Source: a bacterium (GTDB taxonomy: Bacteria; Planctomycetota; Planctomycetia; Planctomycetales; Planctomycetaceae). From it: a stretch of 64,000 bases of DNA. Below the pieces are notes generated by a model, which saw only the letters and a list, made by a program, of their open reading frames with translations, ran no database searches and was not told the origin of the DNA. Position numbers and translations under genes: made by a program. The stretch is taken from positions 1 to 64,000 of the forward strand of contig WGME01000025.1 in assembly GCA_016125225.1 (NCBI GenBank), in the 5' to 3' direction. Shown here piece by piece: positions 1 through 64,000 of the stretch; position 1 is the stretch's first letter; the number at the start of each line of letters is the position of its first letter.

Positions 1-1635
1 CCCCCCTTGCGTGGATTGATAGCTCGCATCGTTACTGATCAGGCTCAAATCGAACGTGGAACCATTATTCGACGCGAAGATGCCATCCCGAGCCGCCTGA
101 GCGAGGGCCACGGCCCCCGTAAAACTGAGTTGGAGGCCCTCTGCCGCGCCGACAAACGAGTCAATCGCCGCGTCAATTGCCGTATTCAGGGCCGCAGTAT
201 TGGCGGCCTTGGCATCTTCATAGCCCGCATCCGCCGTTGCCAGTTGCGTATCAAAGGCGGCATTCGCCGTGGCCAAGCCCTGTTGCCAAGTCCCGTCCGC
301 AGCCTGTTGTCGGCTGGTCCAGGTGGAATCGGCAGAATCAATATCTGACCCTAGTTGAGTCACGAGAGACTGATGGGCCGAACGATACTGTTCTTGAGCC
401 GCCAGGACGGTCTGTCGCAGCGCGTCCTGTGCGCCTTGAACCGTCCCCAAATAGGAACTGACCCGCGACTGAGTCGCTTGCACGTAGGTTCCAGCGGCTG
501 CGGTCGCTCCGGCTGATGCTGTCTGTTTCCCAGACTCAACCGCAGACTGGAAGGCTTGTTGGGCGGCCTGTAGGGCTTGCTGGAGTTGCTGATTGGCCTG
601 ATTGCGTTGCTGCTCTAATGCCGTCTTGGATTGCCCCAATTGATCCTGAAAGTCATCACGGGCATCCGCGAGATCTTGCTGAGCTTGAGCGAGTTTATCA
701 CGCGCATTGTCGAGTGCGGTTTGCAGAGGGTCAGTTCCCTCTCCCGTCCCGTTTGAACCCGAGCCCGCCTCATTGGAACTGGTGCCCCCGCCAGCAGGCG
801 GGGGGGCTGTTCCACCACCTTCTCCTGTGCCTGTTTCCGTACCCGTGGAACCACTTTCGCCGGTGCCGCTACCAGCCCCACTGCCGCTGCTCGTTCCGGT
901 CCCCGTGCCACTCCCCTCTCCACTTTCCCCACCGGAACTGGAACCACTCGATGTGCCTTGGCCGGAACCTTCGCCAGAGGCGGTCCCACTCCCAGAACCT
1001 GATCCTTCCCCATAGCCTTGGCCACTGCCAGCTTCACCACCTGAAGCGGAGCCACTGCCCGATCCCTCACCTGTTCCCGATCCCGTGCCGCTGCTGGTTT
1101 CGCCGCCTGACCCGGAGCCACTGGATGTTCCGGTCCCGGAACCGTAGCCACTGGCCTCACCACTTCCAGAACCGTAGCCGCTGCCCGCGCCCTCTTCGAT
1201 CGAGAGGGATACCCAACCGCTGGTTAAAGTTTGGGACGTCGCAGAGTCATACTCGGTGACGCGAATCGCCGCGATTGATGGAGTTTCGGGTGGTGACACC
1301 GAGATGGCGAACGAGCCGTAACCGACTCCGAAACCGACATCAACCTGTTGGTCGCCGTTCCAATCAATTTCGACCGAGTAACCCGTGGCCGGACTATCGT
1401 CTGTGATTTCACCAGAGATTATTCCCGAGGATCCACCTGACGCATCCGCTTGATAACCTAAACCGACAAGCTGAGGGGTCTCATTCGTGCCACTCAGCAG
1501 GACTCGCGGTTCCAGTGGTTGAATCGCAATGACATTCAAATCGCCACGCGATCTTTTGACGCGCCGCGGCATCGGATGACGATGAGCAACCATACGACCC
1601 AAGCGCAGTCCCGCTAGCCAATCACCGAGGGGCAT
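1..1635 (-). CDS. LEPR-motif surface protein with long Gly/Ser-rich linker (partial, runs off left edge)
   Basis: The frame is open from an ATG at 1635, with an AGGAG ribosome site about 8 bases upstream, to the window edge: 545 codons without a stop. Residues 41-49 read LEPRVLLSG, the planctomycete LEPRxLLSG motif usually found near the N-terminus of very large surface or exported proteins; the preceding 30 residues are strongly basic. Residues about 55-145 look like a beta-sandwich module. Residues about 148-305 are almost purely Gly, Ser, Thr and Glu in short imperfect repeats (GSGSGEAS-like). After that comes a Gln/Ala-rich segment (about 310-440) that should form a long coiled coil. An adhesive or cell-surface structural role is inference only. 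The overlapping frames on both strands here are shadows of the repetitive codons. Confidence 0.85.
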   Translation of the reverse strand, partial: MPLGDWLAGLRLGRMVAHRHPMPRRVKRSRGDLNVIAIQPLEPRVLLSGTNETPQLVGLGYQADASGGSSGIISGEITDDSPATGYSVEIDWNGDQQVDVGFGVGYGSFAISVSPPETPSIAAIRVTEYDSATSQTLTSGWVSLSIEEGAGSGYGSGSGEASGYGSGTGTSSGSGSGGETSSGTGSGTGEGSGSGSASGGEAGSGQGYGEGSGSGSGTASGEGSGQGTSSGSSSGGESGEGSGTGTGTSSGSGAGSGTGESGSTGTETGTGEGGGTAPPPAGGGTSSNEAGSGSNGTGEGTDPLQTALDNARDKLAQAQQDLADARDDFQDQLGQSKTALEQQRNQANQQLQQALQAAQQAFQSAVESGKQTASAGATAAAGTYVQATQSRVSSYLGTVQGAQDALRQTVLAAQEQYRSAHQSLVTQLGSDIDSADSTWTSRQQAADGTWQQGLATANAAFDTQLATADAGYEDAKAANTAALNTAIDAAIDSFVGAAEGLQLSFTGAVALAQAARDGIFASNNGSTFDLSLISNDASYQSTQGG

Positions 1636-2116
1636 CGGAGAACTCCTGAAATGTACGGCAGAAGCGATAAGGAACATCCCGAAAGGAGGTCTTCGGGAGC
1701 GAGAATTGACAGAACCGCCAAAATGCTAACGACACGTCTTCAGCAAATTCAACCACCTCACTATGAATTTGTGAACAATCCCCATTGTGTCAGAACATGG
1801 GCATAGTGTTTCTACGCAGGAGGTTTGCGGTGACACGCCCATGCGGACTCAGACTTGAGAATTGTTCGTTCAGTACCAGGTGCTTGTTGGTCAGCCCTCA
1901 TCTTGATACGAAAGTTGCGCGGAGGCTGTAGTTCCAGGCCACATTTGAATGAATCCGCACCAAACTTCTGCAATTCTTCTGCACTCCGTGGCCACGTCAC
2001 GTGCATGCGAGTACAATGCCATTGAAGCACGGATGTGTTGTAACATCCTGAGATGACAATGGTTTCAGCATCATTGCAATGTCAGCCCCACACGACGAGC
2101 GGGCACAAATATTGGA
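1636..2116. other. Intergenic stretch, no convincing gene
   Basis: This 480-base gap holds the leader of the LEPR gene on its left. A short minus-strand frame (about 1812-2010, starting MHVTWPRS) lacks a good ribosome site and any recognised motif, so I do not call it. Nothing else is seen before the tRNA fragment. Confidence 0.5.
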
Positions 2117-2168
2117 TTGAGGGCCTAGTGGTAGCAATACCGTGCAGGTTCGATTCCTGTCTTGGGCA
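2117..2168 (+). tRNA. 3' fragment of tRNA-Leu(GAG), cut in the anticodon loop (attachment-site scar)
   Basis: The sequence folds as the 3' part of a class II tRNA: anticodon loop TTGAGGG (2117-2123, anticodon GAG = Leu), 3' half of the anticodon stem CCTAG, a perfect GGTA/TACC variable arm, T arm GCAGG-TTCGATT-CCTGT, then CTTGGGC and discriminator A. The bases upstream do not supply the matching CTAGG anticodon stem, D arm or 5' acceptor strand, so this is not a working tRNA. Tyrosine integrases often recombine in the tRNA anticodon loop, and integrase remnants start about 110 bases downstream. I read this as an attachment-site copy left by an integrated element. Confidence 0.75.
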
Positions 2169-2182
2169 TCTCCTTATGGAGT

Positions 2183-2217
2183 AAGGACTTGCGGCCTATG
2201 GCTGCAAGTCCTTTTTT
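2183..2217 (+). terminator. Rho-independent terminator behind the tRNA-Leu fragment
   Basis: A perfect 10-bp stem AAGGACTTGC/GCAAGTCCTT, extended by a GCC/GGC step around a short loop, is followed directly by TTTTTT. It probably ended the original tRNA transcript. Confidence 0.8.
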
Positions 2218-2279
2218 GTTGGCTGATGCCAGTATCACCAACGTTTCACCAACAGACAATTCCCATCAGATTCCCGGCA

Positions 2280-2610
2280 TCAAATCCGGCTGAACACGTC
2301 ATCGGCAATCCGAGTTTCGTCCAGATTCAGATAATGCTGCCGCATCGTCTGTGGGTTGCAGCCAAACGCGATGGATGCGTCGTCAATCGGCACTCCAGCA
2401 GTCCTGGCACGGCTCATCGCCGTTCCTCGCAAGTTGTGCAGTTTGAACCTGGGTGAGTTCTCAGCTTTGCGGTATGCCATCAACTGCTGTTGCAGCCAGT
2501 TTTTCAGCCTTTGGGGAGTAAAATCCCGAACTTTGGTTGCGGCCAGTTTGTGACCCAATTGGCGATGCCCTGCTCTCAGACAATCCGAGAACGATTCAAA
2601 GACGAACCGC
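2280..2610 (-). pseudogene. Tyrosine integrase, C-terminal remnant
   Basis: The minus frame reads the C-terminal half of a phage-type tyrosine recombinase: FTPQRLKNWL, then HNLRGTAMSRAR (catalytic HxxR box) and, near the end, TMRQHYLNLDE with the nucleophile Tyr. The readable part starts near 2610 (FVFESFSD...) with no N-terminal half and no proper start codon; the only in-frame start-like codon is a TTG inside the domain. The frame ends by converging on the tRNA-Leu 3' end about 110 bases away, a usual integrase position next to its attachment site. It abuts a second, oppositely oriented integrase fragment near 2600, so a deletion or rearrangement joined two broken genes. Confidence 0.7.
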
Positions 2611-3160
2611 TTCCGAGCTGTTGCGACTGAGACTCACCGACCTTGATCTGGTTGCCAAGAGGGCAACGATCCACGAGAAGAAACGTGTTCGAGGCAAGGT
2701 GACCACGCGGAGTGTGCCTCTGTCTTCGTTCCTGGTCGGCGTGTTGCAAGCATGGCTACAAATTCATCCCGGTGCGCCCTATCTCTTCAGTCATGAGGCA
2801 ACCGTCTTCCGCAGTAAGAAACGCAGTCCCACGACGGGTCATTAAGGAGAGCGGACCCGAGCCAAAACGACTAGCGCACGACTTTCGACAGTGCGGCGAC
2901 GTGCTCCCTCCGGGCCGACAGCAGTGACCCCCAGCGAAGCCCACGACCATTTGCAGCGAACATTGGCGAACAGCCGCTGGCAGTCACTGCGAGGCTGGCA
3001 CGTCCTCCGGCATAGCTGCTGTTCGGCCTTGGCGGCTCAAGGCGTTGATCAGCGGATCATCGACGAAATCATGGGACATCAGACCGAAGAGATGCGACGT
3101 CGGTACCGACACCTGCTCCCCTCTCTCAAGCAAGAAGCCGTGAGTCGGGTCTTTGGGTGA
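2590..3160 (+). pseudogene. Second tyrosine integrase, C-terminal remnant with frameshift
   Basis: Plus-strand sequence encodes the catalytic half of a planctomycete-type site-specific integrase: ELLRLRLTDLDL (catalytic Arg region), then after about 85 codons HVLRHSCCSALA and GHQTEEMRRRYRHL (HxxR, His and Tyr). The first part (to about 2844) and the last part (2891-3160) are in different frames. The intervening bases still encode similar residues in shifted frames, so at least one indel has broken the gene. No N-terminal arm-binding domain is present. Frame and coverage show a non-functional relic. Confidence 0.75.
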
Positions 3161-3178
3161 AGCCTGGGTGTCCCACCG

Positions 3179-4276
3179 TCATTTTTTCCGCGTCGCCTTC
3201 TTGCGAGGTTTTGCTAGAGTTTTCGCTTCCAAGGCAGGCCCGGCCGCCTGTTGCTCCGCCAGTGCATAGAATTCGTGGAGTTTGGCTTGCAGCAATCGCT
3301 TGTCGGGCAGTTGGGTCTGATACTGGGCGACAAGAGCCGGGGAGATCGACCGGCTCAAGGCGTATTCCACCACTTCGTGATTTTTCGTCGCGCACAGCAA
3401 TACCCCGATCGACGGTCCTTCATGGGGCTTTTTGACGTCGCGATCGAGGGCTTCCAGATAGAACTCCAATTTGCCCAAGTGTTCCGGCTCGAATTCCACC
3501 ACCTTGAGTTCAATGGCCACCAAGCTGTTGAGGGCTCGGTTGAAAAACAGCAAGTCCACGAAGAAATCCTTACCGCCAACCTGGACCGGATGTTGACTCC
3601 CGATGTAACAGAAATCCTGGCCCAATTCGATCAGGAACTGTTTGAGCTGTTCTACCAAACCACGTTGCAGATCGCTCTCGGAGTGGTGAGCGGGCAATTC
3701 CAGGAATTCGACCAAGTAGCTATCCTTGAAGACCGAAGCGGCGTCGGGATGCAGTTCTCTCAGCGGCGGCGAGAGATTCGCAGGAGCCAGGACCACCCTC
3801 TCGAACAAGGCTCCCGCAAATTGGCGTTCCAGTTCCCGGCTCGTCCATTTCTGCTCACAGGCCATCCGCAGGTAGAATTCGCGCTCTTCGTCCCGTTTCG
3901 ACTTGCTCAGAATCAGCAAGTTATGGGTCCACGATAATTCTCTCAGCAGTGCTGAGAGTTTTGGTTGACTGCGATAGGTCTCATAAAACTGCCGCATGCG
4001 CCAGAGGTTTTGCGGCGAGTAGCCTCTCAGGGCGGGGTAGCGCCGCTGGATCGTCTCGGAGAGGGTTTCCACGGTTCCCTTGCCCCAACCCTCCTCGGCA
4101 ATTTTGTGGCTGATATGCAGGCCGATGTTCCAATAGAGTTCGATCAGGACGGAGTTGACCGTCGTCGTGACCCGGACCCGCGCGGCCTCGATCAATTGGA
4201 TCACCGCGTCAAAGTCGGATTGGGCTGACGAAATCTGGGTAATCGAGCGGCCGGTCTGTTTCGCGGTTTTCTTCAT
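3179..4276 (-). CDS. DUF1016 / YhcG-type PDDEXK nuclease-domain protein
   Basis: This 365-residue protein matches the YhcG/DUF1016 family in length and layout. The N-terminal DUF1016 helical half has YWNIGLHISHKI, RYPALRGYSPQNLWRMRQFY and LSWTHNLLIL (residues about 45-125). The C-terminal half is a PDDEXK-like nuclease fold with DFFVDLLFFNRALNSLVAIELK (about 240-262), where the D...E-x-K spacing is visible. A basic tail ends KPRKKATRKK. Family members are linked to mobile elements and suspected DNA processing or defence, but the substrate is unknown. It ends 18 bases from the stop of the oppositely oriented integrase relic. No strong ribosome site precedes the ATG. Confidence 0.8.
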   Translation of the reverse strand: MKKTAKQTGRSITQISSAQSDFDAVIQLIEAARVRVTTTVNSVLIELYWNIGLHISHKIAEEGWGKGTVETLSETIQRRYPALRGYSPQNLWRMRQFYETYRSQPKLSALLRELSWTHNLLILSKSKRDEEREFYLRMACEQKWTSRELERQFAGALFERVVLAPANLSPPLRELHPDAASVFKDSYLVEFLELPAHHSESDLQRGLVEQLKQFLIELGQDFCYIGSQHPVQVGGKDFFVDLLFFNRALNSLVAIELKVVEFEPEHLGKLEFYLEALDRDVKKPHEGPSIGVLLCATKNHEVVEYALSRSISPALVAQYQTQLPDKRLLQAKLHEFYALAEQQAAGPALEAKTLAKPRKKATRKK

Positions 4277-4339
4277 GGGACTTTTCGCAACAGATCGCGG
4301 CCGAAGTTAGGAATTTGCAGCAATTGAGGGATAGTTGTC

Positions 4340-5128
4340 ATGGTGGATTCGATCTGTCTATCCCGACCGGCAGGGCCTGTCAACATCAGCGTTGGTGATA
4401 CAGCGAGTACGGGACGAACGCATTCCTCCAAAGAATCGCCTACGGAGGCATTGTTTTTCGTGTCCGGTCATGGGAGGGCTCCCCGAACAGACTTGCCACT
4501 TCCAGCCTCCTCGGAATGCGATGATGGGGCATCGGCGGTACCGTCGCTCCGGCTCCCCGTGCAAGGCACTTCCGGTTCCTTTCGGGGAAAAGTCCTTCGG
4601 CTTGAAAACCGCTACTACCACACGGTTTACGTCGACCGTGTGCGGATGTACGTTCCGGGCCGATCTCCCGAGCCCCAGCGAAAGACGAAAATCCGGCGGT
4701 CACGGCTCCGGATTCGGGCGGACTATGCCCCGATTCGGAACGTCATTGCGATTGCCCGACAGTACGAGGCGTACCTGAAGGAACCGGGCATTTACACCTA
4801 CCGGCAGGCGGCCGAGCACTTCAGCACTTCAAAGGTGACTGTGGGTTATCACTTGGCTTTGCTGACTCGATTGCCAGCCGATTTTGTGGCGTGGCTGGAA
4901 GCCTGCACCGAGGATTTGCCGATGGCCTTCTTCAGCCTGCGGCGGCTTCGGCCCGTGACCATGATGTCAGAGCTGGAGAGGAAGGGAGCGCTGCTGGAGT
5001 TGGCCCGGACATTGGTCCGGGAAATGGAGGGCCAGCCCTCCGAGGTCGTGCCCGAGCTGCTGTGGATGCTGGACGATGAGCTTCACCAGATGCCGCGACG
5101 CCTGCTCCGGTCGATCATGCTGGACTGA
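4340..5128 (+). CDS. Hypothetical DNA-binding protein with HTH-like segment; start uncertain
   Basis: The open frame is 262 codons, but coding character (C/G-rich third positions, sensible composition) is convincing only from about 4590 (GKVLRLENRYYH) onward. The first ~80 codons may be non-coding; an internal ATG at 4646 (MYVPGRSP) is an alternative start. Residues about 145-190 (IARQYEAYL...YTYRQAAEHFSTSKVTVGYHLALL) resemble a ParB/resolvase-like helix-turn-helix, followed by a helical C-terminal part. I do not recognise the family. It sits alone between the DUF1016 gene and the AbiE pair, and could itself be a 5'-truncated relic. Confidence 0.5.
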   Translation: MVDSICLSRPAGPVNISVGDTASTGRTHSSKESPTEALFFVSGHGRAPRTDLPLPASSECDDGASAVPSLRLPVQGTSGSFRGKVLRLENRYYHTVYVDRVRMYVPGRSPEPQRKTKIRRSRLRIRADYAPIRNVIAIARQYEAYLKEPGIYTYRQAAEHFSTSKVTVGYHLALLTRLPADFVAWLEACTEDLPMAFFSLRRLRPVTMMSELERKGALLELARTLVREMEGQPSEVVPELLWMLDDELHQMPRRLLRSIMLD

Positions 5129-5188
5129 CCAGAAAATCTCAGGGAGAGGAGCGCTGCCCCTGGGGATGTCCAATGATCATTCCGACGT

Positions 5189-6103
5189 TCATTGCCACGG
5201 CCCGGATGGACGCCAGGTCAAGGCGAACTCCTGGCCCGTAGCGAGTGCTGCTGCCAGTGGTCCCAAGAACTGCCCGAGAGCCTCGACAACCACCGGGAAG
5301 TCAGCGGGTGCGATCGCCAGTCGCGACTTTCGCACGAATCCCTTCCACTGCGTCTGCTTGATCGGATCGTTCGCGAAGGCGGCAGTCAGCGCGATCGGCA
5401 CCGCACTCATGGCGGTTCTGCGATTCTCAAATGTCCGTGCGATTGCTTCAGACAACAACCGGCCGTCGAATTCAAACTGCCGTGACAAGAGCCACAGATC
5501 GAAGAAGTCCTTCAGACGGCTGTTGAGTTGCCCGAGCTTGACCATCGCCTCGAACTTCTCGGCGACCACGGTCTCCTTCGGGTACGCGCGAAGTCGAGGT
5601 TGGGCGTGGTCCAAAATGGCCGGGTAGTCGGCGAACGCGGCATCGGGCACGACCGTGTCTCCGAAACCGATGTCGATCTGCATGGGAACACGAGCATTTT
5701 CCAGGGACGCCTGAAAGGTGACTCGCACACCCGAGTAGTCCGCGTCTTCCTTGATGGTTTGCCCTGCCACGGTCTCGACAGCGAACACCAATCCATCCGG
5801 CTCGACCGCGAGCTGACAGACATCGCGGAACACTGGAACGAGGGCGTCCACGCTGTTGTTGAGTCGCCCCAGCAGGTCAATGTCGCGTGTCGGACGAGAT
5901 GACGGCGCTCCCCAAAGGTTGAACAGGAGCGCTCCTTTGAGGATGAACCGCTCGGCATGTGGCGACTGCGACAGACGGTACAGGAATCTCTCCATCGCGA
6001 AGTATTGGAGCACTTCCTGAAAGGGACGCCCCGAGGCTACGGCCGAATTCATCAGCCGCTGGCGAACTGAGGCTGCGACGTTTTTGAGAGGCCGCTCGGT
6101 CAC
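5189..6103 (-). CDS. AbiEii/AbiGii-type nucleotidyltransferase toxin
   Basis: 304 residues, typical for AbiEii toxins. Motifs: FILKGALLFNLW (about 53-64) followed by RPTRDIDLLG with the nucleotidyltransferase DxD, MQIDIGFGD (third acidic residue) and YPKETVVAEKFEAMV plus RLKDFFDLWLL, the conserved AbiEii helical segment. The family comprises toxins of the type IV AbiE toxin-antitoxin and abortive-infection systems that inhibit growth by nucleotidyl transfer. It overlaps the upstream antitoxin gene by 4 bases (ATGA), so the two are translationally coupled. No damage seen. Confidence 0.9.
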   Translation of the reverse strand: MTERPLKNVAASVRQRLMNSAVASGRPFQEVLQYFAMERFLYRLSQSPHAERFILKGALLFNLWGAPSSRPTRDIDLLGRLNNSVDALVPVFRDVCQLAVEPDGLVFAVETVAGQTIKEDADYSGVRVTFQASLENARVPMQIDIGFGDTVVPDAAFADYPAILDHAQPRLRAYPKETVVAEKFEAMVKLGQLNSRLKDFFDLWLLSRQFEFDGRLLSEAIARTFENRRTAMSAVPIALTAAFANDPIKQTQWKGFVRKSRLAIAPADFPVVVEALGQFLGPLAAALATGQEFALTWRPSGPWQ

Positions 6104-6726
6104 AGCACGGACTCCAGATAAGGCTGGATGACGCGCTTCACCCGACAGATTTCCGCGTAATAAAGGAGTGACTCGACGTTGACGCGGCCCTGGTGGCGGT
6201 ATGCCTTGAGCGCTTCCAGGACGGTGTCGAGGCCGATTCGATTCCTGTGCTTGAAGCAGTCTGCCAGCGTTTTCTCGCGGCTGTAGATGCGAACGGGGAC
6301 TCCATCGACCGCGTGCGTTTCGATTCCTTCCGAATAGGCGGGGCCGCTGAACCAGAAATGCCGCACCGGCGGATAGGACAGTCGCGGCGGCTCCGCCCCT
6401 CGGGGAATGGCGACGCAGATTTCGTGTGGGATCTGGGTGGTGAGTTCGTGCCAGGCGAGCGCCGAGATCAGGCAGAGCACGCCGTTGGGAATCTTGAGAG
6501 CGACGGTGACCAGGTCCGGGTTGCCAAGCGACGGAGCGTCCGCGAGTCGGTACAGCCCCCGGCTGAGCAGTTCGATCCGGCCAGAATCGCGGAGGGCGTA
6601 CAGAGTCCGGGGATGGATTCCGGCCTCCAGAGCATCGCGAGTGCGGAGCATCCCCCCGTGGGCGCGGAAATGGTCCAGCGCCGCCGTGATCGGCCGGGGT
6701 TCTTCGGGAGGGTGTTCGACGCTCAT
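6100..6726 (-). CDS. AbiEi-type antitoxin / autoregulator
   Basis: 208 residues. The N-terminal winged-helix segment (GGMLRTRDALEAGIHPRTLYALRDSGRIELLSRGLYRLA) is the standard AbiEi DNA-binding domain; the C-terminal part contains REKTLADCFKHRNRIGLD and the usual end of the family. It lies upstream of and overlaps the toxin gene by 4 bases. AbiEi proteins neutralise AbiEii and repress their own operon. A TATATT sits just before the start (about 6732-6738), so the leader would be very short. Confidence 0.9.
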   Translation of the reverse strand: MSVEHPPEEPRPITAALDHFRAHGGMLRTRDALEAGIHPRTLYALRDSGRIELLSRGLYRLADAPSLGNPDLVTVALKIPNGVLCLISALAWHELTTQIPHEICVAIPRGAEPPRLSYPPVRHFWFSGPAYSEGIETHAVDGVPVRIYSREKTLADCFKHRNRIGLDTVLEALKAYRHQGRVNVESLLYYAEICRVKRVIQPYLESVL

Positions 6727-6995
6727 GTGGATAAATATACCAGCACGGCGTGGCGTGTGCCAGTTTTTCTATCCAGGCGAGTCAGGTTGGTAGAAGGCCA
6801 ACACGGATGGGGGCTCGGCTTCCGAATGCCACGATGGACGGTGGCGGCAAGGCCATGCGGCAAAACCGCTACAGCCGGACTGGAGATCGTGAGGGCCAAC
6901 TCCCCGTAGGGCAGGCTGGGCTTCCCAGCGGCGGCCAGCGGGGTGCAAAAATGAGATCGCCCCTCATTTTCCCGCGATTTACCGAGTCTACCACG

Positions 6996-8072
6996 ATGAA
7001 GAACCTGTTTCAGCCCCTGTTGTTGCTGATCGCCGGCGCGACTCAGAAAGAGCTGGCCCGGCAGGTCCGTTACCTCAAGGTTGAGAACGAAATCCTGCGA
7101 AGCAAGCTGCCCGCCAGGGTCTTCGTGACCGAGAAGGAAAAGAACCGGCTGGCGAAGTTTGCGGCAAAGCTCGGGTCGGCGATCAACGAGCTTGTGTCGA
7201 TTGTGCATCCGGAAACACTTCGCCGGTGGATTCGGGCGCTGAATCAGACAGTCAAGAAGAAGCTCGCCAAACGGGGCCGTCCCAAAACGGAAGCTGAGAT
7301 CCGCGACCTGATTCTGAAACTCGCCCGCGAGAACGATTGGGGTTACACCCGGATCATGGGGGAGTTGAAGAAACTCGGCATCACACCGCCGTCACGCAAC
7401 ACGATCAAGAACATCCTCAAGGAGCACGGTCTCGATCCAGGTCCGAAGCGTAGCGAGGGGACCTGGGACGAGTTCCTGACGCAGCACGCCAAGACGCTCT
7501 GGCAGTGTGACTTCTACGCCAAGAGTGCTTTGACCATGAAGGGGTTTCGGGATTTGTACGTGCTGGTGTTTCTGCACGTGGACACCCGGCGCGTATGGAT
7601 TTCCCCTTCGACGTTCCATCCCGATGAAACGTGGGTAAAACAGCAGGCGGTCGCGTTCCTGGAACATGCAAAGCAGATAGAACTGCCGCCCAAACTGCTG
7701 ATGCACGACCGGGACACGAAGTTTACGAAAGCATTTGATGCGATCTTCAGCGCGGCGGGCGCGGAAGGGAAACAGACGGCGTTTCGGGCACCGAACACCA
7801 ACGCCTACGTCGAGCGGTTCATCCAGACATTGCAGCAGGAGGCTCTCGATCACTTCGTCGTGTTCGGTGAGCAGCACATGGACCATCTGGTGTCAGAAAC
7901 CGTCGAGCATTACCACGAGGAAAGGCCGCATCAGTCGTTGGGAAATGAGCCACCGGCGAATCGCCAGACGACGGAAACCACCGGCAGCGACACCGACGAG
8001 ACCAAGTTGCGGATCGTCTGCGGCGAACGTCTGGGCGGGCGGCTCAAGCACTATTCTTTGAGGGCGGCGTAG
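6996..8072 (+). mobile_element. IS transposase (integrase-core DDE, IS3/IS481-like)
   Basis: A 358-residue protein from ATG 6996. An N-terminal HTH region is followed by [29 protein letters not shown], then an rve/DDE core with WQCDFYAK (first D), LMHDRDTKF (second D) and [14 protein letters not shown] (E); it ends with [12 protein letters not shown], typical of this group. The catalytic triad is intact. The open frame upstream of 6996 to 6750 is probably not coding. I could not identify terminal inverted repeats or target duplications, so the IS borders are open. A short inverted repeat AAAATGAG...CTCATTTT lies just upstream (about 6951-6970). Confidence 0.8.
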
Positions 8073-8112
8073 GATCAGTAATCCCAGAATTGACTGCTGA
8101 GGATTCTCCAAC

Positions 8113-8140
8113 CTTCGGACTAACCTTTCTAAGTCCGAAG
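8113..8140. repeat. Small perfect inverted repeat between IS and DUF6527 gene
   Basis: CTTCGGACT and AGTCCGAAG form a 9-bp perfect stem with a 10-base loop, with no T-run on either side. It may be an IS end structure or a weak transcription stop for the minus-strand operon that ends at 8281. Confidence 0.45.
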
Positions 8141-8280
8141 TTCCCAGGCTCGATCGAAGAAACGCGGCCAAGAGTTGTAGACGAAATTCACATACCGGCC
8201 ACTCCCGCCTTGTTTCTCAGTTAATGCTTGTATGATTCCCGACGAATCTCCCCAGATAATTGTTCGCATGTGGTGAGCAT

Positions 8281-8730
8281 CTATGACCACCACTTCCGTA
8301 TTCTCTGCCAGAATGTTGGCGTCGGAGTAGGCTTGCCGAACGCCAAATGGTCATGCTCGTCCATTTTGGTTTGTTCTTGGTCGAGCGAATCGAAGTACCT
8401 CGATTTCGCTGCGGCGTCATATCCCCGACCGGCGGCGATTTGCGCTGCCGACCAATGTGGAGCCCACCGAATGTGATTGTGCCTGATCCAGTAGTGCGAC
8501 TGACACGGAAAGCTCCAGTTGCCAATCGACGGTTCCAGCGAAACGGATCTGCCGTCGAAAATCAACTTCCAATCCGTCGGAGACAGCGGCGTGACGACTT
8601 CACGGCCGCAGCCGCAACAACAACTGTGGGCAGCAGTCGCGTACTGCATCGAGACGTAGAGGACGCCTCGCGCCAGATCGTCGGGGATAAACTCGACAAA
8701 CTCTGGGCGTAGGGAAGCGATTCGCGTCAT
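8281..8730 (-). CDS. DUF6527 family protein of the ubiquitin-like operon
   Basis: 149 residues with the family signature: HSCCCGCGREVVTPLSP at about 34-50, WKLIFDG, then GNWSFPCQSHYWI at about 70-82. The Cys/His pattern suggests a bound zinc ion. The gene is last in a minus-strand operon and overlaps the E1-like gene by 4 bases (ATGA). DUF6527 proteins occur beside bacterial ubiquitin-like operons; from memory a peptidase role has been proposed for such members in 'Bub' systems, but I am not certain of it. Here it is the only candidate processing or ligase-like partner, as no JAB peptidase or E2 is visible. The function is inferred from context. Confidence 0.8.
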   Translation of the reverse strand: MTRIASLRPEFVEFIPDDLARGVLYVSMQYATAAHSCCCGCGREVVTPLSPTDWKLIFDGRSVSLEPSIGNWSFPCQSHYWIRHNHIRWAPHWSAAQIAAGRGYDAAAKSRYFDSLDQEQTKMDEHDHLAFGKPTPTPTFWQRIRKWWS

Positions 8731-9911
8731 GGTTGCTCTGCATTCGTGAGTCGGTTGCCATCGATCGTGTAGGTGCTGAAATGCTCCCGTTCAAAGTCCA
8801 TGTAGAATCCGCAGCGCTTTTTCCACTTGATCACGGCCAGTGCCGCATTGAGAGCGTTTAGGTCCGCGATCTGGATATTTTTGGAGTATTCATCATCAAC
8901 GGTCCCACCCGAAAAGGGAATTCGCTGGCGTTCCCAAACGTGGTCGCGCTTTTCCGGGGTGCTGGTGGTCGTACGCAGAATTCCGATCAGCGATGTGTCG
9001 ACCAACTCGATCCCCATGCCGACGTCGATGAACGATTTGCCCCATTGCTCCAATTGCTTGACGATGTCGCGCTTCGGCTGATTGCGGTCCAGACAGAGAA
9101 AGACAAAATCCATTTCTCGCAACAGATCGACATTGGACGCATCGATATAGACATCGTGCGGGAAGATATGCCGGTGCATTTTGGAATACTGCTGGTGGAA
9201 GTAATTCACCTTGCGGGGATTCGAGCGCAGCTCGTTCAGAGTGGGTGCGCCGGGAGAGCGAAATGCGTTGTGGTTGGAATAGACATCTCCGTCAAAGATG
9301 TGGATCTGCTTGACCGGCGTTTTCGCTACGAGATCCAGGACGTACGAGCCGGTCCCGCCGAGACCGACGATTGCGAGTTTGGAGAGTTCAAGTTTGCTGG
9401 TGACCAGGTTGATTCCGGCGCGACTGGATGCAGTGTCGAAATAACAAAACACCGACTCTTCCTCGCTCGCTTCGACAGGCGGGAAAGTTTTGGCCGTGAC
9501 GTTCGGATCGATAGCCTGGGCCGGGCTGCTGAGAATGGCCACGTAGGTGGTCATTTTCTCGTAGTAGCTCGGATAGCCACCCGCCTTGGGTTTGCTTGAA
9601 AACGAGTGCTGGACGACCACACCGTCGGCCAAGGTTTGAGCCTGGCTGCCGTGCCGAATCTGGGCGATTTCAGTCCCGTCCTGATGACAGGGATGATCGC
9701 CGGAAAAGAATGCGACATGAGTTCCGGGCGTGGTGGTGGCGTCACCGGCCAGACTCAGTTCGGAGACCAGAGTGCCGAATTGAACCTGCCGACTCGCGTT
9801 GACGTACGGGACCGGGTGAATCAGCAGGTAGTTGCCTTTCACCTGGACCCCGAAACCTTCGTCGCGAAGCCGCTTCAGATCGGCACTACGACTTATCAGT
9901 TGCTGTGACAT
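8727..9911 (-). CDS. E1-like ThiF-family adenylyltransferase with DUF6791-like N-terminus
   Basis: 394 residues. Residues 1-145 look like the DUF6791 domain found in front of ThiF domains (GNYLLIHPVPYVN, THVAFFSGDHPCHQDG). Residues about 160-350 are the ThiF/E1 Rossmann fold: LAIVGLGGTGSYVLDLVA (nucleotide loop), HIFDGDVYSNHNAFRSPGAP (D...N...R adenylation residues) and VFLCLDRNQPKRDIV. It should adenylate the C-terminus of a ubiquitin-like partner. I see no cysteine in the crossover region (LRTTTSTPEKRDHVWERQ is Thr/Ser-rich), where canonical E1 enzymes carry the thioester Cys; remaining Cys residues lie in a beta strand and at KKRCGF. Its start overlaps the Ubl gene by 26 bases and its stop overlaps DUF6527 by 4. 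Confidence 0.85.
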   Translation of the reverse strand: MSQQLISRSADLKRLRDEGFGVQVKGNYLLIHPVPYVNASRQVQFGTLVSELSLAGDATTTPGTHVAFFSGDHPCHQDGTEIAQIRHGSQAQTLADGVVVQHSFSSKPKAGGYPSYYEKMTTYVAILSSPAQAIDPNVTAKTFPPVEASEEESVFCYFDTASSRAGINLVTSKLELSKLAIVGLGGTGSYVLDLVAKTPVKQIHIFDGDVYSNHNAFRSPGAPTLNELRSNPRKVNYFHQQYSKMHRHIFPHDVYIDASNVDLLREMDFVFLCLDRNQPKRDIVKQLEQWGKSFIDVGMGIELVDTSLIGILRTTTSTPEKRDHVWERQRIPFSGGTVDDEYSKNIQIADLNALNAALAVIKWKKRCGFYMDFEREHFSTYTIDGNRLTNAEQP

Positions 9912-10152
9912 TGAAGATCATTCCGTTCTCGATGGTGACCGATCCACCGGCGACGAGCGTGCCTTCGTTGTGACCCTTCCGGTACGTGATCGTGAAGATC
10001 GTGTCCGGTCCGGTCGGCAGCCCTGAGAGCGCGGCGATGGAGTCAAAGGTTTGAACTTCGTCAGCGACCTTCTTAGGTCGGCCGTTGACGATGATGTTGA
10101 AGTCGTGGTCCTTGTTGGGACCGCCCGGATTGCCGTGTTGTTCGTTGCTCAT
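9886..10152 (-). CDS. Multiubiquitin-family ubiquitin-like protein (single beta-grasp unit)
   Basis: 88 residues resembling one repeat of the bacterial multiubiquitin family: DFNIIVNGRPKKV, FDSIAALSG, DTIFTITYRKGH, TLVAGGSVTIENGMIFNV. A short acidic/Gly-rich leader (residues 1-15) precedes the beta-grasp fold. Only one domain is present, whereas many relatives have several. The C-terminus ends TATDKS, not Gly-Gly. An AAGGTG ribosome site precedes the ATG. It lies 61 bases after the DUF2188 gene and its last 26 bases encode the start of the E1-like protein, so E1 translation should depend on it. It is the probable modifier protein of the operon. Confidence 0.85.
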   Translation of the reverse strand: MSNEQHGNPGGPNKDHDFNIIVNGRPKKVADEVQTFDSIAALSGLPTGPDTIFTITYRKGHNEGTLVAGGSVTIENGMIFNVTATDKS

Positions 10153-10213
10153 AGTTCACCTTGTTGGTTGGGGGTTAAATCAAAACGCTTGGCGTCCTTT
10201 CGGGATCGCTATC

Positions 10214-10447
10214 TCAGTGCTTGGCGTCCTTCGGCGGGCAGGAGTCATTGCCGTAGCTGTCCTTGTCACGGATCTGGCCATTGGGCCGATGGATGACAAG
10301 CTCGCTCTGATTGGCCTGGGCAAGTCGCCGCCCTGCCTGCGCCGCCGCCCCTTGGGTCAGATGGGTCGATGCCGGCTGGGCACTGCCTTCCGGTTTGACT
10401 GCCCAACGGTTGCCGCTGGGGACGATGTGGATGTTTCGCTTGGACAT
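10214..10447 (-). CDS. DUF2188-like small protein, first gene of the ubiquitin-like operon
   Basis: 77 residues: NIHIVPSGNRWAVKPEG followed by THLTQGAAAQAGRRLAQ and ELVIHRPNGQIRDKDSYG is the DUF2188 pattern (a small beta-alpha-beta fold with an invariant W). A clear AAGGAG ribosome site lies about 9 bases upstream of the ATG. It is the first gene of the minus-strand run into Ubl, E1 and DUF6527. DUF2188 has no defined activity; co-transcription with the Ubl is inferred from spacing and orientation. It could be a substrate, an adaptor or a regulator. Confidence 0.75.
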   Translation of the reverse strand: MSKRNIHIVPSGNRWAVKPEGSAQPASTHLTQGAAAQAGRRLAQANQSELVIHRPNGQIRDKDSYGNDSCPPKDAKH

Positions 10448-10523
10448 TTCCGTAACTCCTTGTCATGATTGACGTAATTCACTGTGGCCGGACATATCCG
10501 TGGCCGCCGATACACACATGATA

Positions 10524-10573
10524 GCCAAAAAGTAGCTAACGTCAATTGATTTTTTGGCCGATTGATGTATACT
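10524..10573 (+). promoter_or_regulatory. Promoter and candidate operator for the RHH-GNAT-XRE cassette
   Basis: TTGATT (10546-10551) and TATACT (10568-10573) are separated by 16 bases, 25 bases before the first start codon at 10598, which has an AGGAGG-like site. An inverted repeat GCCAAAAA (10524-10531) / TTTTTGGC (10551-10558) brackets the -35 box and is a candidate operator for the ribbon-helix-helix protein. The same 150-base gap must contain the promoter of the divergent ubiquitin-like operon. Confidence 0.65.
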
Positions 10574-10597
10574 CTTGAGAAATAGGAGGATCGAGCA

Positions 10598-10810
10598 ATG
10601 GCCAACAAGCGAACGATGACGTTGAACCTGACCGACGCGGAAATGGACGCGTTGGAAAAATTGTCCGAGCGCAAGGATCTCTCGAAGACAGCAGTCCTCC
10701 GCCAGGCGTTGCGGCTCTATCAGGCCGTAGACGCACGCATTGAGCGCGGCGAAAAGCTGTTCTTTGAAGACGAGGCGAAGAAGGAAAAGGCGGAGGTGAT
10801 GGTGCTGTGA
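10598..10810 (+). CDS. Ribbon-helix-helix (CopG-like) regulator / possible antitoxin
   Basis: 70 residues: MTLNLTDAEMDALEKLSERKDLSKTAVLRQAL is a standard ribbon-helix-helix DNA-binding domain (strand, helix A, helix B), followed by a charged tail rich in Glu and Lys. It has a strong ribosome site and promoter, and its stop overlaps the next start (GTGA). RHH proteins paired with GNAT proteins are usually antitoxins that also repress the operon, so that is the likely role. It is divergent from the ubiquitin-like operon. Confidence 0.8.
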   Translation: MANKRTMTLNLTDAEMDALEKLSERKDLSKTAVLRQALRLYQAVDARIERGEKLFFEDEAKKEKAEVMVL

Positions 10811-11439
10811 GCAGTTTCCCGATTCAGATTCAACTTCGAGAGAGTCGCACAGATGTAGATGCGAGTCTCTTGGACGGGATGGCACCGCAGGACTTGCTCG
10901 TCGTGGAAAGCGAGTGGAGCGCGGAGCGATCGCTGGTTGTCCAGGAGCTACTTCGCAATGGAGTCGATCGAGCGAAATGGCCTCAGAGTGTGCACTGGAA
11001 CTGGGCCAAGAAAGCACCGATGTTGGGGATGCTTGAATCGAGTGGCTTCGGCTTGGTCTGTGAGAACCGGTGGCAGGGAGTCATGATGACCAAGACCGCC
11101 AGTGCATTTGCTCGGCTCGCCGCCGACAAAGGCAAGCCGCTGGTGTACCTCGATTTTCTTGAAGTCGCCCCGTGGAACTGGGCGATTCCGGAACTTGGCC
11201 GCAGTGGCCGGTTTCGTTTGATTGGTTCCACGCTGTTCTGGAGAGCAGTGCAACAAAGCAATGAGGAGGGTTTCCACGGGAGAGTCGGCCTTCACGCTTT
11301 GCCTCAAGCGGAGTCGTTTTACGAGCAAGGTTGCGGCATGACGGCGCTTGGCCGGGATGCCGCGAAACAAAACCTTCTCTATTTCGAATTGTCGCGGCAG
11401 AGCGCTGAGAGGTACTTGCAAACAGGAGACAATACATGA
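10807..11439 (+). CDS. GNAT-like acetyltransferase, possible toxin
   Basis: 210 residues from a GTG overlapping the RHH stop. The C-terminal third (about 150-195) carries the GNAT signature end: GRVGLHALPQAESFYEQGCGMTALGRD, and the centre (PLVYLDFLEVAPWNW...) matches the acceptor/acetyl-CoA core seen in small GNAT proteins. The R/Q-x-x-G-x-G/A loop is weak (PELGRSGRFRLIGSTLFW). RHH-GNAT gene pairs of this kind include TacT/AtaT-type toxins that acetylate aminoacyl-tRNA. This protein is longer than TacT (~160) and could equally be a housekeeping-type transferase. It overlaps the following XRE gene by 4 bases (ATGA). Confidence 0.7.
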   Translation: MSSFPIQIQLRESRTDVDASLLDGMAPQDLLVVESEWSAERSLVVQELLRNGVDRAKWPQSVHWNWAKKAPMLGMLESSGFGLVCENRWQGVMMTKTASAFARLAADKGKPLVYLDFLEVAPWNWAIPELGRSGRFRLIGSTLFWRAVQQSNEEGFHGRVGLHALPQAESFYEQGCGMTALGRDAAKQNLLYFELSRQSAERYLQTGDNT

Positions 11440-11921
11440 ACAACAAGAAAGGAACCGGGCCTGATCGTGATCTATTGCTGCGGATGGGGGAATTCGAAGA
11501 TTCTTGCCATTCGATTTCCGTCGGCGGAATGGCGGCGGACTTGGGAATGCTCCCGACAACTCACGGCGACGCGCAGCGCGTGTTTGGGAGGTTGATTGAG
11601 TTTGCTCGACGGAAGAAGAGTCTAAGTGTCGAGCAGTTGGCCGAACGTGCGAACGTGGATCTTTCGGAGATTGTCGAAATCGAAATGGATGAGGCGATCA
11701 TTCCGGAAGTCCGCACGGTATTCCAACTGGCGACCGTCCTGGATCTTCCCTCGGCTCGTCTGATGGAAGTAGCGGGACTTGCGACGCCGCGTCCTGAAGT
11801 GAGTCATGCCGCGTTGAAGTTCGCTGCACGATCGGAGCCGACGGCGAAACTCACTCGGGAGGAGCGAGACGCGTTAGAGGAGTTCGTGAAGGTGCTGATT
11901 GAGTCTACAGACGGGGACTGA
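11436..11921 (+). CDS. XRE-family helix-turn-helix protein
   Basis: 161 residues. Residues about 48-105 (FGRLIEFARRKKSLSVEQLAERANVDLSEIVEIE...) form a typical Cro/C1 helix-turn-helix. An N-terminal 45-residue extension and a C-terminal helical segment (LTREERDALEEFVKVL) flank it. It is translationally coupled to the GNAT gene and is third in an RHH-GNAT-XRE cassette. A regulatory role is inferred from the fold; whether it controls this cassette or the divergent ubiquitin-like operon cannot be told from sequence. Confidence 0.75.
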   Translation: MNNKKGTGPDRDLLLRMGEFEDSCHSISVGGMAADLGMLPTTHGDAQRVFGRLIEFARRKKSLSVEQLAERANVDLSEIVEIEMDEAIIPEVRTVFQLATVLDLPSARLMEVAGLATPRPEVSHAALKFAARSEPTAKLTREERDALEEFVKVLIESTDGD

Positions 11922-13038
11922 GGAATTGCACAACTGCTATCTCCGACACGCAGGTTTGCTGACCGCCACTTCCAGCGGTCGTGCGAACCACGTCGCAGGC
12001 GGGAGCCTTATCAGGTAAATGATCCGGCGGATTTCGACTTGGCCAAATTCGCCCACGCAGACAACCTCTACGTGGCGTTCCAGCAATTGGTGGACGAGGG
12101 TGGCTAAATTCACTCGGACCTGCCCTCACGAACGCAGTAACCCCGGAAGTAGTCAACCGTGTCGTCGACATGGCGCGCCTGGAAGGTTTCCGAAATGTGA
12201 CCCGCAAGGACATGTTTCTGACAGCCGAGAAAGCGCGCAGAGCCTGGTGCCGAGTATTGGAGGGTGCCCGATGAGTATGTCTACAGGTACGACCGTTAGA
12301 CTTGACATCGTTTCCTCCGAGACAAGTGTCGGTCTTCCTCTTACTACTCCTTCTTGGTGCTGCCGCACACCGACGCCCCTCCGTTTCCGCGAGGGAATGT
12401 GGAAGAGTTATTCCACGAGTTTTTCGATGTTCCAGCGCGAACCAACGATTCAGCAAAGGAGTGAACGTCTGATGTAAGGCCACTCAGGTTTCTGACAGTT
12501 CAAATAGCCATCCGACAGATTGCAGGGCAGCCGCTCAAGGTACTGGATCGTCCGATTCTCCACATGGGTGGAGTGGACAATCCCAAGCTGCCCCCGAGGA
12601 AGTTCCGTTTCCGTAGAGCCACCTGGAACCGGTCGCCACTTCGGAGGTTGGCTCGCAACCTGCACCCACATAACCCGCTCAAAACCAGCCCATAATGGGT
12701 TGGCTTCACATTCATCCGTCATCGCTGCCAGGGAGTGCTTCGATGTTGGGCGCGAAGGAAATTCGATCGTGTCTCGCAAGAGAAAGCACCAATGGACCGC
12801 CACGCTTGTCCCGTGGGGTACACTGATGGCGAACCCCAATCATCGGCATTTTGGCAAGACGCGGGAGCAACGCATCGACGTCGCAATTGCCATCATCCGC
12901 CAGACGTTGGTCGATTGGCTGGCTGATTTTACGGTGGTCGAGATGCCGGAAGTGCATCTCGTCTAATCCGACTCGGAATCGGCAATCGAACACCAGATCA
13001 ATCCGATTGAGACCAGAAGCGAAGGAGTCAGCAAAAGC
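11922..13038 (+). pseudogene. Field of gene relics (unrecognised coding fragments)
   Basis: No intact gene is visible in these 1.1 kb, but several short runs look like decayed plus-strand coding DNA in changing frames: a fragment with PADFDLAKFAHADNLYVAFQQL around 12020-12107, one with RVVDMARLEGFRNVTRKDMF around 12160-12270 ending in TGA, one with FLVLPHTDAPPFPRGNVEELF around 12340-12465, and one with RHFGKTREQRIDVAIAII around 12840-12965. The reversed strand also shows long frames, but their composition is that of shadows. I cannot name the parent genes. The state suggests old insertions and deletions between two mobile elements. Confidence 0.45.
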
Positions 13039-13330
13039 ATGCGCAAGAGCAACGCCCAGATCATGAAGGCGAAGGATGCGGTCACGCGAAAGTGTGGCCT
13101 TTACGGACGTGTCTCGACTTTGCGTCAAGCCAAGGTCGAGGAAGGTGGGTTGGACACCCAGTTCAGTTGCATGGAAAAGACGGTCGATTTCGAGAACGAG
13201 AAAGCGATCGGCGAAACATGGGAGATCGTCGACCGCTATCGGGAGGAGGGACGGTCCGGGAAGGATCTGGAACGCCCCGAGTTCAAGCGGTTGATGGCCG
13301 ACGTCCAGAGCGGTCGAATCGCGGCGATTG
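13039..13330 (+). pseudogene. Serine recombinase, N-terminal remnant
   Basis: From an ATG at 13039 the frame encodes CGLYGRVSTLRQAKVEEGGLDTQ (the resolvase N-terminus; the S in GRVST is the nucleophile) and ENEKAIGETWEIVDRYREEGRSGKDLERPEFKRLMADVQSGRI. After about 13320 the expected DRLSR-like continuation is lost and the frame runs into unrelated sequence to a stop at 13509. More than two thirds of a large serine recombinase is missing. The truncation lies about 170 bases from the left attachment repeat of the tRNA-Asn element, but its cause is not determinable here. Confidence 0.75.
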
Positions 13331-13447
13331 ACATTCATCAGGAAGCGGAGGACCCGAGCAGCGGCCACATGAACATCATGCTGTTCGAGGAGGAGCTTCC
13401 AGGCTGGAAACCCCATTTGACGCAACTCAATGGGGCGCAAGAAAAAA

Positions 13448-13487
13448 CGCTCACGTTCCAGCCGTTAACCGGCTGGAACTGTGAGCG
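13448..13487 (-). terminator. Strong hairpin with T-run on the minus strand
   Basis: CGCTCAC-TTCCAGCCG pairs with CGGCTGGAA-GTGAGCG around TTAAC, giving a 16-bp stem with one small bulge region. Read on the minus strand it is followed by TTTTTTC, as in an intrinsic terminator. It would stop leftward transcripts leaving the integrated element; it lies just outside the left attachment repeat. Confidence 0.65.
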
Positions 13488-13496
13488 TGTGGAAAG

Positions 13497-13517
13497 GCTC
13501 CTCGACTAGGGCTCGAA
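13497..13517. repeat. Left attachment repeat (3' end of tRNA-Asn)
   Basis: Identical over 21 bases to the tRNA-Asn 3' part (T arm through acceptor and discriminator) at 36356-36376, then diverging on both sides. The copy lacks the rest of the tRNA, as expected for the displaced end after integration. Confidence 0.9.
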
Positions 13518-13718
13518 TCAAGACCGAATCAGACCCCATAAGCTCAAAACGCCTACTTCTATAGCAGTATACGCAAAATTGCAGTGATCGCAAGGTGTCG
13601 CATTCTGTCGCCGTAAGTCGTGGTATATGGCGGATAACGTGGTAGGAATCGTGGTATTGCGTGAAAGTCAGGCGCGACACACGCTCAATCGGTGCTGTGA
13701 TTGTGCAGCACACTGCAA

Positions 13719-14060
13719 CTACGCAGCACGATCCTGTCTGGTTAGCCATTGCTCAAGAGCGGACTTTCGGTACCAGACGTTGCGGCCGATCTTGTGGTAC
13801 GGAGGCTGTCGCTGCCTTTGGATGCAGCGCCACGTTGCGAGGGTCGCCGAACTGACACCGATCAAAGCCGCCGCTTCAATTGGTGTCAGATGGTCGCTGG
13901 CGGGTTGCGGTCGCTTTCCTTGCCGGGATGTTACTGCTGAATCGATCGGAATCGTTGCCACATCGGTACGCACAGCCTGCAAGGTCCGTACAGCGTTCAG
14001 CAGGTCGACCAGCGCCGTCTCCACGGCTTTCAGTTCCTGTTGCATCGGAATCCTTTCCAT
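13719..14060 (-). CDS. HTH (AlpA/MerR-like) protein, candidate excisionase
   Basis: 113 residues. The C-terminal 50 residues (LTPIEAAALIGVSSATLATWRCIQRQRQPPYHKIGRNVWYRKSALEQWL) are a MerR/AlpA-type winged helix as used by excisionases and phage regulators. The N-terminal half is helical. It is the gene closest to the left attachment repeat, which suits an excision factor. The intrinsic terminator at 13448-13487 could end its transcript. Confidence 0.75.
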   Translation of the reverse strand: MERIPMQQELKAVETALVDLLNAVRTLQAVRTDVATIPIDSAVTSRQGKRPQPASDHLTPIEAAALIGVSSATLATWRCIQRQRQPPYHKIGRNVWYRKSALEQWLTRQDRAA

Positions 14061-14105
14061 GAATGAAAGCAGATCAGGAATCGCTAACTTTCGTGGCTCT
14101 AGTAA

Positions 14106-14510
14106 TTAACTGTTGGGGAATCCCCACTCGGCGAGCTTTGCATCCACGTCCGGCACATCCTGTGGCATCTGATCCATGTTCTCACGGTACAGATCGAGGT
14201 GGGGGTTCAGTATCCAGGCTTCAGCAATCTTACGGACGACTTTTCTTATCTGCTGCTCTCGAGTCTCTTCAGGGGGGCCCGGATGCAAGCGGATTTGCTT
14301 CAGGCGGTACCAACTGCCAAATACAACTGTTTCGACTGCGCGAACGCCTGCTTCGAATGTTGGAGCCACCCATAGGAACAGAAATCTATCGAGCGCCCAC
14401 GCTGCTACTTCCTCAGGGAGTCTAGAAATGGCCTCCACCATAACCTCTGTTGAATCTGGGACGTCGATATCAATCTTTCGCATATGAAAGCGGATCTCGT
14501 CTGCATTCAT
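14106..14510 (-). CDS. Hypothetical protein
   Basis: 134 residues from ATG 14510 (MNADEIRFHMRK), chosen because GAGGATGG precedes it at good spacing; the frame could extend 16 codons further but without a site. Acidic and helical, with several Trp, no signal peptide or recognised motif. It lies between the HTH gene and an HNH gene, all on the minus strand. Confidence 0.6.
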   Translation of the reverse strand: MNADEIRFHMRKIDIDVPDSTEVMVEAISRLPEEVAAWALDRFLFLWVAPTFEAGVRAVETVVFGSWYRLKQIRLHPGPPEETREQQIRKVVRKIAEAWILNPHLDLYRENMDQMPQDVPDVDAKLAEWGFPNS

Positions 14511-14536
14511 AGCCCATCCTCGATGGTATGTGAAAC

Positions 14537-14565
14537 AGCCCCGGCAGCATAACACCACCGGGGCT
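14537..14565 (-). terminator. GC-rich hairpin behind the HNH gene
   Basis: AGCCCCGG/CCGGGGCT form an 8-bp stem around a 13-base loop between the HNH stop and the next start; on the minus strand it is followed by GTTTC, so termination strength is doubtful. Confidence 0.4.
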
Positions 14566-14580
14566 TGAGAATCGAATCGG

Positions 14581-14940
14581 TTATGCCGGGATCTTGCGTT
14601 GCATCCGGCGACGGAGTTCCCGACCGGCCTTCAGCAGGTCAGCAACATACTGGCGAACACTCCGCGTTCCTTTGCACGAGTTGCAGCGTTCGCAGCACAA
14701 CACGAGATTACGGGCGATATCCATCCCGCCACGGCTGACGGGGATGAGGTGATCCAGCCTGGCGCTTCCCTTCGTGAGTGCGCAGCCGCAATAAGTGCAG
14801 CCGCGTCCCTCTTGCAGGAGTTGATTGCGGTACATCCCCCGACGGTTGATGTCCATGAAGATCGGCATATGGCCTTTGGGGATGTCTGGCATCGGTGACA
14901 AGTCGTGTAAGATCGGTAGCGGTGTGGGTCGTGTCTTCAT
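14581..14940 (-). CDS. HNH endonuclease
   Basis: 119 residues. GCTYCGCALTKGSARLDHLIPVSRGG...NLVLCCERCNSCKG (about 47-94) is a complete HNH/treble-clef motif: two CxxC zinc pairs, the DH of the first catalytic box and the final N. The N-terminus contains GHMPIFMDINRRGMYRNQLL. The 4-base overlap with the upstream small gene (ATGA) supports this start. Phage HNH enzymes near packaging genes often assist DNA packaging; here no large terminase is adjacent. Confidence 0.85.
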   Translation of the reverse strand: MKTRPTPLPILHDLSPMPDIPKGHMPIFMDINRRGMYRNQLLQEGRGCTYCGCALTKGSARLDHLIPVSRGGMDIARNLVLCCERCNSCKGTRSVRQYVADLLKAGRELRRRMQRKIPA

Positions 14941-15122
14941 CGTCGGCCCCCTTTCAGTGCCAGACGTGGGCGACCAGGCGACCAGTCACCATACATTCGC
15001 TGACGACGTTCGAGGGGCGTCCAGGTGGCTTGGATCGCTTTGCAGGCTTCCGCGATCTGTGCTGGCGTGGGCAAATAGTGCGGCCCCGCGTTCATTTTGA
15101 CGACGTTGGTGGTCGCTTCCAT
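14937..15122 (-). CDS. Small hypothetical protein with PTPxxI...W motif
   Basis: 61 residues from ATG 15122 (MEATTNVVKMN), a start that overlaps the upstream stop as TAATG; a longer start at 15158 is possible. The core YLPTPAQIAEACKAIQATWTPLERRQR resembles the core of another small gene of this element at 25754-25948 (PTPEEIRQMCLEIQAEWSATERESR), so the element carries two members of one small family. Function unknown. It overlaps the HNH gene by 4 bases. Confidence 0.7.
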   Translation of the reverse strand: MEATTNVVKMNAGPHYLPTPAQIAEACKAIQATWTPLERRQRMYGDWSPGRPRLALKGGRR

Positions 15123-15514
15123 TACGCCACCGCCTTTCGGCTTTGGCGGTCGAGCCACTCCGGCAGGATCGTGACTTCATCTCGCTTCCCGCCTGCAGCC
15201 ACCCAACCATCAACATAGGCGTGAACAGCCGCCATCGATGGGGACCGCAGCAGAATGCCGTCAGGCCCCAATACAGAGAACTTGAGAGCCGTGCCCACAT
15301 CGAGAACCGAGTAGACTTCGACAATGATGCGAGCTTCAGCCATGAGTCCACGAGTCACTGTGTTCCATGCGTCCCGTTGGCGTTCGGCTTCCTCGGGGTC
15401 GATTGTGCGACAGATCAATTCGTCGCCAGATTCGACAGACAGGAGAACGATTTCGGTAGGTGGTACGGGGCGTGTGGATTCGGACGTGCTTGCTGTAGAA
15501 TGCGCAGCAGCCAT
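15122..15514 (-). CDS. Hypothetical protein
   Basis: 130 residues, acidic, with EIVLLSVESGDELICR and RIIVEVYSVLDVGTALKFSVLGPDG. No recognised domain. It is first in a tight minus-strand run (coupled by TAATG to the next gene, then HNH). Opposite-strand frames over the same bases are shadows. Confidence 0.6.
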   Translation of the reverse strand: MAAAHSTASTSESTRPVPPTEIVLLSVESGDELICRTIDPEEAERQRDAWNTVTRGLMAEARIIVEVYSVLDVGTALKFSVLGPDGILLRSPSMAAVHAYVDGWVAAGGKRDEVTILPEWLDRQSRKAVA

Positions 15515-15635
15515 GAGAGACCCTTTCCATGAGAAGGGAACCGATTGGTCAGAACGGCTGACGGTGTTACAGCACTTTCAGCCGTTCGCATTTGCCGACG
15601 ATACAGATTGCATCAATTGGTCGGCGTCGGCATAC

Positions 15636-15678
15636 TATGGAAATACAATTCACCTGTCAATGTATGGAAATAGAATTC
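15636..15678 (+). repeat. Two direct repeats ahead of a small regulator gene
   Basis: TATGGAAATA-C-AATTC at 15636 and TATGGAAATA-G-AATTC at 15663 are 16-base copies with one difference, 27 bases apart, ending directly before the start of the small gene at 15681. They look like paired operator sites or part of its promoter region. Confidence 0.5.
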
Positions 15679-15680
15679 GC

Positions 15681-15878
15681 ATGGCCGGACGCCCGCCACT
15701 CTCTGATTCAAGGAAGAACAACCGCCTTGCGGTCATGCTCACCGACGATGAACGCGCCGCAATCGATGCCCGCGCGGAATCGCTGGGAAAGCCGACCAGC
15801 ACCCATGCCCGCGATGTGTTGTTGGCCGATGCGGCTGAGAATGTGCTGAAGAAATCGGCCAGAAAGAAACAGTCGTAG
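15681..15878 (+). CDS. Small MobC/RHH-like protein
   Basis: 65 residues from ATG 15681 (MAGRPPLSDSRKNNRLAVMLTDDERAAIDARAESLGKP). The pattern basic N-terminus, beta strand (RLAVMLTDDE), helix, then short helix with A-R-D-V-L-L resembles ribbon-helix-helix proteins such as mobilisation or plasmid regulators. Upstream in-frame codons back to 15324 run through the divergent gene's promoter and are not coding. It is the only plus-strand gene in this block; the direct repeats in front suggest autoregulation. Confidence 0.65.
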   Translation: MAGRPPLSDSRKNNRLAVMLTDDERAAIDARAESLGKPTSTHARDVLLADAAENVLKKSARKKQS

Positions 15879-16003
15879 GCCGATCAAATGAGCCATTCTA
15901 TCGGTCTCAGTCTCCAAACTCGATTCCCGGTGGGTTGATGGTGAGCATGGCTGAACTCTGTGCGTACCTTCATCGCAGGCGTTTGCGGAATGGGGGTTGA
16001 AAG

Positions 16004-16492
16004 TCAGACGTACTGCGGGATCGGCGGCTTATGCTTCGATGCCCGCTGTGTGACAGGCTGGACGGCTCGAGATGAAAGAAACGAATCGAGAGAAGCTTTG
16101 GTGATCCTGAATCGGGGCTTGACAGCACCGCGCCCGATATTGAATGCAGATAGTTCCCCGCGATCGATCCAGCCCCGCACCGTTTCAGGTGCCACAGCCA
16201 AAGCCTTTGCGACTTGCGCCATGGAATAGGTTTCAATTTCTAGCTTTGGTGCGTTTTTGCAAATAAGCGGTTGCTGACCAGTTATCCGTCCGTTGCTTTT
16301 TCCGCCCTGATTCTTTTTATTGCGACTCCGTAGCAGGACAGGCACACCTCCCGCCACTTTGCCTACCGAGTGCATTGCAGACACTTCTTTGCTCTCGGTC
16401 GCTTCATGCTCTCCCTCCGTGTTCCACCACTCGACAATCATCTCCGCGATTAGGTCCAAAGCTTCGTCGGTCAGTCGCGTCGTGGTCGTCAT
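16004..16492 (-). CDS. HTH protein with excisionase-like domain
   Basis: 162 residues. The C-terminal part (EIETYSMAQVAKALAVAPETVRGWIDRGELSAFNIGRG...RFRITKASLDSFL) is a MerR/excisionase-type winged helix. Residues 1-35 (LTDEALDLIAEMIVEWWNTEGEHE) form an acidic helix and the linker is Lys/Gly-rich. It is a second possible directionality factor or a regulator of the element. Confidence 0.75.
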   Translation of the reverse strand: MTTTTRLTDEALDLIAEMIVEWWNTEGEHEATESKEVSAMHSVGKVAGGVPVLLRSRNKKNQGGKSNGRITGQQPLICKNAPKLEIETYSMAQVAKALAVAPETVRGWIDRGELSAFNIGRGAVKPRFRITKASLDSFLSSRAVQPVTQRASKHKPPIPQYV

Positions 16493-16582
16493 GTGCGGGA
16501 TGTCCTTGACATTTCAAGATTTGTGCATTTTCTCCCACCGCTTGTGGGCCCGAGTGTCACCTCTGAGGGTGCCGTGTGGCTT

Positions 16583-17161
16583 TCATTTTTCACGCTTAAG
16601 AATCATTTCGTATGAAAATTCATCGGTAATTGAAGATTTTGCACGTCTCGCAAAGACGACTTCCCAACCTGCAGCCCCCCAACTACTAAGCTGACGTTCT
16701 AATGACATATCTGTAGGGCTCTCGATTCGGTACTCAAATTGTGTCGGACTGATCGGGACCCAGATTAGTAGAGAAAGCATCTGCAGGACGATCAACATCC
16801 CCTGCATGGCAACCAAGGCAGTCAACAACCAGACGATTGGTCGACTTCTATCAGTATTCTCTGCGGTTGATGCCATTGTCGCCTGTCGGGCTTCAGGATG
16901 AGGGTGTGGGGCTGTTGGTGCGGGGTCAACAACGAAATCGTCAAGAGTTTGAGGCTCAGGTATCCCCTGAAAAACGGGATCATCAATTTCCGCTCCCTCA
17001 GGCTCAGATAAATTCTCTTCTACTTGATCACTATCCACTGTGATCGGTGTTAGACCTCTCATTGCGAGTAGTTCAGCGGCTTCGCTTCTATTTGCAGCTT
17101 CAACTGACCCCGATCGCCGTTTACCAAGTTTGTCAGTTGCTGAAAAACGAAATTGTGGCAT
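16583..17161 (-). CDS. Single-pass membrane protein with GspF-like N-terminal module
   Basis: 192 residues from ATG 17161 (MPQFRFSATDKLGKRRSG). Residues 1-45 (FRFSATDKLGKRRSGSVEAANRSEAAELLAMRGLTPITV) match the small N-terminal repeat of type II secretion/pilus GspF-like proteins. An acidic, Pro-rich linker follows, then a membrane segment (WLLTALVAMQGMLIVLQMLSLLIWV), then a short soluble domain with WEVVFARR. No other pilus gene is near, so borrowing of this module by an element gene is odd. Function unknown. Confidence 0.65.
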   Translation of the reverse strand: MPQFRFSATDKLGKRRSGSVEAANRSEAAELLAMRGLTPITVDSDQVEENLSEPEGAEIDDPVFQGIPEPQTLDDFVVDPAPTAPHPHPEARQATMASTAENTDRSRPIVWLLTALVAMQGMLIVLQMLSLLIWVPISPTQFEYRIESPTDMSLERQLSSWGAAGWEVVFARRAKSSITDEFSYEMILKREK

Positions 17162-17406
17162 AACCAAGCCCCTCTGACGTACCAATCGAACTAGACGACA
17201 ACTATTGAACTTGATTGCAACTCCTCATAGCAATTCTGGTCGCACATCTTTAGATTCCCGTAAGTATATCTACCGGCGCTCTGTGGGCTGCTGGGGCGCG
17301 AATACGGTTGAAGGTCAAATGGATGATTATCCTACAGGCCCGGTTGCCCCATCCGCTTTCGCTGCCGTATCTTCGAGGGAGATCGATCACCACCGAAGAG
17401 CAACCC

Positions 17407-18039
17407 ATGTGCGGCCGTTTCAATCTCCGTCTGACACCTGCCGAGCTGGAAGAATTCTTCCGCGTGCTCGATGCCCCTGAGATGGGCTTCCGCTACAACA
17501 TCGCCCCCACTCAGCAGATCCTCACAATCATGGTTCGCGATGGTCGACCGACGTGGCAGGTCGCTCCCTGGGGCTTCCATCCGAAATGGGCGAAGTCGAA
17601 ATCGCAGGTCCTCATCAACGCCCGATCGGAAACCGTGTTCGAGACCCGGACGTTCTCCAGGTCAATCCGTGAACGCCGCTGTTTGGTGCCGGCCTCGGGT
17701 TTCTACGAATGGCAGACGATCGGCAGAGAAAAGCATCCATACCACATCACGTTGAAGTCTGGCGAACCGCTGACGTTTGCTGGCATGTTTGACTCTGAAG
17801 GGTCAATCGCCCTGATGACCACCGGCCCGAATGCCGAGATGGCCACGATTCACGATCGTATGCCGGTTGTGCTCCCGCGTCCTGTCTGGGATCACTATCT
17901 TGACCCGGCTGTGACCGATGAAGCGGAAATCGCCCCACTCCTGATCCCACTGCCCGATGATTCGCTGACACTGACCGCTGTCAGCAAGACGGTCAATAAT
18001 GCCCGGTATGATTCGCCAGAGTGTATTCAGACGCAATAG
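17407..18039 (+). CDS. SOS response-associated peptidase (SRAP/HMCES, YedK-like)
   Basis: 210 residues from ATG 17407, the only start that puts the catalytic Cys at position 2 (MCGRFN), as the family requires. Other SRAP landmarks: RYNIAPTQQ (Asn), LVPASGFYEW (Glu) and MATIHDRMPVVL (His). The enzyme forms a DNA-protein crosslink with abasic sites in single-stranded DNA and protects replication forks. Phages and mobile elements often carry it. The C-terminus ends VNNARYDSPECIQTQ as usual. No clear LexA box seen upstream. Confidence 0.95.
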   Translation: MCGRFNLRLTPAELEEFFRVLDAPEMGFRYNIAPTQQILTIMVRDGRPTWQVAPWGFHPKWAKSKSQVLINARSETVFETRTFSRSIRERRCLVPASGFYEWQTIGREKHPYHITLKSGEPLTFAGMFDSEGSIALMTTGPNAEMATIHDRMPVVLPRPVWDHYLDPAVTDEAEIAPLLIPLPDDSLTLTAVSKTVNNARYDSPECIQTQ

Positions 18040-18061
18040 ACGTAAATCTAACCAAGGGGTC

Positions 18062-18415
18062 ATGATGACGCTGGCTGAGGACGTACGAACACTTCGTAAC
18101 TATGGGGACCAACCAGCAACCCCAGAAATCATTGAAACCCTAGAGCGAGTTCTAGAGTTCCTTGATCCAATTGTCCTGAGCCAGTTCAAGTTTGATTATG
18201 TCGATCCAGTCTGGGGTCTTCCTCGTGGATACAACTTCGAGTTCAACGGAAGTTATGACAGCCTATGCGTGCCAAGGGACTTTCTAGACGGTTATAGCCA
18301 AGAATCAATTTCGCGGAAGTTTTTGTCGGATATCGCCACGGGCTGGCTGGAAGAACTCGCTGCGGTTGTTGACCCTGACTCTGCAGAACTTATGCGGACG
18401 GAATTGGAACTCTGA
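18062..18415 (+). CDS. Hypothetical protein
   Basis: 117 residues from ATG 18062 (MMTLAEDVRTLR) with AAGGGG just ahead, 22 bases after SRAP and co-directional. FDYVDPVWGLPRGYNFEFNGSYDSLCVPRDFLDGY suggests a small alpha/beta protein. No family recognised; an earlier in-frame start at 17999 lies inside SRAP and is unlikely. Confidence 0.6.
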   Translation: MMTLAEDVRTLRNYGDQPATPEIIETLERVLEFLDPIVLSQFKFDYVDPVWGLPRGYNFEFNGSYDSLCVPRDFLDGYSQESISRKFLSDIATGWLEELAAVVDPDSAELMRTELEL

Positions 18416-18458
18416 CACCAGCGTGGTAATAGGCGTGGCTCGACTGTCTTTGATCGGA

Positions 18459-19454
18459 TTAATCCACCAGTTCTTTCAGCACGGCTGCCAACCGAAAACC
18501 TGCAGCCATGACCCGTTGTTTCGCAATTTCTCCCGCCGTCGACATGTAATCGTTCGATAGGTCAATGTCTGGAAGCGTGCCGGTCAATGTTCCGTTCTCC
18601 AGCCCCGTCAAGACTGTTGTAACTTCGTTGCTATATGCCGCCGTTTTTGCCAGCTCTGCGCTTTCCTTGATCCAGGTTTCTTCGTCCAGGTTGTTGGCGG
18701 CAGCTTCGGCGATGTTTTGCAGGGCTACAAACGACATCAGATCGCGGGCTCGATTTGCCGCCGTCTGGAACTGAACTTTTCCGCCTAGCAATGAGTCCCA
18801 CGCGGAGTGAAGATTCTCGCGCTGAACTGTCAGCACAAGATTCCCGCCGCGGTCCCCCTTGGGAAAGAGATTCTCCGAGAACAGTGCCGACGAATGCATT
18901 GGTTGGTGAGAGTCGCCAACAGTATGAAACAACCACGCCAACATCAGGCCCTTGTCTTTGTCTTGTGCCATGTCGTCCGCAATGACGGCACGAGCCTTTC
19001 GGATTGTCTGAATGATGTTCATCGACTTATCGTCCAATCCGGCAGGCGCTGCTGTATCCAGGTTGACCTCATCCACAGCGGGTTGCAGCGCGGCCTGTTG
19101 AGTGTCGATCAAGTAAATCGGCAAATTGACGAAATGCCAGTTCGACCTGTGGTACTCGGACTTCAGATGTGATGGGAAGTTCCTTGCGATGTCGGGCCAG
19201 ATCGCAGCTTGCTGGAACAGCCATTCGTTCTTTTCCTCAGAGGTTCCGCTGGAGATTGCAGTGGGCATCTGACTGGTGAAATCTGAGTTGAAACGTGGAT
19301 GTTTCCTGAGAATATCCAGAACTTTTTGCTGCTCTGCTGGCGAAAGACGACGAAATGCGATGGACGCGACAATCTTGTGCCCCGCGTCACTCCAGCCGTA
19401 GGTTTCGGAGTTAAGTACCAGCAACGCACAAATGACCAACGCACAGATACGCAT
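18459..19454 (-). CDS. Exported S1/P1-type nuclease
   Basis: 331 residues from ATG 19454, which has GAGGGA upstream. A signal peptide (ICALVICALLVLNSETYG) precedes W-S-D-A-G-H, where the mature N-terminal Trp binds zinc as in S1/P1 nucleases. Further metal ligands are visible: IWPDIAR (Asp), WHFVNLP (His) and LFHTVGDSHQPMHS (His, Asp, His), then the late HSAWD. The family cleaves single-stranded DNA/RNA and 3'-mononucleotides in a trinuclear zinc site, acting outside the cytoplasm. An exported nuclease inside an integrated element is unusual; it may be cargo for nutrient scavenging or DNA degradation. Confidence 0.9.
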   Translation of the reverse strand: MRICALVICALLVLNSETYGWSDAGHKIVASIAFRRLSPAEQQKVLDILRKHPRFNSDFTSQMPTAISSGTSEEKNEWLFQQAAIWPDIARNFPSHLKSEYHRSNWHFVNLPIYLIDTQQAALQPAVDEVNLDTAAPAGLDDKSMNIIQTIRKARAVIADDMAQDKDKGLMLAWLFHTVGDSHQPMHSSALFSENLFPKGDRGGNLVLTVQRENLHSAWDSLLGGKVQFQTAANRARDLMSFVALQNIAEAAANNLDEETWIKESAELAKTAAYSNEVTTVLTGLENGTLTGTLPDIDLSNDYMSTAGEIAKQRVMAAGFRLAAVLKELVD

Positions 19455-19469
19455 GGCACGATCCCTCAA

Positions 19470-19821
19470 ATGTCAGTGAAGATCAAAGCGTCTTCACGCT
19501 AGCGGGATTTGCCAGTGTGTCAAATGAAGATTCGAAGCAGATGGTAGCAATACCAATATCAAGTCGCTCAACACTGGGAGATTCACTCACTCAGAGTCCA
19601 GCACAGCCACCGAACCGGCGGCAATCTACCGTCTGGCCATACTCGAACTGTGGCGTGTGATATGGCCCGAACCGCAGGCGATGGGTGTCGGTCGGATCGG
19701 GGGTCATACGTCTCCGCCATCGCGTTGAAGTTCTCCAGGACGTTGCCCCTCAGTCGATCAACCGCAGTGCCGGGTGAATCGCCACCGAAGGCGAGTTGCG
19801 GCCCGTCTTTCCAGCAGCCAA
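19470..19821 (-). pseudogene. Gap with an N-terminal fragment of a NUMOD3-like gene
   Basis: No intact gene in these 350 bases. On the minus strand, about 19690-19605 encodes THRLRFGPYHTP, FEYGQTVDCRRFG, which closely matches the N-terminus of the gene at 22796-23485 (THRLRFGPYHTPLFEYGQSVDCRRFG). It is a truncated second copy, with nothing recognisable after the first ~35 codons. Confidence 0.6.
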
Positions 19822-20640
19822 TCAGTCGGTGAAGAGTCGATTGTTCCGCTTGAAGTCCAACCCGGTCACCGCTGCGTCACGGAGGGCTTCATAGAGATCC
19901 CGGCGAACGTACAACTGAGTACTGAATTTTCCTAGACCGAAGACGGCAGCTTGTGGCGTCCGCCCTGGTAAGAGGCGGACGTTCTTGAATTCGAGCCGGC
20001 TGAAGGGCCGACAACCGTCCAGTTCCCCGTCGCAAACCAGCTGTCGCTTCCGGTCGAAGTCCTCGGCAGATGCAATATCGACGAGCCGTTGAGGGCTCCC
20101 GATCATGTCGGCGATGTAAAACTCCGAGCGTTCGAAATCGATATCTGCGTGCGTGACGTGGTTCGCGAAAAAGACATATGTGTAGGCCCGACGATCTTTC
20201 CCGCGGGACACTTCCGCCTTGTACTGTTGGACGACCCCCAGCGGGAACCGAGAGAACACGGCGAGCACGGGCGCCGACAGTAAGAAGCCATCGGACCACA
20301 GATCGGACGAAAGCGCGTCCGTCCACTTCGCTGCCCGTCGGAGCTTGAGCTTGACCGGCTCTCGGAGTGAGCGCGGGCACCGGTCGTAGAACGGGTCGCC
20401 ATCATCTTCCAGGTAGACTTGGGGACCGTCGATCGCGGCTTGCGGGTAGTGCCCTGCCGACTCGTCGGTGGCGAACCGTACTACGACAAAGCCTCGCGAT
20501 GCGTTTTGATCGCCGATAAACCGATCGACGGCCGTCTCCATCTGAATCGCCAGGTCGTCCAATTCGGATCGGCTACCTTTAGAGTCTCGTTCCACGGAAT
20601 CCCCCCGCGTGTTTGAACAACTCAAGAAAACGGGCACCAC
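19822..20640 (-). CDS. Hypothetical protein, immunity-protein-like (Imm43/DUF1629 type)
   Basis: About 257-272 residues; the start is uncertain (GTG at 20640 or a GTG at 20595 with a G-rich site ahead). The C-terminal part (GRTPQAAVFGLGKFSTQLYVRRDLYEALRDAAVTGLDFKR) has the shape of DUF1629/immunity-43-type domains that end 'role of residue X in target, Y-s-l-k-a-i-e-x-a-g-l-t-G-f-x-F'. The N-terminal part has a run of aromatic residues and a central VKLKLRRAAKWTDALSS. No toxin gene is recognised next to it. The call rests on a faint C-terminal match only. Confidence 0.45.
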   Translation of the reverse strand: MVPVFLSCSNTRGDSVERDSKGSRSELDDLAIQMETAVDRFIGDQNASRGFVVVRFATDESAGHYPQAAIDGPQVYLEDDGDPFYDRCPRSLREPVKLKLRRAAKWTDALSSDLWSDGFLLSAPVLAVFSRFPLGVVQQYKAEVSRGKDRRAYTYVFFANHVTHADIDFERSEFYIADMIGSPQRLVDIASAEDFDRKRQLVCDGELDGCRPFSRLEFKNVRLLPGRTPQAAVFGLGKFSTQLYVRRDLYEALRDAAVTGLDFKRNNRLFTD

Positions 20641-20996
20641 CAGCGCTCGCCGCCGAAATATGAGATAGACAAAGTTGACCTACCACCTGTCAGGCAAATG
20701 AATTCTGCCGATCACGAGTGCACATCGCAAGAACAACTCCGGCAGACCAATCAACATGGTTGCTCCCCCTCATCGCTTAACGCTCAGTGCGCTCGCCAGA
20801 GGCACGAACGCGGTTGGATCGCAAATGGATCATGCAGAGTTGGGTTGCAGCCTCAGTTACTTGCGGTTTTACTTGTCGAATTAGAAGCAGTTACAGTCCT
20901 TACAGTCGATCAGTATCAAGCGTGGATCGCAGATGCTTGCCTGCTGTCGGGATTGAGAGGGATGCATTAAGCACACTGTGATGGCAGGACATCCTT
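20641..20996 (+). other. Gene-free leader upstream of the dCTP deaminase; candidate antitoxin RNA region
   Basis: These 356 bases hold no credible reading frame although the deaminase gene follows directly. TTGACC near 20674 may be a -35 box. Vibrio AvcD deaminases are held inactive by a small RNA (AvcI) encoded immediately upstream, so a structured RNA here is plausible. I could not identify a conserved fold by eye. Confidence 0.3.
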
Positions 20997-22517
20997 ATGG
21001 CTCATTCAGACGAATTCCACCCCGAGATGGTGATCGGCTTGGTAAGCGCAGTTGGCACTGATAATTGGCGTGTAATTCGCATTCTAAGTGATGCACTTGG
21101 GCGTGCTGGCTATGATGTTAATCCTACAAAGATCTCGAAAGACGTAATTCCGATAGTCGTTGACGTGTCAACTGTGCCAATCGATTACACTAAGCGAGTT
21201 AGTTTTCTTATGGATAAAGGAAATGAGGCTCGCACGCAGTCAAGCGATGACGGAATTCTTGCGTATGGGGCTGCTGCCCGAATTTTTGCATCTCGCACAA
21301 AGGATGCTCGAGGCATTCCTCAACCGCGTTCAAAAACCGTCCAGGTGATAGACTCATTGAAACGGCCTGAGGAAGTTGCAGTTCTCAGGCAAGTCTATGG
21401 TTCTGGTTTCGTGTTGATAGGTGTTCATGAAGAAGGCGTCCGTCGACGCAAACATCTTGCAGAAAAAGGGGTGTCTGAGCCAGATATAGACAATTTGATC
21501 GAAAGGGATGCAGAGGAGAAGAGGGAGCCCCACGGCCAGCGCGTAAACAAGACGTTTCACTTAGCAGATTTTTTCGTGAAGATCGAAGACAGTGAAGATC
21601 AGCTTAATTGTGATGTGTGGCGAATTGTGAAACTAATGTTCGGCGATCCATTTGTTACACCAACATTTGACGAGTTCTCGATGTTCATGGCATTTTCTGC
21701 CGCACTCCGGTCCGCAGATTTGTCTCGCCAAGTTGGGGCTGTTGTGACAATCAACGATCAGATTCTAGCGACAGGGGCGAATGATTGCCCGCGTCGAGGT
21801 GGTGGACTTTATTGGGCATATCGCAATACCAGCACCCACTGTGTGGAGGACGAGCCAAATGGGCGTGACTACAAAAGAGATGATGGTGATTCGAATCGAG
21901 CAGAACAGATCAAGCTGATTAAGCAGATAGCAGACGCAGGGGAAAAGAGGGGCATACAGAAGGCCACATTGATTGAAGTCTTGGAGGAGAGCAGTATTGG
22001 AGATCTGACAGAATATGGTCGCGTAGTTCACGCTGAGATGGAGGCCTTGTTGAGTTGTGCTCGTAACGGCGCCTCTACGGTTGGAACCACTCTCTTCTGC
22101 ACGACGTTTCCGTGCCACAACTGCGCGAAGCACATAATTGCGGCCGGGGTAAGCAGGGTGGTATACGTCGAGCCCTACCCAAAGAGCAAGGCGATTCAAT
22201 TCCATGACGATTCTATTCGCAAATCTGAAGACGAATCTGTGCTGGAACCCCCAAAAGTACGATTCGAGCCGTTCGTAGGGATTGGTCCGAGGAAGTTTTT
22301 TGACCTTTTCTCTATGGAACTTGGCGCGAACTATTCGATTATACGAAAGGACGGCAAAACAGGGTTGCCGACGAAGTGGGATATCCAGACTGCCCGGTTA
22401 CGGATACAAGCCAACCCGAGTTCTTACTTGGAACTTGAAGCGGAAGCCTGTAAGCTCTTCCCCACCACACGAGATGCTGCGGCGTGGGAGTCTGAGACCG
22501 AAGGGACGAGGTCATGA
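20997..22517 (+). CDS. AvcD/DcdV-type antiphage dCTP (deoxycytidylate) deaminase
   Basis: 506 residues with the two-domain AvcD/DcdV build. N-terminal nucleoside-kinase-like domain starts with a glycine loop (GLVSAVGTDNWRV, about 14-26) and includes EEVAVLRQVYGSGFVLIGVHEE. The C-terminal cytidine/dCMP deaminase domain has RQVGAVV, VVHAEMEALL (HAE zinc and catalytic motif, about 344) and TTFPCHNCAKHII (PCxxC, about 372). Such enzymes drain dCTP/dCMP to dUTP/dUMP on phage infection. The DNA is visibly more AT-rich than the flanking genes, as in recently acquired cargo. A 4-base overlap (ATGA) couples it to a small downstream ORF. Confidence 0.9.
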   Translation: MAHSDEFHPEMVIGLVSAVGTDNWRVIRILSDALGRAGYDVNPTKISKDVIPIVVDVSTVPIDYTKRVSFLMDKGNEARTQSSDDGILAYGAAARIFASRTKDARGIPQPRSKTVQVIDSLKRPEEVAVLRQVYGSGFVLIGVHEEGVRRRKHLAEKGVSEPDIDNLIERDAEEKREPHGQRVNKTFHLADFFVKIEDSEDQLNCDVWRIVKLMFGDPFVTPTFDEFSMFMAFSAALRSADLSRQVGAVVTINDQILATGANDCPRRGGGLYWAYRNTSTHCVEDEPNGRDYKRDDGDSNRAEQIKLIKQIADAGEKRGIQKATLIEVLEESSIGDLTEYGRVVHAEMEALLSCARNGASTVGTTLFCTTFPCHNCAKHIIAAGVSRVVYVEPYPKSKAIQFHDDSIRKSEDESVLEPPKVRFEPFVGIGPRKFFDLFSMELGANYSIIRKDGKTGLPTKWDIQTARLRIQANPSSYLELEAEACKLFPTTRDAAAWESETEGTRS

Positions 22518-22717
22518 CGCAATTCGAATTTCAACATCAACTCACGATTGCGAAAGAGTTTGTCGGAAGCTGGCCTGAATGGAAGCAAGAAATCCTGACG
22601 AAGAGTATGTTACCTACAGTTGGGATTCCAAGACCTATTGTTCTCCCGATTTCGGACAGCATGGAATCACTGGCCGAATCTGCCGAAGATCGACCATTAC
22701 AAATGGAAGATAAGTGA
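22514..22717 (+). CDS. Small protein translationally coupled to the dCTP deaminase
   Basis: 67 residues, start overlapping the deaminase stop (ATGA). The first half (EFQHQLTIAKEFVGSWPEWKQEILTKS) is a plausible amphipathic helix with a W-P-E-W-K motif; the second half is disordered-looking. No family assigned. The coupling suggests a functional link (regulator or inhibitor), but it may also be the truncated start of a longer gene, since the usual continuation of the W-P-E-W-K segment stops abruptly. Confidence 0.55.
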   Translation: MTQFEFQHQLTIAKEFVGSWPEWKQEILTKSMLPTVGIPRPIVLPISDSMESLAESAEDRPLQMEDK

Positions 22718-22795
22718 TACTAGTGGAGCTTGGACCCATTCGGGCTAGCTGTCCATCGTATCTCTCGCGCCGTCGGTGTAAATCGGCCAGACGAT

Positions 22796-23485
22796 TTAAT
22801 GCCGCCGCCCATCCGGCAGTCCCAGCTTCCGGCGCCGTGACCAAACCGCAATCAACGTTCTTCCCGTTCGTTCTGCCACTTCCGCCGGCGGCAACGTCCG
22901 CAGCAACTGTTCCTCTTCCGCCGTCCAGGCCCGCCCCGCTTTCGGTGGCCGGTGACCATTCCGCTTGTGGGACTCGGACATCTTTCGTCGTGACTCTGCG
23001 GAATGCTTCAGCCCCGTGTGTGCCTGCGTGATCGCTTCCACAACGTGCGGTGGTCTCGGCTTACCCCGTTTTGCCGCTGCGATCTTCTGTCGTCTCTCGG
23101 GGCTGCTCAGGGTCGGCAGAGCCAGCACCCGCATGGATGCCTCTTGCCCACGGAACAGGTCATGAAGGACGGCAGACGTCCCCGCGTTCGCGCGCTGGAT
23201 GCCGAGCACATGCCGCCATAGCGTGACAGTCTGGCCGGTGACACCCCAATGCTTGGCAACGGCCATATTCGATTTCTGTTCCACCGCTCGGCAGAGGTCT
23301 CCGGTCAGGACCAGAGATTTCGACCGACCATGCTTGCCGATCGGCCAGGGGATCGGGGCATCGGTCAGTCCCGCGATGGTGATTTCACCGAATCGGCGAC
23401 AATCCACCGATTGGCCATACTCGAACAGTGGCGTGTGATACGGCCCGAAGCGGAGGCGATGGGTGTCAGCGGTGACGCTGGTCAT
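22796..23485 (-). CDS. NUMOD3/SANT-like DNA-binding protein
   Basis: 229 residues. An N-terminal conserved segment (DTHRLRFGPYHTPLFEYG) is followed by an HTH-like stretch (SNMAVAKHWGVTGQTVTLWRHVLG), NUMOD3-type short repeats (SSPERRQKIAAAKRGKPRPPHVVEAI, SAESRRKMSESHKR) and a C-terminal Myb/SANT-like unit (RAWTAEEEQLLRTLPPAEVAERTGRTLIAVWSRRRKLGL). NUMOD3 modules are DNA-binding parts of homing endonucleases; no GIY-YIG or HNH catalytic motif is present, so this is a DNA-binding relative. A truncated N-terminal copy lies at about 19605-19690. Confidence 0.7.
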   Translation of the reverse strand: MTSVTADTHRLRFGPYHTPLFEYGQSVDCRRFGEITIAGLTDAPIPWPIGKHGRSKSLVLTGDLCRAVEQKSNMAVAKHWGVTGQTVTLWRHVLGIQRANAGTSAVLHDLFRGQEASMRVLALPTLSSPERRQKIAAAKRGKPRPPHVVEAITQAHTGLKHSAESRRKMSESHKRNGHRPPKAGRAWTAEEEQLLRTLPPAEVAERTGRTLIAVWSRRRKLGLPDGRRH

Positions 23486-23693
23486 GATCCCGCCTCAGTC
23501 TGTTTACCCATCGCTTCAGCTTTGCCGTGAGAATGTCGACACCAACCCTCAGAATCAGCAGCAAGGTCATCAGTGCGAACCCGAACGCGAGCGCAGGCCC
23601 CATGATTGGCCAGACGATTTCATCGACTGTGGCTACCGCTTCGATCATGTTGCCGGTTACATTCGAACGGGACGTTTCCCTGTCATTGAACAT
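23466..23693 (-). CDS. Small single-pass membrane protein
   Basis: 75 residues from ATG 23693 (MFNDRETSRSN). One membrane span (IVWPIMGPALAFGFALMTLLLILRVGVDIL) followed by a basic tail (KLKRWVNRLRRDHDQRHR), which overlaps the NUMOD3-like gene by 20 bases. The charge layout (short acidic N-terminus, span, basic C-terminus) resembles small phage coat or holin-like proteins, but nothing more specific can be said. Confidence 0.55.
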   Translation of the reverse strand: MFNDRETSRSNVTGNMIEAVATVDEIVWPIMGPALAFGFALMTLLLILRVGVDILTAKLKRWVNRLRRDHDQRHR

Positions 23694-23707
23694 GATGCTA
23701 TGCCCCG

Positions 23708-24094
23708 ATGGCAAACCCGCTCACAATTCTGATCGCAGCCATAGGTATTGCTACCGGCGCTCTCGTGGCGGTGGATCGATACGCCGTCCAGACGTCAGCG
23801 ATGGGCAAGCCGCTCGATTGGGTGGGAGCATCACCACCGTGCCCATACTGCCAGTACGCCTACACGACTGACCACTGGCACTACACCTACCGCTGCAAGA
23901 TCTGCCGTGGTGTGTTCCGCTGCTGGTACGACAGAGAGATGGCCGGATGCACTTCGAAACGTTCCAGGAATCACATCGGTTTGCTGTACCCTGAGTCGTT
24001 TCCGTTTCGCTTGATCACAATTCGCCCGCTTTCGATCATCTCGCTTAGCCTGAGAAATGCATCGCCACCCCACTCCTTCTCTTTCGGTGGCTGA
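23708..24094 (+). CDS. Small membrane-anchored zinc-ribbon-like protein
   Basis: Up to 128 residues; the N-terminal helix (LTILIAAIGIATGALVAVD) is a membrane segment and the next part has CPYCQYAY...YRCKICRGVFRCWYD, two CxxC pairs. The last ~40 codons overlap the 3' end of the opposite MBL gene by 124 bases, so the true end may be earlier or the gene damaged. It is divergent from the small membrane gene at 23466-23693, with 14 bases between the two start codons. Confidence 0.5.
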   Translation: MANPLTILIAAIGIATGALVAVDRYAVQTSAMGKPLDWVGASPPCPYCQYAYTTDHWHYTYRCKICRGVFRCWYDREMAGCTSKRSRNHIGLLYPESFPFRLITIRPLSIISLSLRNASPPHSFSFGG

Positions 24095-25569
24095 AGAGAT
24101 GGAATGGCTCTCGAAAAGATCAGCAAAAAGTTCACCAGCCCCAATACGACTGCTGCTGTGATGCCAACAGTGGACTGAATGGCGAGGCCACGATAGTAGT
24201 CTTCGGTACGGGAGAATCTTGCATTCTGGTAATCCATTTCCTTAATCAGGTCTTCTAGCTTTTGATCCGATGCCGCGGTGTTTTGCTGTGGGCAAGGTTG
24301 TTGTGTGCGATCTTCATGGCACAGCCTCAGTTCGCCTTTTAGGTCACGGAGTTGCTCAAGAATCTCGCCAAACTTCCGTTCTACTTCTGGCGAAACTGCT
24401 ACTTCAGGTCCATCGTCGAATCGACCGCGAAGAATGTTTCCGTCCATTCCATCTGGTTGGAATCGGTTGATTCCTAGATCGCTGGGATCAAAACTGCGAG
24501 GGCCACGGCCCGCCGGTGCCACGCGAACTAACAGGTCTCTCAGGCTCTCTTCTTCAGAGTCAGCTTCGCGATACTCGACTTGAACGCGACCATCGTTGTG
24601 AATCAAGATGTCTACATCGTCGTCTCCTAGCGGATCGCTGTGATTTGGTATCCGCAAATGATCCCATTCCTTAAAGCCCTCGTCGTCACCGCGATCGGTT
24701 CGAAGCATGCGAGAGGGCGACAATCCGGCATGCATAAACCGCTCTGCCGTGACTGCTCGGGGATGTTGATGTGCGTGGCCTGCAGAAAAGATCACGTAAT
24801 CTGGCTGAACTGCCTGGATGAATGCTGTAGAACTTCCGTTGTCGGCGCCATGGTGAGCAGCGACCAGAACATCTGACTTGATGGTCACATTTGACTGATT
24901 GTCCACCATGAATCGTTCGGCTGCCAAACAGACGTCGACAGGATCATCGATGTGGCGACCAACGCTATCGCCAGTAAACAAGATTGACTTCCCGCCATAC
25001 TCAATCCGGATCACGACACTGATCGCATTTCGCTTTTCGCTGGGACTCAGATCACCGAATTCGTCCGGCGGAGTATGCCATCCCGCCACAAAGGTGACTT
25101 TTGCATCACCGAATTGGAACTCCCTGCCGAAGTCCACTGCAACATCTCGAAGATTTAGGTTTTCAGTCCCGAAATTCGCTTCAGCATTTCTAATCGCAGC
25201 ATCGGCCGCGATCCAGCTGTCGGTCGTGCGCACATCGCCTGTGTGGAGCACCGTTTTAACGGTATAAGCATCCAGAATATCGTCGATGGCAGCCAGGTGG
25301 TCCGCGTCGGAATGGCTGATCACCAGTAGATCAACTTCAGCATCCTCCGGCAGTAGGGTCTCCAGTGCATCCATCACTGTTGCGCCACCATCCTTGAAGT
25401 TTCCTCCATCAAAGATCACATAATGCCCCCCGGGTATCAGTACGACGCAGCACTCACCAGCCCCGACGTCGACAACACGGCAGAATAGGGCATTGTCTGT
25501 TGGTTCCAAGCCCCATGCGGGTGATATGACCGCGAGCAGAGACGCTAAGACAGCCAGACAACGAAACAT
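23971..25569 (-). CDS. Exported ComEC/Rec2-like metallo-beta-lactamase-fold hydrolase with C-terminal membrane anchor
   Basis: 532 residues from ATG 25569, chosen because it starts a clear signal peptide (FRCLAVLASLLAVISPAWG). Metal-binding motifs of the ComEC-type MBL fold: VISHSDADHLAAIDD (HxDxDH, about 84-98), SILFTGDS and VLVAAHHGADNGSS (about 232), then YVIFSAGHAHQHPR. A coiled-coil stretch (EVERKFGEILEQLRDLKGELRL) and a membrane span (TVGITAAVVLGLVNFLLIFS) end the protein. Stand-alone relatives are predicted nucleases or phosphodiesterases; the export signal puts the domain outside the cytoplasm. It is the second exported hydrolase in this element. The open frame before 25569 is not supported by a ribosome site. 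Confidence 0.85.
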   Translation of the reverse strand: MFRCLAVLASLLAVISPAWGLEPTDNALFCRVVDVGAGECCVVLIPGGHYVIFDGGNFKDGGATVMDALETLLPEDAEVDLLVISHSDADHLAAIDDILDAYTVKTVLHTGDVRTTDSWIAADAAIRNAEANFGTENLNLRDVAVDFGREFQFGDAKVTFVAGWHTPPDEFGDLSPSEKRNAISVVIRIEYGGKSILFTGDSVGRHIDDPVDVCLAAERFMVDNQSNVTIKSDVLVAAHHGADNGSSTAFIQAVQPDYVIFSAGHAHQHPRAVTAERFMHAGLSPSRMLRTDRGDDEGFKEWDHLRIPNHSDPLGDDDVDILIHNDGRVQVEYREADSEEESLRDLLVRVAPAGRGPRSFDPSDLGINRFQPDGMDGNILRGRFDDGPEVAVSPEVERKFGEILEQLRDLKGELRLCHEDRTQQPCPQQNTAASDQKLEDLIKEMDYQNARFSRTEDYYRGLAIQSTVGITAAVVLGLVNFLLIFSRAIPSLQPPKEKEWGGDAFLRLSEMIESGRIVIKRNGNDSGYSKPM

Positions 25570-25753
25570 AGTGGCCCCTAAATCCAGTTGAGTGGTCAAG
25601 TCTTCTTCTGAATTCCACCAAGTTACACCGCAGTCGGGACGAACCAGTAACGGAAACCATCCGGAGTTCATACAGAATTGATAACTGACCACTCAACGGA
25701 TTAGGAGAAATACTAAATCCGAGTTGTCAAAGAGCAGGGCCCGCAGGCCGATT

Positions 25754-25948
25754 TCACACCGATGGCCATTCACCCACCGCATGTTCGCGCGGGACATTAC
25801 CGCTCGTGCTGACCGTCGGGAGGTTCCATGCTTGCCGCCGTGGCCCGGCGCATCGGCTTTCGCGTTCAGTCGCTGACCATTCCGCTTGAATCTCCAGGCA
25901 CATTTGCCGGATTTCCTCGGGTGTCGGCATGTAGCAAGGATCACGCAT
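25754..25948 (-). CDS. Small hypothetical protein, PTPxxI...W family (second copy)
   Basis: 64 residues: MRDPCYMPTPEEIRQMCLEIQAEW then a basic/polar tail. The core matches that of the gene at 14937-15122. A longer frame in another phase covers the same bases, but this one has the conserved motif. It starts 16 bases after the stop of the next upstream gene, in the same direction, and begins the break between the structural block and the accessory block. Confidence 0.6.
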   Translation of the reverse strand: MRDPCYMPTPEEIRQMCLEIQAEWSATERESRCAGPRRQAWNLPTVSTSGNVPREHAVGEWPSV

Positions 25949-25964
25949 GGTTGCACCCGGAAGA

Positions 25965-26537
25965 TCATACCTTGGCGGCTTGTTTGGCTTCAGCTTGTGC
26001 GATGGCGCGTTCCACGATCGACTTGTGAGGGTGTAGCGGGTTGATCCAGGTGAAACTGGTTACAGCTCGCCACGCTGCCGTCAATCGGGTCATGCGTTGT
26101 TGTTTGCGGATCTCGGCTTCGGACGGTTCGCTATGTTCGTTCTTGATCGTTGACCGTGCAAGCACCCGCGCGGCAAGAGTTTCGGCATCGCGCAGCCACT
26201 GTGTGATAGTGTCGATGTTCTCACGACAGCCTGACACGCCCCACCGATTCATAAGATCTTTCCGCCCCGAACACTCATTGCAGACCGCTGAACCGACACC
26301 CAGATCCTGCAGAATCGCCGCTAATTCGCTGCCAGGGCCGTGGGATGGCGCTGGCGGCCTCTCTGGCAGTGGGATCGTTGCGGCCTTGGTGATGGGCTTG
26401 TGGGTGAATTGTGGTGATGGTCCGCTACGCTCCAGCGGTGGCAAACCACTACGAGCCCGAAAGGCATTCGTCTTGCCCAACGGCAGCAGCCGCCCATCTT
26501 TGGTCTGTCCTGCGATCCATTCGCTATGAAACGGCAT
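25965..26537 (-). CDS. Hypothetical phage-type protein with Cys motif
   Basis: 190 residues. GPGSELAAILQDLGVGSAVCNECSGRKDLMNRWGVSGCRENIDTITQWLRDA (about 68-120) is a compact Cys-containing module (CxxC...C) that I know from hypothetical proteins of environmental phage genomes, without assigned role. The N-terminus is Pro-rich; the C-terminus is helical and basic. Co-directional with the structural-like genes upstream. Confidence 0.55.
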   Translation of the reverse strand: MPFHSEWIAGQTKDGRLLPLGKTNAFRARSGLPPLERSGPSPQFTHKPITKAATIPLPERPPAPSHGPGSELAAILQDLGVGSAVCNECSGRKDLMNRWGVSGCRENIDTITQWLRDAETLAARVLARSTIKNEHSEPSEAEIRKQQRMTRLTAAWRAVTSFTWINPLHPHKSIVERAIAQAEAKQAAKV

Positions 26538-26546
26538 GGTGTGCCC

Positions 26547-26924
26547 TTACGTGATGTAGAACCGAACTTCGCGACCAGAGAAGCAAGGGAACAGGGCGTC
26601 ACTGTTCTGAACCGCTTGAATCAAGAACGGGTCGCAGGATGAATCCTCCAGCACCAGCGTCAACCCGCCCGGTTGCGAGGGGCAATAAAGCGTGACGATC
26701 CACAGACAGGCGCCGCCAGGTCCCATCCCGCAGTCGAGTCGCAAGGTCACCGATTCACCGAGAATGGTGCCACTGCCTTCCCACGTTCCGGCGCCACCAG
26801 TGCCGCCAGACGTCAGTCCTATCGTGAACGTGGTTTCGGGCACATCATCGACTTCGCATTCAACGGAGAGCGTCGGAGACACCGCGTTTTCGCAGCAGCA
26901 AACCATCACAACTTCACAGCACAT
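26547..26924 (-). CDS. Cysteine-rich hypothetical protein
   Basis: 125 residues, starting MCCEVVMVCCCENAV, rich in Cys, Gly, Thr and hydrophobic residues with an alternating pattern (FTIGLTSGGTGGAGTWEGSGTI) typical of beta-rich particle or spike proteins. It is part of the co-directional run 26547-33861 and is separated from its neighbours by 2 and 9 bases. A structural role is a guess. Confidence 0.55.
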   Translation of the reverse strand: MCCEVVMVCCCENAVSPTLSVECEVDDVPETTFTIGLTSGGTGGAGTWEGSGTILGESVTLRLDCGMGPGGACLWIVTLYCPSQPGGLTLVLEDSSCDPFLIQAVQNSDALFPCFSGREVRFYIT

Positions 26925-26926
26925 CG

Positions 26927-27439
26927 TTAGTTCTTCTCCTTGGGACCGCCGGTCAAGAAAATCGGCGTTTGACGAGTTCGTTGACGGGGAACTTTGTGGA
27001 CTACAAGGCAGACCTCATCGAGGTGAGCTTGCGCGACGTCGGTCATTGCTACACCGGCTTGTTGATACTGGCGTCCCAAGGTGCCACGAAAGCGAAATGA
27101 CCACCCGCGAACCTTGCTCGCATCGATTTTGCGAATGAGTTCACGATTCAGCGGTGTATCGAGCAGATCGGCCGTGGCGAGCAATCCAATGTGGTCGCAG
27201 GATAGTCTCAGCGTTCCGTTGCCAGTTCGAGCGAAGAACGATTTTCCATCGAGATCCATCGTCAACGGAATGTCGTGACCATCGGCAATCGACTTGCTGA
27301 ACGCCCCCGGAAGTATGGCGAACTGGTTTTTCGAGTCGGTGCCATACTTGCCGCCGAGAAATCGGTAGTTCCATTCGCAGCAGTAGGAACTGATCGTGCG
27401 CAGAACCTTCGGCGGGGACGGTGCGATAACTGTCGACAT
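26927..27439 (-). CDS. HK97 prohead protease-like protein
   Basis: 170 residues from ATG 27439 (MSTVIAPSPPK). The order of motifs follows the U35/S78 prohead protease family: FAILPGAFSKSIADGHDIPLTMD (about 34-56), HIGLLATADLLDTPLNRELI, then VRGWSFRF, which aligns with the G-x-S-x-x-F serine motif. The usual catalytic His after 'PL-x' is not evident (PLTMDLDG instead of a WDH/WQH box). The protein may be catalytically dead or use another His (CDHIGL). No major capsid gene follows, which is unusual for this family. Confidence 0.6.
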   Translation of the reverse strand: MSTVIAPSPPKVLRTISSYCCEWNYRFLGGKYGTDSKNQFAILPGAFSKSIADGHDIPLTMDLDGKSFFARTGNGTLRLSCDHIGLLATADLLDTPLNRELIRKIDASKVRGWSFRFRGTLGRQYQQAGVAMTDVAQAHLDEVCLVVHKVPRQRTRQTPIFLTGGPKEKN

Positions 27440-27441
27440 GG

Positions 27442-27717
27442 TTACTCCGTTTGTTGAGTTGTGAGGGATGCCGCCAACTCCGCCGCTTCGATCGGTTCGC
27501 ACATCGAGATAGCCAGGTCTGAGAACACATCCCCGAACGTGTGAAACGACTTCTGCAAGGCGTCGTAGGCTTCGCGGTGAACCGGCTGGATCATTCCCGC
27601 GGTGTCGAGGGCATGCAGGGCTTTCGCGGCGTCGATCAGTTCCCGTACCGTCTCCGCCAGTCGGTCCCGGCATTCGGTCAGTGCTGTGGCGAGTTGCTGA
27701 TAGTCGACAGGTTCCAT
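27442..27717 (-). CDS. Small helical hypothetical protein
   Basis: 91 residues, all-helical and acidic (YQQLATALTECRDRLAETVRELIDAAKALHAL). Its start shares one base with the tape-measure stop (27717), and it ends 2 bases before the next start, so it belongs to the same operon. A tail assembly helper is possible but unsupported. Confidence 0.55.
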   Translation of the reverse strand: MEPVDYQQLATALTECRDRLAETVRELIDAAKALHALDTAGMIQPVHREAYDALQKSFHTFGDVFSDLAISMCEPIEAAELAASLTTQQTE

Positions 27718-29408
27718 CAGCGACCCCCTTCCGCGTTGGCTGTGCGACTGAATCGTGGCGGCTGTGGCGGTTGTTGTGGGGTTCGCGGCTGGTCAGCCAG
27801 TTTCGTCAGAAGCCGGTTCTGTTCCGCCACCAGGCGATTCTGTTCTTGTGCCAACACCTCCATTCTGTTTGACGCATCACGTTCCTCGGCTGGCTTCTCC
27901 AGCCTCACGACTACCGGGGCAGGGGCAAGATTGCCAGGCATCCGATTCCGTTGCTCCCCACCCAGCGGGTTGGCCATGCCATCCCGTCCGTTTCTGGTGA
28001 AGCGCTGGCCAGCGCCGATATCGGCGGGACTCATGCCCAACAATTCAGCCCCGAGCATGGTTCCACGCCCCGCCCAATCGAGCGCCGTAATCCCGAGCTG
28101 GCCGATCGCGCGTTGACCGTTCGTCATAGGCACCTTATCCATGCCGAGCCGCGCTGTGTCAGTCGATGTAGCACCTGCCTGATAAGCTTCACCCCATGTC
28201 ATGGACTGCATTTCCACTCGCTTCATCTGCGCCGATTCTTGATCGATCTTCAGCCGCTGGTTGCGAGCAAATGGCGACTCCTGAAAGGTCTTAAGATTCC
28301 GCTCAAAGATGTCGGGTTGCTCAAGTTCTTTGCGGCGTTTTTCAATGAGGCCAAAGCCTTCATCGGACAGCATGAAAGACGCTGCAGGGGCGGCCTCCTC
28401 GCCGTACATCTTGGAGAGAAATTCGTTTCGCTTGGCTTCCGGCAGTCCCTTCAGTTTGGTTCGCAGAGTTCCAGCGACATCGAAGAAGCTTTTTCCGCCC
28501 TGGGTCATTGTCACATCTTCGGGAGTCAGTCCAATTCCCTGCAGGGCGTCAACACGCTCTTTGATGTTGTTCGCGGTCGATGTTCGATTGATGAACCCGG
28601 CGAGACCGGTTGCCGCCTTTTCTCCACCCATCACATCGACCAGAGAAGCGTATGCGGCCGTGGAGGTCTTCAGGTCCACCCCGAAGTTCTTGAGGGTAGA
28701 CCCCTTGCCAGCGAGGAATTTCAGGTCGTTGAACTGAATGTCTGAAGTGTCGAACAACTCGGTGAGCGTTCCACCGAATTCGCGAATGTCAGCCGCTGAC
28801 GGCTGTGCTTTTCCGAACCCCTTCAATGTCATCGACAGGGCTTTGACGGCCTGTTTCGGGTCCCCCATATCCTTGCCGACGAGATTGGTAGCGGCCGCAA
28901 GATCGAGCACAGTCCCGAGAGCTTCGCCGCTCTTGATCTCCTCTGGCTTGAAACCTGAACTGGCCAGTTGCTGCTGCAGGCCGATGCCGGTATTGAGGTC
29001 GGTAACAGGAGTCTGTTTGAGTGCCTGAACGACGGCCCCGCGTGCCTCTTTCCCGGCTTCACCGGTCAAGCCGGTTTGTACCTCAAACTTAACTGCAGAC
29101 TCGCGGTACTTCGACGCAAAGGCATCCAGGTTGCGGTTCGCCTGCAACTGGGCATTAGCAATACTGCGGACGCCACTCAGGACAATTCCGGTTGCCGCAG
29201 CCACGCCAACATATTTCGATGCCAGCGCAGACAGAGACTCAATCTGAGATTCTGTGTTTTGCTTGGCTTCGACAGCGGCCTGTCGCGAGGTCCGCCGCAT
29301 ATTCTTCAATTTGGCTTCGAGCTTGTCGTACCTTGCCTCCAACTGCGCAATGGCCCGCTCGGCATCTGTCGAGTTGCCAACGAATTTCTGAACGATTTCA
29401 TCGGCCAT
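27717..29408 (-). CDS. Phage tail tape-measure-like protein
   Basis: 563 residues from ATG 29408 with AAGGGAG ahead. An N-terminal coiled coil (DAERAIAQLEARYDKLEAKLKNMRR) leads to the tape-measure core: hydrophobic SKYVGVAAATGIVLSGVRSIANAQ, then repeated alpha-helical Ala/Gly/Lys-rich segments (LDLAAATNLVGKDMGDPKQAVKALS, FGGTLTELFDT...) and a Pro/Gln-rich C-terminus. Tape measures set tail length in siphophages. At 563 residues it is short for the family. No tail tube, baseplate or fibre gene is seen next to it. Confidence 0.75.
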   Translation of the reverse strand: MADEIVQKFVGNSTDAERAIAQLEARYDKLEAKLKNMRRTSRQAAVEAKQNTESQIESLSALASKYVGVAAATGIVLSGVRSIANAQLQANRNLDAFASKYRESAVKFEVQTGLTGEAGKEARGAVVQALKQTPVTDLNTGIGLQQQLASSGFKPEEIKSGEALGTVLDLAAATNLVGKDMGDPKQAVKALSMTLKGFGKAQPSAADIREFGGTLTELFDTSDIQFNDLKFLAGKGSTLKNFGVDLKTSTAAYASLVDVMGGEKAATGLAGFINRTSTANNIKERVDALQGIGLTPEDVTMTQGGKSFFDVAGTLRTKLKGLPEAKRNEFLSKMYGEEAAPAASFMLSDEGFGLIEKRRKELEQPDIFERNLKTFQESPFARNQRLKIDQESAQMKRVEMQSMTWGEAYQAGATSTDTARLGMDKVPMTNGQRAIGQLGITALDWAGRGTMLGAELLGMSPADIGAGQRFTRNGRDGMANPLGGEQRNRMPGNLAPAPVVVRLEKPAEERDASNRMEVLAQEQNRLVAEQNRLLTKLADQPRTPQQPPQPPRFSRTANAEGGR

Positions 29409-29526
29409 TTTCACTCCCTTCAATCAGTCTGGAGAAACAGGCGTCAGGCTGGATCGGACCAACAGCCAACCACCGGCCTACACCGCGGAAGCGATCTGTC
29501 GATTGTCTTCGTCTTCGGTGAATGGA

Positions 29527-30108
29527 TCACTCGTCGGTGGACTCCTGCCGTAGGCGAATGCCGCGGCGACATTTCGGGCAGTAGGCCCCAAGCGGTTTGT
29601 TGCCCCTTGGGGGGTCTTGGTCCAGCCATCGAGAACCGTTTCGCACCCGCTTACAAGTCATGCAGATTGCCGACTGCCGAAAGTTCGCGGGACCGAATTC
29701 GTAAAACTCGGGATACGTGCCAATGGCATCAAGCAGTTCGTTCCACAAGGCCAAACCGACCGCAGCAAGTGCTAGGTTCTCGTCGCCGCCGAGGTCTTCA
29801 ACCAGCGCAAGAATTGCCGCCCGGTTTTTGGCGATCGTTTCGCTGTTAAAGTTCTCCGCGATGCACAGTAGCTGCTCAAGCTGGTCGTCATCCATCTCCG
29901 GTAATTTGGCGGGGCCACGGGCAAACGACACAACATCACGAGCGTCATAGGTGCCGTCAGTATGGCGCGGGATCTCGGGATGATCTCGCAAGGTGCGAGG
30001 GGACACTCCGGCCAGCCAGGCCGCTGCTGGTTGGCTCAATCGCTCCAGGACCGCGATCTCGGCCGCTGGTCCCGTATTCGCCTCAGTTGCTGATTTTACT
30101 TTTGGCAT
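29527..30108 (-). CDS. HTH plus zinc-ribbon protein, possibly small-terminase-like
   Basis: 193 residues. N-terminal HTH-like stretch (LSQPAAAWLAGVSPRTLRDHPEIPRHTDGTYDARDVVSFARG), an acidic helical middle, and a C-terminal zinc ribbon (CMTCKRVRNGSRW...LGAYCPKC). The N-terminal DNA-binding part is like that of small terminase subunits and other phage adaptors, but the zinc ribbon is not typical. It lies between the helicase operon and the tape measure. The function is not established. Confidence 0.5.
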   Translation of the reverse strand: MPKVKSATEANTGPAAEIAVLERLSQPAAAWLAGVSPRTLRDHPEIPRHTDGTYDARDVVSFARGPAKLPEMDDDQLEQLLCIAENFNSETIAKNRAAILALVEDLGGDENLALAAVGLALWNELLDAIGTYPEFYEFGPANFRQSAICMTCKRVRNGSRWLDQDPPRGNKPLGAYCPKCRRGIRLRQESTDE

Positions 30109-30248
30109 GAAACTGGCCTCATGGGGGAGGGGAAGTGGTGGAGAAACGTCCGAGAAAAAATTGATATCGCCGACTTCGGCGCGATGCGGGACCCGCGCTA
30201 GCCCCCGCCCGGCCCGGGAGGACCCGAGATTTTCACCTCAGGCCACCA

Positions 30249-30431
30249 TCACCCCGGCCCCGCCCGTCGCTGCCGATATCCCGCGCCGATCCAGTTGAGC
30301 CACAATCGAAACTGACCATTCGCCATCCGCGCCAGCAGTTGACGGCATGTCACGCACCGTAGGATGCCAGGGCGTGGACCAGGTTCTGTCTGGGTTCCCC
30401 GGCAGTGTGGGCATCGAGGTGGTTCGCTCAT
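30249..30431 (-). CDS. Small zinc-ribbon protein coupled to DnaB
   Basis: 60 residues from ATG 30431, which overlaps the helicase stop (ATGA). RCPHCRGTQTEPGPRPGILRCVTCRQLLARM has two CxxC pairs. Small zinc ribbons often accompany phage replication genes. A longer upstream start in the same frame would lie inside dnaB and is less likely. Confidence 0.7.
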   Translation of the reverse strand: MSEPPRCPHCRGTQTEPGPRPGILRCVTCRQLLARMANGQFRLWLNWIGAGYRQRRAGPG

Positions 30432-31741
30432 TGGTACTGGTCTCCCGCATGGTCGACGTATTTGGCGAATGCCGGCTTCCAATCGAGACGAACTGTTCCC
30501 GTGGGACCGTTACGATTCTTCGCGACGATGATCTCCGCGTGATCGTCGGTAGCTTGGGGATCGTCTTTCCCCGGGCGATGCACGAACATCACGACATCGG
30601 CGTCCTGTTCGATCGCCCCGGATTCCCGCAGGTCCGAGAGTCGCGGTCGCTTGCCTTCACGCAATTCGGCCTGTCGGTTGAGCTGGCTCACCAGAATGAT
30701 TGAGATGCCCAACTGCATGGCGAGCAGCTTCAGCGAACGGCTGATACCTGAGACCTGCTGTTCCCGAACGACGCGTTTGTCTCGCGGTTCGATCAGTTGC
30801 AGATAATCGATGATCACGACTTTGACACCACGTCGGCGCACTTGCGTTCGGATCGTCGCACACAAGCCGCTTTCATCCCGGCAGGCGTCATCGGTGAACA
30901 ACGGCAACCGTGCCAGATGGTTCGCCGCATCCACGGCCCGATCGGTTTCGTGTTTGTCACACTCTCCTCGCATCAGACGCGACAGTGGCACCGAGCCCGC
31001 GATCGACAGCAACCGTGATGTGATCTCGGGACGGGGTTGTTCATAGCTGATGAACAGCACCGGGACACCGAGTTCCGCGATCCTGGGAGCCATCGAGAAG
31101 CCGAGCGCCGATTTTCCGACCGATGGCCTTGCTGCCAACACGGTCACCATGCCCAACGGGATGCCGCCCGCCTGCTGATCGATCGCATGAAAACCACTAC
31201 CCACCGTCTGCTGCAGTCCCTTGCGGGCGCTGATCGCTGCCAAGGCATCGACCAACGATTCTGCGATCGGTTGCGGTTCATCGCTCTGCTGATCTTCGAT
31301 CAGTTTGTGCAGGTCGACTTCGGCGCTCGCCAAGGCATCGGGCGTATCGATGCCGGGATTCCGTAGGCTTTCGAGTAGCTTTTCTGCCGTCTGCTGTGCG
31401 GTTCGGCGTCGGAACTTGTCGACCACAATTTCGGCGTAATGTTTCGCATTGCGGGCATGCGGGACAGTCTCCTGCAATTCGAGCACTTTGCCAGCACCTT
31501 CGACCGCCTTGCACACGCCGCGGCGTTCCAGCTCTTCGGCCATCGTCACGGTGTCGGTCGGCCTGTCGTGCTCGTGCATGTCGATCGCGATGCGGAAAAT
31601 CTGCTGATGTTCAATCGCGAACAGGTGCGTCGGCTTGACGATCGGCAGAACTTCATCCATCGCCGCCGGACTCAAGAGCACAGAGCCGAGCAAGGCGCGT
31701 TCAGCGTGCAGGTCGACCGTGGTGGCTTCGGGCTTACTCAT
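30428..31741 (-). CDS. dnaB: Replicative DNA helicase (DnaB family)
   Basis: 437 residues, full length. N-terminal DnaB domain (ERALLGSVLLSPAAMDEVLPIV), helicase core with Walker A AARPSVGKSALG (about 213), VLFISYEQP, Walker B VIIDYLQLIEP (about 325), ILVSQLNRQAELREGKRP and LRESGAIEQDADVVMFVHRP, ending in the usual EIIVAKNRNGPTGTVRL. It unwinds DNA at element replication forks. The start at 31741 overlaps the initiator gene stop; 31747 is an alternative. The chromosome will have its own dnaB, so this is the element copy. Confidence 0.9.
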   Translation of the reverse strand: MSKPEATTVDLHAERALLGSVLLSPAAMDEVLPIVKPTHLFAIEHQQIFRIAIDMHEHDRPTDTVTMAEELERRGVCKAVEGAGKVLELQETVPHARNAKHYAEIVVDKFRRRTAQQTAEKLLESLRNPGIDTPDALASAEVDLHKLIEDQQSDEPQPIAESLVDALAAISARKGLQQTVGSGFHAIDQQAGGIPLGMVTVLAARPSVGKSALGFSMAPRIAELGVPVLFISYEQPRPEITSRLLSIAGSVPLSRLMRGECDKHETDRAVDAANHLARLPLFTDDACRDESGLCATIRTQVRRRGVKVVIIDYLQLIEPRDKRVVREQQVSGISRSLKLLAMQLGISIILVSQLNRQAELREGKRPRLSDLRESGAIEQDADVVMFVHRPGKDDPQATDDHAEIIVAKNRNGPTGTVRLDWKPAFAKYVDHAGDQYQ

Positions 31742-32636
31742 CGTCATCACACTCCGCATCGTCGATGCCTGGGATTGTGCTGATGGCCAACTTGTTGCTG
31801 AGTTGATTCACCAGCCCCGGCAGATGGCTCGTGTCATGTTCCTGCAAGCGACGTTTGCCGGTGGCAAGGTCGCCATCGGAGAGCATTTCCCATCGTTGGT
31901 TTCGCATGCAGGCTTCGAAGAATCCCGGCCCATCAGACCGCAACGCCCCTTCGGCAGTGGCCAGGGTGCGCAGGCGGGTCTCGTGGTGGTCGGGATCGAG
32001 GCGAAGTTTCTTCGATCGGGTTTTGAGCCAGGCCAGGACCGTCGGCGTGTCTCGCAGTTCGGTCTTGCTGAGTTTCTTCGAACGCTTCGGCCTGGGCTTG
32101 TCGGCTGGTGCGCGCTGGACGGGTGGCTGCTCTGGTGTTTGATCTTCATCCGCGTCACCCCCCGTGGGGGGTAGGGGGGTATTAGAATCAGGATTCAGGT
32201 AATCAGGATTCAGGGCGTTATGGAACGGTGGGTTAACTGTTAAAGCACTGTTGACCAACTGTGGGGCACCAGTGATGTAACCGTGTTTGCCCCGTTGATG
32301 GACCGTGAATTGACCTTGCTCATCCGGGAGTTCACTGTCTTTTTCCGTGCCATGCGGCGTCTGGTGTTTCACAAAGTTTGACACCCGGATGACACTGACA
32401 CCTTCAGCGACGTAACGCTTGATGAAGCCTTGGGTTTCGAGGTCTGACAATGCCTGTTCGATGTCGATTTCATCGAATGGTAGCAACTCCAGTTTGATCC
32501 GCTTTGGACGGTCTTCGAGGCGTCCCTCGCGATCGGCCAAACACCACAACCCGATGAACAGCAAGCGCGTGGCCGCGGGCAGTTCTGCCAGCAGTTCATT
32601 CCGGAAAAACGCGGGCTTGATGTTGCGCGCTCGCAT
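31734..32636 (-). CDS. Phage replication initiator (O-like / replisome organiser)
   Basis: 300 residues from ATG 32636, which shares a base with the upstream stop (TGATG). The N-terminal winged-helix part (MRARNIKPAFFRNELLAELPAATRLLFIGLWCLADREGRLEDRP, then DLETQGFIKRYVAEGVSVIRVSNFVKHQTPHGTEK) is the standard start of phage replication initiator proteins. The C-terminal part is basic (KPRPKRSKKLSKTEL) and may recruit the helicase, whose gene follows with an overlap. This and dnaB form the replication pair of the element. Confidence 0.8.
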   Translation of the reverse strand: MRARNIKPAFFRNELLAELPAATRLLFIGLWCLADREGRLEDRPKRIKLELLPFDEIDIEQALSDLETQGFIKRYVAEGVSVIRVSNFVKHQTPHGTEKDSELPDEQGQFTVHQRGKHGYITGAPQLVNSALTVNPPFHNALNPDYLNPDSNTPLPPTGGDADEDQTPEQPPVQRAPADKPRPKRSKKLSKTELRDTPTVLAWLKTRSKKLRLDPDHHETRLRTLATAEGALRSDGPGFFEACMRNQRWEMLSDGDLATGKRRLQEHDTSHLPGLVNQLSNKLAISTIPGIDDAECDDDE

Positions 32637-32833
32637 CAGCATCCCCCCGAGCGTGCGAGGATGCGCCTCACGACGATGTCGATGATCTCCCCAATTCGGA
32701 CGGGCTCGCGGTCGGTGCGATCTAGCTGCATGCGAGTTCGTGCTCGCTCTGTCGCATCGCGCAATGCTTTGCGATCTGCGAGCGTCAGAGTCTGTCGGGA
32801 GCTTGCCCGCTTCCGTCTGGTCGACTGGATCAT
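32636..32833 (-). CDS. Small basic hypothetical protein
   Basis: 65 residues from ATG 32833 (MIQSTRRKRASS), overlapping both neighbours (ATGA upstream, TGATG downstream). Very basic N-terminus, then a helix (LADRKALRDATERARTRM). Probably a replication accessory or DNA-binding protein by position only. Confidence 0.6.
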   Translation of the reverse strand: MIQSTRRKRASSRQTLTLADRKALRDATERARTRMQLDRTDREPVRIGEIIDIVVRRILARSGGC

Positions 32834-33492
32834 GCCGCCACCCCGCTTTTCCACTCCGGGGTGAATTCCGCGAACGGGTTATTCGCAGGTGTGGCAGCCA
32901 GCTTGCCAGACCATTGCACCTCACTGAGATTGATGCTGAAATGATCGATCAGAGCATGCCCCAAGAGATGCCGGTTGATGCCGCGCTTCAGATAGCTGAA
33001 TTCGCAACCATCCATGCAGGCGATGCGAACATGCAGGTCGTCTTGTGCTTCGAGGACCACATATCGGTCGTCACCGGCTTTGCCAATCGCTAGGAATCCT
33101 TCGAGCGGTTCCCAATCGTATGGCGTGTGCGGCCCGCTGATCGCAGCCGAGACGGGCTCGTCGTGCTCCGCCACCAGCTTGACGGCTGCCCTCACCGAGA
33201 GATTTCGGAAGCGCTTCCGTTTTTCGGCAATCGCGTCCCATGATCCAGCGATAGCCATGTAAGTGCGGGCAGTCCGTTCTGAGAATTCGCAGTTGCCAGC
33301 TATCCACTGGCTGAATTGACCGTGTGGAATTCGCTCTTTCGCCCGCAACAGGAGTTCCCCGGCCACCTTGGCGTGGTCGAGTGCCTGAGTAGCGAGTTCT
33401 CTGATCGTCTGATGGCGTTGATTGAGTTCTGCCAGCTCGGAAGCGAGTAGAACCGCATTGTCAGTCCGTTGGTCTGTCGCAATAATCGTCAT
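32830..33492 (-). CDS. DUF3102-family protein
   Basis: 220 residues. The N-terminal half (ELNQRHQTIRELATQALDHAKVAGELLLRAKERIPHGQFSQWIAGNCEFSERTARTYMAIA) is the DUF3102 helical domain common in phage and plasmid regulators. The C-terminal half is beta-rich (DRYVVLEAQDDLHVRIACMDGCEF) and not recognised. It is first of the coupled run into the initiator and helicase genes. Confidence 0.75.
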   Translation of the reverse strand: MTIIATDQRTDNAVLLASELAELNQRHQTIRELATQALDHAKVAGELLLRAKERIPHGQFSQWIAGNCEFSERTARTYMAIAGSWDAIAEKRKRFRNLSVRAAVKLVAEHDEPVSAAISGPHTPYDWEPLEGFLAIGKAGDDRYVVLEAQDDLHVRIACMDGCEFSYLKRGINRHLLGHALIDHFSINLSEVQWSGKLAATPANNPFAEFTPEWKSGVAA

Positions 33493-33534
33493 TGTCGATG
33501 GTCTCCACATCGACGGTTGCGGTTACAGCCCCGC

Positions 33535-33556
33535 TGGCAGCCACCAGCGGGCGCAC
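33535..33556. other. GC hairpin between DUF1580 and DUF3102 genes
   Basis: CCCGCTGG/CCAGCGGG form an 8-bp stem with a 6-base loop. No T-run follows, so termination is doubtful; it could attenuate the replication operon. Confidence 0.35.
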
Positions 33557-33567
33557 CGCCCGTCTGG

Positions 33568-33861
33568 TTAGCGTGTTGCCAGAGCCGCCATTGCTGCCTC
33601 TGCCTGCCGCTGACGACGAGATTTGACAGCCGCCTCGGTCTCGCGCGGGCTGGTATCATCAGCGTTCAGTCGCTCGATGAATCGCCGGACAGCTTCGCGG
33701 CTTGTGTACCGCAGACCACCGACGAGGATGGATTCGAGCTTCACCCCGCGAATGCCGCTCAGACGCCAGCGATGCATGGTCTGCATGCAGGGACGTTTGG
33801 GAAATTCTGACCGCGCCTCGGGAAAATGGATCAGCTCTTCTGAGTCGATGTCGATTGCCAT
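33568..33861 (-). CDS. DUF1580 protein
   Basis: 97 residues: ELIHFPEARSEFPKRPCMQTMHRWRLSGIRGVKLESILVGGLRYTSREAVRRFIERL is the planctomycete-specific DUF1580 pattern, an HTH/excisionase-like fold that recognises DNA. It sits between the integrase region and the replication operon, where a directionality factor or early regulator would be placed. Confidence 0.85.
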   Translation of the reverse strand: MAIDIDSEELIHFPEARSEFPKRPCMQTMHRWRLSGIRGVKLESILVGGLRYTSREAVRRFIERLNADDTSPRETEAAVKSRRQRQAEAAMAALATR

Positions 33862-33972
33862 TGCGTACGCCTCGCGTCGTCACGCTCAATCGAAGTGATT
33901 GAACATGCGACGAGACGTATCACAGCAACAGACAGAAAAATGGTCGATTTTAAGATGAATCTAAGTTATTGC

Positions 33973-35010
33973 TTAGATTGCCGCGAATCGATATCGCTTC
34001 GTGCTACGCACGTCATCTGGGATCGTAACCCCGATAACTCGCAGCAAGTCTCTGAGCTTTGTAATATGCACTGCCTTGGCGTTACTGCCTGTCATTTCTA
34101 TGCCACACTCTTCAGCAGCAGTCGCAAAAGCACCGAGATTCAAGCCCTCTTCACCTGCTTCTAAGATCTTGCAGGCCAGCCGGAATGTTTTCGGGGGAAT
34201 CTGGCTCGTTGAAGCCCCCATTCTTTCAAAAGTGCAGGAATCTCCCTGCGCAACAATATCGAGGTAGCATGCGTGCTCTTCACTGGTGGCCAGAAACCGG
34301 ATGGCCGCTTCGAGCGTCATTTGCCGCTGGTCATCAAGGAACCGCCGCACCGGATCTACGCCATCATGTTTCCATCGGGGCTGAATGACATCGCTGTGTT
34401 TTCGATAGGCGACATCTATGAGTCTGATGCATACTAAGCCACGCCACGCGAGCGCTGACGATATCCCTGTCTGTCGTGCCCCACATGGAGTATGGACTGC
34501 GATTGGTGCGCCATCAATTGGCGCGATAAAGAACGGCTGAAAGTCATCACGGCAGTGGCGGCGCTCATTCTCAGGGATCTCCCAGAGAACTGGCTCAATT
34601 GCCTTGAGGAGCCAGCGGATTCCATCGCATGGCCTGCTGGGGTTTATCAGAGATTGTTGCCAAGGTGATTGCGGATTTGTTGTGACCGGGCAGGAAATGG
34701 AGACGAAAGTACAGAACTCACTGAGCCCGAATTCTCTGGAGTGTTGAAGTAGTTGCCTGGCAAGAGCCTTTTCATCGACAGACCACTTTGCTGCCGAGTG
34801 AGACCAGCGACCCAATTTCTGGAATGGGGCCCCGTCACCGCTGATCGCATCTTGAGATAATTGCACCAGCATTTCCCGCACTCGATTTTCATCAAGCCCG
34901 CTGCGAAAGCTGGTCACGATCAATTTCGGGCAGATCACTTTCATCTGCCACGGCCACCATTTATCGGCTGCTTCGTAATGCTGCTCTGACCATGTGGATT
35001 CGACTGCCAT
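33973..35010 (-). CDS. Hypothetical protein
   Basis: 345 residues from ATG 35010 (MAVESTWSEQHY), which has AGGGG at good spacing; starts at 35037 or 35055 are possible. Soluble, with RWSHSAAKWSVDEKALARQLL, FCTFVSISCPVTTNPQ and PFFIAPIDGAPIAVHTPCG. No recognised fold. Composition is more AT-rich than the replication block, so it may be a separate acquisition beside the integrase. No link to a known defence family found. Confidence 0.55.
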   Translation of the reverse strand: MAVESTWSEQHYEAADKWWPWQMKVICPKLIVTSFRSGLDENRVREMLVQLSQDAISGDGAPFQKLGRWSHSAAKWSVDEKALARQLLQHSREFGLSEFCTFVSISCPVTTNPQSPWQQSLINPSRPCDGIRWLLKAIEPVLWEIPENERRHCRDDFQPFFIAPIDGAPIAVHTPCGARQTGISSALAWRGLVCIRLIDVAYRKHSDVIQPRWKHDGVDPVRRFLDDQRQMTLEAAIRFLATSEEHACYLDIVAQGDSCTFERMGASTSQIPPKTFRLACKILEAGEEGLNLGAFATAAEECGIEMTGSNAKAVHITKLRDLLRVIGVTIPDDVRSTKRYRFAAI

Positions 35011-35129
35011 TTTCACCAGCCCCTGAAAGCCGGTCATCCTGAGGGAAAAGAGCAACGCGCCAGGCGATTCAGGTGTCCGCCGTTCGCCCGCTAAAGCTAG
35101 GCGCGTGCTGACTCATCGTACCACACTGG

Positions 35130-36212
35130 TCAACCGATCTTCGCGGCGACTTCAGCCGCGAGTTTGTCCATCTTGCGGGAATAATTCGCCGTCATATCTG
35201 GGCGGGCGTGCCCGGCCATCGCCTGGGCAGCTTCGATGCCGAAACTGTCACGCACCTCGGTTGTGACGTTGTGACGCAACCAGTGAGCCGTGAATCGGGG
35301 GAGTTCCAGCTTCTCGGACGCACTGGCGATGCAGTTGCTGTAATGCTTGCGACTGATTTGGAAGAGTCGGGCATCGGGAGAGGCCTTGAGATACTTCAAC
35401 AGCAATGCCTGAGAGCGCGGACCGAAGAACAGTTTCCGTTCCTGTTCATGGTGCATGGTCTTATGGTCGACCAGATTGGCCACCCATATCGATCCAGACC
35501 GATCGATCATTCCCGAAGTGAGCATGATCAATTCCCCCGGACGAGCCGCGGTCAAGAGCTGCAGTGACATCAGGTCCGACACGAGAGGGGAGACGATTGC
35601 CTTCACAGCGTCCACATGTTCGACGGGGACCGCCTGCCGCTTTGGACGGTCTTTGGCTTCAGTCTTTCCCCGTCGCAAGGCTGCGACAGTTTCCAGGCGT
35701 TGTAGCGTCTTGATATCCGCCAATTCGTTGGCTACACCCCAGCGGAACACCGCCCGGACCCGGCCGACAGACTTGTTCACGAAAATCCGCGTCCAGCCCT
35801 TCGCGACCATCGCGTTCCGTGCTGCAACGAGTTGCAAGGGCCCGAAGTCGCGACACGGGAGCAACCCGTACAGGGAGACGACGGGAGACATGGCCGACTT
35901 GAAGCAATCCACCTCGGCAGTGGGCTTGCCATTCTTCACGTAGTGTCGTTCCGCATGGTCCAGGAACGCTAACCAGAGTTCTGCGATCGAGGGACCGGGG
36001 TCTACCACATTTCCTACCACGTTTGGCGAAACGCGGGCGATAGGGTCGATCATCCGACCCGATGCGAACTTGGCAACCAGTTCGCCATACTTTCGACGGG
36101 AATCCTCGGAACCGAATGGCCCGAGATAGAAATCTTTTCCGCTGATCCTCACCCGGGCTTGCCCGCTGGGTTTGTGGAAAAGATAAGCAGGAATCTGAGA
36201 CTTCTGGCGTGG
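35130..36212 (-). CDS. int: Tyrosine integrase of the tRNA-Asn element
   Basis: 360 residues from ATG 36212 with GGGAG about 10 bases upstream. An AP2-like/arm-binding N-terminus (YLFHKPSGQARVRISGKDFYLGPFGS) and SAM-like core precede the catalytic domain: TAARPGELIMLTSG (Arg), TAHWLRHNVTTEV (HxxR, about 310) and MAGHARPDMTANYSRK (His, Tyr nucleophile, about 335). The set is complete, so the enzyme could be active. It starts about 145 bases from the tRNA-Asn 3' end and reads in the same direction as the tRNA. Confidence 0.9.
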   Translation of the reverse strand, partial: PRQKSQIPAYLFHKPSGQARVRISGKDFYLGPFGSEDSRRKYGELVAKFASGRMIDPIARVSPNVVGNVVDPGPSIAELWLAFLDHAERHYVKNGKPTAEVDCFKSAMSPVVSLYGLLPCRDFGPLQLVAARNAMVAKGWTRIFVNKSVGRVRAVFRWGVANELADIKTLQRLETVAALRRGKTEAKDRPKRQAVPVEHVDAVKAIVSPLVSDLMSLQLLTAARPGELIMLTSGMIDRSGSIWVANLVDHKTMHHEQERKLFFGPRSQALLLKYLKASPDARLFQISRKHYSNCIASASEKLELPRFTAHWLRHNVTTEVRDSFGIEAAQAMAGHARPDMTANYSRKMDKLAAEVAAKIG

Positions 36213-36355
36213 CATCGTGCGGTACTCCCGGCGAATTGTGGTAGTTGTACCACGATTCATTCAGGCGTTTTGACCGCACTGCCGACCACCGGCAGGTATC
36301 GTAAGTCTCGATTCGGCTTTGGGTTGCGTTGGTAGTCACAACCCGAGAGAAACAA

Positions 36356-36376
36356 GCTCCTCGACTAGGGCTCGAA
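36356..36376. repeat. Right attachment repeat (within tRNA-Asn 3' end)
   Basis: 21 bases identical to 13497-13517; covers part of the T loop, the 3' T stem and the acceptor strand of the tRNA-Asn gene, plus its discriminator base. Confidence 0.9.
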
Positions 36377-36429
36377 CCTAGAACCTAGCGGTTAACAGCC
36401 GCTCGCTCTACCAATTGAGCTATCGAGGA
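36357..36429 (-). tRNA. tRNA-Asn(GTT)
   Basis: A 73-base cloverleaf on the minus strand: acceptor TCCTCGA/TCGAGGA, D arm GCTC...GAGC, anticodon stem AGCGG/CCGCT with loop CTGTTAA (anticodon GTT, Asn), T arm CTAGG-TTCGAGC-CCTAG, discriminator G. CCA is not encoded. The gene is intact because the element restored its 3' end on integration. Confidence 0.95.
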
Positions 36430-37027
36430 AGGTTGAGGGGATGGTAATTGACCGGCTTAGGTTTTGCAAGACTTCCCAAATTTCGAACAAAAGCCTTGGC
36501 CCGAAAGAGCTTGGCCAATGCGAATCGATTGAGCGGGGTAGCCGAAAGTGGAAAGGATTGAGGCAGCAGTCTGTGTTGGGTGCGCCAGCGGATGGCCGAT
36601 GGGTGATTCGGCGCAAACTTGTCATTTTCTACCAATCGTGATGCCGGAAAAAATGAACACAAGATTACGTGCTATGTGTTTAGGTGTTGTGTTTAGAAGA
36701 GCACAACACCCGGTCCTAAACATCTTGAACAGCCTGCGTCACAATTCTCCGAGAAAACAGCGATCCCTATGAGGCAGAAGCAGAAGGTGTGCTGCCCCGG
36801 TTAATCAAGTTCATCTAGCTACCAAGAACTGATCGATGCAGTCCTACTCGCGTTGAGTCTTGTCTCAACTGCCGGGTATTGGTTAGTTGGCATTTGAAGT
36901 GCCGGTGCATTCAGGCTTGGATCATGCCACCACATGATCGTACGCCGAAGCAGGGTACTTCAGTTTCCATACCCCCACCGTTTTATTCGACGTTGAGGTG
37001 GCAGTCTCCTGGTGCGGATTTGGGTTC
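36430..37027. other. Intergenic stretch, nothing recognised
   Basis: Roughly 600 bases behind the tRNA 5' side and the DUF1398 stop. It must hold the tRNA-Asn promoter. Reading frames on both strands are short and of poor composition; I see no gene, repeat or RNA. Confidence 0.5.
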
Positions 37028-37447
37028 TCATTCGGCGGCTGTGGGGATCAGGGCCGGTGGGAATTGTTCGGTATGGCAATCGCCGTTGCGTCCGAAGTAG
37101 ATGACACGTCTGCCAGTGATCTGGACGAAATAACCCACGCAACCTGCGTCCCGAGTTTTAGCGATGAATTCGCAGTATGTATGCTCATTTCTCTGACTCT
37201 GGCGAACGGCAGCCTCAACGGCAGAAGGAGAAAACTCGGCTGCAATCGTATGCGATTCATGGGGGGCGGCGACGACCAGTGAATCACCATCCTGAAGATA
37301 GTAGGTGATTTCCTGACGGTTATAGTCAGCATGGTAGCGTTCCACACCAATCTCGGAGAGCCTGCCGACGACGACCGGGAAAGAGATTTCCCCAGTTAAG
37401 GCACCTTGTGCACAAGTTTGAATGATCTGTGTCTGTTCTGCGTTCAT
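37028..37447 (-). CDS. DUF1398 family protein
   Basis: 139 residues from ATG 37447 (MNAEQTQIIQTCAQGA). GEISFPVVVGRLSEIGVERYHADYNRQEITYY is the DUF1398 signature. The family is small and cytoplasmic with no defined activity. It lies 28 bases downstream of a MarR-family gene on the same strand, so the MarR protein probably controls it. Confidence 0.85.
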   Translation of the reverse strand: MNAEQTQIIQTCAQGALTGEISFPVVVGRLSEIGVERYHADYNRQEITYYLQDGDSLVVAAPHESHTIAAEFSPSAVEAAVRQSQRNEHTYCEFIAKTRDAGCVGYFVQITGRRVIYFGRNGDCHTEQFPPALIPTAAE

Positions 37448-37475
37448 GATAGCTCCTGGATTTGAGAGTTTTCGT

Positions 37476-37934
37476 TCAATCGACAGGCAACACTTTCCAT
37501 CCATGACGACGAACGATTTCCTGCAGCAACTTGACCAGCCGTGCTTGCTCCTCGGGCTGGAGATGGCCGAAAAATTCGTGATCATTTTCGTCAGCGAGCT
37601 GAGCCAAGATCGGTACGAGCTTTTTTCCGGCAGCGGTCAGTTCGATGGTGTGATACCGCCGGTCTTCATCCGATGGCGATCGCAGGGCCAATTTTTTCTG
37701 ACACAGGCGCTCGACAAGTTTGGAGACGGCTCCGCGGGTCATGCCGATGGACTCCGCAAGCTGACTGGGATGAGCGGTTCCCGTATCAAACATCTGACGT
37801 AAGAGCACCCATTCAGCCACGGTGACACCCTGCGACTCAACCTTTCTTGCGAAGGAGTGAGAGACATGATTGGAGACGTAGCGCAGCCAGTACCCCGCGT
37901 GATGTTCCAGGGTGCTCGGCTTTTTTCTGGCCAT
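37476..37934 (-). CDS. MarR-family transcriptional regulator
   Basis: 152 residues with the full MarR winged-helix layout: LRYVSNHVSHSFARKVESQGVTVAEWVLLRQMFDTGTAHPSQLAESIGMTRGAVSKLVERLCQKKLALRSPSDEDRRYHTIELTAAGKK in blocks of helix, recognition helix (GAVSKLVERL) and beta wing (DEDRRYHTI). MarR dimers bind palindromes; a perfect 16-bp palindrome lies 19 bases upstream of the start. It forms an operon with the DUF1398 gene. Confidence 0.9.
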   Translation of the reverse strand: MARKKPSTLEHHAGYWLRYVSNHVSHSFARKVESQGVTVAEWVLLRQMFDTGTAHPSQLAESIGMTRGAVSKLVERLCQKKLALRSPSDEDRRYHTIELTAAGKKLVPILAQLADENDHEFFGHLQPEEQARLVKLLQEIVRRHGWKVLPVD

Positions 37935-37952
37935 GTTTTATCCCGTCCATAC

Positions 37953-37968
37953 AGTTTCCTAGGAAACT
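37953..37968. promoter_or_regulatory. Palindromic MarR operator
   Basis: AGTTTCCTAGGAAACT is a perfect 16-bp palindrome, 19-34 bases before the MarR start codon and inside the region where its promoter must lie. Palindromes of this type are known MarR-family operators. Confidence 0.8.
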
Positions 37969-38127
37969 ATATCCACACGATTATCGCTGGTCAATGGCTG
38001 CTGAAGTGCAGAGTTCAGCAGAAGTGGTAAGCCCATCCCAGCTGCTACCCTTGCACGATCGTCGGCGGGTTCGCATCATCTGAGGGCGTAAGTGCGTCCG
38101 TGAATTCACCGCAGGGAAGGGTCTCGC

Positions 38128-38874
38128 ATGTCTGACGGATCAGCCGCTCCGAAAAAACGACGGGTGGTGCTCAAACTGAGTGGCGAAAGCTTCTGCCGCA
38201 GTGGCGAGATGGGCATCAGCCTGTCGGAACTTTCGATCATCTGTGAACAGATCAAGGCGGTGGTCGCCCATGACGTGGAACTTGCCATCGTTTGTGGCGG
38301 CGGCAATATTCTCCGCGGTAAAGAGTTTTCGGCGGTCAATTCCACCATTGTCGCCTCCACGGCCCATTACATGGGGATGCTCGCGACGGTGATCAATGCC
38401 CTCGCCTTGCAAGACGCCTTGGAAGCCTGTGGTGTTTCGACCCGCGTGCAGAGTGCCATTCGCATGGAAGGGGTGGCGGAACCGTTTATCCGTCGGCGTT
38501 GCATTCGGCATCTCCAGAAGGGCCGCGTGGTGATTCTCGCTGCGGGAACCGGTAGCCCATTCGTCACCACCGATACCGCCGCCGCTTTGCGAGCCCGGGA
38601 ACTGGATGCCGAACTGCTGGTGAAAGCCACCCGTGTCGATGGCGTGTACTCGGCCGATCCGCTGAAGAACCCGCATGCCGTTCGGTATACGGAAATCTCG
38701 TATCAGGACGTGCTGCGACAGAACCTGCAAGTGATGGACGCCACGGCGATTCATCATTGCCTGGAACACAACATCCCCATCGTGGTCCTCAATTACCAGA
38801 AGCCCGGCAACATCGAGCGGGCCATCGCCGGTGAACGCCTCGGCACTCGGGTGAGCGCCAATCCGGCGACATGA
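38128..38874 (+). CDS. pyrH: UMP kinase
   Basis: 248 residues. [12 protein letters not shown] (phosphate loop), [10 protein letters not shown] (GGGN box), [21 protein letters not shown] and [22 protein letters not shown] are all diagnostic for bacterial PyrH, the amino-acid-kinase-fold enzyme that converts UMP to UDP with ATP. AGGGAAGGG precedes the ATG. The gene is followed by frr at about 100 bases, the usual bacterial order. Confidence 0.95.
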
Positions 38875-38978
38875 GTTGTCGCTGCGAGGCGACCGTCGAG
38901 CGCTCGGTTCCACCTCGCGGCGAATTCGGATACCCTGCATGACTGGTGGATCTGGAATTTCGGCTGAAGGCACGCAGC

Positions 38979-39539
38979 ATGACTCCTGAAGAAATTTTGT
39001 TCGACGCGGAAGAACGCATGGAGAAGGCGGCGGATGTCGTCCAGCACCAGTATCAGGGCTTGCGAACAGGCCGTGCCAACCCTGGCCTGGTCGATTCCAT
39101 CCGAGTCGATTACTACGGTTCGCCGACACCGCTCAAACAAGTGGCGACCATCAGTGTGCCGGAACCGCAGCAGATTCTGATTCGCCCGTTCGATGCCGGG
39201 ACGATCGGCGAAATTTCGAAAGCGATTCAGGCGAGCGATGTCGGGCTGGCCCCGAATTCCGATGGCCGCGTGATCCGCTTGAATGTCCCCGCACTTTCGA
39301 CAGAACGCCGCAAGCAACTGGTTGCTCGCGTGAAAGATCTGGCAGAAGAAGCTCGCGTATCGATCCGCAACATCCGCCGCGATGCCAACAAGCATGCCGA
39401 TCAGTTGCTAAAAGACAAGTTGCTGAGTGAAGACCTGCATGTAGGCCTGAAGGACGACATTCAGGAATTGACCAAGAAGTTCGAAGGCAAAGTCAATTCG
39501 CTCGCCGAGTCCAAAGAGACGGAAGTGATGGAACAGTAG
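38979..39539 (+). CDS. frr: Ribosome recycling factor
   Basis: 186 residues from ATG 38979 (MTPEEILFDAEERM), the usual length; a GTG at 38946 would add 11 codons. LRTGRANPGLVDSIRVDYYGSPTPLKQVA, RPFDAGTIGEISKAI and RRDANKHADQLLKDKLLSED are the hallmark segments. RRF splits post-termination ribosomes with EF-G. It lies downstream of pyrH in the same direction. Confidence 0.95.
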   Translation: MTPEEILFDAEERMEKAADVVQHQYQGLRTGRANPGLVDSIRVDYYGSPTPLKQVATISVPEPQQILIRPFDAGTIGEISKAIQASDVGLAPNSDGRVIRLNVPALSTERRKQLVARVKDLAEEARVSIRNIRRDANKHADQLLKDKLLSEDLHVGLKDDIQELTKKFEGKVNSLAESKETEVMEQ

Positions 39540-39542
39540 TCG

Positions 39543-39636
39543 AGGGCCAAGGGCTGAGTGCTAAGAGCTGAGGGCAGGGAACTGGAACTCTCTCAGCACA
39601 GCCACTTGGCACTCATCTCTTATCACTTGGCCCTTA
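39543..39636. repeat. Imperfect inverted repeat behind frr
   Basis: AGGGCCAAG-GGCTGAGTGCTAAGAG at the left and CTCTTATCACTTGGCCCTT at the right end are partly complementary across about 90 bases, with near copies of the CTTGGC block between. It may be a terminator-like intergenic repeat of this genome. Confidence 0.45.
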
Positions 39637-40074
39637 TGAATACGCATGGCCCATCGGGACGATTCCGCTGGCAAACCAGATGGCCCAGCCGGCGATCCAC
39701 AGAAAGTATTTCATCCCTTGTGCGAGGGGATGCTTCGGCCAGGGTAACACTTGGGCCGCGATGCCGATGAGCAGGAATGGTGCAGTGAAGGCGGCAACCT
39801 GCCATGAAATCTCCATGCAGCAGCCCTGACCGCCGCGACTGATGCCCCCGATAAGCGGGCCAGTCACGCTCAGGAGGGTGCTGATGACTACCATGCGTTG
39901 ATGGTCCGGTCCCTCATCCAGGCCACGGTCCACAACGTAATAAACCAGCGTGGTCCAGAAGATCCACAAGATCAGGAACGTCCAGAGATGAAATGCCGTC
40001 CAGACGGATGATCTGGTCGGCTGGGCAATCGTTGCGAGCATAAGGCATCCCTTCGGACAGACTGGGCAGATCAT
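39634..40074 (-). CDS. Multi-pass membrane protein, hypothetical
   Basis: 146 residues with about four membrane spans (TAFHLWTFLILWIFWTTLVYYVV, ISTLLSVTGPLIGGI, WQVAAFTAPFLLIGIAAQVL, YFLWIAGWAIWFASGIV). The start is set by a 4-base overlap (ATGA) with the acyltransferase gene upstream. An N-terminal CPVCPKG could bind a metal if exposed. No known family; it probably works with the acyltransferase. Confidence 0.65.
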   Translation of the reverse strand: MICPVCPKGCLMLATIAQPTRSSVWTAFHLWTFLILWIFWTTLVYYVVDRGLDEGPDHQRMVVISTLLSVTGPLIGGISRGGQGCCMEISWQVAAFTAPFLLIGIAAQVLPWPKHPLAQGMKYFLWIAGWAIWFASGIVPMGHAYS

Positions 40075-41432
40075 TCACCATCGTGTTTTGATGGCGGCGC
40101 GTTAATCTCTGTCCAACGCATCAAGGTTGCCCGAAATTGTTCGAGGAGGGTAACGGTTTCCGCCTGCGTCAAACGGCGGTCGTCCCAGTTCCAGCTAATG
40201 GTCATGCGACCTGCCGTCGTAGCAACACCGAGTGAAATCGCGGTGAACGGCCGTAAGGGGGGCCAGAATTCCAGTAGCTCGGGGCGCAGGCCGGGTTGAT
40301 TTAAGGGCCAGCCTGCTACTGACCAGGGTTCTCCGAGATTGCTGAGCACAGCCGTTGTCGTAGCCCGATCCTGGGGTTGTAGCCACTTCATGTTGCCAAA
40401 CCAGCGGCGCGACCAATCGAGAATTCGTAAGAACGTGCGACCAGCCTTCCAGCGCTTGCACAGCGACAATTCCAGATGCACTGACCAGAGCAACCAGCGG
40501 TCATTCAAGCTCCCCGGCCGGCGATCGAGAAACAGCATGCCTACCTGATTGGCCACCAGGTCTTTCGTCAATTCCCCCTCGCGCAGGCTTTTCGGAAACA
40601 TGATGCGAATGGGCTTGCGAGTTTCTGGAGATTGCAATGCCACCAGTGATTGATGCACCACGCGAAACAATGCCGTCGCCATCAGATCGTTCAGCGTCAC
40701 CCCCAGCCGGCGTGATGTGTTCAGTAACTCTCTGGTTTCCGCCGCCGTGAACGTCAGACTCAACTCCGCCGGAGTGGACTTTTCCCCGGCAATAACGGCG
40801 GACGTTTGTCCTAAGGTGGCAGGGCGATGTGACACGTATTCGAGCAGGCCCGCGGCCCCGAGAATATCGTATGGACCATGCAGCCAGCGTTGCCAGGCCG
40901 TACAGGGCGGCCCCCCTCGCTGCTCCAGAGCCGACAGCGAAACAGAGACCGGCGGGGGCGAAGTGAGCGCGAAGTAGCGCTGCATCACTTTCGCAAGCCA
41001 GCCGAAAATGCCCAGTGCATCACTGATGACATGATGACATTGCAAAGTGATGATCACGGTTTCGGCGGTCTGATTGATCCAGCAGTGCAGTCCTGGTTGC
41101 TGTTGCAGATCGATGCGTGGAGTCTTGGTCCGGCATGGGGCCGGCTCAAACCGCAGCATCTCCTGAGTCGCCGTTCCCGCCACCAGTTCCCAGGACTCCC
41201 CGTCCGTTCGCCGCAAGCGGGCGGTCAGGAACGGCTGCGTCTCGACCAGTTGCCAGAAACTTTCCGACCACCGCGATTGATCGAGTTGGCCCGCCAGAGT
41301 CACCCGGAACCAGAATTCCATGGGATATTCGGCGTGGTCATCTGCCCGGAGAAACTCTTCGAAGTTGGTTAATTGCAAAGACCACGTTGATTGTGCATCC
41401 GGTGCCGCGGTGTTGACCACAATGACTTCCAT
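40071..41432 (-). CDS. Condensation-domain / WS-DGAT-like acyltransferase
   Basis: 453 residues in the chloramphenicol-acetyltransferase/condensation fold. CHHVISDALGI (about 130) is the HHxxxDG active-site motif. LGVTLNDLMATALFRVV and VLSNLGEPW match later core segments (the 'D-F-G-W' latch is degenerate). Such proteins move acyl groups to alcohols, amines or sugars. It is coupled by ATGA to a small membrane protein, so a lipid or envelope substrate is likely. Substrate unknown. Confidence 0.75.
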   Translation of the reverse strand: MEVIVVNTAAPDAQSTWSLQLTNFEEFLRADDHAEYPMEFWFRVTLAGQLDQSRWSESFWQLVETQPFLTARLRRTDGESWELVAGTATQEMLRFEPAPCRTKTPRIDLQQQPGLHCWINQTAETVIITLQCHHVISDALGIFGWLAKVMQRYFALTSPPPVSVSLSALEQRGGPPCTAWQRWLHGPYDILGAAGLLEYVSHRPATLGQTSAVIAGEKSTPAELSLTFTAAETRELLNTSRRLGVTLNDLMATALFRVVHQSLVALQSPETRKPIRIMFPKSLREGELTKDLVANQVGMLFLDRRPGSLNDRWLLWSVHLELSLCKRWKAGRTFLRILDWSRRWFGNMKWLQPQDRATTTAVLSNLGEPWSVAGWPLNQPGLRPELLEFWPPLRPFTAISLGVATTAGRMTISWNWDDRRLTQAETVTLLEQFRATLMRWTEINAPPSKHDGE

Positions 41433-42254
41433 GCGGGGAACTGGGGTGCCTATTCCAGCGTTTTCTGGGAAAGTTGGCTACTGCTGTCGGCCAGTAAAAT
41501 TGCACGGCTCCGCGCTCGCATGGAATTATCGTCAAAGACAGAGTCTCTTGTGACGTGTTGGTGGATGTACTCAGGTCAGTGGGGAGAACATCGATTTCCC
41601 CGAGGGATTCCGACCTTCCGCAAGCGAGTCACTCCCTCATCTGTTGCGGACCGGACGACTGTGGCGGGCCAATTCTTTCGCCACGGTTGACCCTGTAGAG
41701 GGGCATGGTACGATCAAAGAAGCGCGACAAAGGCGGTCCGTCCGGGTCAACTTCGTCGCCTGACAAGCCCTTCACAACCAGTCGAGAAGTCGGCGGCGGC
41801 CAGCGTCTCCTGCTCATCGGTCTGGAACGAGCTTTCGATTTCCTGGGGAGTTTGCCTGGCAGACCGCGGGAATCGGGCATGTGTTGGCGTTTCGAGTCTT
41901 AATGTTTGATCGGGTCGATCAGGATGTTTTCTGTCTGGCACGGGCTGATGTGGTTCTGGCTGCGTTTCCGCAGTCACCATGTCGTGCCGGTTGCCGTACC
42001 GGTGCAGCTGACGGAACCGACGGCCACAAATGGACTTACCCCTGTGGTAGGTCGCGTGGCTCGGGTCTCCTCGCCGCACGGTTGGACTGTGGCAGCCCGC
42101 TGCCGCGGCCCCGCACCTCCTGAAGACCGTGGTCTTGTCATGCGACCGACGTGGCCCGCACCGAGCTTGTTCTCCCACCGATGGCCAGCCCCAAACGGGC
42201 GTGGTCTGCTGCGGAAACCATAAATTCTCGTCGAAGCAACATCGGGTCCATTTC
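41433..42254 (+). other. Gap before rny with two weak small frames
   Basis: Two plus-strand frames are visible: 41705-41902 (65 codons, MVRSKKRDKGG...) and 41906-42223 (105 codons, basic, Trp-rich). Neither has a clear ribosome site or a recognised motif, and codon choice is not convincing. I treat the gap as the leader region of the RNase Y gene, with small genes possible. Confidence 0.4.
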
Positions 42255-43796
42255 ATGTCCGACATCATGATTCCACTGATCACCCTTGTGGTGGGCGGTG
42301 CGCTCGGTTATTTCGCGGAACGTGCCATTCGCGGACGTGCCTTTAAAACGCGGGATGATCTGCTGCAGGAAGCCCAGCGCGACGCGGACAACATCAAGAA
42401 AACTGCCGAGCTGACCGCCAAGGAAGAACTTCTCAAACGCCGGGAAGACGCCGAACGCGATCTGCTGGCTACCCGCGAAGAACTTCGCCAGCACGAACGC
42501 CATCTCGATAAACGGGAATCGTCGCTGGAAGAACTGCAGGAAGGCATCATCAAACGAGAACGCATGCTGGAAACGACCCAGCAGAAGCTGACCGACCGCT
42601 CCAAAGCCGTCGAAGCCCGCGAACGCGAACTCGACCGAATGCTGAAGCAGGAACAGGAACAGCTCTTTCAGATCAGCGGGCTCGATAAGCAGGCCGCTAC
42701 CGGCATGCTGCTCGATCGACTCGAAAATCAGCTCAGCACTGAAACGGGCGCGCTCATCATCAAGCATGAGCAGGATCTCAAGATGCGCAGCGAACAGATG
42801 GCGCGAGAGATCATCGGCATGGCGATTCAACGCTATGCGTCGGCGCATACATCCGAAGCCACGATTTCTTCGATCGATATTCCCAGCGATGAAATGAAGG
42901 GTCGCATCATCGGCCGCGAAGGTCGCAACATTCGGGCCTTCGAAAAAGCCACCGGCGTCGATGTGATTGTTGATGATACCCCCGGCGTGGTTGTGGTCTC
43001 TGCGTTCGATAGTGTCCGTCGTGAAGTCGCCCGGCAGTCACTCAACAAGCTGATTCAGGATGGCCGTATTCATCCCACCCGGATTGACGAAGTGGTGGCT
43101 GAAACGCAGAAGGAAATGGATTCGTTCATCCGTAAGCAGGGGATTGAAGCGGCTCAGGAAGCGGGGGTTCCGAACCTTCACGAAAAGCTTCTCGACCTGA
43201 TGGGCCGCCTCTACTTCCGTACCAGCTACAGCCAGAACGTGTTGCGTCACTCCATCGAAGTGGCCCACCTGACCGCACTTATGGCCGAGCAGTTGGGTCT
43301 TGATGCCCGACTCGCTCGTCGCTGCGGCTTCCTGCACGATATCGGCAAAGCCGCTGACCACGAGATGGAAGGGGGCCACCCCGCAGTCGGTGCTGAGTTG
43401 CTCAAGCGCTACGGTGAAAAAGTGGAAGTGGTGCACGCGGCCGGTGGGCATCACGACGACATTCGTGTCGATTACATCTACACCGTGCTGGTGGCGGCAG
43501 CGGATGCCTGTTCGGCATCACGTCCCGGTGCCCGCCGTGAAACTCTCGAAAAATACATTCGCCGTCTCGAAGAACTCGAAGCGATTGCGTGTGGCTTTCC
43601 CGGTGTTGAGCAAGCCTATGCCGTGCAGGCCGGGCGGGAAATTCGCGTGGCGGTTGATCCCACGGAGATCACCGACCGCGAAGCCGCCAAAATGTGCCGT
43701 GACATCGCCACGGCCATCGAACAGAGCCTGACCTATCCCGGCGAAGTGAAAGTCACGGTGCTGCGAGAAACCCGCGTCGTGGAATACGCCCGGTAA
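42255..43796 (+). CDS. rny: Ribonuclease Y
   Basis: 513 residues from ATG 42255 ([20 protein letters not shown]), the usual length; upstream in-frame codons are not coding. Order: membrane anchor (1-20), long coiled coil (about 30-200), KH RNA-binding domain ([29 protein letters not shown], about 215-245), HD domain ([17 protein letters not shown], about 360) with [10 protein letters not shown], then the C-terminal domain ending [15 protein letters not shown]. It starts bulk mRNA decay by endonucleolytic cuts at the membrane. Confidence 0.95.
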
Positions 43797-43803
43797 ACGG
43801 ATT

Positions 43804-43937
43804 CGCGAGCGAGGGGCGTGAGCCCCCTGATTGTGTGTCGAAAACAGACACTCTGTAAGCATTCGCAAGAGAAGCATTCGCGAGCAACCCGGACGTGGGA
43901 CGACCATTCAGGGGGCTCACGCCCCCCGCTCGCGGGT
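43804..43937. repeat. Inverted-repeat intergenic element (about 130 bp)
   Basis: CGCGAGCGAGGGGCGTGAGC-CCCCTGA at the left pairs with TCAGGGGGCTCACGCCCCCCGCTCGCG at the right. The bases between are A-rich and not coding. This build (a GC-rich 'GAGGGGCGTGAGCCCCC' palindromic end on both sides) is typical of small non-autonomous elements that are repeated in planctomycete genomes. It also lies between two convergent genes and could act as a terminator. Confidence 0.65.
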
Positions 43938-43938
43938 T

Positions 43939-45003
43939 TTACGCCGCGCGCCATTCTTCCGGGTATTGGTCGCTCGGGGCGATGGCGACGATGCGTTCCG
44001 ATGTCAGGATGGCATCCACCAGATCGCGTGGGTATTCCTTGCGGCGCGTCTTTTGGGGCTGCAGGCCGAGATCGAGCCAATCTTTCTCGGCCGTGACGCG
44101 CGATTCGAGGTGGAACAAGTTTGACGGGGACGTTTCGGTGATGAACCAGCCGTAGTCTCGCAAAGCGACGGCGAGAATTTTGGCAGTCTCACGCGTGCGC
44201 AACGTCAGTTCTTGCGGCAGGGAATTCAGCCAGACATCAATCTCCTGGTCGGTCACTCGCAAGGCAAACCGGGTTCCCGCGGGAATACCGGCTTTGGCTC
44301 CGTGTGGGAATTCGGCCTTAAGAGCCGGGGCCACGAATTCGCTGCCGGAGATGTTGGGGACCGACATCGACAAGGCGTGTTCAATCACACCGGCTTGTAC
44401 TTCCTCAGGTCGCACCAGTCCCGCCAGAAAAGGTAGGCCCGAGCCGCGTGATCCCAGAAACCCGTCCTCTTTCGTCCGGTAGTCGCCGGAGACCATATTG
44501 GCGTGAGCCGCATTAATGACCTGCAGCCGATAATCGACTTTATCAAGATCCCATTCCAGGCCGTTTTGGGCATCGAGCACGATCAGCGCTGCTTCAGGCC
44601 CAGCGGCGGGTTTCCAGGCGGGGTTCCAGGGCATTTTTCCCACCAGATTCGTGGGCCAGAAAACCTTGATGGGAGTCGGCCCTAAACTGGTCGCGGCATC
44701 GTGCACCGGATAGGTATGCGTATCGATGGTCACCTGAAACCGGCTGGTGCGAAGACCGCGATCATCCAGAAACATACTCCCGACCAGTCGCTTCGAATCC
44801 GGATGCTGCGGCAGATGTTCAACCCGCACATTCCAGGGCGCTTTCGGTCCGAAGGGGCGCAGTCGTGGCTGTTCCGCCTCGGCCGGTTGGGCCAGTAACG
44901 GCCGCCCCGTCAGTATCCCCAAACTCGATATCGCACCAGCTATAAAAGCGCGCCGCGAACGTTGTCTTGCTGTCGTTCTGTGCGTGATATCTGTTCGATC
45001 CAT
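43939..45003 (-). CDS. Tat-exported hypothetical protein
   Basis: 354 residues from ATG 45003 (MDRTDITHRTT). The N-terminus carries a twin-arginine signal (SRRAFIAGAISSLGILTG then PLLAQPAEA). The mature part contains RFQVTIDTHTYPVHDAATSLG, ALIVLDAQNGLEWDLDKVDYR and RETAKILAVALRDYGWFITETS, seen in planctomycete exported proteins of unknown function. It ends 16 bases inside the inverted-repeat element. A folded extracytoplasmic role is the only safe inference. Confidence 0.7.
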   Translation of the reverse strand: MDRTDITHRTTARQRSRRAFIAGAISSLGILTGRPLLAQPAEAEQPRLRPFGPKAPWNVRVEHLPQHPDSKRLVGSMFLDDRGLRTSRFQVTIDTHTYPVHDAATSLGPTPIKVFWPTNLVGKMPWNPAWKPAAGPEAALIVLDAQNGLEWDLDKVDYRLQVINAAHANMVSGDYRTKEDGFLGSRGSGLPFLAGLVRPEEVQAGVIEHALSMSVPNISGSEFVAPALKAEFPHGAKAGIPAGTRFALRVTDQEIDVWLNSLPQELTLRTRETAKILAVALRDYGWFITETSPSNLFHLESRVTAEKDWLDLGLQPQKTRRKEYPRDLVDAILTSERIVAIAPSDQYPEEWRAA

Positions 45004-45375
45004 GCTGATTGTTCCGGACGCTGTCAAATCTGCGAACTAGCGCAGCATAGTCTGATGTATACCACCGCTGACAGACCAATCGGGACGAGACGCTTTGAAG
45101 AGTCGGAAATTCCCGTGCTGTCTGAACTTGAATACTTCTGGCTGAATTCTGAGAGATTTCCGGCAATAGCCGCCGAAGTTCATGGGAATCGGCAGATTGC
45201 TCTGGACACGTTGGCCCTCCGAGAACTATATCCCCGCCTCTCTTTCCAAGCCTATCACCAATGTTACAGCACAGTCCGGTGAACTGGTCCCTACCATCAC
45301 CACCGGGCGCGTCTGCGCGTCTGCTCTGACACTAAAGACACAGGTTGCATTGTGGGAAAACAGCCGGGGGTATCC
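45004..45375. other. Divergent promoter region between the Tat protein and CapD-type genes
   Basis: About 370 bases with no credible gene; short frames overlap each other on both strands. It should hold the divergent promoters of the two neighbouring genes. Confidence 0.45.
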
Positions 45376-47292
45376 ATGCTGACGGTGGGGACTTCAATGC
45401 CGTCTCGTCGACATTCGCAGCCGTGGCGAGCACGGGGGGCCATGGGCATTCGCTTTGCCAAATTGTTCCCCGTCTATATCGGTCTCTATGCGGCATCTTT
45501 GACCTTCTCGATGCTGTTGCGGCACGACTTTCAACCCAGCCCGATCACGCTGCGCGATTTTCCGAGCAAGCTGGCCGTGGCCCTCACCGTCAAAATGCTG
45601 GTCTTCGTGGCTTCGCGTGAATGGCTGAGGCGTCATCGGCATACTTCACTGCAAGACATGCTGCACGTGGTGGTGACCGCTTCGATCAATCTCACCCTGT
45701 TGTTTGGACTTTACTTCATCAGCGGTGGTCCGCTCACTCCCGGTCGTTCGACATTGATCATCGATGCCGTGCTGTCGGTAGTCGGCGTGATGGGGTTACG
45801 CGCCGGATTGCGGTTATGGTCGCGCCGCGAAGGCTCTCTATCACGGAAGCGGCCACTCGAACGGACGTTGGTATTCGCCAATGAAAAAACGGCCGCGAAG
45901 ATGTGTCGGATGTTGTCATCGACCCGATCCAACTTGAAAGTCGTCGGCATTTACGATGTCACCTGCCATGCTCAGCAATTCCTGGTGCAGGGTGTTCCGC
46001 TGATGGGGCCACCAGAGTCATTAGAACAAGCCGCACGAGTAGTGCGTGCTTCGGTCGTACTGGTTCCAGCGAGTACTCCAGGTCGACAATTGCGGGACAT
46101 CTTCAATGCCTGTGCCCCGGTGAATCTCGAAGTTCGCATGATGCCGCTGGTGGAAGAACTCGTGGAAGGCCGGTTCAAACTGGGCCCCCGCGATATCGAG
46201 ATTTCCGACCTGTTGCGACGGGAACCCAATCAACTCGACATGGCCAGCATCTGCGGTTATGTCACGAATCAAACCGTGCTGGTAACCGGTGCGGCGGGGA
46301 GTATCGGCAGTGAACTCTGTCGGCAACTCCGGGCGCTCAAGCCCGCCCGTTTGATTCTGCTCGATCAATCGGAAAGTGGCATCTTCGGCGTCGAACAAGA
46401 GTTTCTGCAGAAACCAGTTCCCGAGGTTGAACTCGATTATGTGATTGCCGACATCTGCGATGAAGCGACCATTCACCAGGTGATTGGTGATCTGCGTCCT
46501 GATCTCATCTTCCATGCGGCGGCTTACAAGCATGTGCCCTTGATGGAGCACAACCCGCGTGAAGCCGTACGGAACAATATCATTGGGACCAAGACCGTGG
46601 CCGATGCCGCATTGGCCCACGGCGTGAAACGGTTCGTGTTGATTTCCACCGATAAAGCCGTGCGACCGTCGAGCCTGATGGGTTCCACCAAGCTGATGGC
46701 CGAGCGCTGTATTCATGCCTTGCATGGCCGTGGCGAGACGGAATTCCTCGCCGTGCGATTTGGCAATGTCCTCAACTCTGCGGGGAGTGTGGTGCCGACA
46801 TTCCGGGCGCAGATTCAAGCGGGCGGGCCGATCACGGTCACGCATCCCGATATGGAACGTTACTTCATGACCATTCCCGAAGCGGTGCAACTGGTGTTGC
46901 AGGCGGGGGCGATTGGTCAATCGGGCGATGTGCTCATTCTCGATATGGGCGAACCAGTCAAGATCGTCGATCTGGCAAAGGACATGATTCTGCTGTCAGG
47001 GCTGCGATTTCCCGAAGATATCGATATCGCGTTTTCTGGCATTCGTCCTGGGGAAAAATTGCGGGAAGAACTGTTCTACGAAACGGAAAATGGTTCCGAA
47101 CGCATTCACGACAAGATCTTCCGCTGTGTTCCCCCGGCGACTCCCTATGCCACGCTGATGACTCAGGTGGCCGGCCTCCGCAAGCAACTGCATGCCCCGC
47201 CACAGCAACTGAAAGTGGCGCTCAAAGAGGCCGTCCAAGTGTGGGTCGATGACTTCGGTCAGGTGGATAAGCAGCAATCGCGGGCCGCTTAA
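45376..47292 (+). CDS. CapD/FlaA1-type polysaccharide biosynthesis dehydratase
   Basis: 638 residues from ATG 45376. An N-terminal membrane part has about four spans (VYIGLYAASLTFSMLL, VTASINLTLLFGLYFISG, ...), followed by a CoA-binding-like Rossmann unit (TRSNLKVVGIYDVTCHAQ) and the short-chain dehydrogenase domain: VLVTGAAGSIGSELCRQ (NAD loop, about 285), HAAAYKHVPLMEHNP, STDKAVRPSSLMGSTKLMAE and GDVLILDMGEPVKI. This is the UDP-sugar 4,6-dehydratase/epimerase class for capsule or O-polymer synthesis. The stop overlaps the convergent DsbD-like stop by 4 bases. Confidence 0.9.
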   Translation: MLTVGTSMPSRRHSQPWRARGAMGIRFAKLFPVYIGLYAASLTFSMLLRHDFQPSPITLRDFPSKLAVALTVKMLVFVASREWLRRHRHTSLQDMLHVVVTASINLTLLFGLYFISGGPLTPGRSTLIIDAVLSVVGVMGLRAGLRLWSRREGSLSRKRPLERTLVFANEKTAAKMCRMLSSTRSNLKVVGIYDVTCHAQQFLVQGVPLMGPPESLEQAARVVRASVVLVPASTPGRQLRDIFNACAPVNLEVRMMPLVEELVEGRFKLGPRDIEISDLLRREPNQLDMASICGYVTNQTVLVTGAAGSIGSELCRQLRALKPARLILLDQSESGIFGVEQEFLQKPVPEVELDYVIADICDEATIHQVIGDLRPDLIFHAAAYKHVPLMEHNPREAVRNNIIGTKTVADAALAHGVKRFVLISTDKAVRPSSLMGSTKLMAERCIHALHGRGETEFLAVRFGNVLNSAGSVVPTFRAQIQAGGPITVTHPDMERYFMTIPEAVQLVLQAGAIGQSGDVLILDMGEPVKIVDLAKDMILLSGLRFPEDIDIAFSGIRPGEKLREELFYETENGSERIHDKIFRCVPPATPYATLMTQVAGLRKQLHAPPQQLKVALKEAVQVWVDDFGQVDKQQSRAA

Positions 47293-49934
47293 CGTCCGGC
47301 AATGTCGATGTTTCCCATCTCGCGGCGGCGGCCGGTCATTTGCCAGTGCTCCCACTGCGACCAGCCGTAATCGAGGAACTTGGTAAACTCACCATCGGAC
47401 CGTTCATAGCCGATGTAGGCCGCGAGAATCTGCTTGCCGTCGGGTGACACCACCGCATACGACGGCAAGGAAACGTCACCGAACCAGTTGACCTGCAGAT
47501 TCAAATTGCGTGCGAGGATTTCTTCCGAGAGCGTGTTATCGGTAATGACGGGAACTTTGTCGGCATAGAGTTGAACCGCGACATACCTGCCGATCCGTTC
47601 CTTGTTCTCCGGCTGCTGCATCTTCTTTTCCATGCGGCGGCAATTCACGCAATTCACGCCAGTGAAGTCGAGCAATAACGGGCGTTGCAACTGAGCGGCA
47701 ACCGGTTGGGCCTGCTGCAGATTCAAGGCAAACAGTAACCCGTGATCTTCGAGCGTGGGGCCAAGGTTTGTCTCGCTGCCGTTCAACCGAGGCGGGGCAA
47801 ACGCGATCACCTGATCCATCACCACGCCAGCGGCCCGTTCGGGCTGCAGAATCAAAAAGCCCAGCAGCCCGGTAAAACCGAGAAAGACAATCGCCAGCAG
47901 CCCGCGACCCGTCGAGAGATGATCAACCGGCGTATCGTGCGCAAACCGGAATAGGCCAAACAGGTACATGGCGATGGTCAGCGACAACACGAACCAACTC
48001 AGCATGACCATGGCAAAGTTGAAGACCAGGGGTTGAGGATTCCAGGCGAGGTCCGCGACACCAAAGAATTTGATCGCGGCACCAATTTCGACCAGGCCCA
48101 TGACCACTTTCACCGAGTTCATCCAACCGCCGCTTTTGGGCAATTTCTTGAGCAGTCCCGGTAACAAAGCCAGCACGAAGAAGGGCGATGCGAATGCCGC
48201 CCCGAAGGCCATCATTCCTAGCACGGGCCAGTAGACATTCCCCTGAGCGGCGGAGACCAATAGCGTGCCTGCCACTGCAAACGTGCAGGTGAACGATGTC
48301 AGCGTGAAGGTGAGAGCCATGAAGATGGCACCGAGATAGCTCCCGGTCCCCTCATGCATGGCCGACCAGGTGAGCAGCGACGTCGGCACACGGATTTCAA
48401 AGGCACCGAGCATGTTCAAACCGAAGGCCACAAACACCGAACCGATGATCAGATTCATGAAGCCGTTGTTGGCCAATTCATTCAGCTTTGTCGCACCGAA
48501 CAGGAACGAAATACCGACGCCCAGCACGGTAAAGGCCACAACAATCGAGCCGCAGTAAACCAAGGCCAAAACCCATGGCCGCTTGTGATTCTGTTCGCTT
48601 TGCTTCAGGAAGAAGCCCACGGTGATGGGTACCATGGGGAACGAGCACGGAGTTAAAAGGGCGAGGAATCCGCCGCCGATGCAGAGCAGCAGAAACGGCA
48701 TCAGGGCCTGATCCTGCAGCTTCTGAGCCGCCTCCGGAGCTTCTCCCGCGAGAATGGCCATCGTTTCCGCAGCGATGCGTTGCCCTTCTGGTTCAGACGC
48801 TTCTCCATTCTCTGGAACCGCAGCTTCGGGTTCTTCGACGACACCGAACGGCGAAGGAGGATCGGCCTCCGCGACAACAGCACCTTCGGCGAGCGGAGCA
48901 CCGACGGCAAAGTTCATGGTCTTCAAAGGTTTGCACTGGTTCTCATCACAGACCTGATAGGCGATTTCGCCTTCAATCGCATAATCGCCAGCGCCGCTGC
49001 CAGTGACTTCAAACTCACGGGTCCAGGTGACTTCGCCGAAGTACGCCTGCAAGGTGATCTCATCCGTCGGCTTTTCGATCACATAAGGACGATCCGCAAC
49101 AAACCCATCTCCCAGGGGACTCAAGTTACGGATTTTCAGCATTTCGATGGTAGTCGGTTCCGCTCCCAGTCCTTCCTGCGTCAATGCATAGGTATGCCAG
49201 CCAGCATCGAGCTTGGCAGTGATTGCCAGCTTCACCTTCTCACCCGGGGCAGCATTGGTGGGGGTGAGGGCGATGTAGTATTCAATCGGATCAGGTGTGG
49301 AGTCCACTCCGCGTGCAGGACGAAACATCTCGTCATAGGGGTTGTTCGCGCTGACGATCGATTCATCAGGCACAACCATTGGTTGCCCCATCACCTGAGC
49401 CATCAGATCAAACTTGAATGCGGGCAGAATCTGGATGCAGAGACCACCGGCAGCACCGCTGCAGTACTGGCCTTCCAGTTTGCCATTCGCATGGACAATC
49501 GAGGCATCGGGCTGCACACGAAACATCCGCGACCAAGTCACCTTGTCGTGAAACTTGGTCACCTCTTGTTGCAGTCCGGGGTCAAAAGCGGTTTTCCCTT
49601 CGTGGTCGGGAGTCCATTGCTCACCGATGGCTTCCAACCCGGTGACATCGAACTTGATCCGCGTGCTGACCGGTCCGTCGGTGCCGTAGATATAGAAACC
49701 CTCCGGCAGAGTGGCGGTCATCGATAGCGTGACCATCTCGCCCGGTCGGACCGCTTCGGGTGTCAGCTTGGCCGTGAATTCGGCTTTCGGTGTTTTCGAA
49801 CGGAGCGGGGCTTTGCCGCCCAGCAGGTCGTTCAAATCGCCGACCTGAGCCGTCGCCAGCACGGGACTACAGGCCCAGAACCATCCCAGAAGCGCGAGCG
49901 ATCCCATCGCCCGGAGAACAAATCGCAGCATCAT
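47289..49934 (-). CDS. DsbD-like thiol:disulfide interchange protein
   Basis: 881 residues from ATG 49934, with GAAGG ahead. A signal peptide is followed by two DsbD-N-like beta domains (AEFTAKLTPEAVRPGEMVTLSMTA and a second copy from about 215). An acidic linker precedes the eight-span DsbD core (GGFLALLTPCSFPMVPITVGFFLKQ, FTCTFAVAGTLLVS) with its two Cys, and a C-terminal thioredoxin-like domain has DFTGVNCVNCRRMEKKM (CVNC, about 785). It passes electrons from the cytoplasm to periplasmic thiols or supports cytochrome c maturation. The length is typical for planctomycete two-domain forms. It is convergent with the CapD gene. Confidence 0.9.
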   Translation of the reverse strand: MMLRFVLRAMGSLALLGWFWACSPVLATAQVGDLNDLLGGKAPLRSKTPKAEFTAKLTPEAVRPGEMVTLSMTATLPEGFYIYGTDGPVSTRIKFDVTGLEAIGEQWTPDHEGKTAFDPGLQQEVTKFHDKVTWSRMFRVQPDASIVHANGKLEGQYCSGAAGGLCIQILPAFKFDLMAQVMGQPMVVPDESIVSANNPYDEMFRPARGVDSTPDPIEYYIALTPTNAAPGEKVKLAITAKLDAGWHTYALTQEGLGAEPTTIEMLKIRNLSPLGDGFVADRPYVIEKPTDEITLQAYFGEVTWTREFEVTGSGAGDYAIEGEIAYQVCDENQCKPLKTMNFAVGAPLAEGAVVAEADPPSPFGVVEEPEAAVPENGEASEPEGQRIAAETMAILAGEAPEAAQKLQDQALMPFLLLCIGGGFLALLTPCSFPMVPITVGFFLKQSEQNHKRPWVLALVYCGSIVVAFTVLGVGISFLFGATKLNELANNGFMNLIIGSVFVAFGLNMLGAFEIRVPTSLLTWSAMHEGTGSYLGAIFMALTFTLTSFTCTFAVAGTLLVSAAQGNVYWPVLGMMAFGAAFASPFFVLALLPGLLKKLPKSGGWMNSVKVVMGLVEIGAAIKFFGVADLAWNPQPLVFNFAMVMLSWFVLSLTIAMYLFGLFRFAHDTPVDHLSTGRGLLAIVFLGFTGLLGFLILQPERAAGVVMDQVIAFAPPRLNGSETNLGPTLEDHGLLFALNLQQAQPVAAQLQRPLLLDFTGVNCVNCRRMEKKMQQPENKERIGRYVAVQLYADKVPVITDNTLSEEILARNLNLQVNWFGDVSLPSYAVVSPDGKQILAAYIGYERSDGEFTKFLDYGWSQWEHWQMTGRRREMGNIDIAGR

Positions 49935-50261
49935 TGCATCCTTCTCGAACTGCCCCATGTGCGACAATCCATGTCACACGGCAGGGCCGCAACCCGCAAA
50001 GCCAGTACCAAAAGTCTTACGAAAACTTACGACGGACGAGCCTCGTTTGCCGGTTCAGCAACATTGTTTCTTTGGCAGAGTACCGTAAACATCGATCACA
50101 GTTTATGTTAGCGGGGGAAGTTTTTTCCGGCCAGTCGTCAGAAAGAACCGAATTCTGGTGTCACTCCGGCTCTACGGATATCACAAGCCGGTACAGTCCT
50201 TGGCTTTGACGTCTGTTTCCGGGCTGACAACCTGAGTCTCGATGTACTTTAGTGAGCAAAA

Positions 50262-51545
50262 ATGACAAACGGTGACAAAAAATCTCGGCCGGTGTCTCTG
50301 CCCCTTGCTCAGATTTCAGCGAATTGGTCCCCGCTGTTGATCCTGGGGGCTCTGCTCTGGTGGGGCTTGGCCCTCTGTCCCGTGGTCGCCTATGGTCAGA
50401 ACGCAAAGCGGCTCAATATCAGCGACAAGGGACTCGATTACTACGGTCCGGAGACCAATAACCCGTTTGCTACACTGCTGGATCGGGTTGCCGCCGGAGA
50501 GGTTTCGCTGGAATATCACCCGGAGCAAGGTTATCTCCCCGCATTGTTGCGGGAGTTGCAGATTCCCGTGGAATCGCAATTGCTGCTCTTCTCGAAAAGC
50601 TCACTGCAATCCGGACATATCGGGCCGAAATCTCCACGGGCCTTGTACTTCAACGACGAGATCTGCCTCGGTTGGATTCCCGATGCTCCGCTGATTGAGC
50701 TGATGGCACAAGACCCCGTCAAAGGCAGCATGTTTTACGCGATTCCACAGGACGAAAGTGGCTTTCACGCCAGTCGCGAGCAACGCTGCAATGGCTGCCA
50801 TGCCACCTCGCGTTCGGCTTATGTGCCAGGGTTTCTACTTCGTTCGTTTGAAACCAACAGTCGTGGCGGGCTGGTTTCGGGACGTGCCAAGGTGACACAG
50901 GCGACCCCGATTGATGTCCGTTGGGGGGGCTGGTACATCACCGGCGAATCGCCTTCGCAACCTCACCGGGGAAATCTGGTCAGTGCGGAAGATCATGCTC
51001 AGCATCGGGATCAACCGCTATTTCGCGGTGCCTTACCTGATTTGTCGCCCTTGGTCGATTTGCAGATTTATCCCCATCCGAATAGCGATTTGGCAGCGGC
51101 GATGCTGATGGATCACTTCAGTGATACCTACAACCTGCTAGTGCGAGCGGGGACGGAAGCCCGATTGGGTGAAGAAGTTACGGTTATTGATGACTTGGTG
51201 ACGGCGCTGTTATGTCTCGATGAGGCACCACTGTTAGGGCCGGTGAAGGGAGTGGGAGGGTTTTCCACCGCTTATGAGAAGCTGGGGCCTGCCGATTCCA
51301 AAGGCCGTTCGCTCCGGGAGTTCGATCTGCAGACACGCCTGTTCCGGTGGGGCATGAGTCCCATGGTCTACACGCCCACGTTCCAGCAATTGCCAGATGC
51401 GGTTCGGCTAGATGTGGACCGCCAGATCACGGCTCTGTTGACCGGCGAAACGCCGTGGCCCGAATCGGCACCCGCACGATCGAAGGCCGATCGAGAGGTC
51501 GCGTTGTCCATTCTACGGGAAACCCTCTCGGAATGGACTCGCTGA
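50262..51545 (+). CDS. Exported protein with a c-type heme motif
   Basis: 427 residues. An N-terminal membrane/signal segment (SPLLILGALLWWGLALCPVVAYG, about 22-45) precedes the mature part. QRCNGCHATSRSA (about 175) gives one CxxCH heme site with nearby aromatic residues, and VRWGGWYITGES and LMDHFSDTYNLL recur in cytochrome-like planctomycete proteins. The protein probably faces the periplasm, consistent with the DsbD-like gene next door. A distal Met ligand cannot be picked with confidence. The 294 bases before it hold nothing recognised. Confidence 0.75.
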   Translation: MTNGDKKSRPVSLPLAQISANWSPLLILGALLWWGLALCPVVAYGQNAKRLNISDKGLDYYGPETNNPFATLLDRVAAGEVSLEYHPEQGYLPALLRELQIPVESQLLLFSKSSLQSGHIGPKSPRALYFNDEICLGWIPDAPLIELMAQDPVKGSMFYAIPQDESGFHASREQRCNGCHATSRSAYVPGFLLRSFETNSRGGLVSGRAKVTQATPIDVRWGGWYITGESPSQPHRGNLVSAEDHAQHRDQPLFRGALPDLSPLVDLQIYPHPNSDLAAAMLMDHFSDTYNLLVRAGTEARLGEEVTVIDDLVTALLCLDEAPLLGPVKGVGGFSTAYEKLGPADSKGRSLREFDLQTRLFRWGMSPMVYTPTFQQLPDAVRLDVDRQITALLTGETPWPESAPARSKADREVALSILRETLSEWTR

Positions 51546-51840
51546 AGCCGCTGTACACCGATCCCCCTCGTTTATGCCAGACTGATGTTTGCATCACTTC
51601 CCGAGATCGGGGTAGGATGTGCCGGTCGGCTGAAGTGTGCCGATTACATTAACTGGGTCGCATCGGCGGAGTTCCAGTGCAGATCCCTGCATGCCGTGGG
51701 GAGTTGCCCCCGGATCGCTGGTGGGGACGTTCCTCGGACGTCGATACCAGTAGCGATTATATGGATTCGCCAAACTAGAGAATTCGAGACGGGCGGTGAT
51801 TGCAGTGGCTTCGAAGACCAATCTTCAACGGAGTTCAACA
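51546..51840. other. Leader between the heme protein and the 749-residue protein
   Basis: About 295 bases without a credible gene. TTGCAT-like and TATATGG sequences near 51755 could be promoter parts for the next gene; the evidence is weak. Confidence 0.35.
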
Positions 51841-54090
51841 ATGACGGCGCAACAGCCAGAAGGATCGGCGCAAGAGCGTAAACGTCAACGTCGCCTGCGA
51901 CGCTGGTGGAAACGGGTGGGAGTTTCGAGCCTGCTGGTCGGAGCGGCCGTCGGTGCCTGGGCCTATGAAGATGCAGTCCCCGCTGCAGGATTGAAGGGCA
52001 TTCTGCCTGCCAGCCCCCCCGATGTCTTCGCGTCTGACGCCTTCGAGGCCTTGGGACCCACTTGGTCTGACTGGAGTCAGGGAGCCGCCGAAGCCATTGA
52101 TTCGTATTACAAGGCTGATGGCGATGTTGCAGCGCAGAAAGCTGCTTTGGCTTCGGTGAAGCGAAAGCTCGGTGTGCTCGACAAAGCCCTGGCTGACAAC
52201 AGCTATGTGATGATCGCCGAGCCGCTCACCAAATTGCGCGGACCGCTGGCCCGTCGCGTGGCACTCGGGGAAGCCATTTTTGCGACTCTGGAAGCCGATC
52301 CCGATGCCGCTCGTCAGCAGGCATTGAAGTCCGCCGCTCAAGACGTTCAGTCGGCTCTGACCGCATTGGAAGCCGATCTGAAGTCCATTCCCGGTGGATT
52401 GGCCTGGTTGCCCTACCTGCATGCAGATGCCCTGTCGAAAGCCGTGGCGGAATCAACGAGTGGCGAAGCCCTGACCGCCGCCTTGAATGCCACCAAATCC
52501 CGACTGGCAGCCCGGGCCACCCTCAGCGATGAAACGCAAAAGGCCTTTTTAGGCCGCCCGAAATTCCTCGCCTTGGAAACAGCCGTCCAGGCAGATCTGT
52601 CGGTCCTGGAACAACCTGCCAAGACCGCTGATCCGGCTGCCGCACGAGCCGCTTTGACCGAGTTGGTCGCGGCCATCGAAGACTACGAAGCCACAAGCAG
52701 CGCTGTCGCCGCCAGCAATGTCCGTGCAGCCACCAAGAAAGTGTCGGACGTCTCGGCAGATGGCGGAGCCGCCCTGAAGAAAGCTCTTGATGAGTTCTAC
52801 TTCAGCCCCAATTTGCAGATCGCGGCGAGTGAGACGTTCCTGAACCGTTTGCTGTCCGATGCGCGGACTGAGCAGGGTCAAGTCAACGACTATGTGCTCG
52901 GGGCAGCCGTGGGAGGCTGGCAAACCACGAGCAGCACCGTCAGCGTGGATGTCAAGCCGGCCGATGACGAGATCAAGTTTGACCTGGTCCTGTCCGGCAC
53001 CATTCAGTCCAATACCGCGGGACGTACCGACCAGGCCACGATTTATACCTCGGGGTATCACACCTTCCGTTCGGTGAAGGGCGTGATGTACGACGGCGAA
53101 AAGTTTGTAACCACGCCTGCGGTGACGGCGGTGAATGCCAATAACACCACAACAGGTGCTGCCACACGTTTCAACGGTACGTTGCTCAGCGGGATTGCTC
53201 AACGAACGGCGATGCGTGAAGCCGCGGCTCGTCGGGGTCAGGCCGAAGCCATCGCTGAAGGTCGGATCACTGCGCGGGTGACACCCAAGTTCAATGAAGA
53301 AGTCGATAAATCGTTCGCCAAGGCGACCGAGCAAATCGAAACGGATCTCAACAAAGGTCTCAAAGAAACCGGGATTTATCCCGATTGGCTGAAGTTGTGG
53401 AGCACCGGCGACCAGGTTCGCGTTGCTTCACGATTGATGCCCGAGGGCAAGCTCGGTGGTAACAATCCGCCCTCCGCGTGGTTGGCAAGTGGCACCGGTG
53501 CCGCGCTCGTCATGCATGAATCGGTGGTCAATAACACCATCGACCAGATCGGATTCGCTGGCAAGAAGATGAGCGAGGAAGAGCTGCGGGCTCATCTCGA
53601 AGGCTTCCTCAGCAAGGCCTTGTCACGTGAATTCAAGTTCCAGGCTCCGAAAGAAACCGAAGCGGCTCCGAGTACGGAACCGGCTGCGGAAGAAGAGGCG
53701 GAGTCGACTAAAGAACCAGCTCAACTGGTCTTTGCCGAAAACGACCCGGTGCGAATTCAATTCCGTGATGGCGAATTGCTGCTCGTGATTCGCGCCGGTC
53801 TTGAGCGGAAATCGGGTGAACCAATTCCGGCTCATGAAATTGTCGTCCCCCTCACCTTCACGGTGTCCGGCGACAAGATCATGATCCAACGCGATGTTCT
53901 GCAGATCGCACCGATCGAAGGTCGCTCCAATCCCATTCAGCAGAAGGTCATGAACACCCGGATCGCAGCCTCTCTGCCCGATCGCGAAGTCCCTGGCACT
54001 TTCACACTCAAAGGCCCCAGCCGTGAAGTGACCGCGAAGGTCACCGACCTGAAGTTGGTCGATGGTTGGATTGCCGTCCATGTTGACTGA
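51841..54090 (+). CDS. Large exported/anchored hypothetical protein
   Basis: 749 residues from ATG 51841 (MTAQQPEGSAQERKR); 51796 would add 15 codons. A basic stretch (RKRQRRLRRWWKR) and one hydrophobic span (VGVSSLLVGAAVGAWAY) form an N-terminal signal anchor. The bulk is alanine-rich and helical (KAALASVKRKLGVLDKALAD), then beta-rich with KFDLVLSGTIQSNTAGRTDQATIY, and an acidic linker (EAAPSTEPAAEEEAEST) near residue 600. Planctomycete-restricted appearance, function unknown. The terminator at 54126 ends this gene. Confidence 0.75.
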   Translation: MTAQQPEGSAQERKRQRRLRRWWKRVGVSSLLVGAAVGAWAYEDAVPAAGLKGILPASPPDVFASDAFEALGPTWSDWSQGAAEAIDSYYKADGDVAAQKAALASVKRKLGVLDKALADNSYVMIAEPLTKLRGPLARRVALGEAIFATLEADPDAARQQALKSAAQDVQSALTALEADLKSIPGGLAWLPYLHADALSKAVAESTSGEALTAALNATKSRLAARATLSDETQKAFLGRPKFLALETAVQADLSVLEQPAKTADPAAARAALTELVAAIEDYEATSSAVAASNVRAATKKVSDVSADGGAALKKALDEFYFSPNLQIAASETFLNRLLSDARTEQGQVNDYVLGAAVGGWQTTSSTVSVDVKPADDEIKFDLVLSGTIQSNTAGRTDQATIYTSGYHTFRSVKGVMYDGEKFVTTPAVTAVNANNTTTGAATRFNGTLLSGIAQRTAMREAAARRGQAEAIAEGRITARVTPKFNEEVDKSFAKATEQIETDLNKGLKETGIYPDWLKLWSTGDQVRVASRLMPEGKLGGNNPPSAWLASGTGAALVMHESVVNNTIDQIGFAGKKMSEEELRAHLEGFLSKALSREFKFQAPKETEAAPSTEPAAEEEAESTKEPAQLVFAENDPVRIQFRDGELLLVIRAGLERKSGEPIPAHEIVVPLTFTVSGDKIMIQRDVLQIAPIEGRSNPIQQKVMNTRIAASLPDREVPGTFTLKGPSREVTAKVTDLKLVDGWIAVHVD

Positions 54091-54125
54091 TCGGGTCGAT
54101 TGATGAGACCCGTAAGATGAATGCA

Positions 54126-54163
54126 AAAGATCCGGATGCCATGCCAGCATCCGGATCTTTTTA
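54126..54163 (+). terminator. Rho-independent terminator
   Basis: AAAGATCCGGATGC/GCATCCGGATCTTT, a 14-bp perfect stem with a 7-base loop followed by TTATTT. A-run on the left and T-run on the right let it work in both directions between the convergent genes. Confidence 0.9.
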
Positions 54164-54215
54164 TTTGATGGATCACCGAGGGGGCTGCTAACAATCACCC
54201 CAGGCCTGATTCAGC

Positions 54216-55400
54216 TTAAGCCGGGTCCAGCGATTCGGATTCGTCCAGCCGGCTAGGGTAACCATAGAGTTCGAAAGCAAACTGCAGGCGTTCGTACACG
54301 CGCTGCATGGTTACCGGGTCCATGGAGAACTGGTTCTTACGATAGCTGGCGAGTTCGTCCAATTGGGCCTGAATACGCGGAGCCAGATGTTCCCAGCCCG
54401 AGAGACTCAGGTTGTTGTAAATCTGCTGCATGTGGCCGAGCGGGTCGACTTCGAAATCCTCATAACGGACTTCATGCAACTGGCCAGCGGGAATCAGCGA
54501 CTTGGTCTCTTCATAACGACGGATGCAGTGCTCATACGTGGCCAATGTATCCTCTTCGAGTCCGCCGTAATTGGTGACCCCGAGAGCGTTCTCTGCAAAG
54601 ATCGTCTTACGCAGATGGACGGACGAATTGTAGACGGCATACGGATCGCGATAGATGTAAACGAACTTTGCGTTGGGAAAGAGTTCGAGCAACAGCGGAA
54701 CGCGATAGGTATGGCTGGGGCTTTTCAAAATTACCGGACGATTCGTTCGCAAAGTAAGCTTTTTCACCAACAGCAGGAACTCGCGTTTCCACAACGCCAG
54801 TTCCTCTTCGCTCAGTTCCGTCAAATCGAACGTGCGTTCATACTTCGGCCGATCTCCCTGAAACAGCAGCATGGCATAGGGGGAGATCAACGTCCGCAGC
54901 AGCAGGGCCACTTCATCTTCCTGCGACATCTTCCAGCCAGCAGGGATATTGTCCATGGGGCGTGTTTTGGGTAATGCCCAACCGGTCAAGGCAGTCACCA
55001 GCCGTTCGGTCAGCAGAAAGTGCCCCGAAAACATCACCTGATAGAGGTTGGGAAACGCGAACTGCGGATCGAGCGCGAAGAGGTTGTGCAGAAGGGTCGT
55101 ACCACTCCGCCAGTGCCCCAGGATAAAGATCGGGGCCTGCTCGACTTTGGTCGCGGCGACCCGACGGCCGTAAATGGCATTTTCCCAGAATTCATGCCAG
55201 GAATTGAGCCAGCTTAAGGCCGAAATGGACCAGCGGCGCAGGCGATTTTCCGGGGGAAAAGGGCCGGCAATCTGGCAGACCTGTCGCCAGTGCGTACGAT
55301 TCAGCCCGTGCCAGACGCAGCAGAGTCCCTGCCCGCTCGATCGTGGACGTTGTTTCGTCGGAGAATTTCGTGGGGGAGACGTCGTACTGGCCGTCGGCAT
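54216..55400 (-). CDS. Sulfotransferase family protein
   Basis: 394 residues from ATG 55400, with AAGGA ahead; 55424 is also possible. IFILGHWRSGTTLLHNLFALDP is the 5'-phosphosulfate loop of PAPS-dependent sulfotransferases, and FPNAKFVYIYRDPYAVYNS the 3'-phosphate-binding segment; LHEVRYEDFEVDP is the usual later block. Substrates may be surface glycans or lipids. It is divergent from a GT2 glycosyltransferase gene. Confidence 0.9.
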   Translation of the reverse strand: MPTASTTSPPRNSPTKQRPRSSGQGLCCVWHGLNRTHWRQVCQIAGPFPPENRLRRWSISALSWLNSWHEFWENAIYGRRVAATKVEQAPIFILGHWRSGTTLLHNLFALDPQFAFPNLYQVMFSGHFLLTERLVTALTGWALPKTRPMDNIPAGWKMSQEDEVALLLRTLISPYAMLLFQGDRPKYERTFDLTELSEEELALWKREFLLLVKKLTLRTNRPVILKSPSHTYRVPLLLELFPNAKFVYIYRDPYAVYNSSVHLRKTIFAENALGVTNYGGLEEDTLATYEHCIRRYEETKSLIPAGQLHEVRYEDFEVDPLGHMQQIYNNLSLSGWEHLAPRIQAQLDELASYRKNQFSMDPVTMQRVYERLQFAFELYGYPSRLDESESLDPA

Positions 55401-55564
55401 GGAGCTAAAATCCTTCACAAGCATGCATCGTGCGCCGTCCGAAGAAATGGATCAAGCCCGCGAAATGTTTTTCCGCCTTGAAACGATCTCATTTCACGGG
55501 TGGACGTTTGACCCATTCCCGGTCACAATCCCTTTGGTCTTCGGCATTACTCAAAGGGAAACTT

Positions 55565-56533
55565 GTGACGGCCCTCTCGATTATCATTCCAGTTTACAAT
55601 GAAGCCGAGAGCCTGAAGCAATTGCACCGCGAGATTCGTGACATTGCTGTACAGGTCTCGCTCGATCTGGAAATGATCTTTGTCGATGACGGGTCACGAG
55701 ATGCGTCCTGGCAGACCATCCAGGAATTGGCCGCTGCCGACCCGCAGGTCCGGGGCATACGTTTCCGTCGTAATTTCGGCAAAGCCGCGGCTTTAACCGC
55801 AGGCTTCCGCGCGGCGCAATCGCCGTTGCTGATGATGATGGACGCCGATTTGCAGGACGATCCCGCAGAAATTCCGCAGTTTCTGGCAAAGTTGAACACG
55901 GGATTTGATGTCGTCAACGGCTGGAAGCAACGACGGCTGGACCCCTGGCATAAAGTCTATCCCAGCAAGGTCTTCAACGCTTTGGTCAGCCGCTTGACCG
56001 GGTTATCTCTGCATGATCACAACTGCGGTATCAAACTGGTCCGCCGCGAGGTGACCGGAGAAATTCGTCTGTATGGCGAATTGCATCGGTTTATTCCGGT
56101 TTTGGCTCATGCTCGGGGCTTCCGGGTGACCGAGCTGCCCGTGCATCATCGGGTCCGTCAGCACGGGGTTTCCAAGTACGGGTTTCGGCGGTTTGCACGT
56201 GGATTTCTGGATTTGCTCACAGTTTCCTTTCTTATGAGCTACCGTCAGCGACCGCAGCACATGCTGGGGGGGGTGGGGCTGCTCTTTTTCAGCTGTGGCA
56301 TGCTGGGACTGGGGTATCTCGCGGTGATCTGGGTCTGCATGAATGTGCTGGGACTGCTCCCGACTGTGCCCATCGGATCACGGCCGTTGCTGGCCTATTC
56401 CCTGGCAGCGACATTGCTCGGCGGACAGGCGTTGAGTCTGGGGTTACTCGCCGAACTGCTGGTCCATTACACCAGCCATGAACGCGATGCCTTCAGCATT
56501 GCCGAGCAGACAGCCGAAAGCTGCCTGATTTGA
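55565..56533 (+). CDS. GT2 glycosyltransferase (dolichyl/undecaprenyl-phosphate sugar type)
   Basis: 322 residues from GTG 55565 ([17 protein letters not shown]). Landmarks: [24 protein letters not shown] (DxD), [21 protein letters not shown], then two C-terminal membrane spans ([25 protein letters not shown] and [25 protein letters not shown]). This is the layout of GtrB/ArnC-like enzymes that load a sugar onto a lipid phosphate at the membrane. Upstream in-frame codons to 55430 overlap the divergent gene's leader and are not needed. Confidence 0.9.
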
Positions 56534-56681
56534 GAGTTTCCAACTCCCAAGCCGGGATACAAACTTCACAGCACGTTCATCGATTGTCAGCAATCTGCCT
56601 GAAGTTGGCGGGGAAATTCCGTGGATCGGTTGCCGCCGCTATACTGTTGGGACGAGTTTCGTTGTACCCTTCGTAAACGGA

Positions 56682-57650
56682 ATGGTTGACCTCGAACAAG
56701 GAATGCATTGCGTGTCGGACCATCATGAAGTGATCGCGGCGCTGGAACGCAACATCTCGTCTGCCATTCTGGGTAAGCCTGAACCCATTCGACTCTCACT
56801 CGTCGCCCTGCTGGCCGAAGGTCACATGCTGGTGGAAGACGCACCGGGTGTGGGGAAAACTTCGCTGGCCAAGGCCATCGCCCGCAGTTTGTCCTGCGAC
56901 TACAAGCGACTACAGTTCACCCCCGATATGCTCCCCAGTGATATTCTGGGTTCGAGTGTCTTCCTGCAGAATCTGGGGGAATTCGAATTCCGTCAAGGGC
57001 CGGTCTTCACGAATGTGCTGCTGGCTGATGAAATCAATCGGACCACGCCCCGGACACAGAGTGCGTTACTGGAAGCCATGTCCGAAGGTCAGGTCTCTGT
57101 CGAGGGGAAGACCTACCCTTTAAGTGCCCCGTTCTTTGTGCTGGCCACGCAGAATCCGTATGAATTCGAAGGCACCTATCCGCTTCCGGAAAACCAGCTC
57201 GACCGCTTTATGCTGTGCATCGACATTGGCTACCCGGACCGCGAAGTGGAGAAGATGGTGCTGGTCAATCACCGTGACGGTGAGCCGGTTGATCGTTTGC
57301 AACCCGTGGTATCTCACGAACAATTACGGACTTTGCAACAGGCCGTTCGCGAGGTCCGTGTGGATGATGCCATCAACAACTATCTGCTCGACTTAATCCA
57401 TGCCACGCGGTCACATGACGAATTGCTGCTGGGGGTAAGCACCCGTGGGGCCATTACGCTGTACCGAGCTTGCCAGAGCCTGGCGCTCATTGAAGGCCGG
57501 ACGTTCGTGACTCCTGACGATGTTAAACGGCTGGCCAGTCCCGTTCTGGCCCATCGTCTGGTGGTCCGTGGGGTCTTGCGAGAAGGACAGCGTGAGCGAG
57601 CGAAACAGGTCATTCGCCAGATCCTGGCAAAGCTCGCCGTTCCCGTGTGA
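56682..57650 (+). CDS. MoxR-family AAA+ ATPase
   Basis: 322 residues. Walker A LVEDAPGVGKTSLAKAIA (about 50-67), Walker B VLLADEINRTTPRTQSALLEAMSE, sensor FVLATQNPYEFEGTYPLPENQLDRF and the C-terminal lid with VSTRGAITLYRACQS are all MoxR hallmarks. Members act as chaperone-like ATPases, usually next to DUF58/VWA genes; none follows here within the next 750 bases, which is unusual. Confidence 0.95.
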   Translation: MVDLEQGMHCVSDHHEVIAALERNISSAILGKPEPIRLSLVALLAEGHMLVEDAPGVGKTSLAKAIARSLSCDYKRLQFTPDMLPSDILGSSVFLQNLGEFEFRQGPVFTNVLLADEINRTTPRTQSALLEAMSEGQVSVEGKTYPLSAPFFVLATQNPYEFEGTYPLPENQLDRFMLCIDIGYPDREVEKMVLVNHRDGEPVDRLQPVVSHEQLRTLQQAVREVRVDDAINNYLLDLIHATRSHDELLLGVSTRGAITLYRACQSLALIEGRTFVTPDDVKRLASPVLAHRLVVRGVLREGQRERAKQVIRQILAKLAVPV

Positions 57651-58414
57651 TGCCCCGGCGATGAGCATGCGATCGCGACCCGAAATGTGGCTTTTTTGCC
57701 ACCCGATTGACCGGCGAACCTCAAAATTCCTGCTGGCATGAAGAAGTTGTCAGGTGGGGTGGCCGATTTTGGCGGCAGCACGAAGAGCCATTCTCATCCT
57801 ATTGCGGTATTTCAGGTTGCGTTGCCAATAGAGCAGCTCGGCGACTTCTAGGAACTCCCGAATGTGTTCGTATGTACACAATCAGGGTGTCTGCAACCGC
57901 GAGCTCACCTTGACGAGTCAGGCTTGTGTGTCTCTAATACTTCGTTACGGATTTTCTATTTGATCGGCCTGTGGGAACAGAACAAACGCCGATCATGGAC
58001 CGATCATCCTGAAGAACGCTGGGCCGATGGGAGCAATCCTGTCGGGTTCTAAGGGGTGATCTCAGAGTGGTGTTCGGTTCTGAGCGGAAGGGAGCAATCG
58101 TTCCGCCAGTCAGTTGGACCATTTTCCGACTGTCGGGTTGTTCTGGTTGTACACGTTCCATGCAACGGACCGATATTGAGGGATATGTCAAATTCTGTGA
58201 TGGGGCATCGGGGCGTCCTTCGCTCTGCGGTCCCACCCGATTCTGACATCACCTCAATCAGTGAGTGGGTTCTCGTTCTCAGATCTCCATCGTCCGGTAA
58301 CGGAACTTTGGCTCGGAGTGCATCCGTCGTTCTGCTCCTGTCGGGTCGATAGACCAAGGCAGGCGGAATCGGGCGGCGCTCTCGGTCTGTGGCGAATGGC
58401 CGGGGTCAGCTAAG
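57651..58414. other. Long intergenic stretch
   Basis: About 760 bases without a credible gene. Several frames of 60-100 codons exist on both strands but overlap each other and have poor composition. It may contain remnants of the DUF58/VWA genes normally found behind moxR, but I see no motif to support that. Confidence 0.45.
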
Positions 58415-59701
58415 ATGGCTGGACACGAAATCCCGCGTGTCGTAATTACAGGTGTGGGGGTTGTTAGCCCGGTGGGTCTCGGTCACGAGGCCTTCTGGTC
58501 GAACCTCATGGCTGGGCGCTCGGGCATTGGCCCGATCTCAACGTTCTCCGGCACCAATCTCCCGTCACGCCTCGCCGCAGAAATTCGTGACTTTCATCCT
58601 GAAAAGCATATTTACAATCGCAAATTCCTGAAGGTCATGTCGCGCGACATTCAATTGGGTGTCGCGGCGGCTTCGATGGCCATGAAGGATGCGGGTTTGC
58701 CGAAAGGTTATGTCGACCCGGAACGTCTGGGGGTCGATTTTGGTGCCGGGCATATCGCTACCACCCCACAAGAACTTCTGGATGCCGCCAAAGGTTTTGC
58801 CGCCGACGCGGAAGCCAACCGCCTGTCGCGTTTCGCTGAAGAAGGCATGCGGCAGATTTGCCCGCTCTGGTTGCTGAAGCAACTTCCCAACATGCCCGCC
58901 TGCCATGTGGCGATTGAGCATGAAGCCCGCGGGCCGAACAATACCATCACCGCTTGTGAATCGTCTGCCCTGCTGGCATTGGCCGAGGCCATGCGGATCA
59001 TCCAGCGCAATGCGGCTGACGTCATGATCGTCGGGGCTTGCAGTTCGCATCTCTCACCGATGGAACTCACACGCCAGCATCTGTATGAATCACTGAGCCA
59101 CGAAGACGACCCGACCGCTGCTTGCCGCCCGTTTGACCGGTACCGCGATGGCACCGTGATTGGCGAAGGGGCCGGGGCTTACATTCTGGAAAATTATGAC
59201 TACGCGGTAGCCCGTGGAGCCACTATTTATGCCGAGTTGGTCGGTGTTGGTGCCGGTTGCGATGGCATGTCGGCCGAGAATCGCAGTGAAGGCGTCGGGC
59301 TGGTCCGCTCGATTCAAGCGGCCCTGCGGCAAGCCAACGTCGATCCGCGATCGCTGAGTCATATCAATGCCCATGGCAAAGCCACTCAGCGTGATGACTG
59401 GGCCGAATCGCGTGCCTATCACAATGCCTTGGGGATGTCCGCAGAAAAGATTCCTGTGACCGCCCTGAAGAGCTACTTCGGACATTTTGATGCCGGAGCG
59501 GGGGCTGTCGAATTTGCCGCCAGCCTCTTGGCGTTACGACATGGATCGCTGCCGATTACGTTAAATTACCGTAATCCCGATCCCCTCTGTCAGCTCAACG
59601 TCGTTCATGACGAACCGGTACGATTGTCGACGCCGTTCGCATTGAGCGTGAATCGGACCCGCATGGGCCAAAGTGCCGCGGCCATCATTCGCGCGGTCTA
59701 A
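58415..59701 (+). CDS. Beta-ketoacyl synthase (FabF/KAS-like)
   Basis: 428 residues. Start VVITGVGVVSPVGLGHEAFW; catalytic Cys in ITACESSALLALAEAM (about 181) where most FabF read ACATS; His in INAHGKATQRDDWAES (about 319); second His in KSYFGHFDAGAGAVEF (about 355). The triad is intact. The nucleophile context and extended N-terminal half (KHIYNRKFLKVMSRDIQLG) place it among the FabF-like enzymes of special fatty-acid or polyketide pathways rather than the core FabF. No acyl carrier protein gene is adjacent. Confidence 0.85.
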   Translation: MAGHEIPRVVITGVGVVSPVGLGHEAFWSNLMAGRSGIGPISTFSGTNLPSRLAAEIRDFHPEKHIYNRKFLKVMSRDIQLGVAAASMAMKDAGLPKGYVDPERLGVDFGAGHIATTPQELLDAAKGFAADAEANRLSRFAEEGMRQICPLWLLKQLPNMPACHVAIEHEARGPNNTITACESSALLALAEAMRIIQRNAADVMIVGACSSHLSPMELTRQHLYESLSHEDDPTAACRPFDRYRDGTVIGEGAGAYILENYDYAVARGATIYAELVGVGAGCDGMSAENRSEGVGLVRSIQAALRQANVDPRSLSHINAHGKATQRDDWAESRAYHNALGMSAEKIPVTALKSYFGHFDAGAGAVEFAASLLALRHGSLPITLNYRNPDPLCQLNVVHDEPVRLSTPFALSVNRTRMGQSAAAIIRAV

Positions 59702-59861
59702 CGGCCCTCTCTGATGGGTCGCCGCTCGCGGCTACGTTGCCCCGCATGGTATGCTGTCCGGACGAAATCCCAAGAGGGACGTCGTTGCCTGGTCAACCGG
59801 AAAGCTGCGGAACCGGGTTTCCTCCGGGCAGACGAATTGCCAGTTGGTGGGAAAGGAAGTT

Positions 59862-60686
59862 GTGTCACACGATCTTGCCACAGTGCGTATCGGTTTCATC
59901 GGTGCCGGGCAAATGGCGACCGCTTTGGCCAAGGGATTTCTCAGCGCCGGTGTGTTAACGCCCGACCGCATCATCGCGGCCGATGCTTACCCCGCAGCCA
60001 GCGAGTCCTTTCAGTCGAAGACCAATGCACGGATCGCTGCAAGTAATCGCGACGTGTGCAAACAGACCGACGTGATCTTCCTGGCAGTGAAACCACAGCA
60101 GATGTCGGCCGTACTGTCCGACATTCGCATGTCGGTCGAGTCGCGACATCTGTTCGTTTCCATCGCGGCTGGCGTTCCCTTGAAACGTCTGGAAGATTCG
60201 CTGGGCAATCATTGCCGGGCGATTCGAGTGATGCCTAACACTCCTTGCCTGGTGGGCGCCGGAGCCGCAGCCTATGCCCTCGGATCAACCGCCACGGCCG
60301 ATGACAGCCAGTTGGTGCAGTCGTTGCTAAATACCGTGGGGGTGAGCGCGCAGGTCGCCGAGTCGCTGCTCGACCCGATCACCGGATTATCTGGCAGCGG
60401 TCCGGCCTTTGTGTACATGATGATCGAAGCCTTGAGCGATGGTGGAGTCCGTGCGGGTTTGCCCCGTGAACTGGCCACCAAGTTCGCCGCACAAACGGTC
60501 TTTGGTGCCGCTCGGATGGTACTGGAAACGCAACAGCATCCCGGAGTGCTGAAAGATGCCGTGACCAGTCCGGGTGGCACCACCATCGCCGGTATTCAGG
60601 CCCTGGAAAATGCTGGCGTTCGCGGTGCACTGATGACGGCGGTGATGTCCGCCACGGAGCGTTCCCGGCAGCTTTCCCAAGGGTAG
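59862..60686 (+). CDS. proC: Pyrroline-5-carboxylate reductase
   Basis: 274 residues from GTG 59862, which has GGAAAGGAAG just upstream. VRIGFIGAGQMATALAKGFL (NADPH loop), IFLAVKPQQM, RAIRVMPNTPCLVGAGA and the C-terminal GLSGSGPAFVYMMIEALSDGGVRAGLPRELA and VTSPGGTTIAGI are the classic ProC landmarks. It reduces pyrroline-5-carboxylate to proline. An upstream ATG at 59751 is unlikely. Confidence 0.95.
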   Translation: MSHDLATVRIGFIGAGQMATALAKGFLSAGVLTPDRIIAADAYPAASESFQSKTNARIAASNRDVCKQTDVIFLAVKPQQMSAVLSDIRMSVESRHLFVSIAAGVPLKRLEDSLGNHCRAIRVMPNTPCLVGAGAAAYALGSTATADDSQLVQSLLNTVGVSAQVAESLLDPITGLSGSGPAFVYMMIEALSDGGVRAGLPRELATKFAAQTVFGAARMVLETQQHPGVLKDAVTSPGGTTIAGIQALENAGVRGALMTAVMSATERSRQLSQG

Positions 60687-60823
60687 TCTGCTAAACTCTT
60701 TGGCGATAGATCGCCCGTCGATCCATCATCAGCTTCGCAGGCAACAGGTTCCTGGTACACGATTGATTGGCCATGTGACAGAGGGGCGTTGGCCCGTCTG
60801 GTGAGACTCAGGAAGAGTTAGGA

Positions 60824-62218
60824 ATGATGGAATCGGAATACGATCTGATTGTGATTGGAACAGGGCCGGGGGGTGAAGGGGCAGCCATGCAGGCTGTCAA
60901 GCACGGCAAAACCGTTGCTGCGATCGAACGCGATCCCCTCATCGGTGGGTCATGCACGCACCGTGGCACCATTCCCAGCAAAGCGCTGCGGTATGCCATC
61001 TTTCAGTTGATGGAGATGAACAATAACCCGCTGTTGCGAGAGCAGGGCGTCCTCATCGATTTCACCCTGGCGCAGCTGCAGCGTCGAGCCAAGTCGGTCA
61101 TTGAGCAGCAGGTGCGATTGCGTACCACCTTTTACGACCGGAACGATGTGCCGGTGTATCGAGGCACGGCTCGCTTCGTTGACGAGCATGTCGTCGAAGT
61201 CGTCAAGCCCGATGGCGGACGGGAAGTGTTACGGGGCGAGCAGATCGTCATCGCTTCTGGAGCTCGTCCGTATCGTCCGGCCGATATCGATTTCAGTCAT
61301 CCGCGCATTTTTGACAGCGATACCATTCTCCGTTGCGACATCGATGTGAAATCGATCACCATCTTCGGTGCCGGTGTGATCGGTTGCGAATATGCGTCAA
61401 TGTTTCGCAATCTCGAAATCAAGGTGAACCTGGTCAATAACCGTGACCGCCTGCTCGATTTCCTGGATGAGGAAATTGTCGACGCATTGAGCTATCACCT
61501 GCGTGAACGTGGGATTCTCATTCGTCATCGCGAAGCCTTTGACCGGGTGGAAGCCCGCGATGATTGTGTGGTGGTCTATCTCAAGTCGGGCAAGCAACTC
61601 AAAACCGATGTCTTCCTGTGGGCCGCCGGACGGACTGGAAACTCGGATGGCATGAATCTGGAAGCCACCGGCATCGCTTGCGACTCACGCGGCAACATCC
61701 CGGTCGATGAGCACTTCCGTACCAGCCAGCCCCATATCTATGCGGTGGGTGATGTCATTGGTCCCCCCGCCCTCGCCAGTGCGGCCTACTCTCAGGGGCG
61801 TTATGCGGCCAGTCACATTCTGGGCGCTCAAATGCCGCGGCCCGTGCTCGATGTCCCCACGGGCATTTACACCAGCCCGGAAATCAGCTCACTGGGCAAG
61901 ACAGAGCGCGAACTGACGGAAGCCAACATTCCGTATGAAGTCGGCCATTCTCAGTTCCGCAGTCTGGCTCGCGCGCAGATTATGGGCCGTACGGTGGGCA
62001 TGCTCAAGATTTTGTTTCATCGGGAAACGCTGGAGATTCTGGGCATTCACTGCTTTGGAGCCTCGGCATCGGAAATTGTGCACATCGGTCAGGCCATCAT
62101 GGCGCAACCGGCTCCGAACAATACCCTGATGTACTTCATTAATACGACATTCAATTACCCGACCATGGCCGAAGCCTACCGTGTGGCGGCCTTAAATGGT
62201 TACAACCGGCTGTTCTGA
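60824..62218 (+). CDS. sthA: Soluble NAD(P) transhydrogenase
   Basis: 464 residues (or 463 from the second ATG). [18 protein letters not shown] (FAD loop), [16 protein letters not shown], where one of the disulfide Cys of dihydrolipoamide dehydrogenase is replaced by Thr as in Sth[16 protein letters not shown] (NAD loop), [14 protein letters not shown] and the C-terminal dimer domain with [17 protein letters not shown]. It interconverts NADPH and NADH. The AGGA site lies only about 2 bases before the first ATG and about 5 before the second. Confidence 0.95.
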
Positions 62219-62278
62219 TTTCGGCCTGAAATCCCGCCTCTGCATGGCAACAGCGCGCAAAACGAAGGACCAGAATTT

Positions 62279-62830
62279 ATGGGTCAGGTGACCACAGCTT
62301 TCCGAGCCTTCTTCAAGACTTTGTTCAATGCCCAGATGGCATCGGAGGTCGCCCAAGTCCTTGACGGCAAACCGGCTGTTGCGGCGCCACCGGCGATCGC
62401 GGCCCCTGAACCCGTCAAGCCATCGGTACCAGTTGCACCGCCACCACCCATGCAGAACCCCGCTGTGACCTTGCTGGCGGCATTGCAGCGAGAGGCTCGT
62501 TTGATTGATTTCCTGCAGGAAGACATTCAGCCCTACACCGACGAGCAGATCGGAGCCGCCGTTCGCGAAATTCACCGTGACGCGGGCAAAGTCCTCAAAC
62601 GCATGTTCGGGTTGCAGGCGTTGGTCGCTGCCGAAGAAGGAGCCACGGTCGATGTGCCCGCTGGATTCGACGCCGGGCAATACCGGCTCACCGGAAAGGT
62701 CGCCAGCAGCGCACCTCAGCAGGGCACATTGCGGCATCACGGCTGGACTGCCAGCCATTGCGACCTGCCGACCTACACAGGCTCAGCCGCCGCGGCTTTA
62801 ACCGTGGCTCCCGCAGAAGTCGAACTCTGA
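62279..62830 (+). CDS. DUF2760 family protein
   Basis: 183 residues. An N-terminal helix (FRAFFKTLFNAQMASEVAQVL), an Ala/Pro linker (APPAIAAPEPVKPSVPVAPPPP), then the DUF2760 domain: LLAALQREARLIDFLQEDIQPYTDEQIGAAVREIHRDAGKVLKRMF and PAGFDAGQYRLTG...HGWTASHCDLP. The family is conserved next to Hsp70-like proteins in other bacteria; here it follows sthA in the same direction. Function unknown. Confidence 0.85.
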   Translation: MGQVTTAFRAFFKTLFNAQMASEVAQVLDGKPAVAAPPAIAAPEPVKPSVPVAPPPPMQNPAVTLLAALQREARLIDFLQEDIQPYTDEQIGAAVREIHRDAGKVLKRMFGLQALVAAEEGATVDVPAGFDAGQYRLTGKVASSAPQQGTLRHHGWTASHCDLPTYTGSAAAALTVAPAEVEL

Positions 62831-63321
62831 CAGTAGCTGTCAAAGAGAAATCTGCTGGTTGCCCGCCGAATCCCGGCTGATATGGGCGATAGGCTATGAG
62901 CCACGCCGGCAGCTGCACTCAAGCTCGCGCCAGCTTGCCCGAGCTGCAGGGCAAGATCTATCCACCCCTCGCTCGGGACCATTTTCTACATCTGCTTGAG
63001 ATGCATCAGGGCTTCCGATGTAACCTCCAGTTGAGGTGGGGTGCTACAAGCCGCGAGTAGAACCTCCGCTAAGTGATGCGAAAATTTCGCATGCGACGAG
63101 AAGAAGTCGCATTTCATTCCGATGAACGTTCCTGCTGCTAATTCTCAACGTAGATAACTAATGAGGGTTTTCTGGATCGATTGCGGGTTCAGAAAACACA
63201 GACGCCGATTCCAGAAAAGAAACCCGTTCAAAAATCGCTACATGTCACGGCGACCAGGTGGTCGTAGTCAAATCTTGTCCCGATCCTCTCTTGTTGATGA
63301 TTGCCCCAAGAAGGTTGCCTG
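62831..63321. other. Intergenic stretch before the TadZ-like gene
   Basis: About 490 bases, AT-richer than the flanks in its second half, with no gene or repeat that I can support. It probably holds the promoter of the next gene. Confidence 0.45.
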
Positions 63322-64000
63322 ATGTTGTCTCTGATTCTGTGCGATACTCCGGGGCAGTCAGACTTGCTACGTCAACTGTTGCAGAGACTGGGCTACGAAT
63401 GCCCGCCTCAGAACATATTGAGCTTCGAACAGATCGACACGGTCTTTCAGATACCTGCAGAAGGAAAAACGGTCACTGTGGTGGTGTTGGGTAAGCATTC
63501 TTCAGCGGGTTTACGTGCGATTCATCAACTACGCCGCCAGACCAACGGCCTGATTGTCGCGATTGGTGCAAAAGACACGGAAGTGATTCTGAGTGCCGTT
63601 CATGCCGGGGCAGATGACTATGTTGACGAACTCCTCATCGATGAAGAGTTGCCTGGAACGCTCACCAGGCAGTGTGTGGCTCGGGGGATTGCAAATCCCG
63701 ATGGGCAATTGATGTTAGTGATCTCCGGCAATGGGGGAAACGGGCGGAGTCAAGTGGCGACAAATCTGTCTGTCGCTATGGCTCAGCTTCAGCAACGGAG
63801 TTGTCTGGTCGAGTTGGATATGACGGGAGGAAATTGTGCCGCCATGCTTTCATTAAAGCCGAAGCACACGATTCTGGATCTTTCCCGGCATGTCGAAAAA
63901 CTTGATCGCAAGACGCTGGAGAAGACGTTGATTGCCCATGACACCGGAGTGAATCTGTTGCCGGGTCCGCAGGAAATTGTCCGGCCCGATGTGGTCTCTG
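63322..64000 (+). CDS. TadZ/CpaE-like ATPase (partial, runs off right edge)
   Basis: Open from ATG 63322 to the window edge (226 codons). The first 130 residues look like a response-regulator-like receiver domain (LSLILCDTPGQSDLLRQLLQRLG, LIVAIGAKDTEVILSAVHAGADDYVDELL), then a P-loop domain of the ParA/MinD type begins: LMLVISGNGGNGRSQVATNLSVAMAQ and CLVELDMTGGNCAAML. This order is that of TadZ/CpaE proteins, which set the site of Flp-type pilus assembly. The Walker A reads SGNGGNGRSQ rather than KGGxGKT, so the signature lysines are missing, as in several TadZ. Most of the gene lies outside the window. Confidence 0.8.
   Translation, partial: MLSLILCDTPGQSDLLRQLLQRLGYECPPQNILSFEQIDTVFQIPAEGKTVTVVVLGKHSSAGLRAIHQLRRQTNGLIVAIGAKDTEVILSAVHAGADDYVDELLIDEELPGTLTRQCVARGIANPDGQLMLVISGNGGNGRSQVATNLSVAMAQLQQRSCLVELDMTGGNCAAMLSLKPKHTILDLSRHVEKLDRKTLEKTLIAHDTGVNLLPGPQEIVRPDVVS

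Follow-up and report, generated by a model that had tools for sequence, protein, structure and literature searches.

A Probable Ubiquitin-Like Conjugation Operon of the Type 6e/Bub Lineage with a Predicted E2-Fold Domain Fused to E1

Related Ubiquitin-Like Systems in Bacteria

Bacterial ubiquitin-like (Ubl) systems have been proposed as ancestors of eukaryotic ubiquitin signaling. Among them, the type 6e polyUbl operons include a subset whose E1 carries an N-terminal "domain X" (Iyer, Burroughs, and Aravind 2006; PMC1779556). The Ubl of these operons is described there as having one to three domains, domain X replaces the JAB peptidase in front of E1, and a metal-binding protein Y is encoded alongside. 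The 2006 text speculates on a JAB-like role for domain X and does not recognize an E2 fold in it. Its example of protein Y is Synechocystis sll6052 (PMC1779556), which we take, by our own identification, to be the DUF6527 gene of the pSYSX Ubl operon. The pSYSX operon has the classic layout of Ubl, Prok-E2_E, Prok-JAB-ThiF, and DUF6527 genes, with divergent HTH and ImmA/IrrE genes. Operons of Oscillatoria, Pontibacter, Klebsiella, and Methylomagnum similarly encode Ubl, E2, ThiF, and DUF6527 proteins, the E2 being fused to the Ubl in some of them.

Here, we analyzed an operon lying in a 64,000-nt stretch of planctomycete DNA (contig WGME01000025.1, positions 1-64,000), hereafter the window. 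It is the domain-X form of the type 6e/Bub lineage: it encodes a Multi_ubiq Ubl, an E1 domain in the next gene, and a DUF6527 protein (protein Y), and the N-terminal domain of its E1 stands in the place of JAB. The Bub operons, such as that encoding Citrobacter BubB and BubCD (PDB 9eae), likewise combine a Multi_ubiq Ubl, an E1, an E2-fold partner, and DUF6527 with similar divergent regulators. In classic Bub operons, however, the Prok-E2_E protein is separate or fused to the Ubl and has no conserved cysteine, whereas the predicted E2 fold described here is carried by the E1 protein and has kept a cysteine. Classic operons also carry a JAB domain on or beside E1, which is absent from the window operon.

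Two other bacterial systems can be compared with this locus. In CBASS, an E2-like domain is likewise fused before the E1 adenylation domain of Cap2 (PMC12355090). Cap2, however, acts on a CD-NTase and is accompanied by Cap3, a deconjugase of the JAB kind, whereas the window operon has a beta-grasp Ubl. We found no CD-NTase among the operon genes and the scanned neighbors, AbiEii being the only nucleotidyltransferase nearby. The Bil (bacterial ISG15-like) operons are also bacterial Ubl conjugation systems, but they have separate E2 and JAB genes, neither of which occurs in the window operon.

Operon Organization and the Optional DUF2188 Gene

The operon consists of four minus-strand ORFs, exactly as given in the preliminary description, and the family calls made there were borne out by Pfam. 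The first gene (positions 10214-10447) encodes a 77-aa DUF2188 protein (PF09954, 8e-21), the second (9886-10152) an 88-aa Ubl (Multi_ubiq, PF14452, 4e-13, over the cut-off), the third (8727-9911) a 394-aa E1 protein (ThiF, PF00899, 1e-11; NCBIfam PRK06153.1-4, 2e-179), and the fourth (8281-8730) a 149-aa Cys/His-rich DUF6527 protein (PF20137, 8e-26). The E1 protein also matches DUF6791 (PF20590, 6e-61), N-terminal to ThiF. An overlap of 26 nt (9886-9911) joins the Ubl gene to the E1 gene, and one of 4 nt (8727-8730) joins the latter to the DUF6527 gene. The DUF2188 and Ubl genes are separated by 61 nt; the overlaps thus join only three of the four genes.

Conservation was counted over 92 loci and gene linkage over 74 non-redundant loci. 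The order Ubl-E1-DUF6527, proposed earlier for the window, and an overlap of exactly 26 nt recur in 91 of the 92 loci, across phyla, the remaining locus having an overlap of 23 nt. This recurrence rules out a chance arrangement. The DUF6527 gene comes next after E1 in nearly all loci; genes beyond it are mostly unrelated from one locus to another, which places the end of the operon there. The overlap codes, on the minus strand, for the C-terminus of the Ubl and the N-terminus of E1. In our reading, it encodes two constrained ends, and the stop codon of the Ubl gene would help to fix Ser or Asn at E1 residue 8. We also considered a Ubl-E1 fusion produced by frameshifting at the overlap, and dropped it as the two coding constraints account for the overlap. 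The suggestion that this short gene set might be a minimal or divergent version needs correcting, as the set is not rare: the three-gene form is widespread and already figures in the domain-X subset of 2006.

DUF2188 is one of several accessory proteins of these operons, real but optional. Its linkage, put forward in the preliminary description, proved genuine in the neighborhood survey, where 9 of the 74 non-redundant loci, about one in eight and from several phyla, carry the gene; it did not extend to the other 65. In eight loci (the window, L019, L020, L021, L030, L044, L046, and L057) the gene precedes the Ubl gene, and in one (L056) it is found downstream. PADLOC holds the DUF2188 family as a candidate (PDC-S16), which the window protein matches with an E value of 6e-29. 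The family has no relative in the PDB, a literature search returned no functional paper on it, and we found no mention of it in the available part of the 2006 paper on type 6e operons (PMC1779556). The gene might be a passenger sharing the operon promoter and standing outside the system, a reading we consider rather unlikely. Its absence from most loci would agree with this, as would the presence of other small genes in the same slot, which in a few loci is taken by an unrelated basic protein of 57-60 aa. Against it, the nine loci span several phyla and imply repeated changes: mapping DUF2188 on the E1 tree takes six changes, at least four of which are forced by supported branches. The family is also rare, with a single copy in the window genome, that of the operon itself, and any DUF2188 in only 1 of 20 relatives, so that adjacency by chance is unlikely.

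A Predicted E2 Fold in the E1 Protein

The preliminary description saw no E2-like gene. Nevertheless, the DUF6791 domain of the E1 protein (residues 10-160; positions 9432-9884, minus strand) appears, from its predicted structure, to be the supposedly missing E2. We modeled residues 1-165 with AlphaFold from a 68-sequence alignment that excludes rows of plasmid records (pLDDT 89.2) and compared the model with known structures using VIA-align. The top match among 992 aligned chains was Citrobacter BubB (9eae_C; Z 9.1, 3.6 A over 120 residues), a member of the Prok-E2_E family, as confirmed by searching with the Synechocystis protein of that family; the rest of the top 50 were E2 or UEV domains, with Z scores from 5.5 to 4.2. 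Foldseek returned nothing significant for the model (best match Atg3, E 0.16), hhalign of DUF6791 against Prok-E2_E was not significant (E 0.18), and a profile search of the PDB with DUF6791 retrieved no E2. Since Foldseek and the profile comparison were not significant, recognition of the E2 fold depends on a single model and a single aligner. An E2 fold with a conserved cysteine is a new structural assignment for DUF6791, which may already be in print.

The candidate active site is His65-x9-Cys75 (positions 9687-9719, minus strand). All 92 sequences carry His65 and 90 of them carry Cys75, the only near-invariant cysteine of the E2-E1 protein. The H-x9-C spacing matches that of catalytic UBC/E2 enzymes. 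As was thought for the E2-like proteins in type 6e operons, DUF6791 might have the E2 fold but be a non-catalytic, RWD/UEV-like adaptor, Cys75 being structural and the Ubl passing from the adenylate to the target directly or through a hydroxyl. Several observations fit such a role: no cysteine is conserved among 14 sequences of Prok-E2_E, the closest structural family, the best matches outside Bub include the non-catalytic UEV domain of TSG101, and two of the loci lack Cys75. We nevertheless consider it unlikely, as the near-invariance of both residues with catalytic spacing, in many phyla, exceeds the needs of a scaffold.

The Prok-E2_E profile (PF14462) has no match in the window genome, nor in the control genomes, and single-seed profiles detected neither JAB nor Prok-E2_E in the 74 non-redundant loci. 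Pfam reveals neither a RING nor a JAB domain inside any of the four proteins. The absence of a JAB gene nearby, noted earlier, holds: DUF6791 occupies the JAB place, and the single Prok-JAB match of the genome is on another contig. It had been foreseen that an E2 or JAB domain within one of the proteins would speak against the initial reading of the operon; the DUF6791 model supplies the former, and the latter was not found.

The Adenylation Domain

The ThiF/E1 adenylation domain (residues 171-298; positions 9018-9401, minus strand) displays the motifs G183-x-GGTG, D207-x-D209, R218, K234, and D275. G183, G185, G186, G188, D207, D209, R218, K234, and D275 are invariant in the 92 sequences, and T187 is found in 88. 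A review lists Gly41, Arg73, Lys86, and Asp130 as key residues of MoeB (PMC12355090), and by our own mapping these would correspond to residues of the motifs above. The other frequent cysteine of the E1 protein, C273 (64 of 92), sits beside D275, an invariant residue of the adenylation core. As E1 has no conserved catalytic cysteine of its own, direct transfer from the adenylate to Cys75 would be the simplest reading.

The domain also matches ThiF, TcdA, and MccB, as would be expected if the operon belonged to a sulfur-carrier or peptide-modifying pathway of the ThiS-ThiF or MccB style rather than to protein conjugation. This is very unlikely: by profile, the closest solved relative is Citrobacter BubCD (1.4e-9), rhodanese or pathway genes are absent, the Ubl has no Gly-Gly, and a predicted E2-fold domain is fused to E1.

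The Ubl and Its C-Terminus

The Ubl is a single beta-grasp domain ending in NVTATDKS. In 92 of 92 loci its last residue is Ser and not Gly, and the tails mostly read NVTxTDKS or NVTRTVQS. The final domain of PDB 9cd2, entitled "ZDHYS365 multi-ubiquitin domain protein," aligns with the window Ubl up to the last residue and shares its TDKS end, although the 9cd2 chain is longer (222 residues). Classic forms differ: the Ubl ends in TTEG in cyanobacteria and in TTEGGAE in Celeribacter, and is elsewhere fused to E2. These varied tails and fusions, compared with the constant tail observed here, would explain why JAB processing matters in the classic operons only. The 2006 suggestion that domain X (DUF6791) stands in for a JAB peptidase and processes the Ubl agrees with its position before E1, but is extremely unlikely given the E2 fold of the model, the absence of a Pfam JAB match, and a tail that needs no trimming.

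The DUF6527 Protein

An alignment of the window protein with the DUF6527 proteins of classic operons identified the common residues P16, C37, C41, W54, P67, S68, C76, and H79, that is, a metal-like C-x3-C ... C-x2-H set and an invariant serine. S68 and H79 are invariant in both operon types. The signature given for protein Y in 2006 is C-x3-C-x35-38-H-x2-C (PMC1779556). A truncated Escherichia coli homolog is labeled "ubiquitination-like system serine protease family protein" in RefSeq. The structural model is confident (pLDDT 93.7); profile searches gave no PDB relative and neither Foldseek nor VIA-align matched the fold, so that the term protease derives from the database name and from conservation. 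Our best guess is that DUF6527 is a deconjugating protease resembling BubE, and the Cys/His set would also suit a plain zinc domain. Bub is reported to work through an oxyester and to include a serine protease, BubE, both of which we mention as leads only.

Proposed Mechanism

The gene content, its conservation, the E1 motifs, and the linkage, all observed, together with the E2 fold suggested by the model, indicate that the operon, a member of the type 6e/Bub lineage, probably directs Ubl conjugation with E1 and E2 in one polypeptide. The Ser rather than Gly end of the Ubl and the two sequences devoid of Cys75 weigh against this reading. In the mechanism that we propose, the ThiF domain would adenylate the C-terminal Ser of the Ubl, and Cys75 of the fused E2-fold domain would receive the Ubl directly from the adenylate and hand it to a target. 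DUF6527 might act as a metal-stabilized serine protease that strips the modifier or clears stalled intermediates. A JAB peptidase would be unnecessary because all the Ubl genes already stop at the same residue. DUF2188 would be an optional accessory, at best guess a target, an adaptor, or a sensor, and the divergent DNA-binding regulators may hold the operon off until stress. A bolder version is possible but somewhat doubtful: the whole cascade would lie in one polypeptide whose E1 has no catalytic cysteine of its own and charges the cysteine of the fused E2 straight from the adenylate, acting on a Ser-ended Ubl, with DUF6527 as a new type of eraser protease and DUF2188, gained on several occasions, as a dedicated target or adaptor.

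DUF6791 is a previously unassigned domain in the position expected for E2 in a widespread form of these operons. Should it prove to be a cysteine E2 carried on E1, a single purified protein together with a small Ubl would make up one of the simplest conjugation cascades available for study, and the operon would be intermediate between Bub, whose E2 family has no conserved cysteine, and the cysteine-dependent E2s. The recurrent DUF2188 partner offers a testable handle on targets.

Divergent Regulators and Surrounding Island

Three plus-strand genes diverge from the operon: a ribbon-helix-helix (RHH) regulator (10598-10810; PF01402, 3e-5), a 210-aa GNAT-like protein (10807-11439; weak Acetyltransf_10 match, E 0.12), and an HTH regulator (11436-11921; PF12844, 5e-8). 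Genes in the same order precede the classic Methylomagnum operon, with respectively 75%, 43%, and 42% identity to those of the window. Classic Bub operons are associated with regulators of the CapH+CapP, CapW, or CapK+CapS type. Among 139 upstream genes scanned in 64 loci, Pfam identified 34 Peptidase_M78 genes and about 20 genes with HTH domains, which is the CapH+CapP pattern; no M78 gene was found in the window. An iterated M78 profile, which hit 51 of 74 loci, was probably over-inclusive, and we set it aside in favor of the Pfam count.

In Bub operons, CapH+CapP pairs serve as switches that respond to damage, and a 2026 paper counts 544 such operons, 219 of which carry CapW or CapH+CapP (PMC13373217). 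Regulation of this kind may operate in the window strain. According to the same paper, protection from phages by Bub has not been shown to date (PMC13373217), and a defense role for the window operon would be conjecture. The island in which the operon was said to lie is present downstream, with AbiEi/AbiEii (5189-6726) and a DUF1016/YhcG nuclease (3179-4276). A transposase-like rve_3 gene (6750-8072, plus strand) is located between AbiE and the operon.

Distribution

A search of GTDB genomes turned up E1 homologs in at least 545 candidate stretches, and the best 80 of these form our GTDB locus set. The titles among these best 80 name Planctomycetes (Phycisphaerae), cyanobacteria, Nitrospirae, Bacteroidetes, Acidobacteria, Chloroflexi, Actinobacteria, Proteobacteria, and one "uncultured archaeon." Within the phylum of the window, the operon occurs in 2 of 392 genomes, one being the window genome itself, and is therefore sporadic. 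E1 homologs were also identified in 115 plasmid records and five IMG/VR contigs; none was found in phage records. Strains of E. coli carry homologs, which makes laboratory tests easy.

Gene overlap and organization of the operon

The Ubl and E1 genes of the window operon overlap by 26 nt (positions 9886–9911). The length of this overlap is conserved to the exact base across phyla, in 91 of the 92 loci, and both protein ends, the one encoded by the Ubl gene and the one encoded by the E1 gene, are constrained. As an example of dual coding, this overlap is unusually strong.

Directly upstream of the Ubl gene, five of the loci compared from other genomes and plasmids (L015, L018, L027, L028, and L080) encode a conserved basic protein of 57–60 aa, the L080 copy having a longer frame. 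It shares the motif GDGxRxGAV...RSQT...PFKGVRKE and occupies the slot held elsewhere by DUF2188. No Pfam match was obtained with the L015 copy. In L066, L005, L008, L009, L070, and other loci, a gene encoding a UvrD-helicase-like protein of 1100–1150 aa and smaller genes often precede a multi-domain Ubl, which suggests a larger form of the system.

Regulators and neighboring genes

The RHH, GNAT-like, and HTH genes on the plus strand beside the operon (10598–11921) match gene for gene the regulators of two Bub-type operons. This correspondence was observed both with the classic Bub-type operon of Methylomagnum (L104) and with the fused operon of Ensifer (L040). In Methylomagnum the regulator block is followed by a Peptidase_M78 gene, which is missing at that place in the window; no long open frame was found on the plus strand in the 0.9 kb past the window block.

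The window operon and that of an Adhaeribacter plasmid (L006) have PDDEXK neighbors in common: a nearby DUF1016/YhcG gene in the former and, in the latter, one nuclease gene on each side (550–1566 and 6631–7704). Farther along the window, the plus strand carries an SOS-response-associated peptidase (SRAP) gene (17308–18039) and a gene for a deaminase-domain protein (dCMP_cyt_deam_1/MafB19-deam, 20997–22517).

Related systems in the same genome and in Escherichia coli

A second ubiquitin-like system is present in the same genome, on contig C29 at about 25.8–26.2 kb (locus L114). Its protein, encoded on the minus strand (1432–3357 of the locus), combines a ThiF-like middle part with a C-terminal Prok-JAB domain. 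It spans 641 aa within the extracted piece, an open frame of 827 aa being also given, and has the look of a type 6a E2-E1-JAB fusion.

A copy of the Klebsiella plasmid operon, with 84% identity, occurs in three of the 5,426 complete E. coli genomes, ES2 (L098) and two others. In ES2, this copy is flanked by fimH and by an integrase gene adjoining tRNA-Leu.
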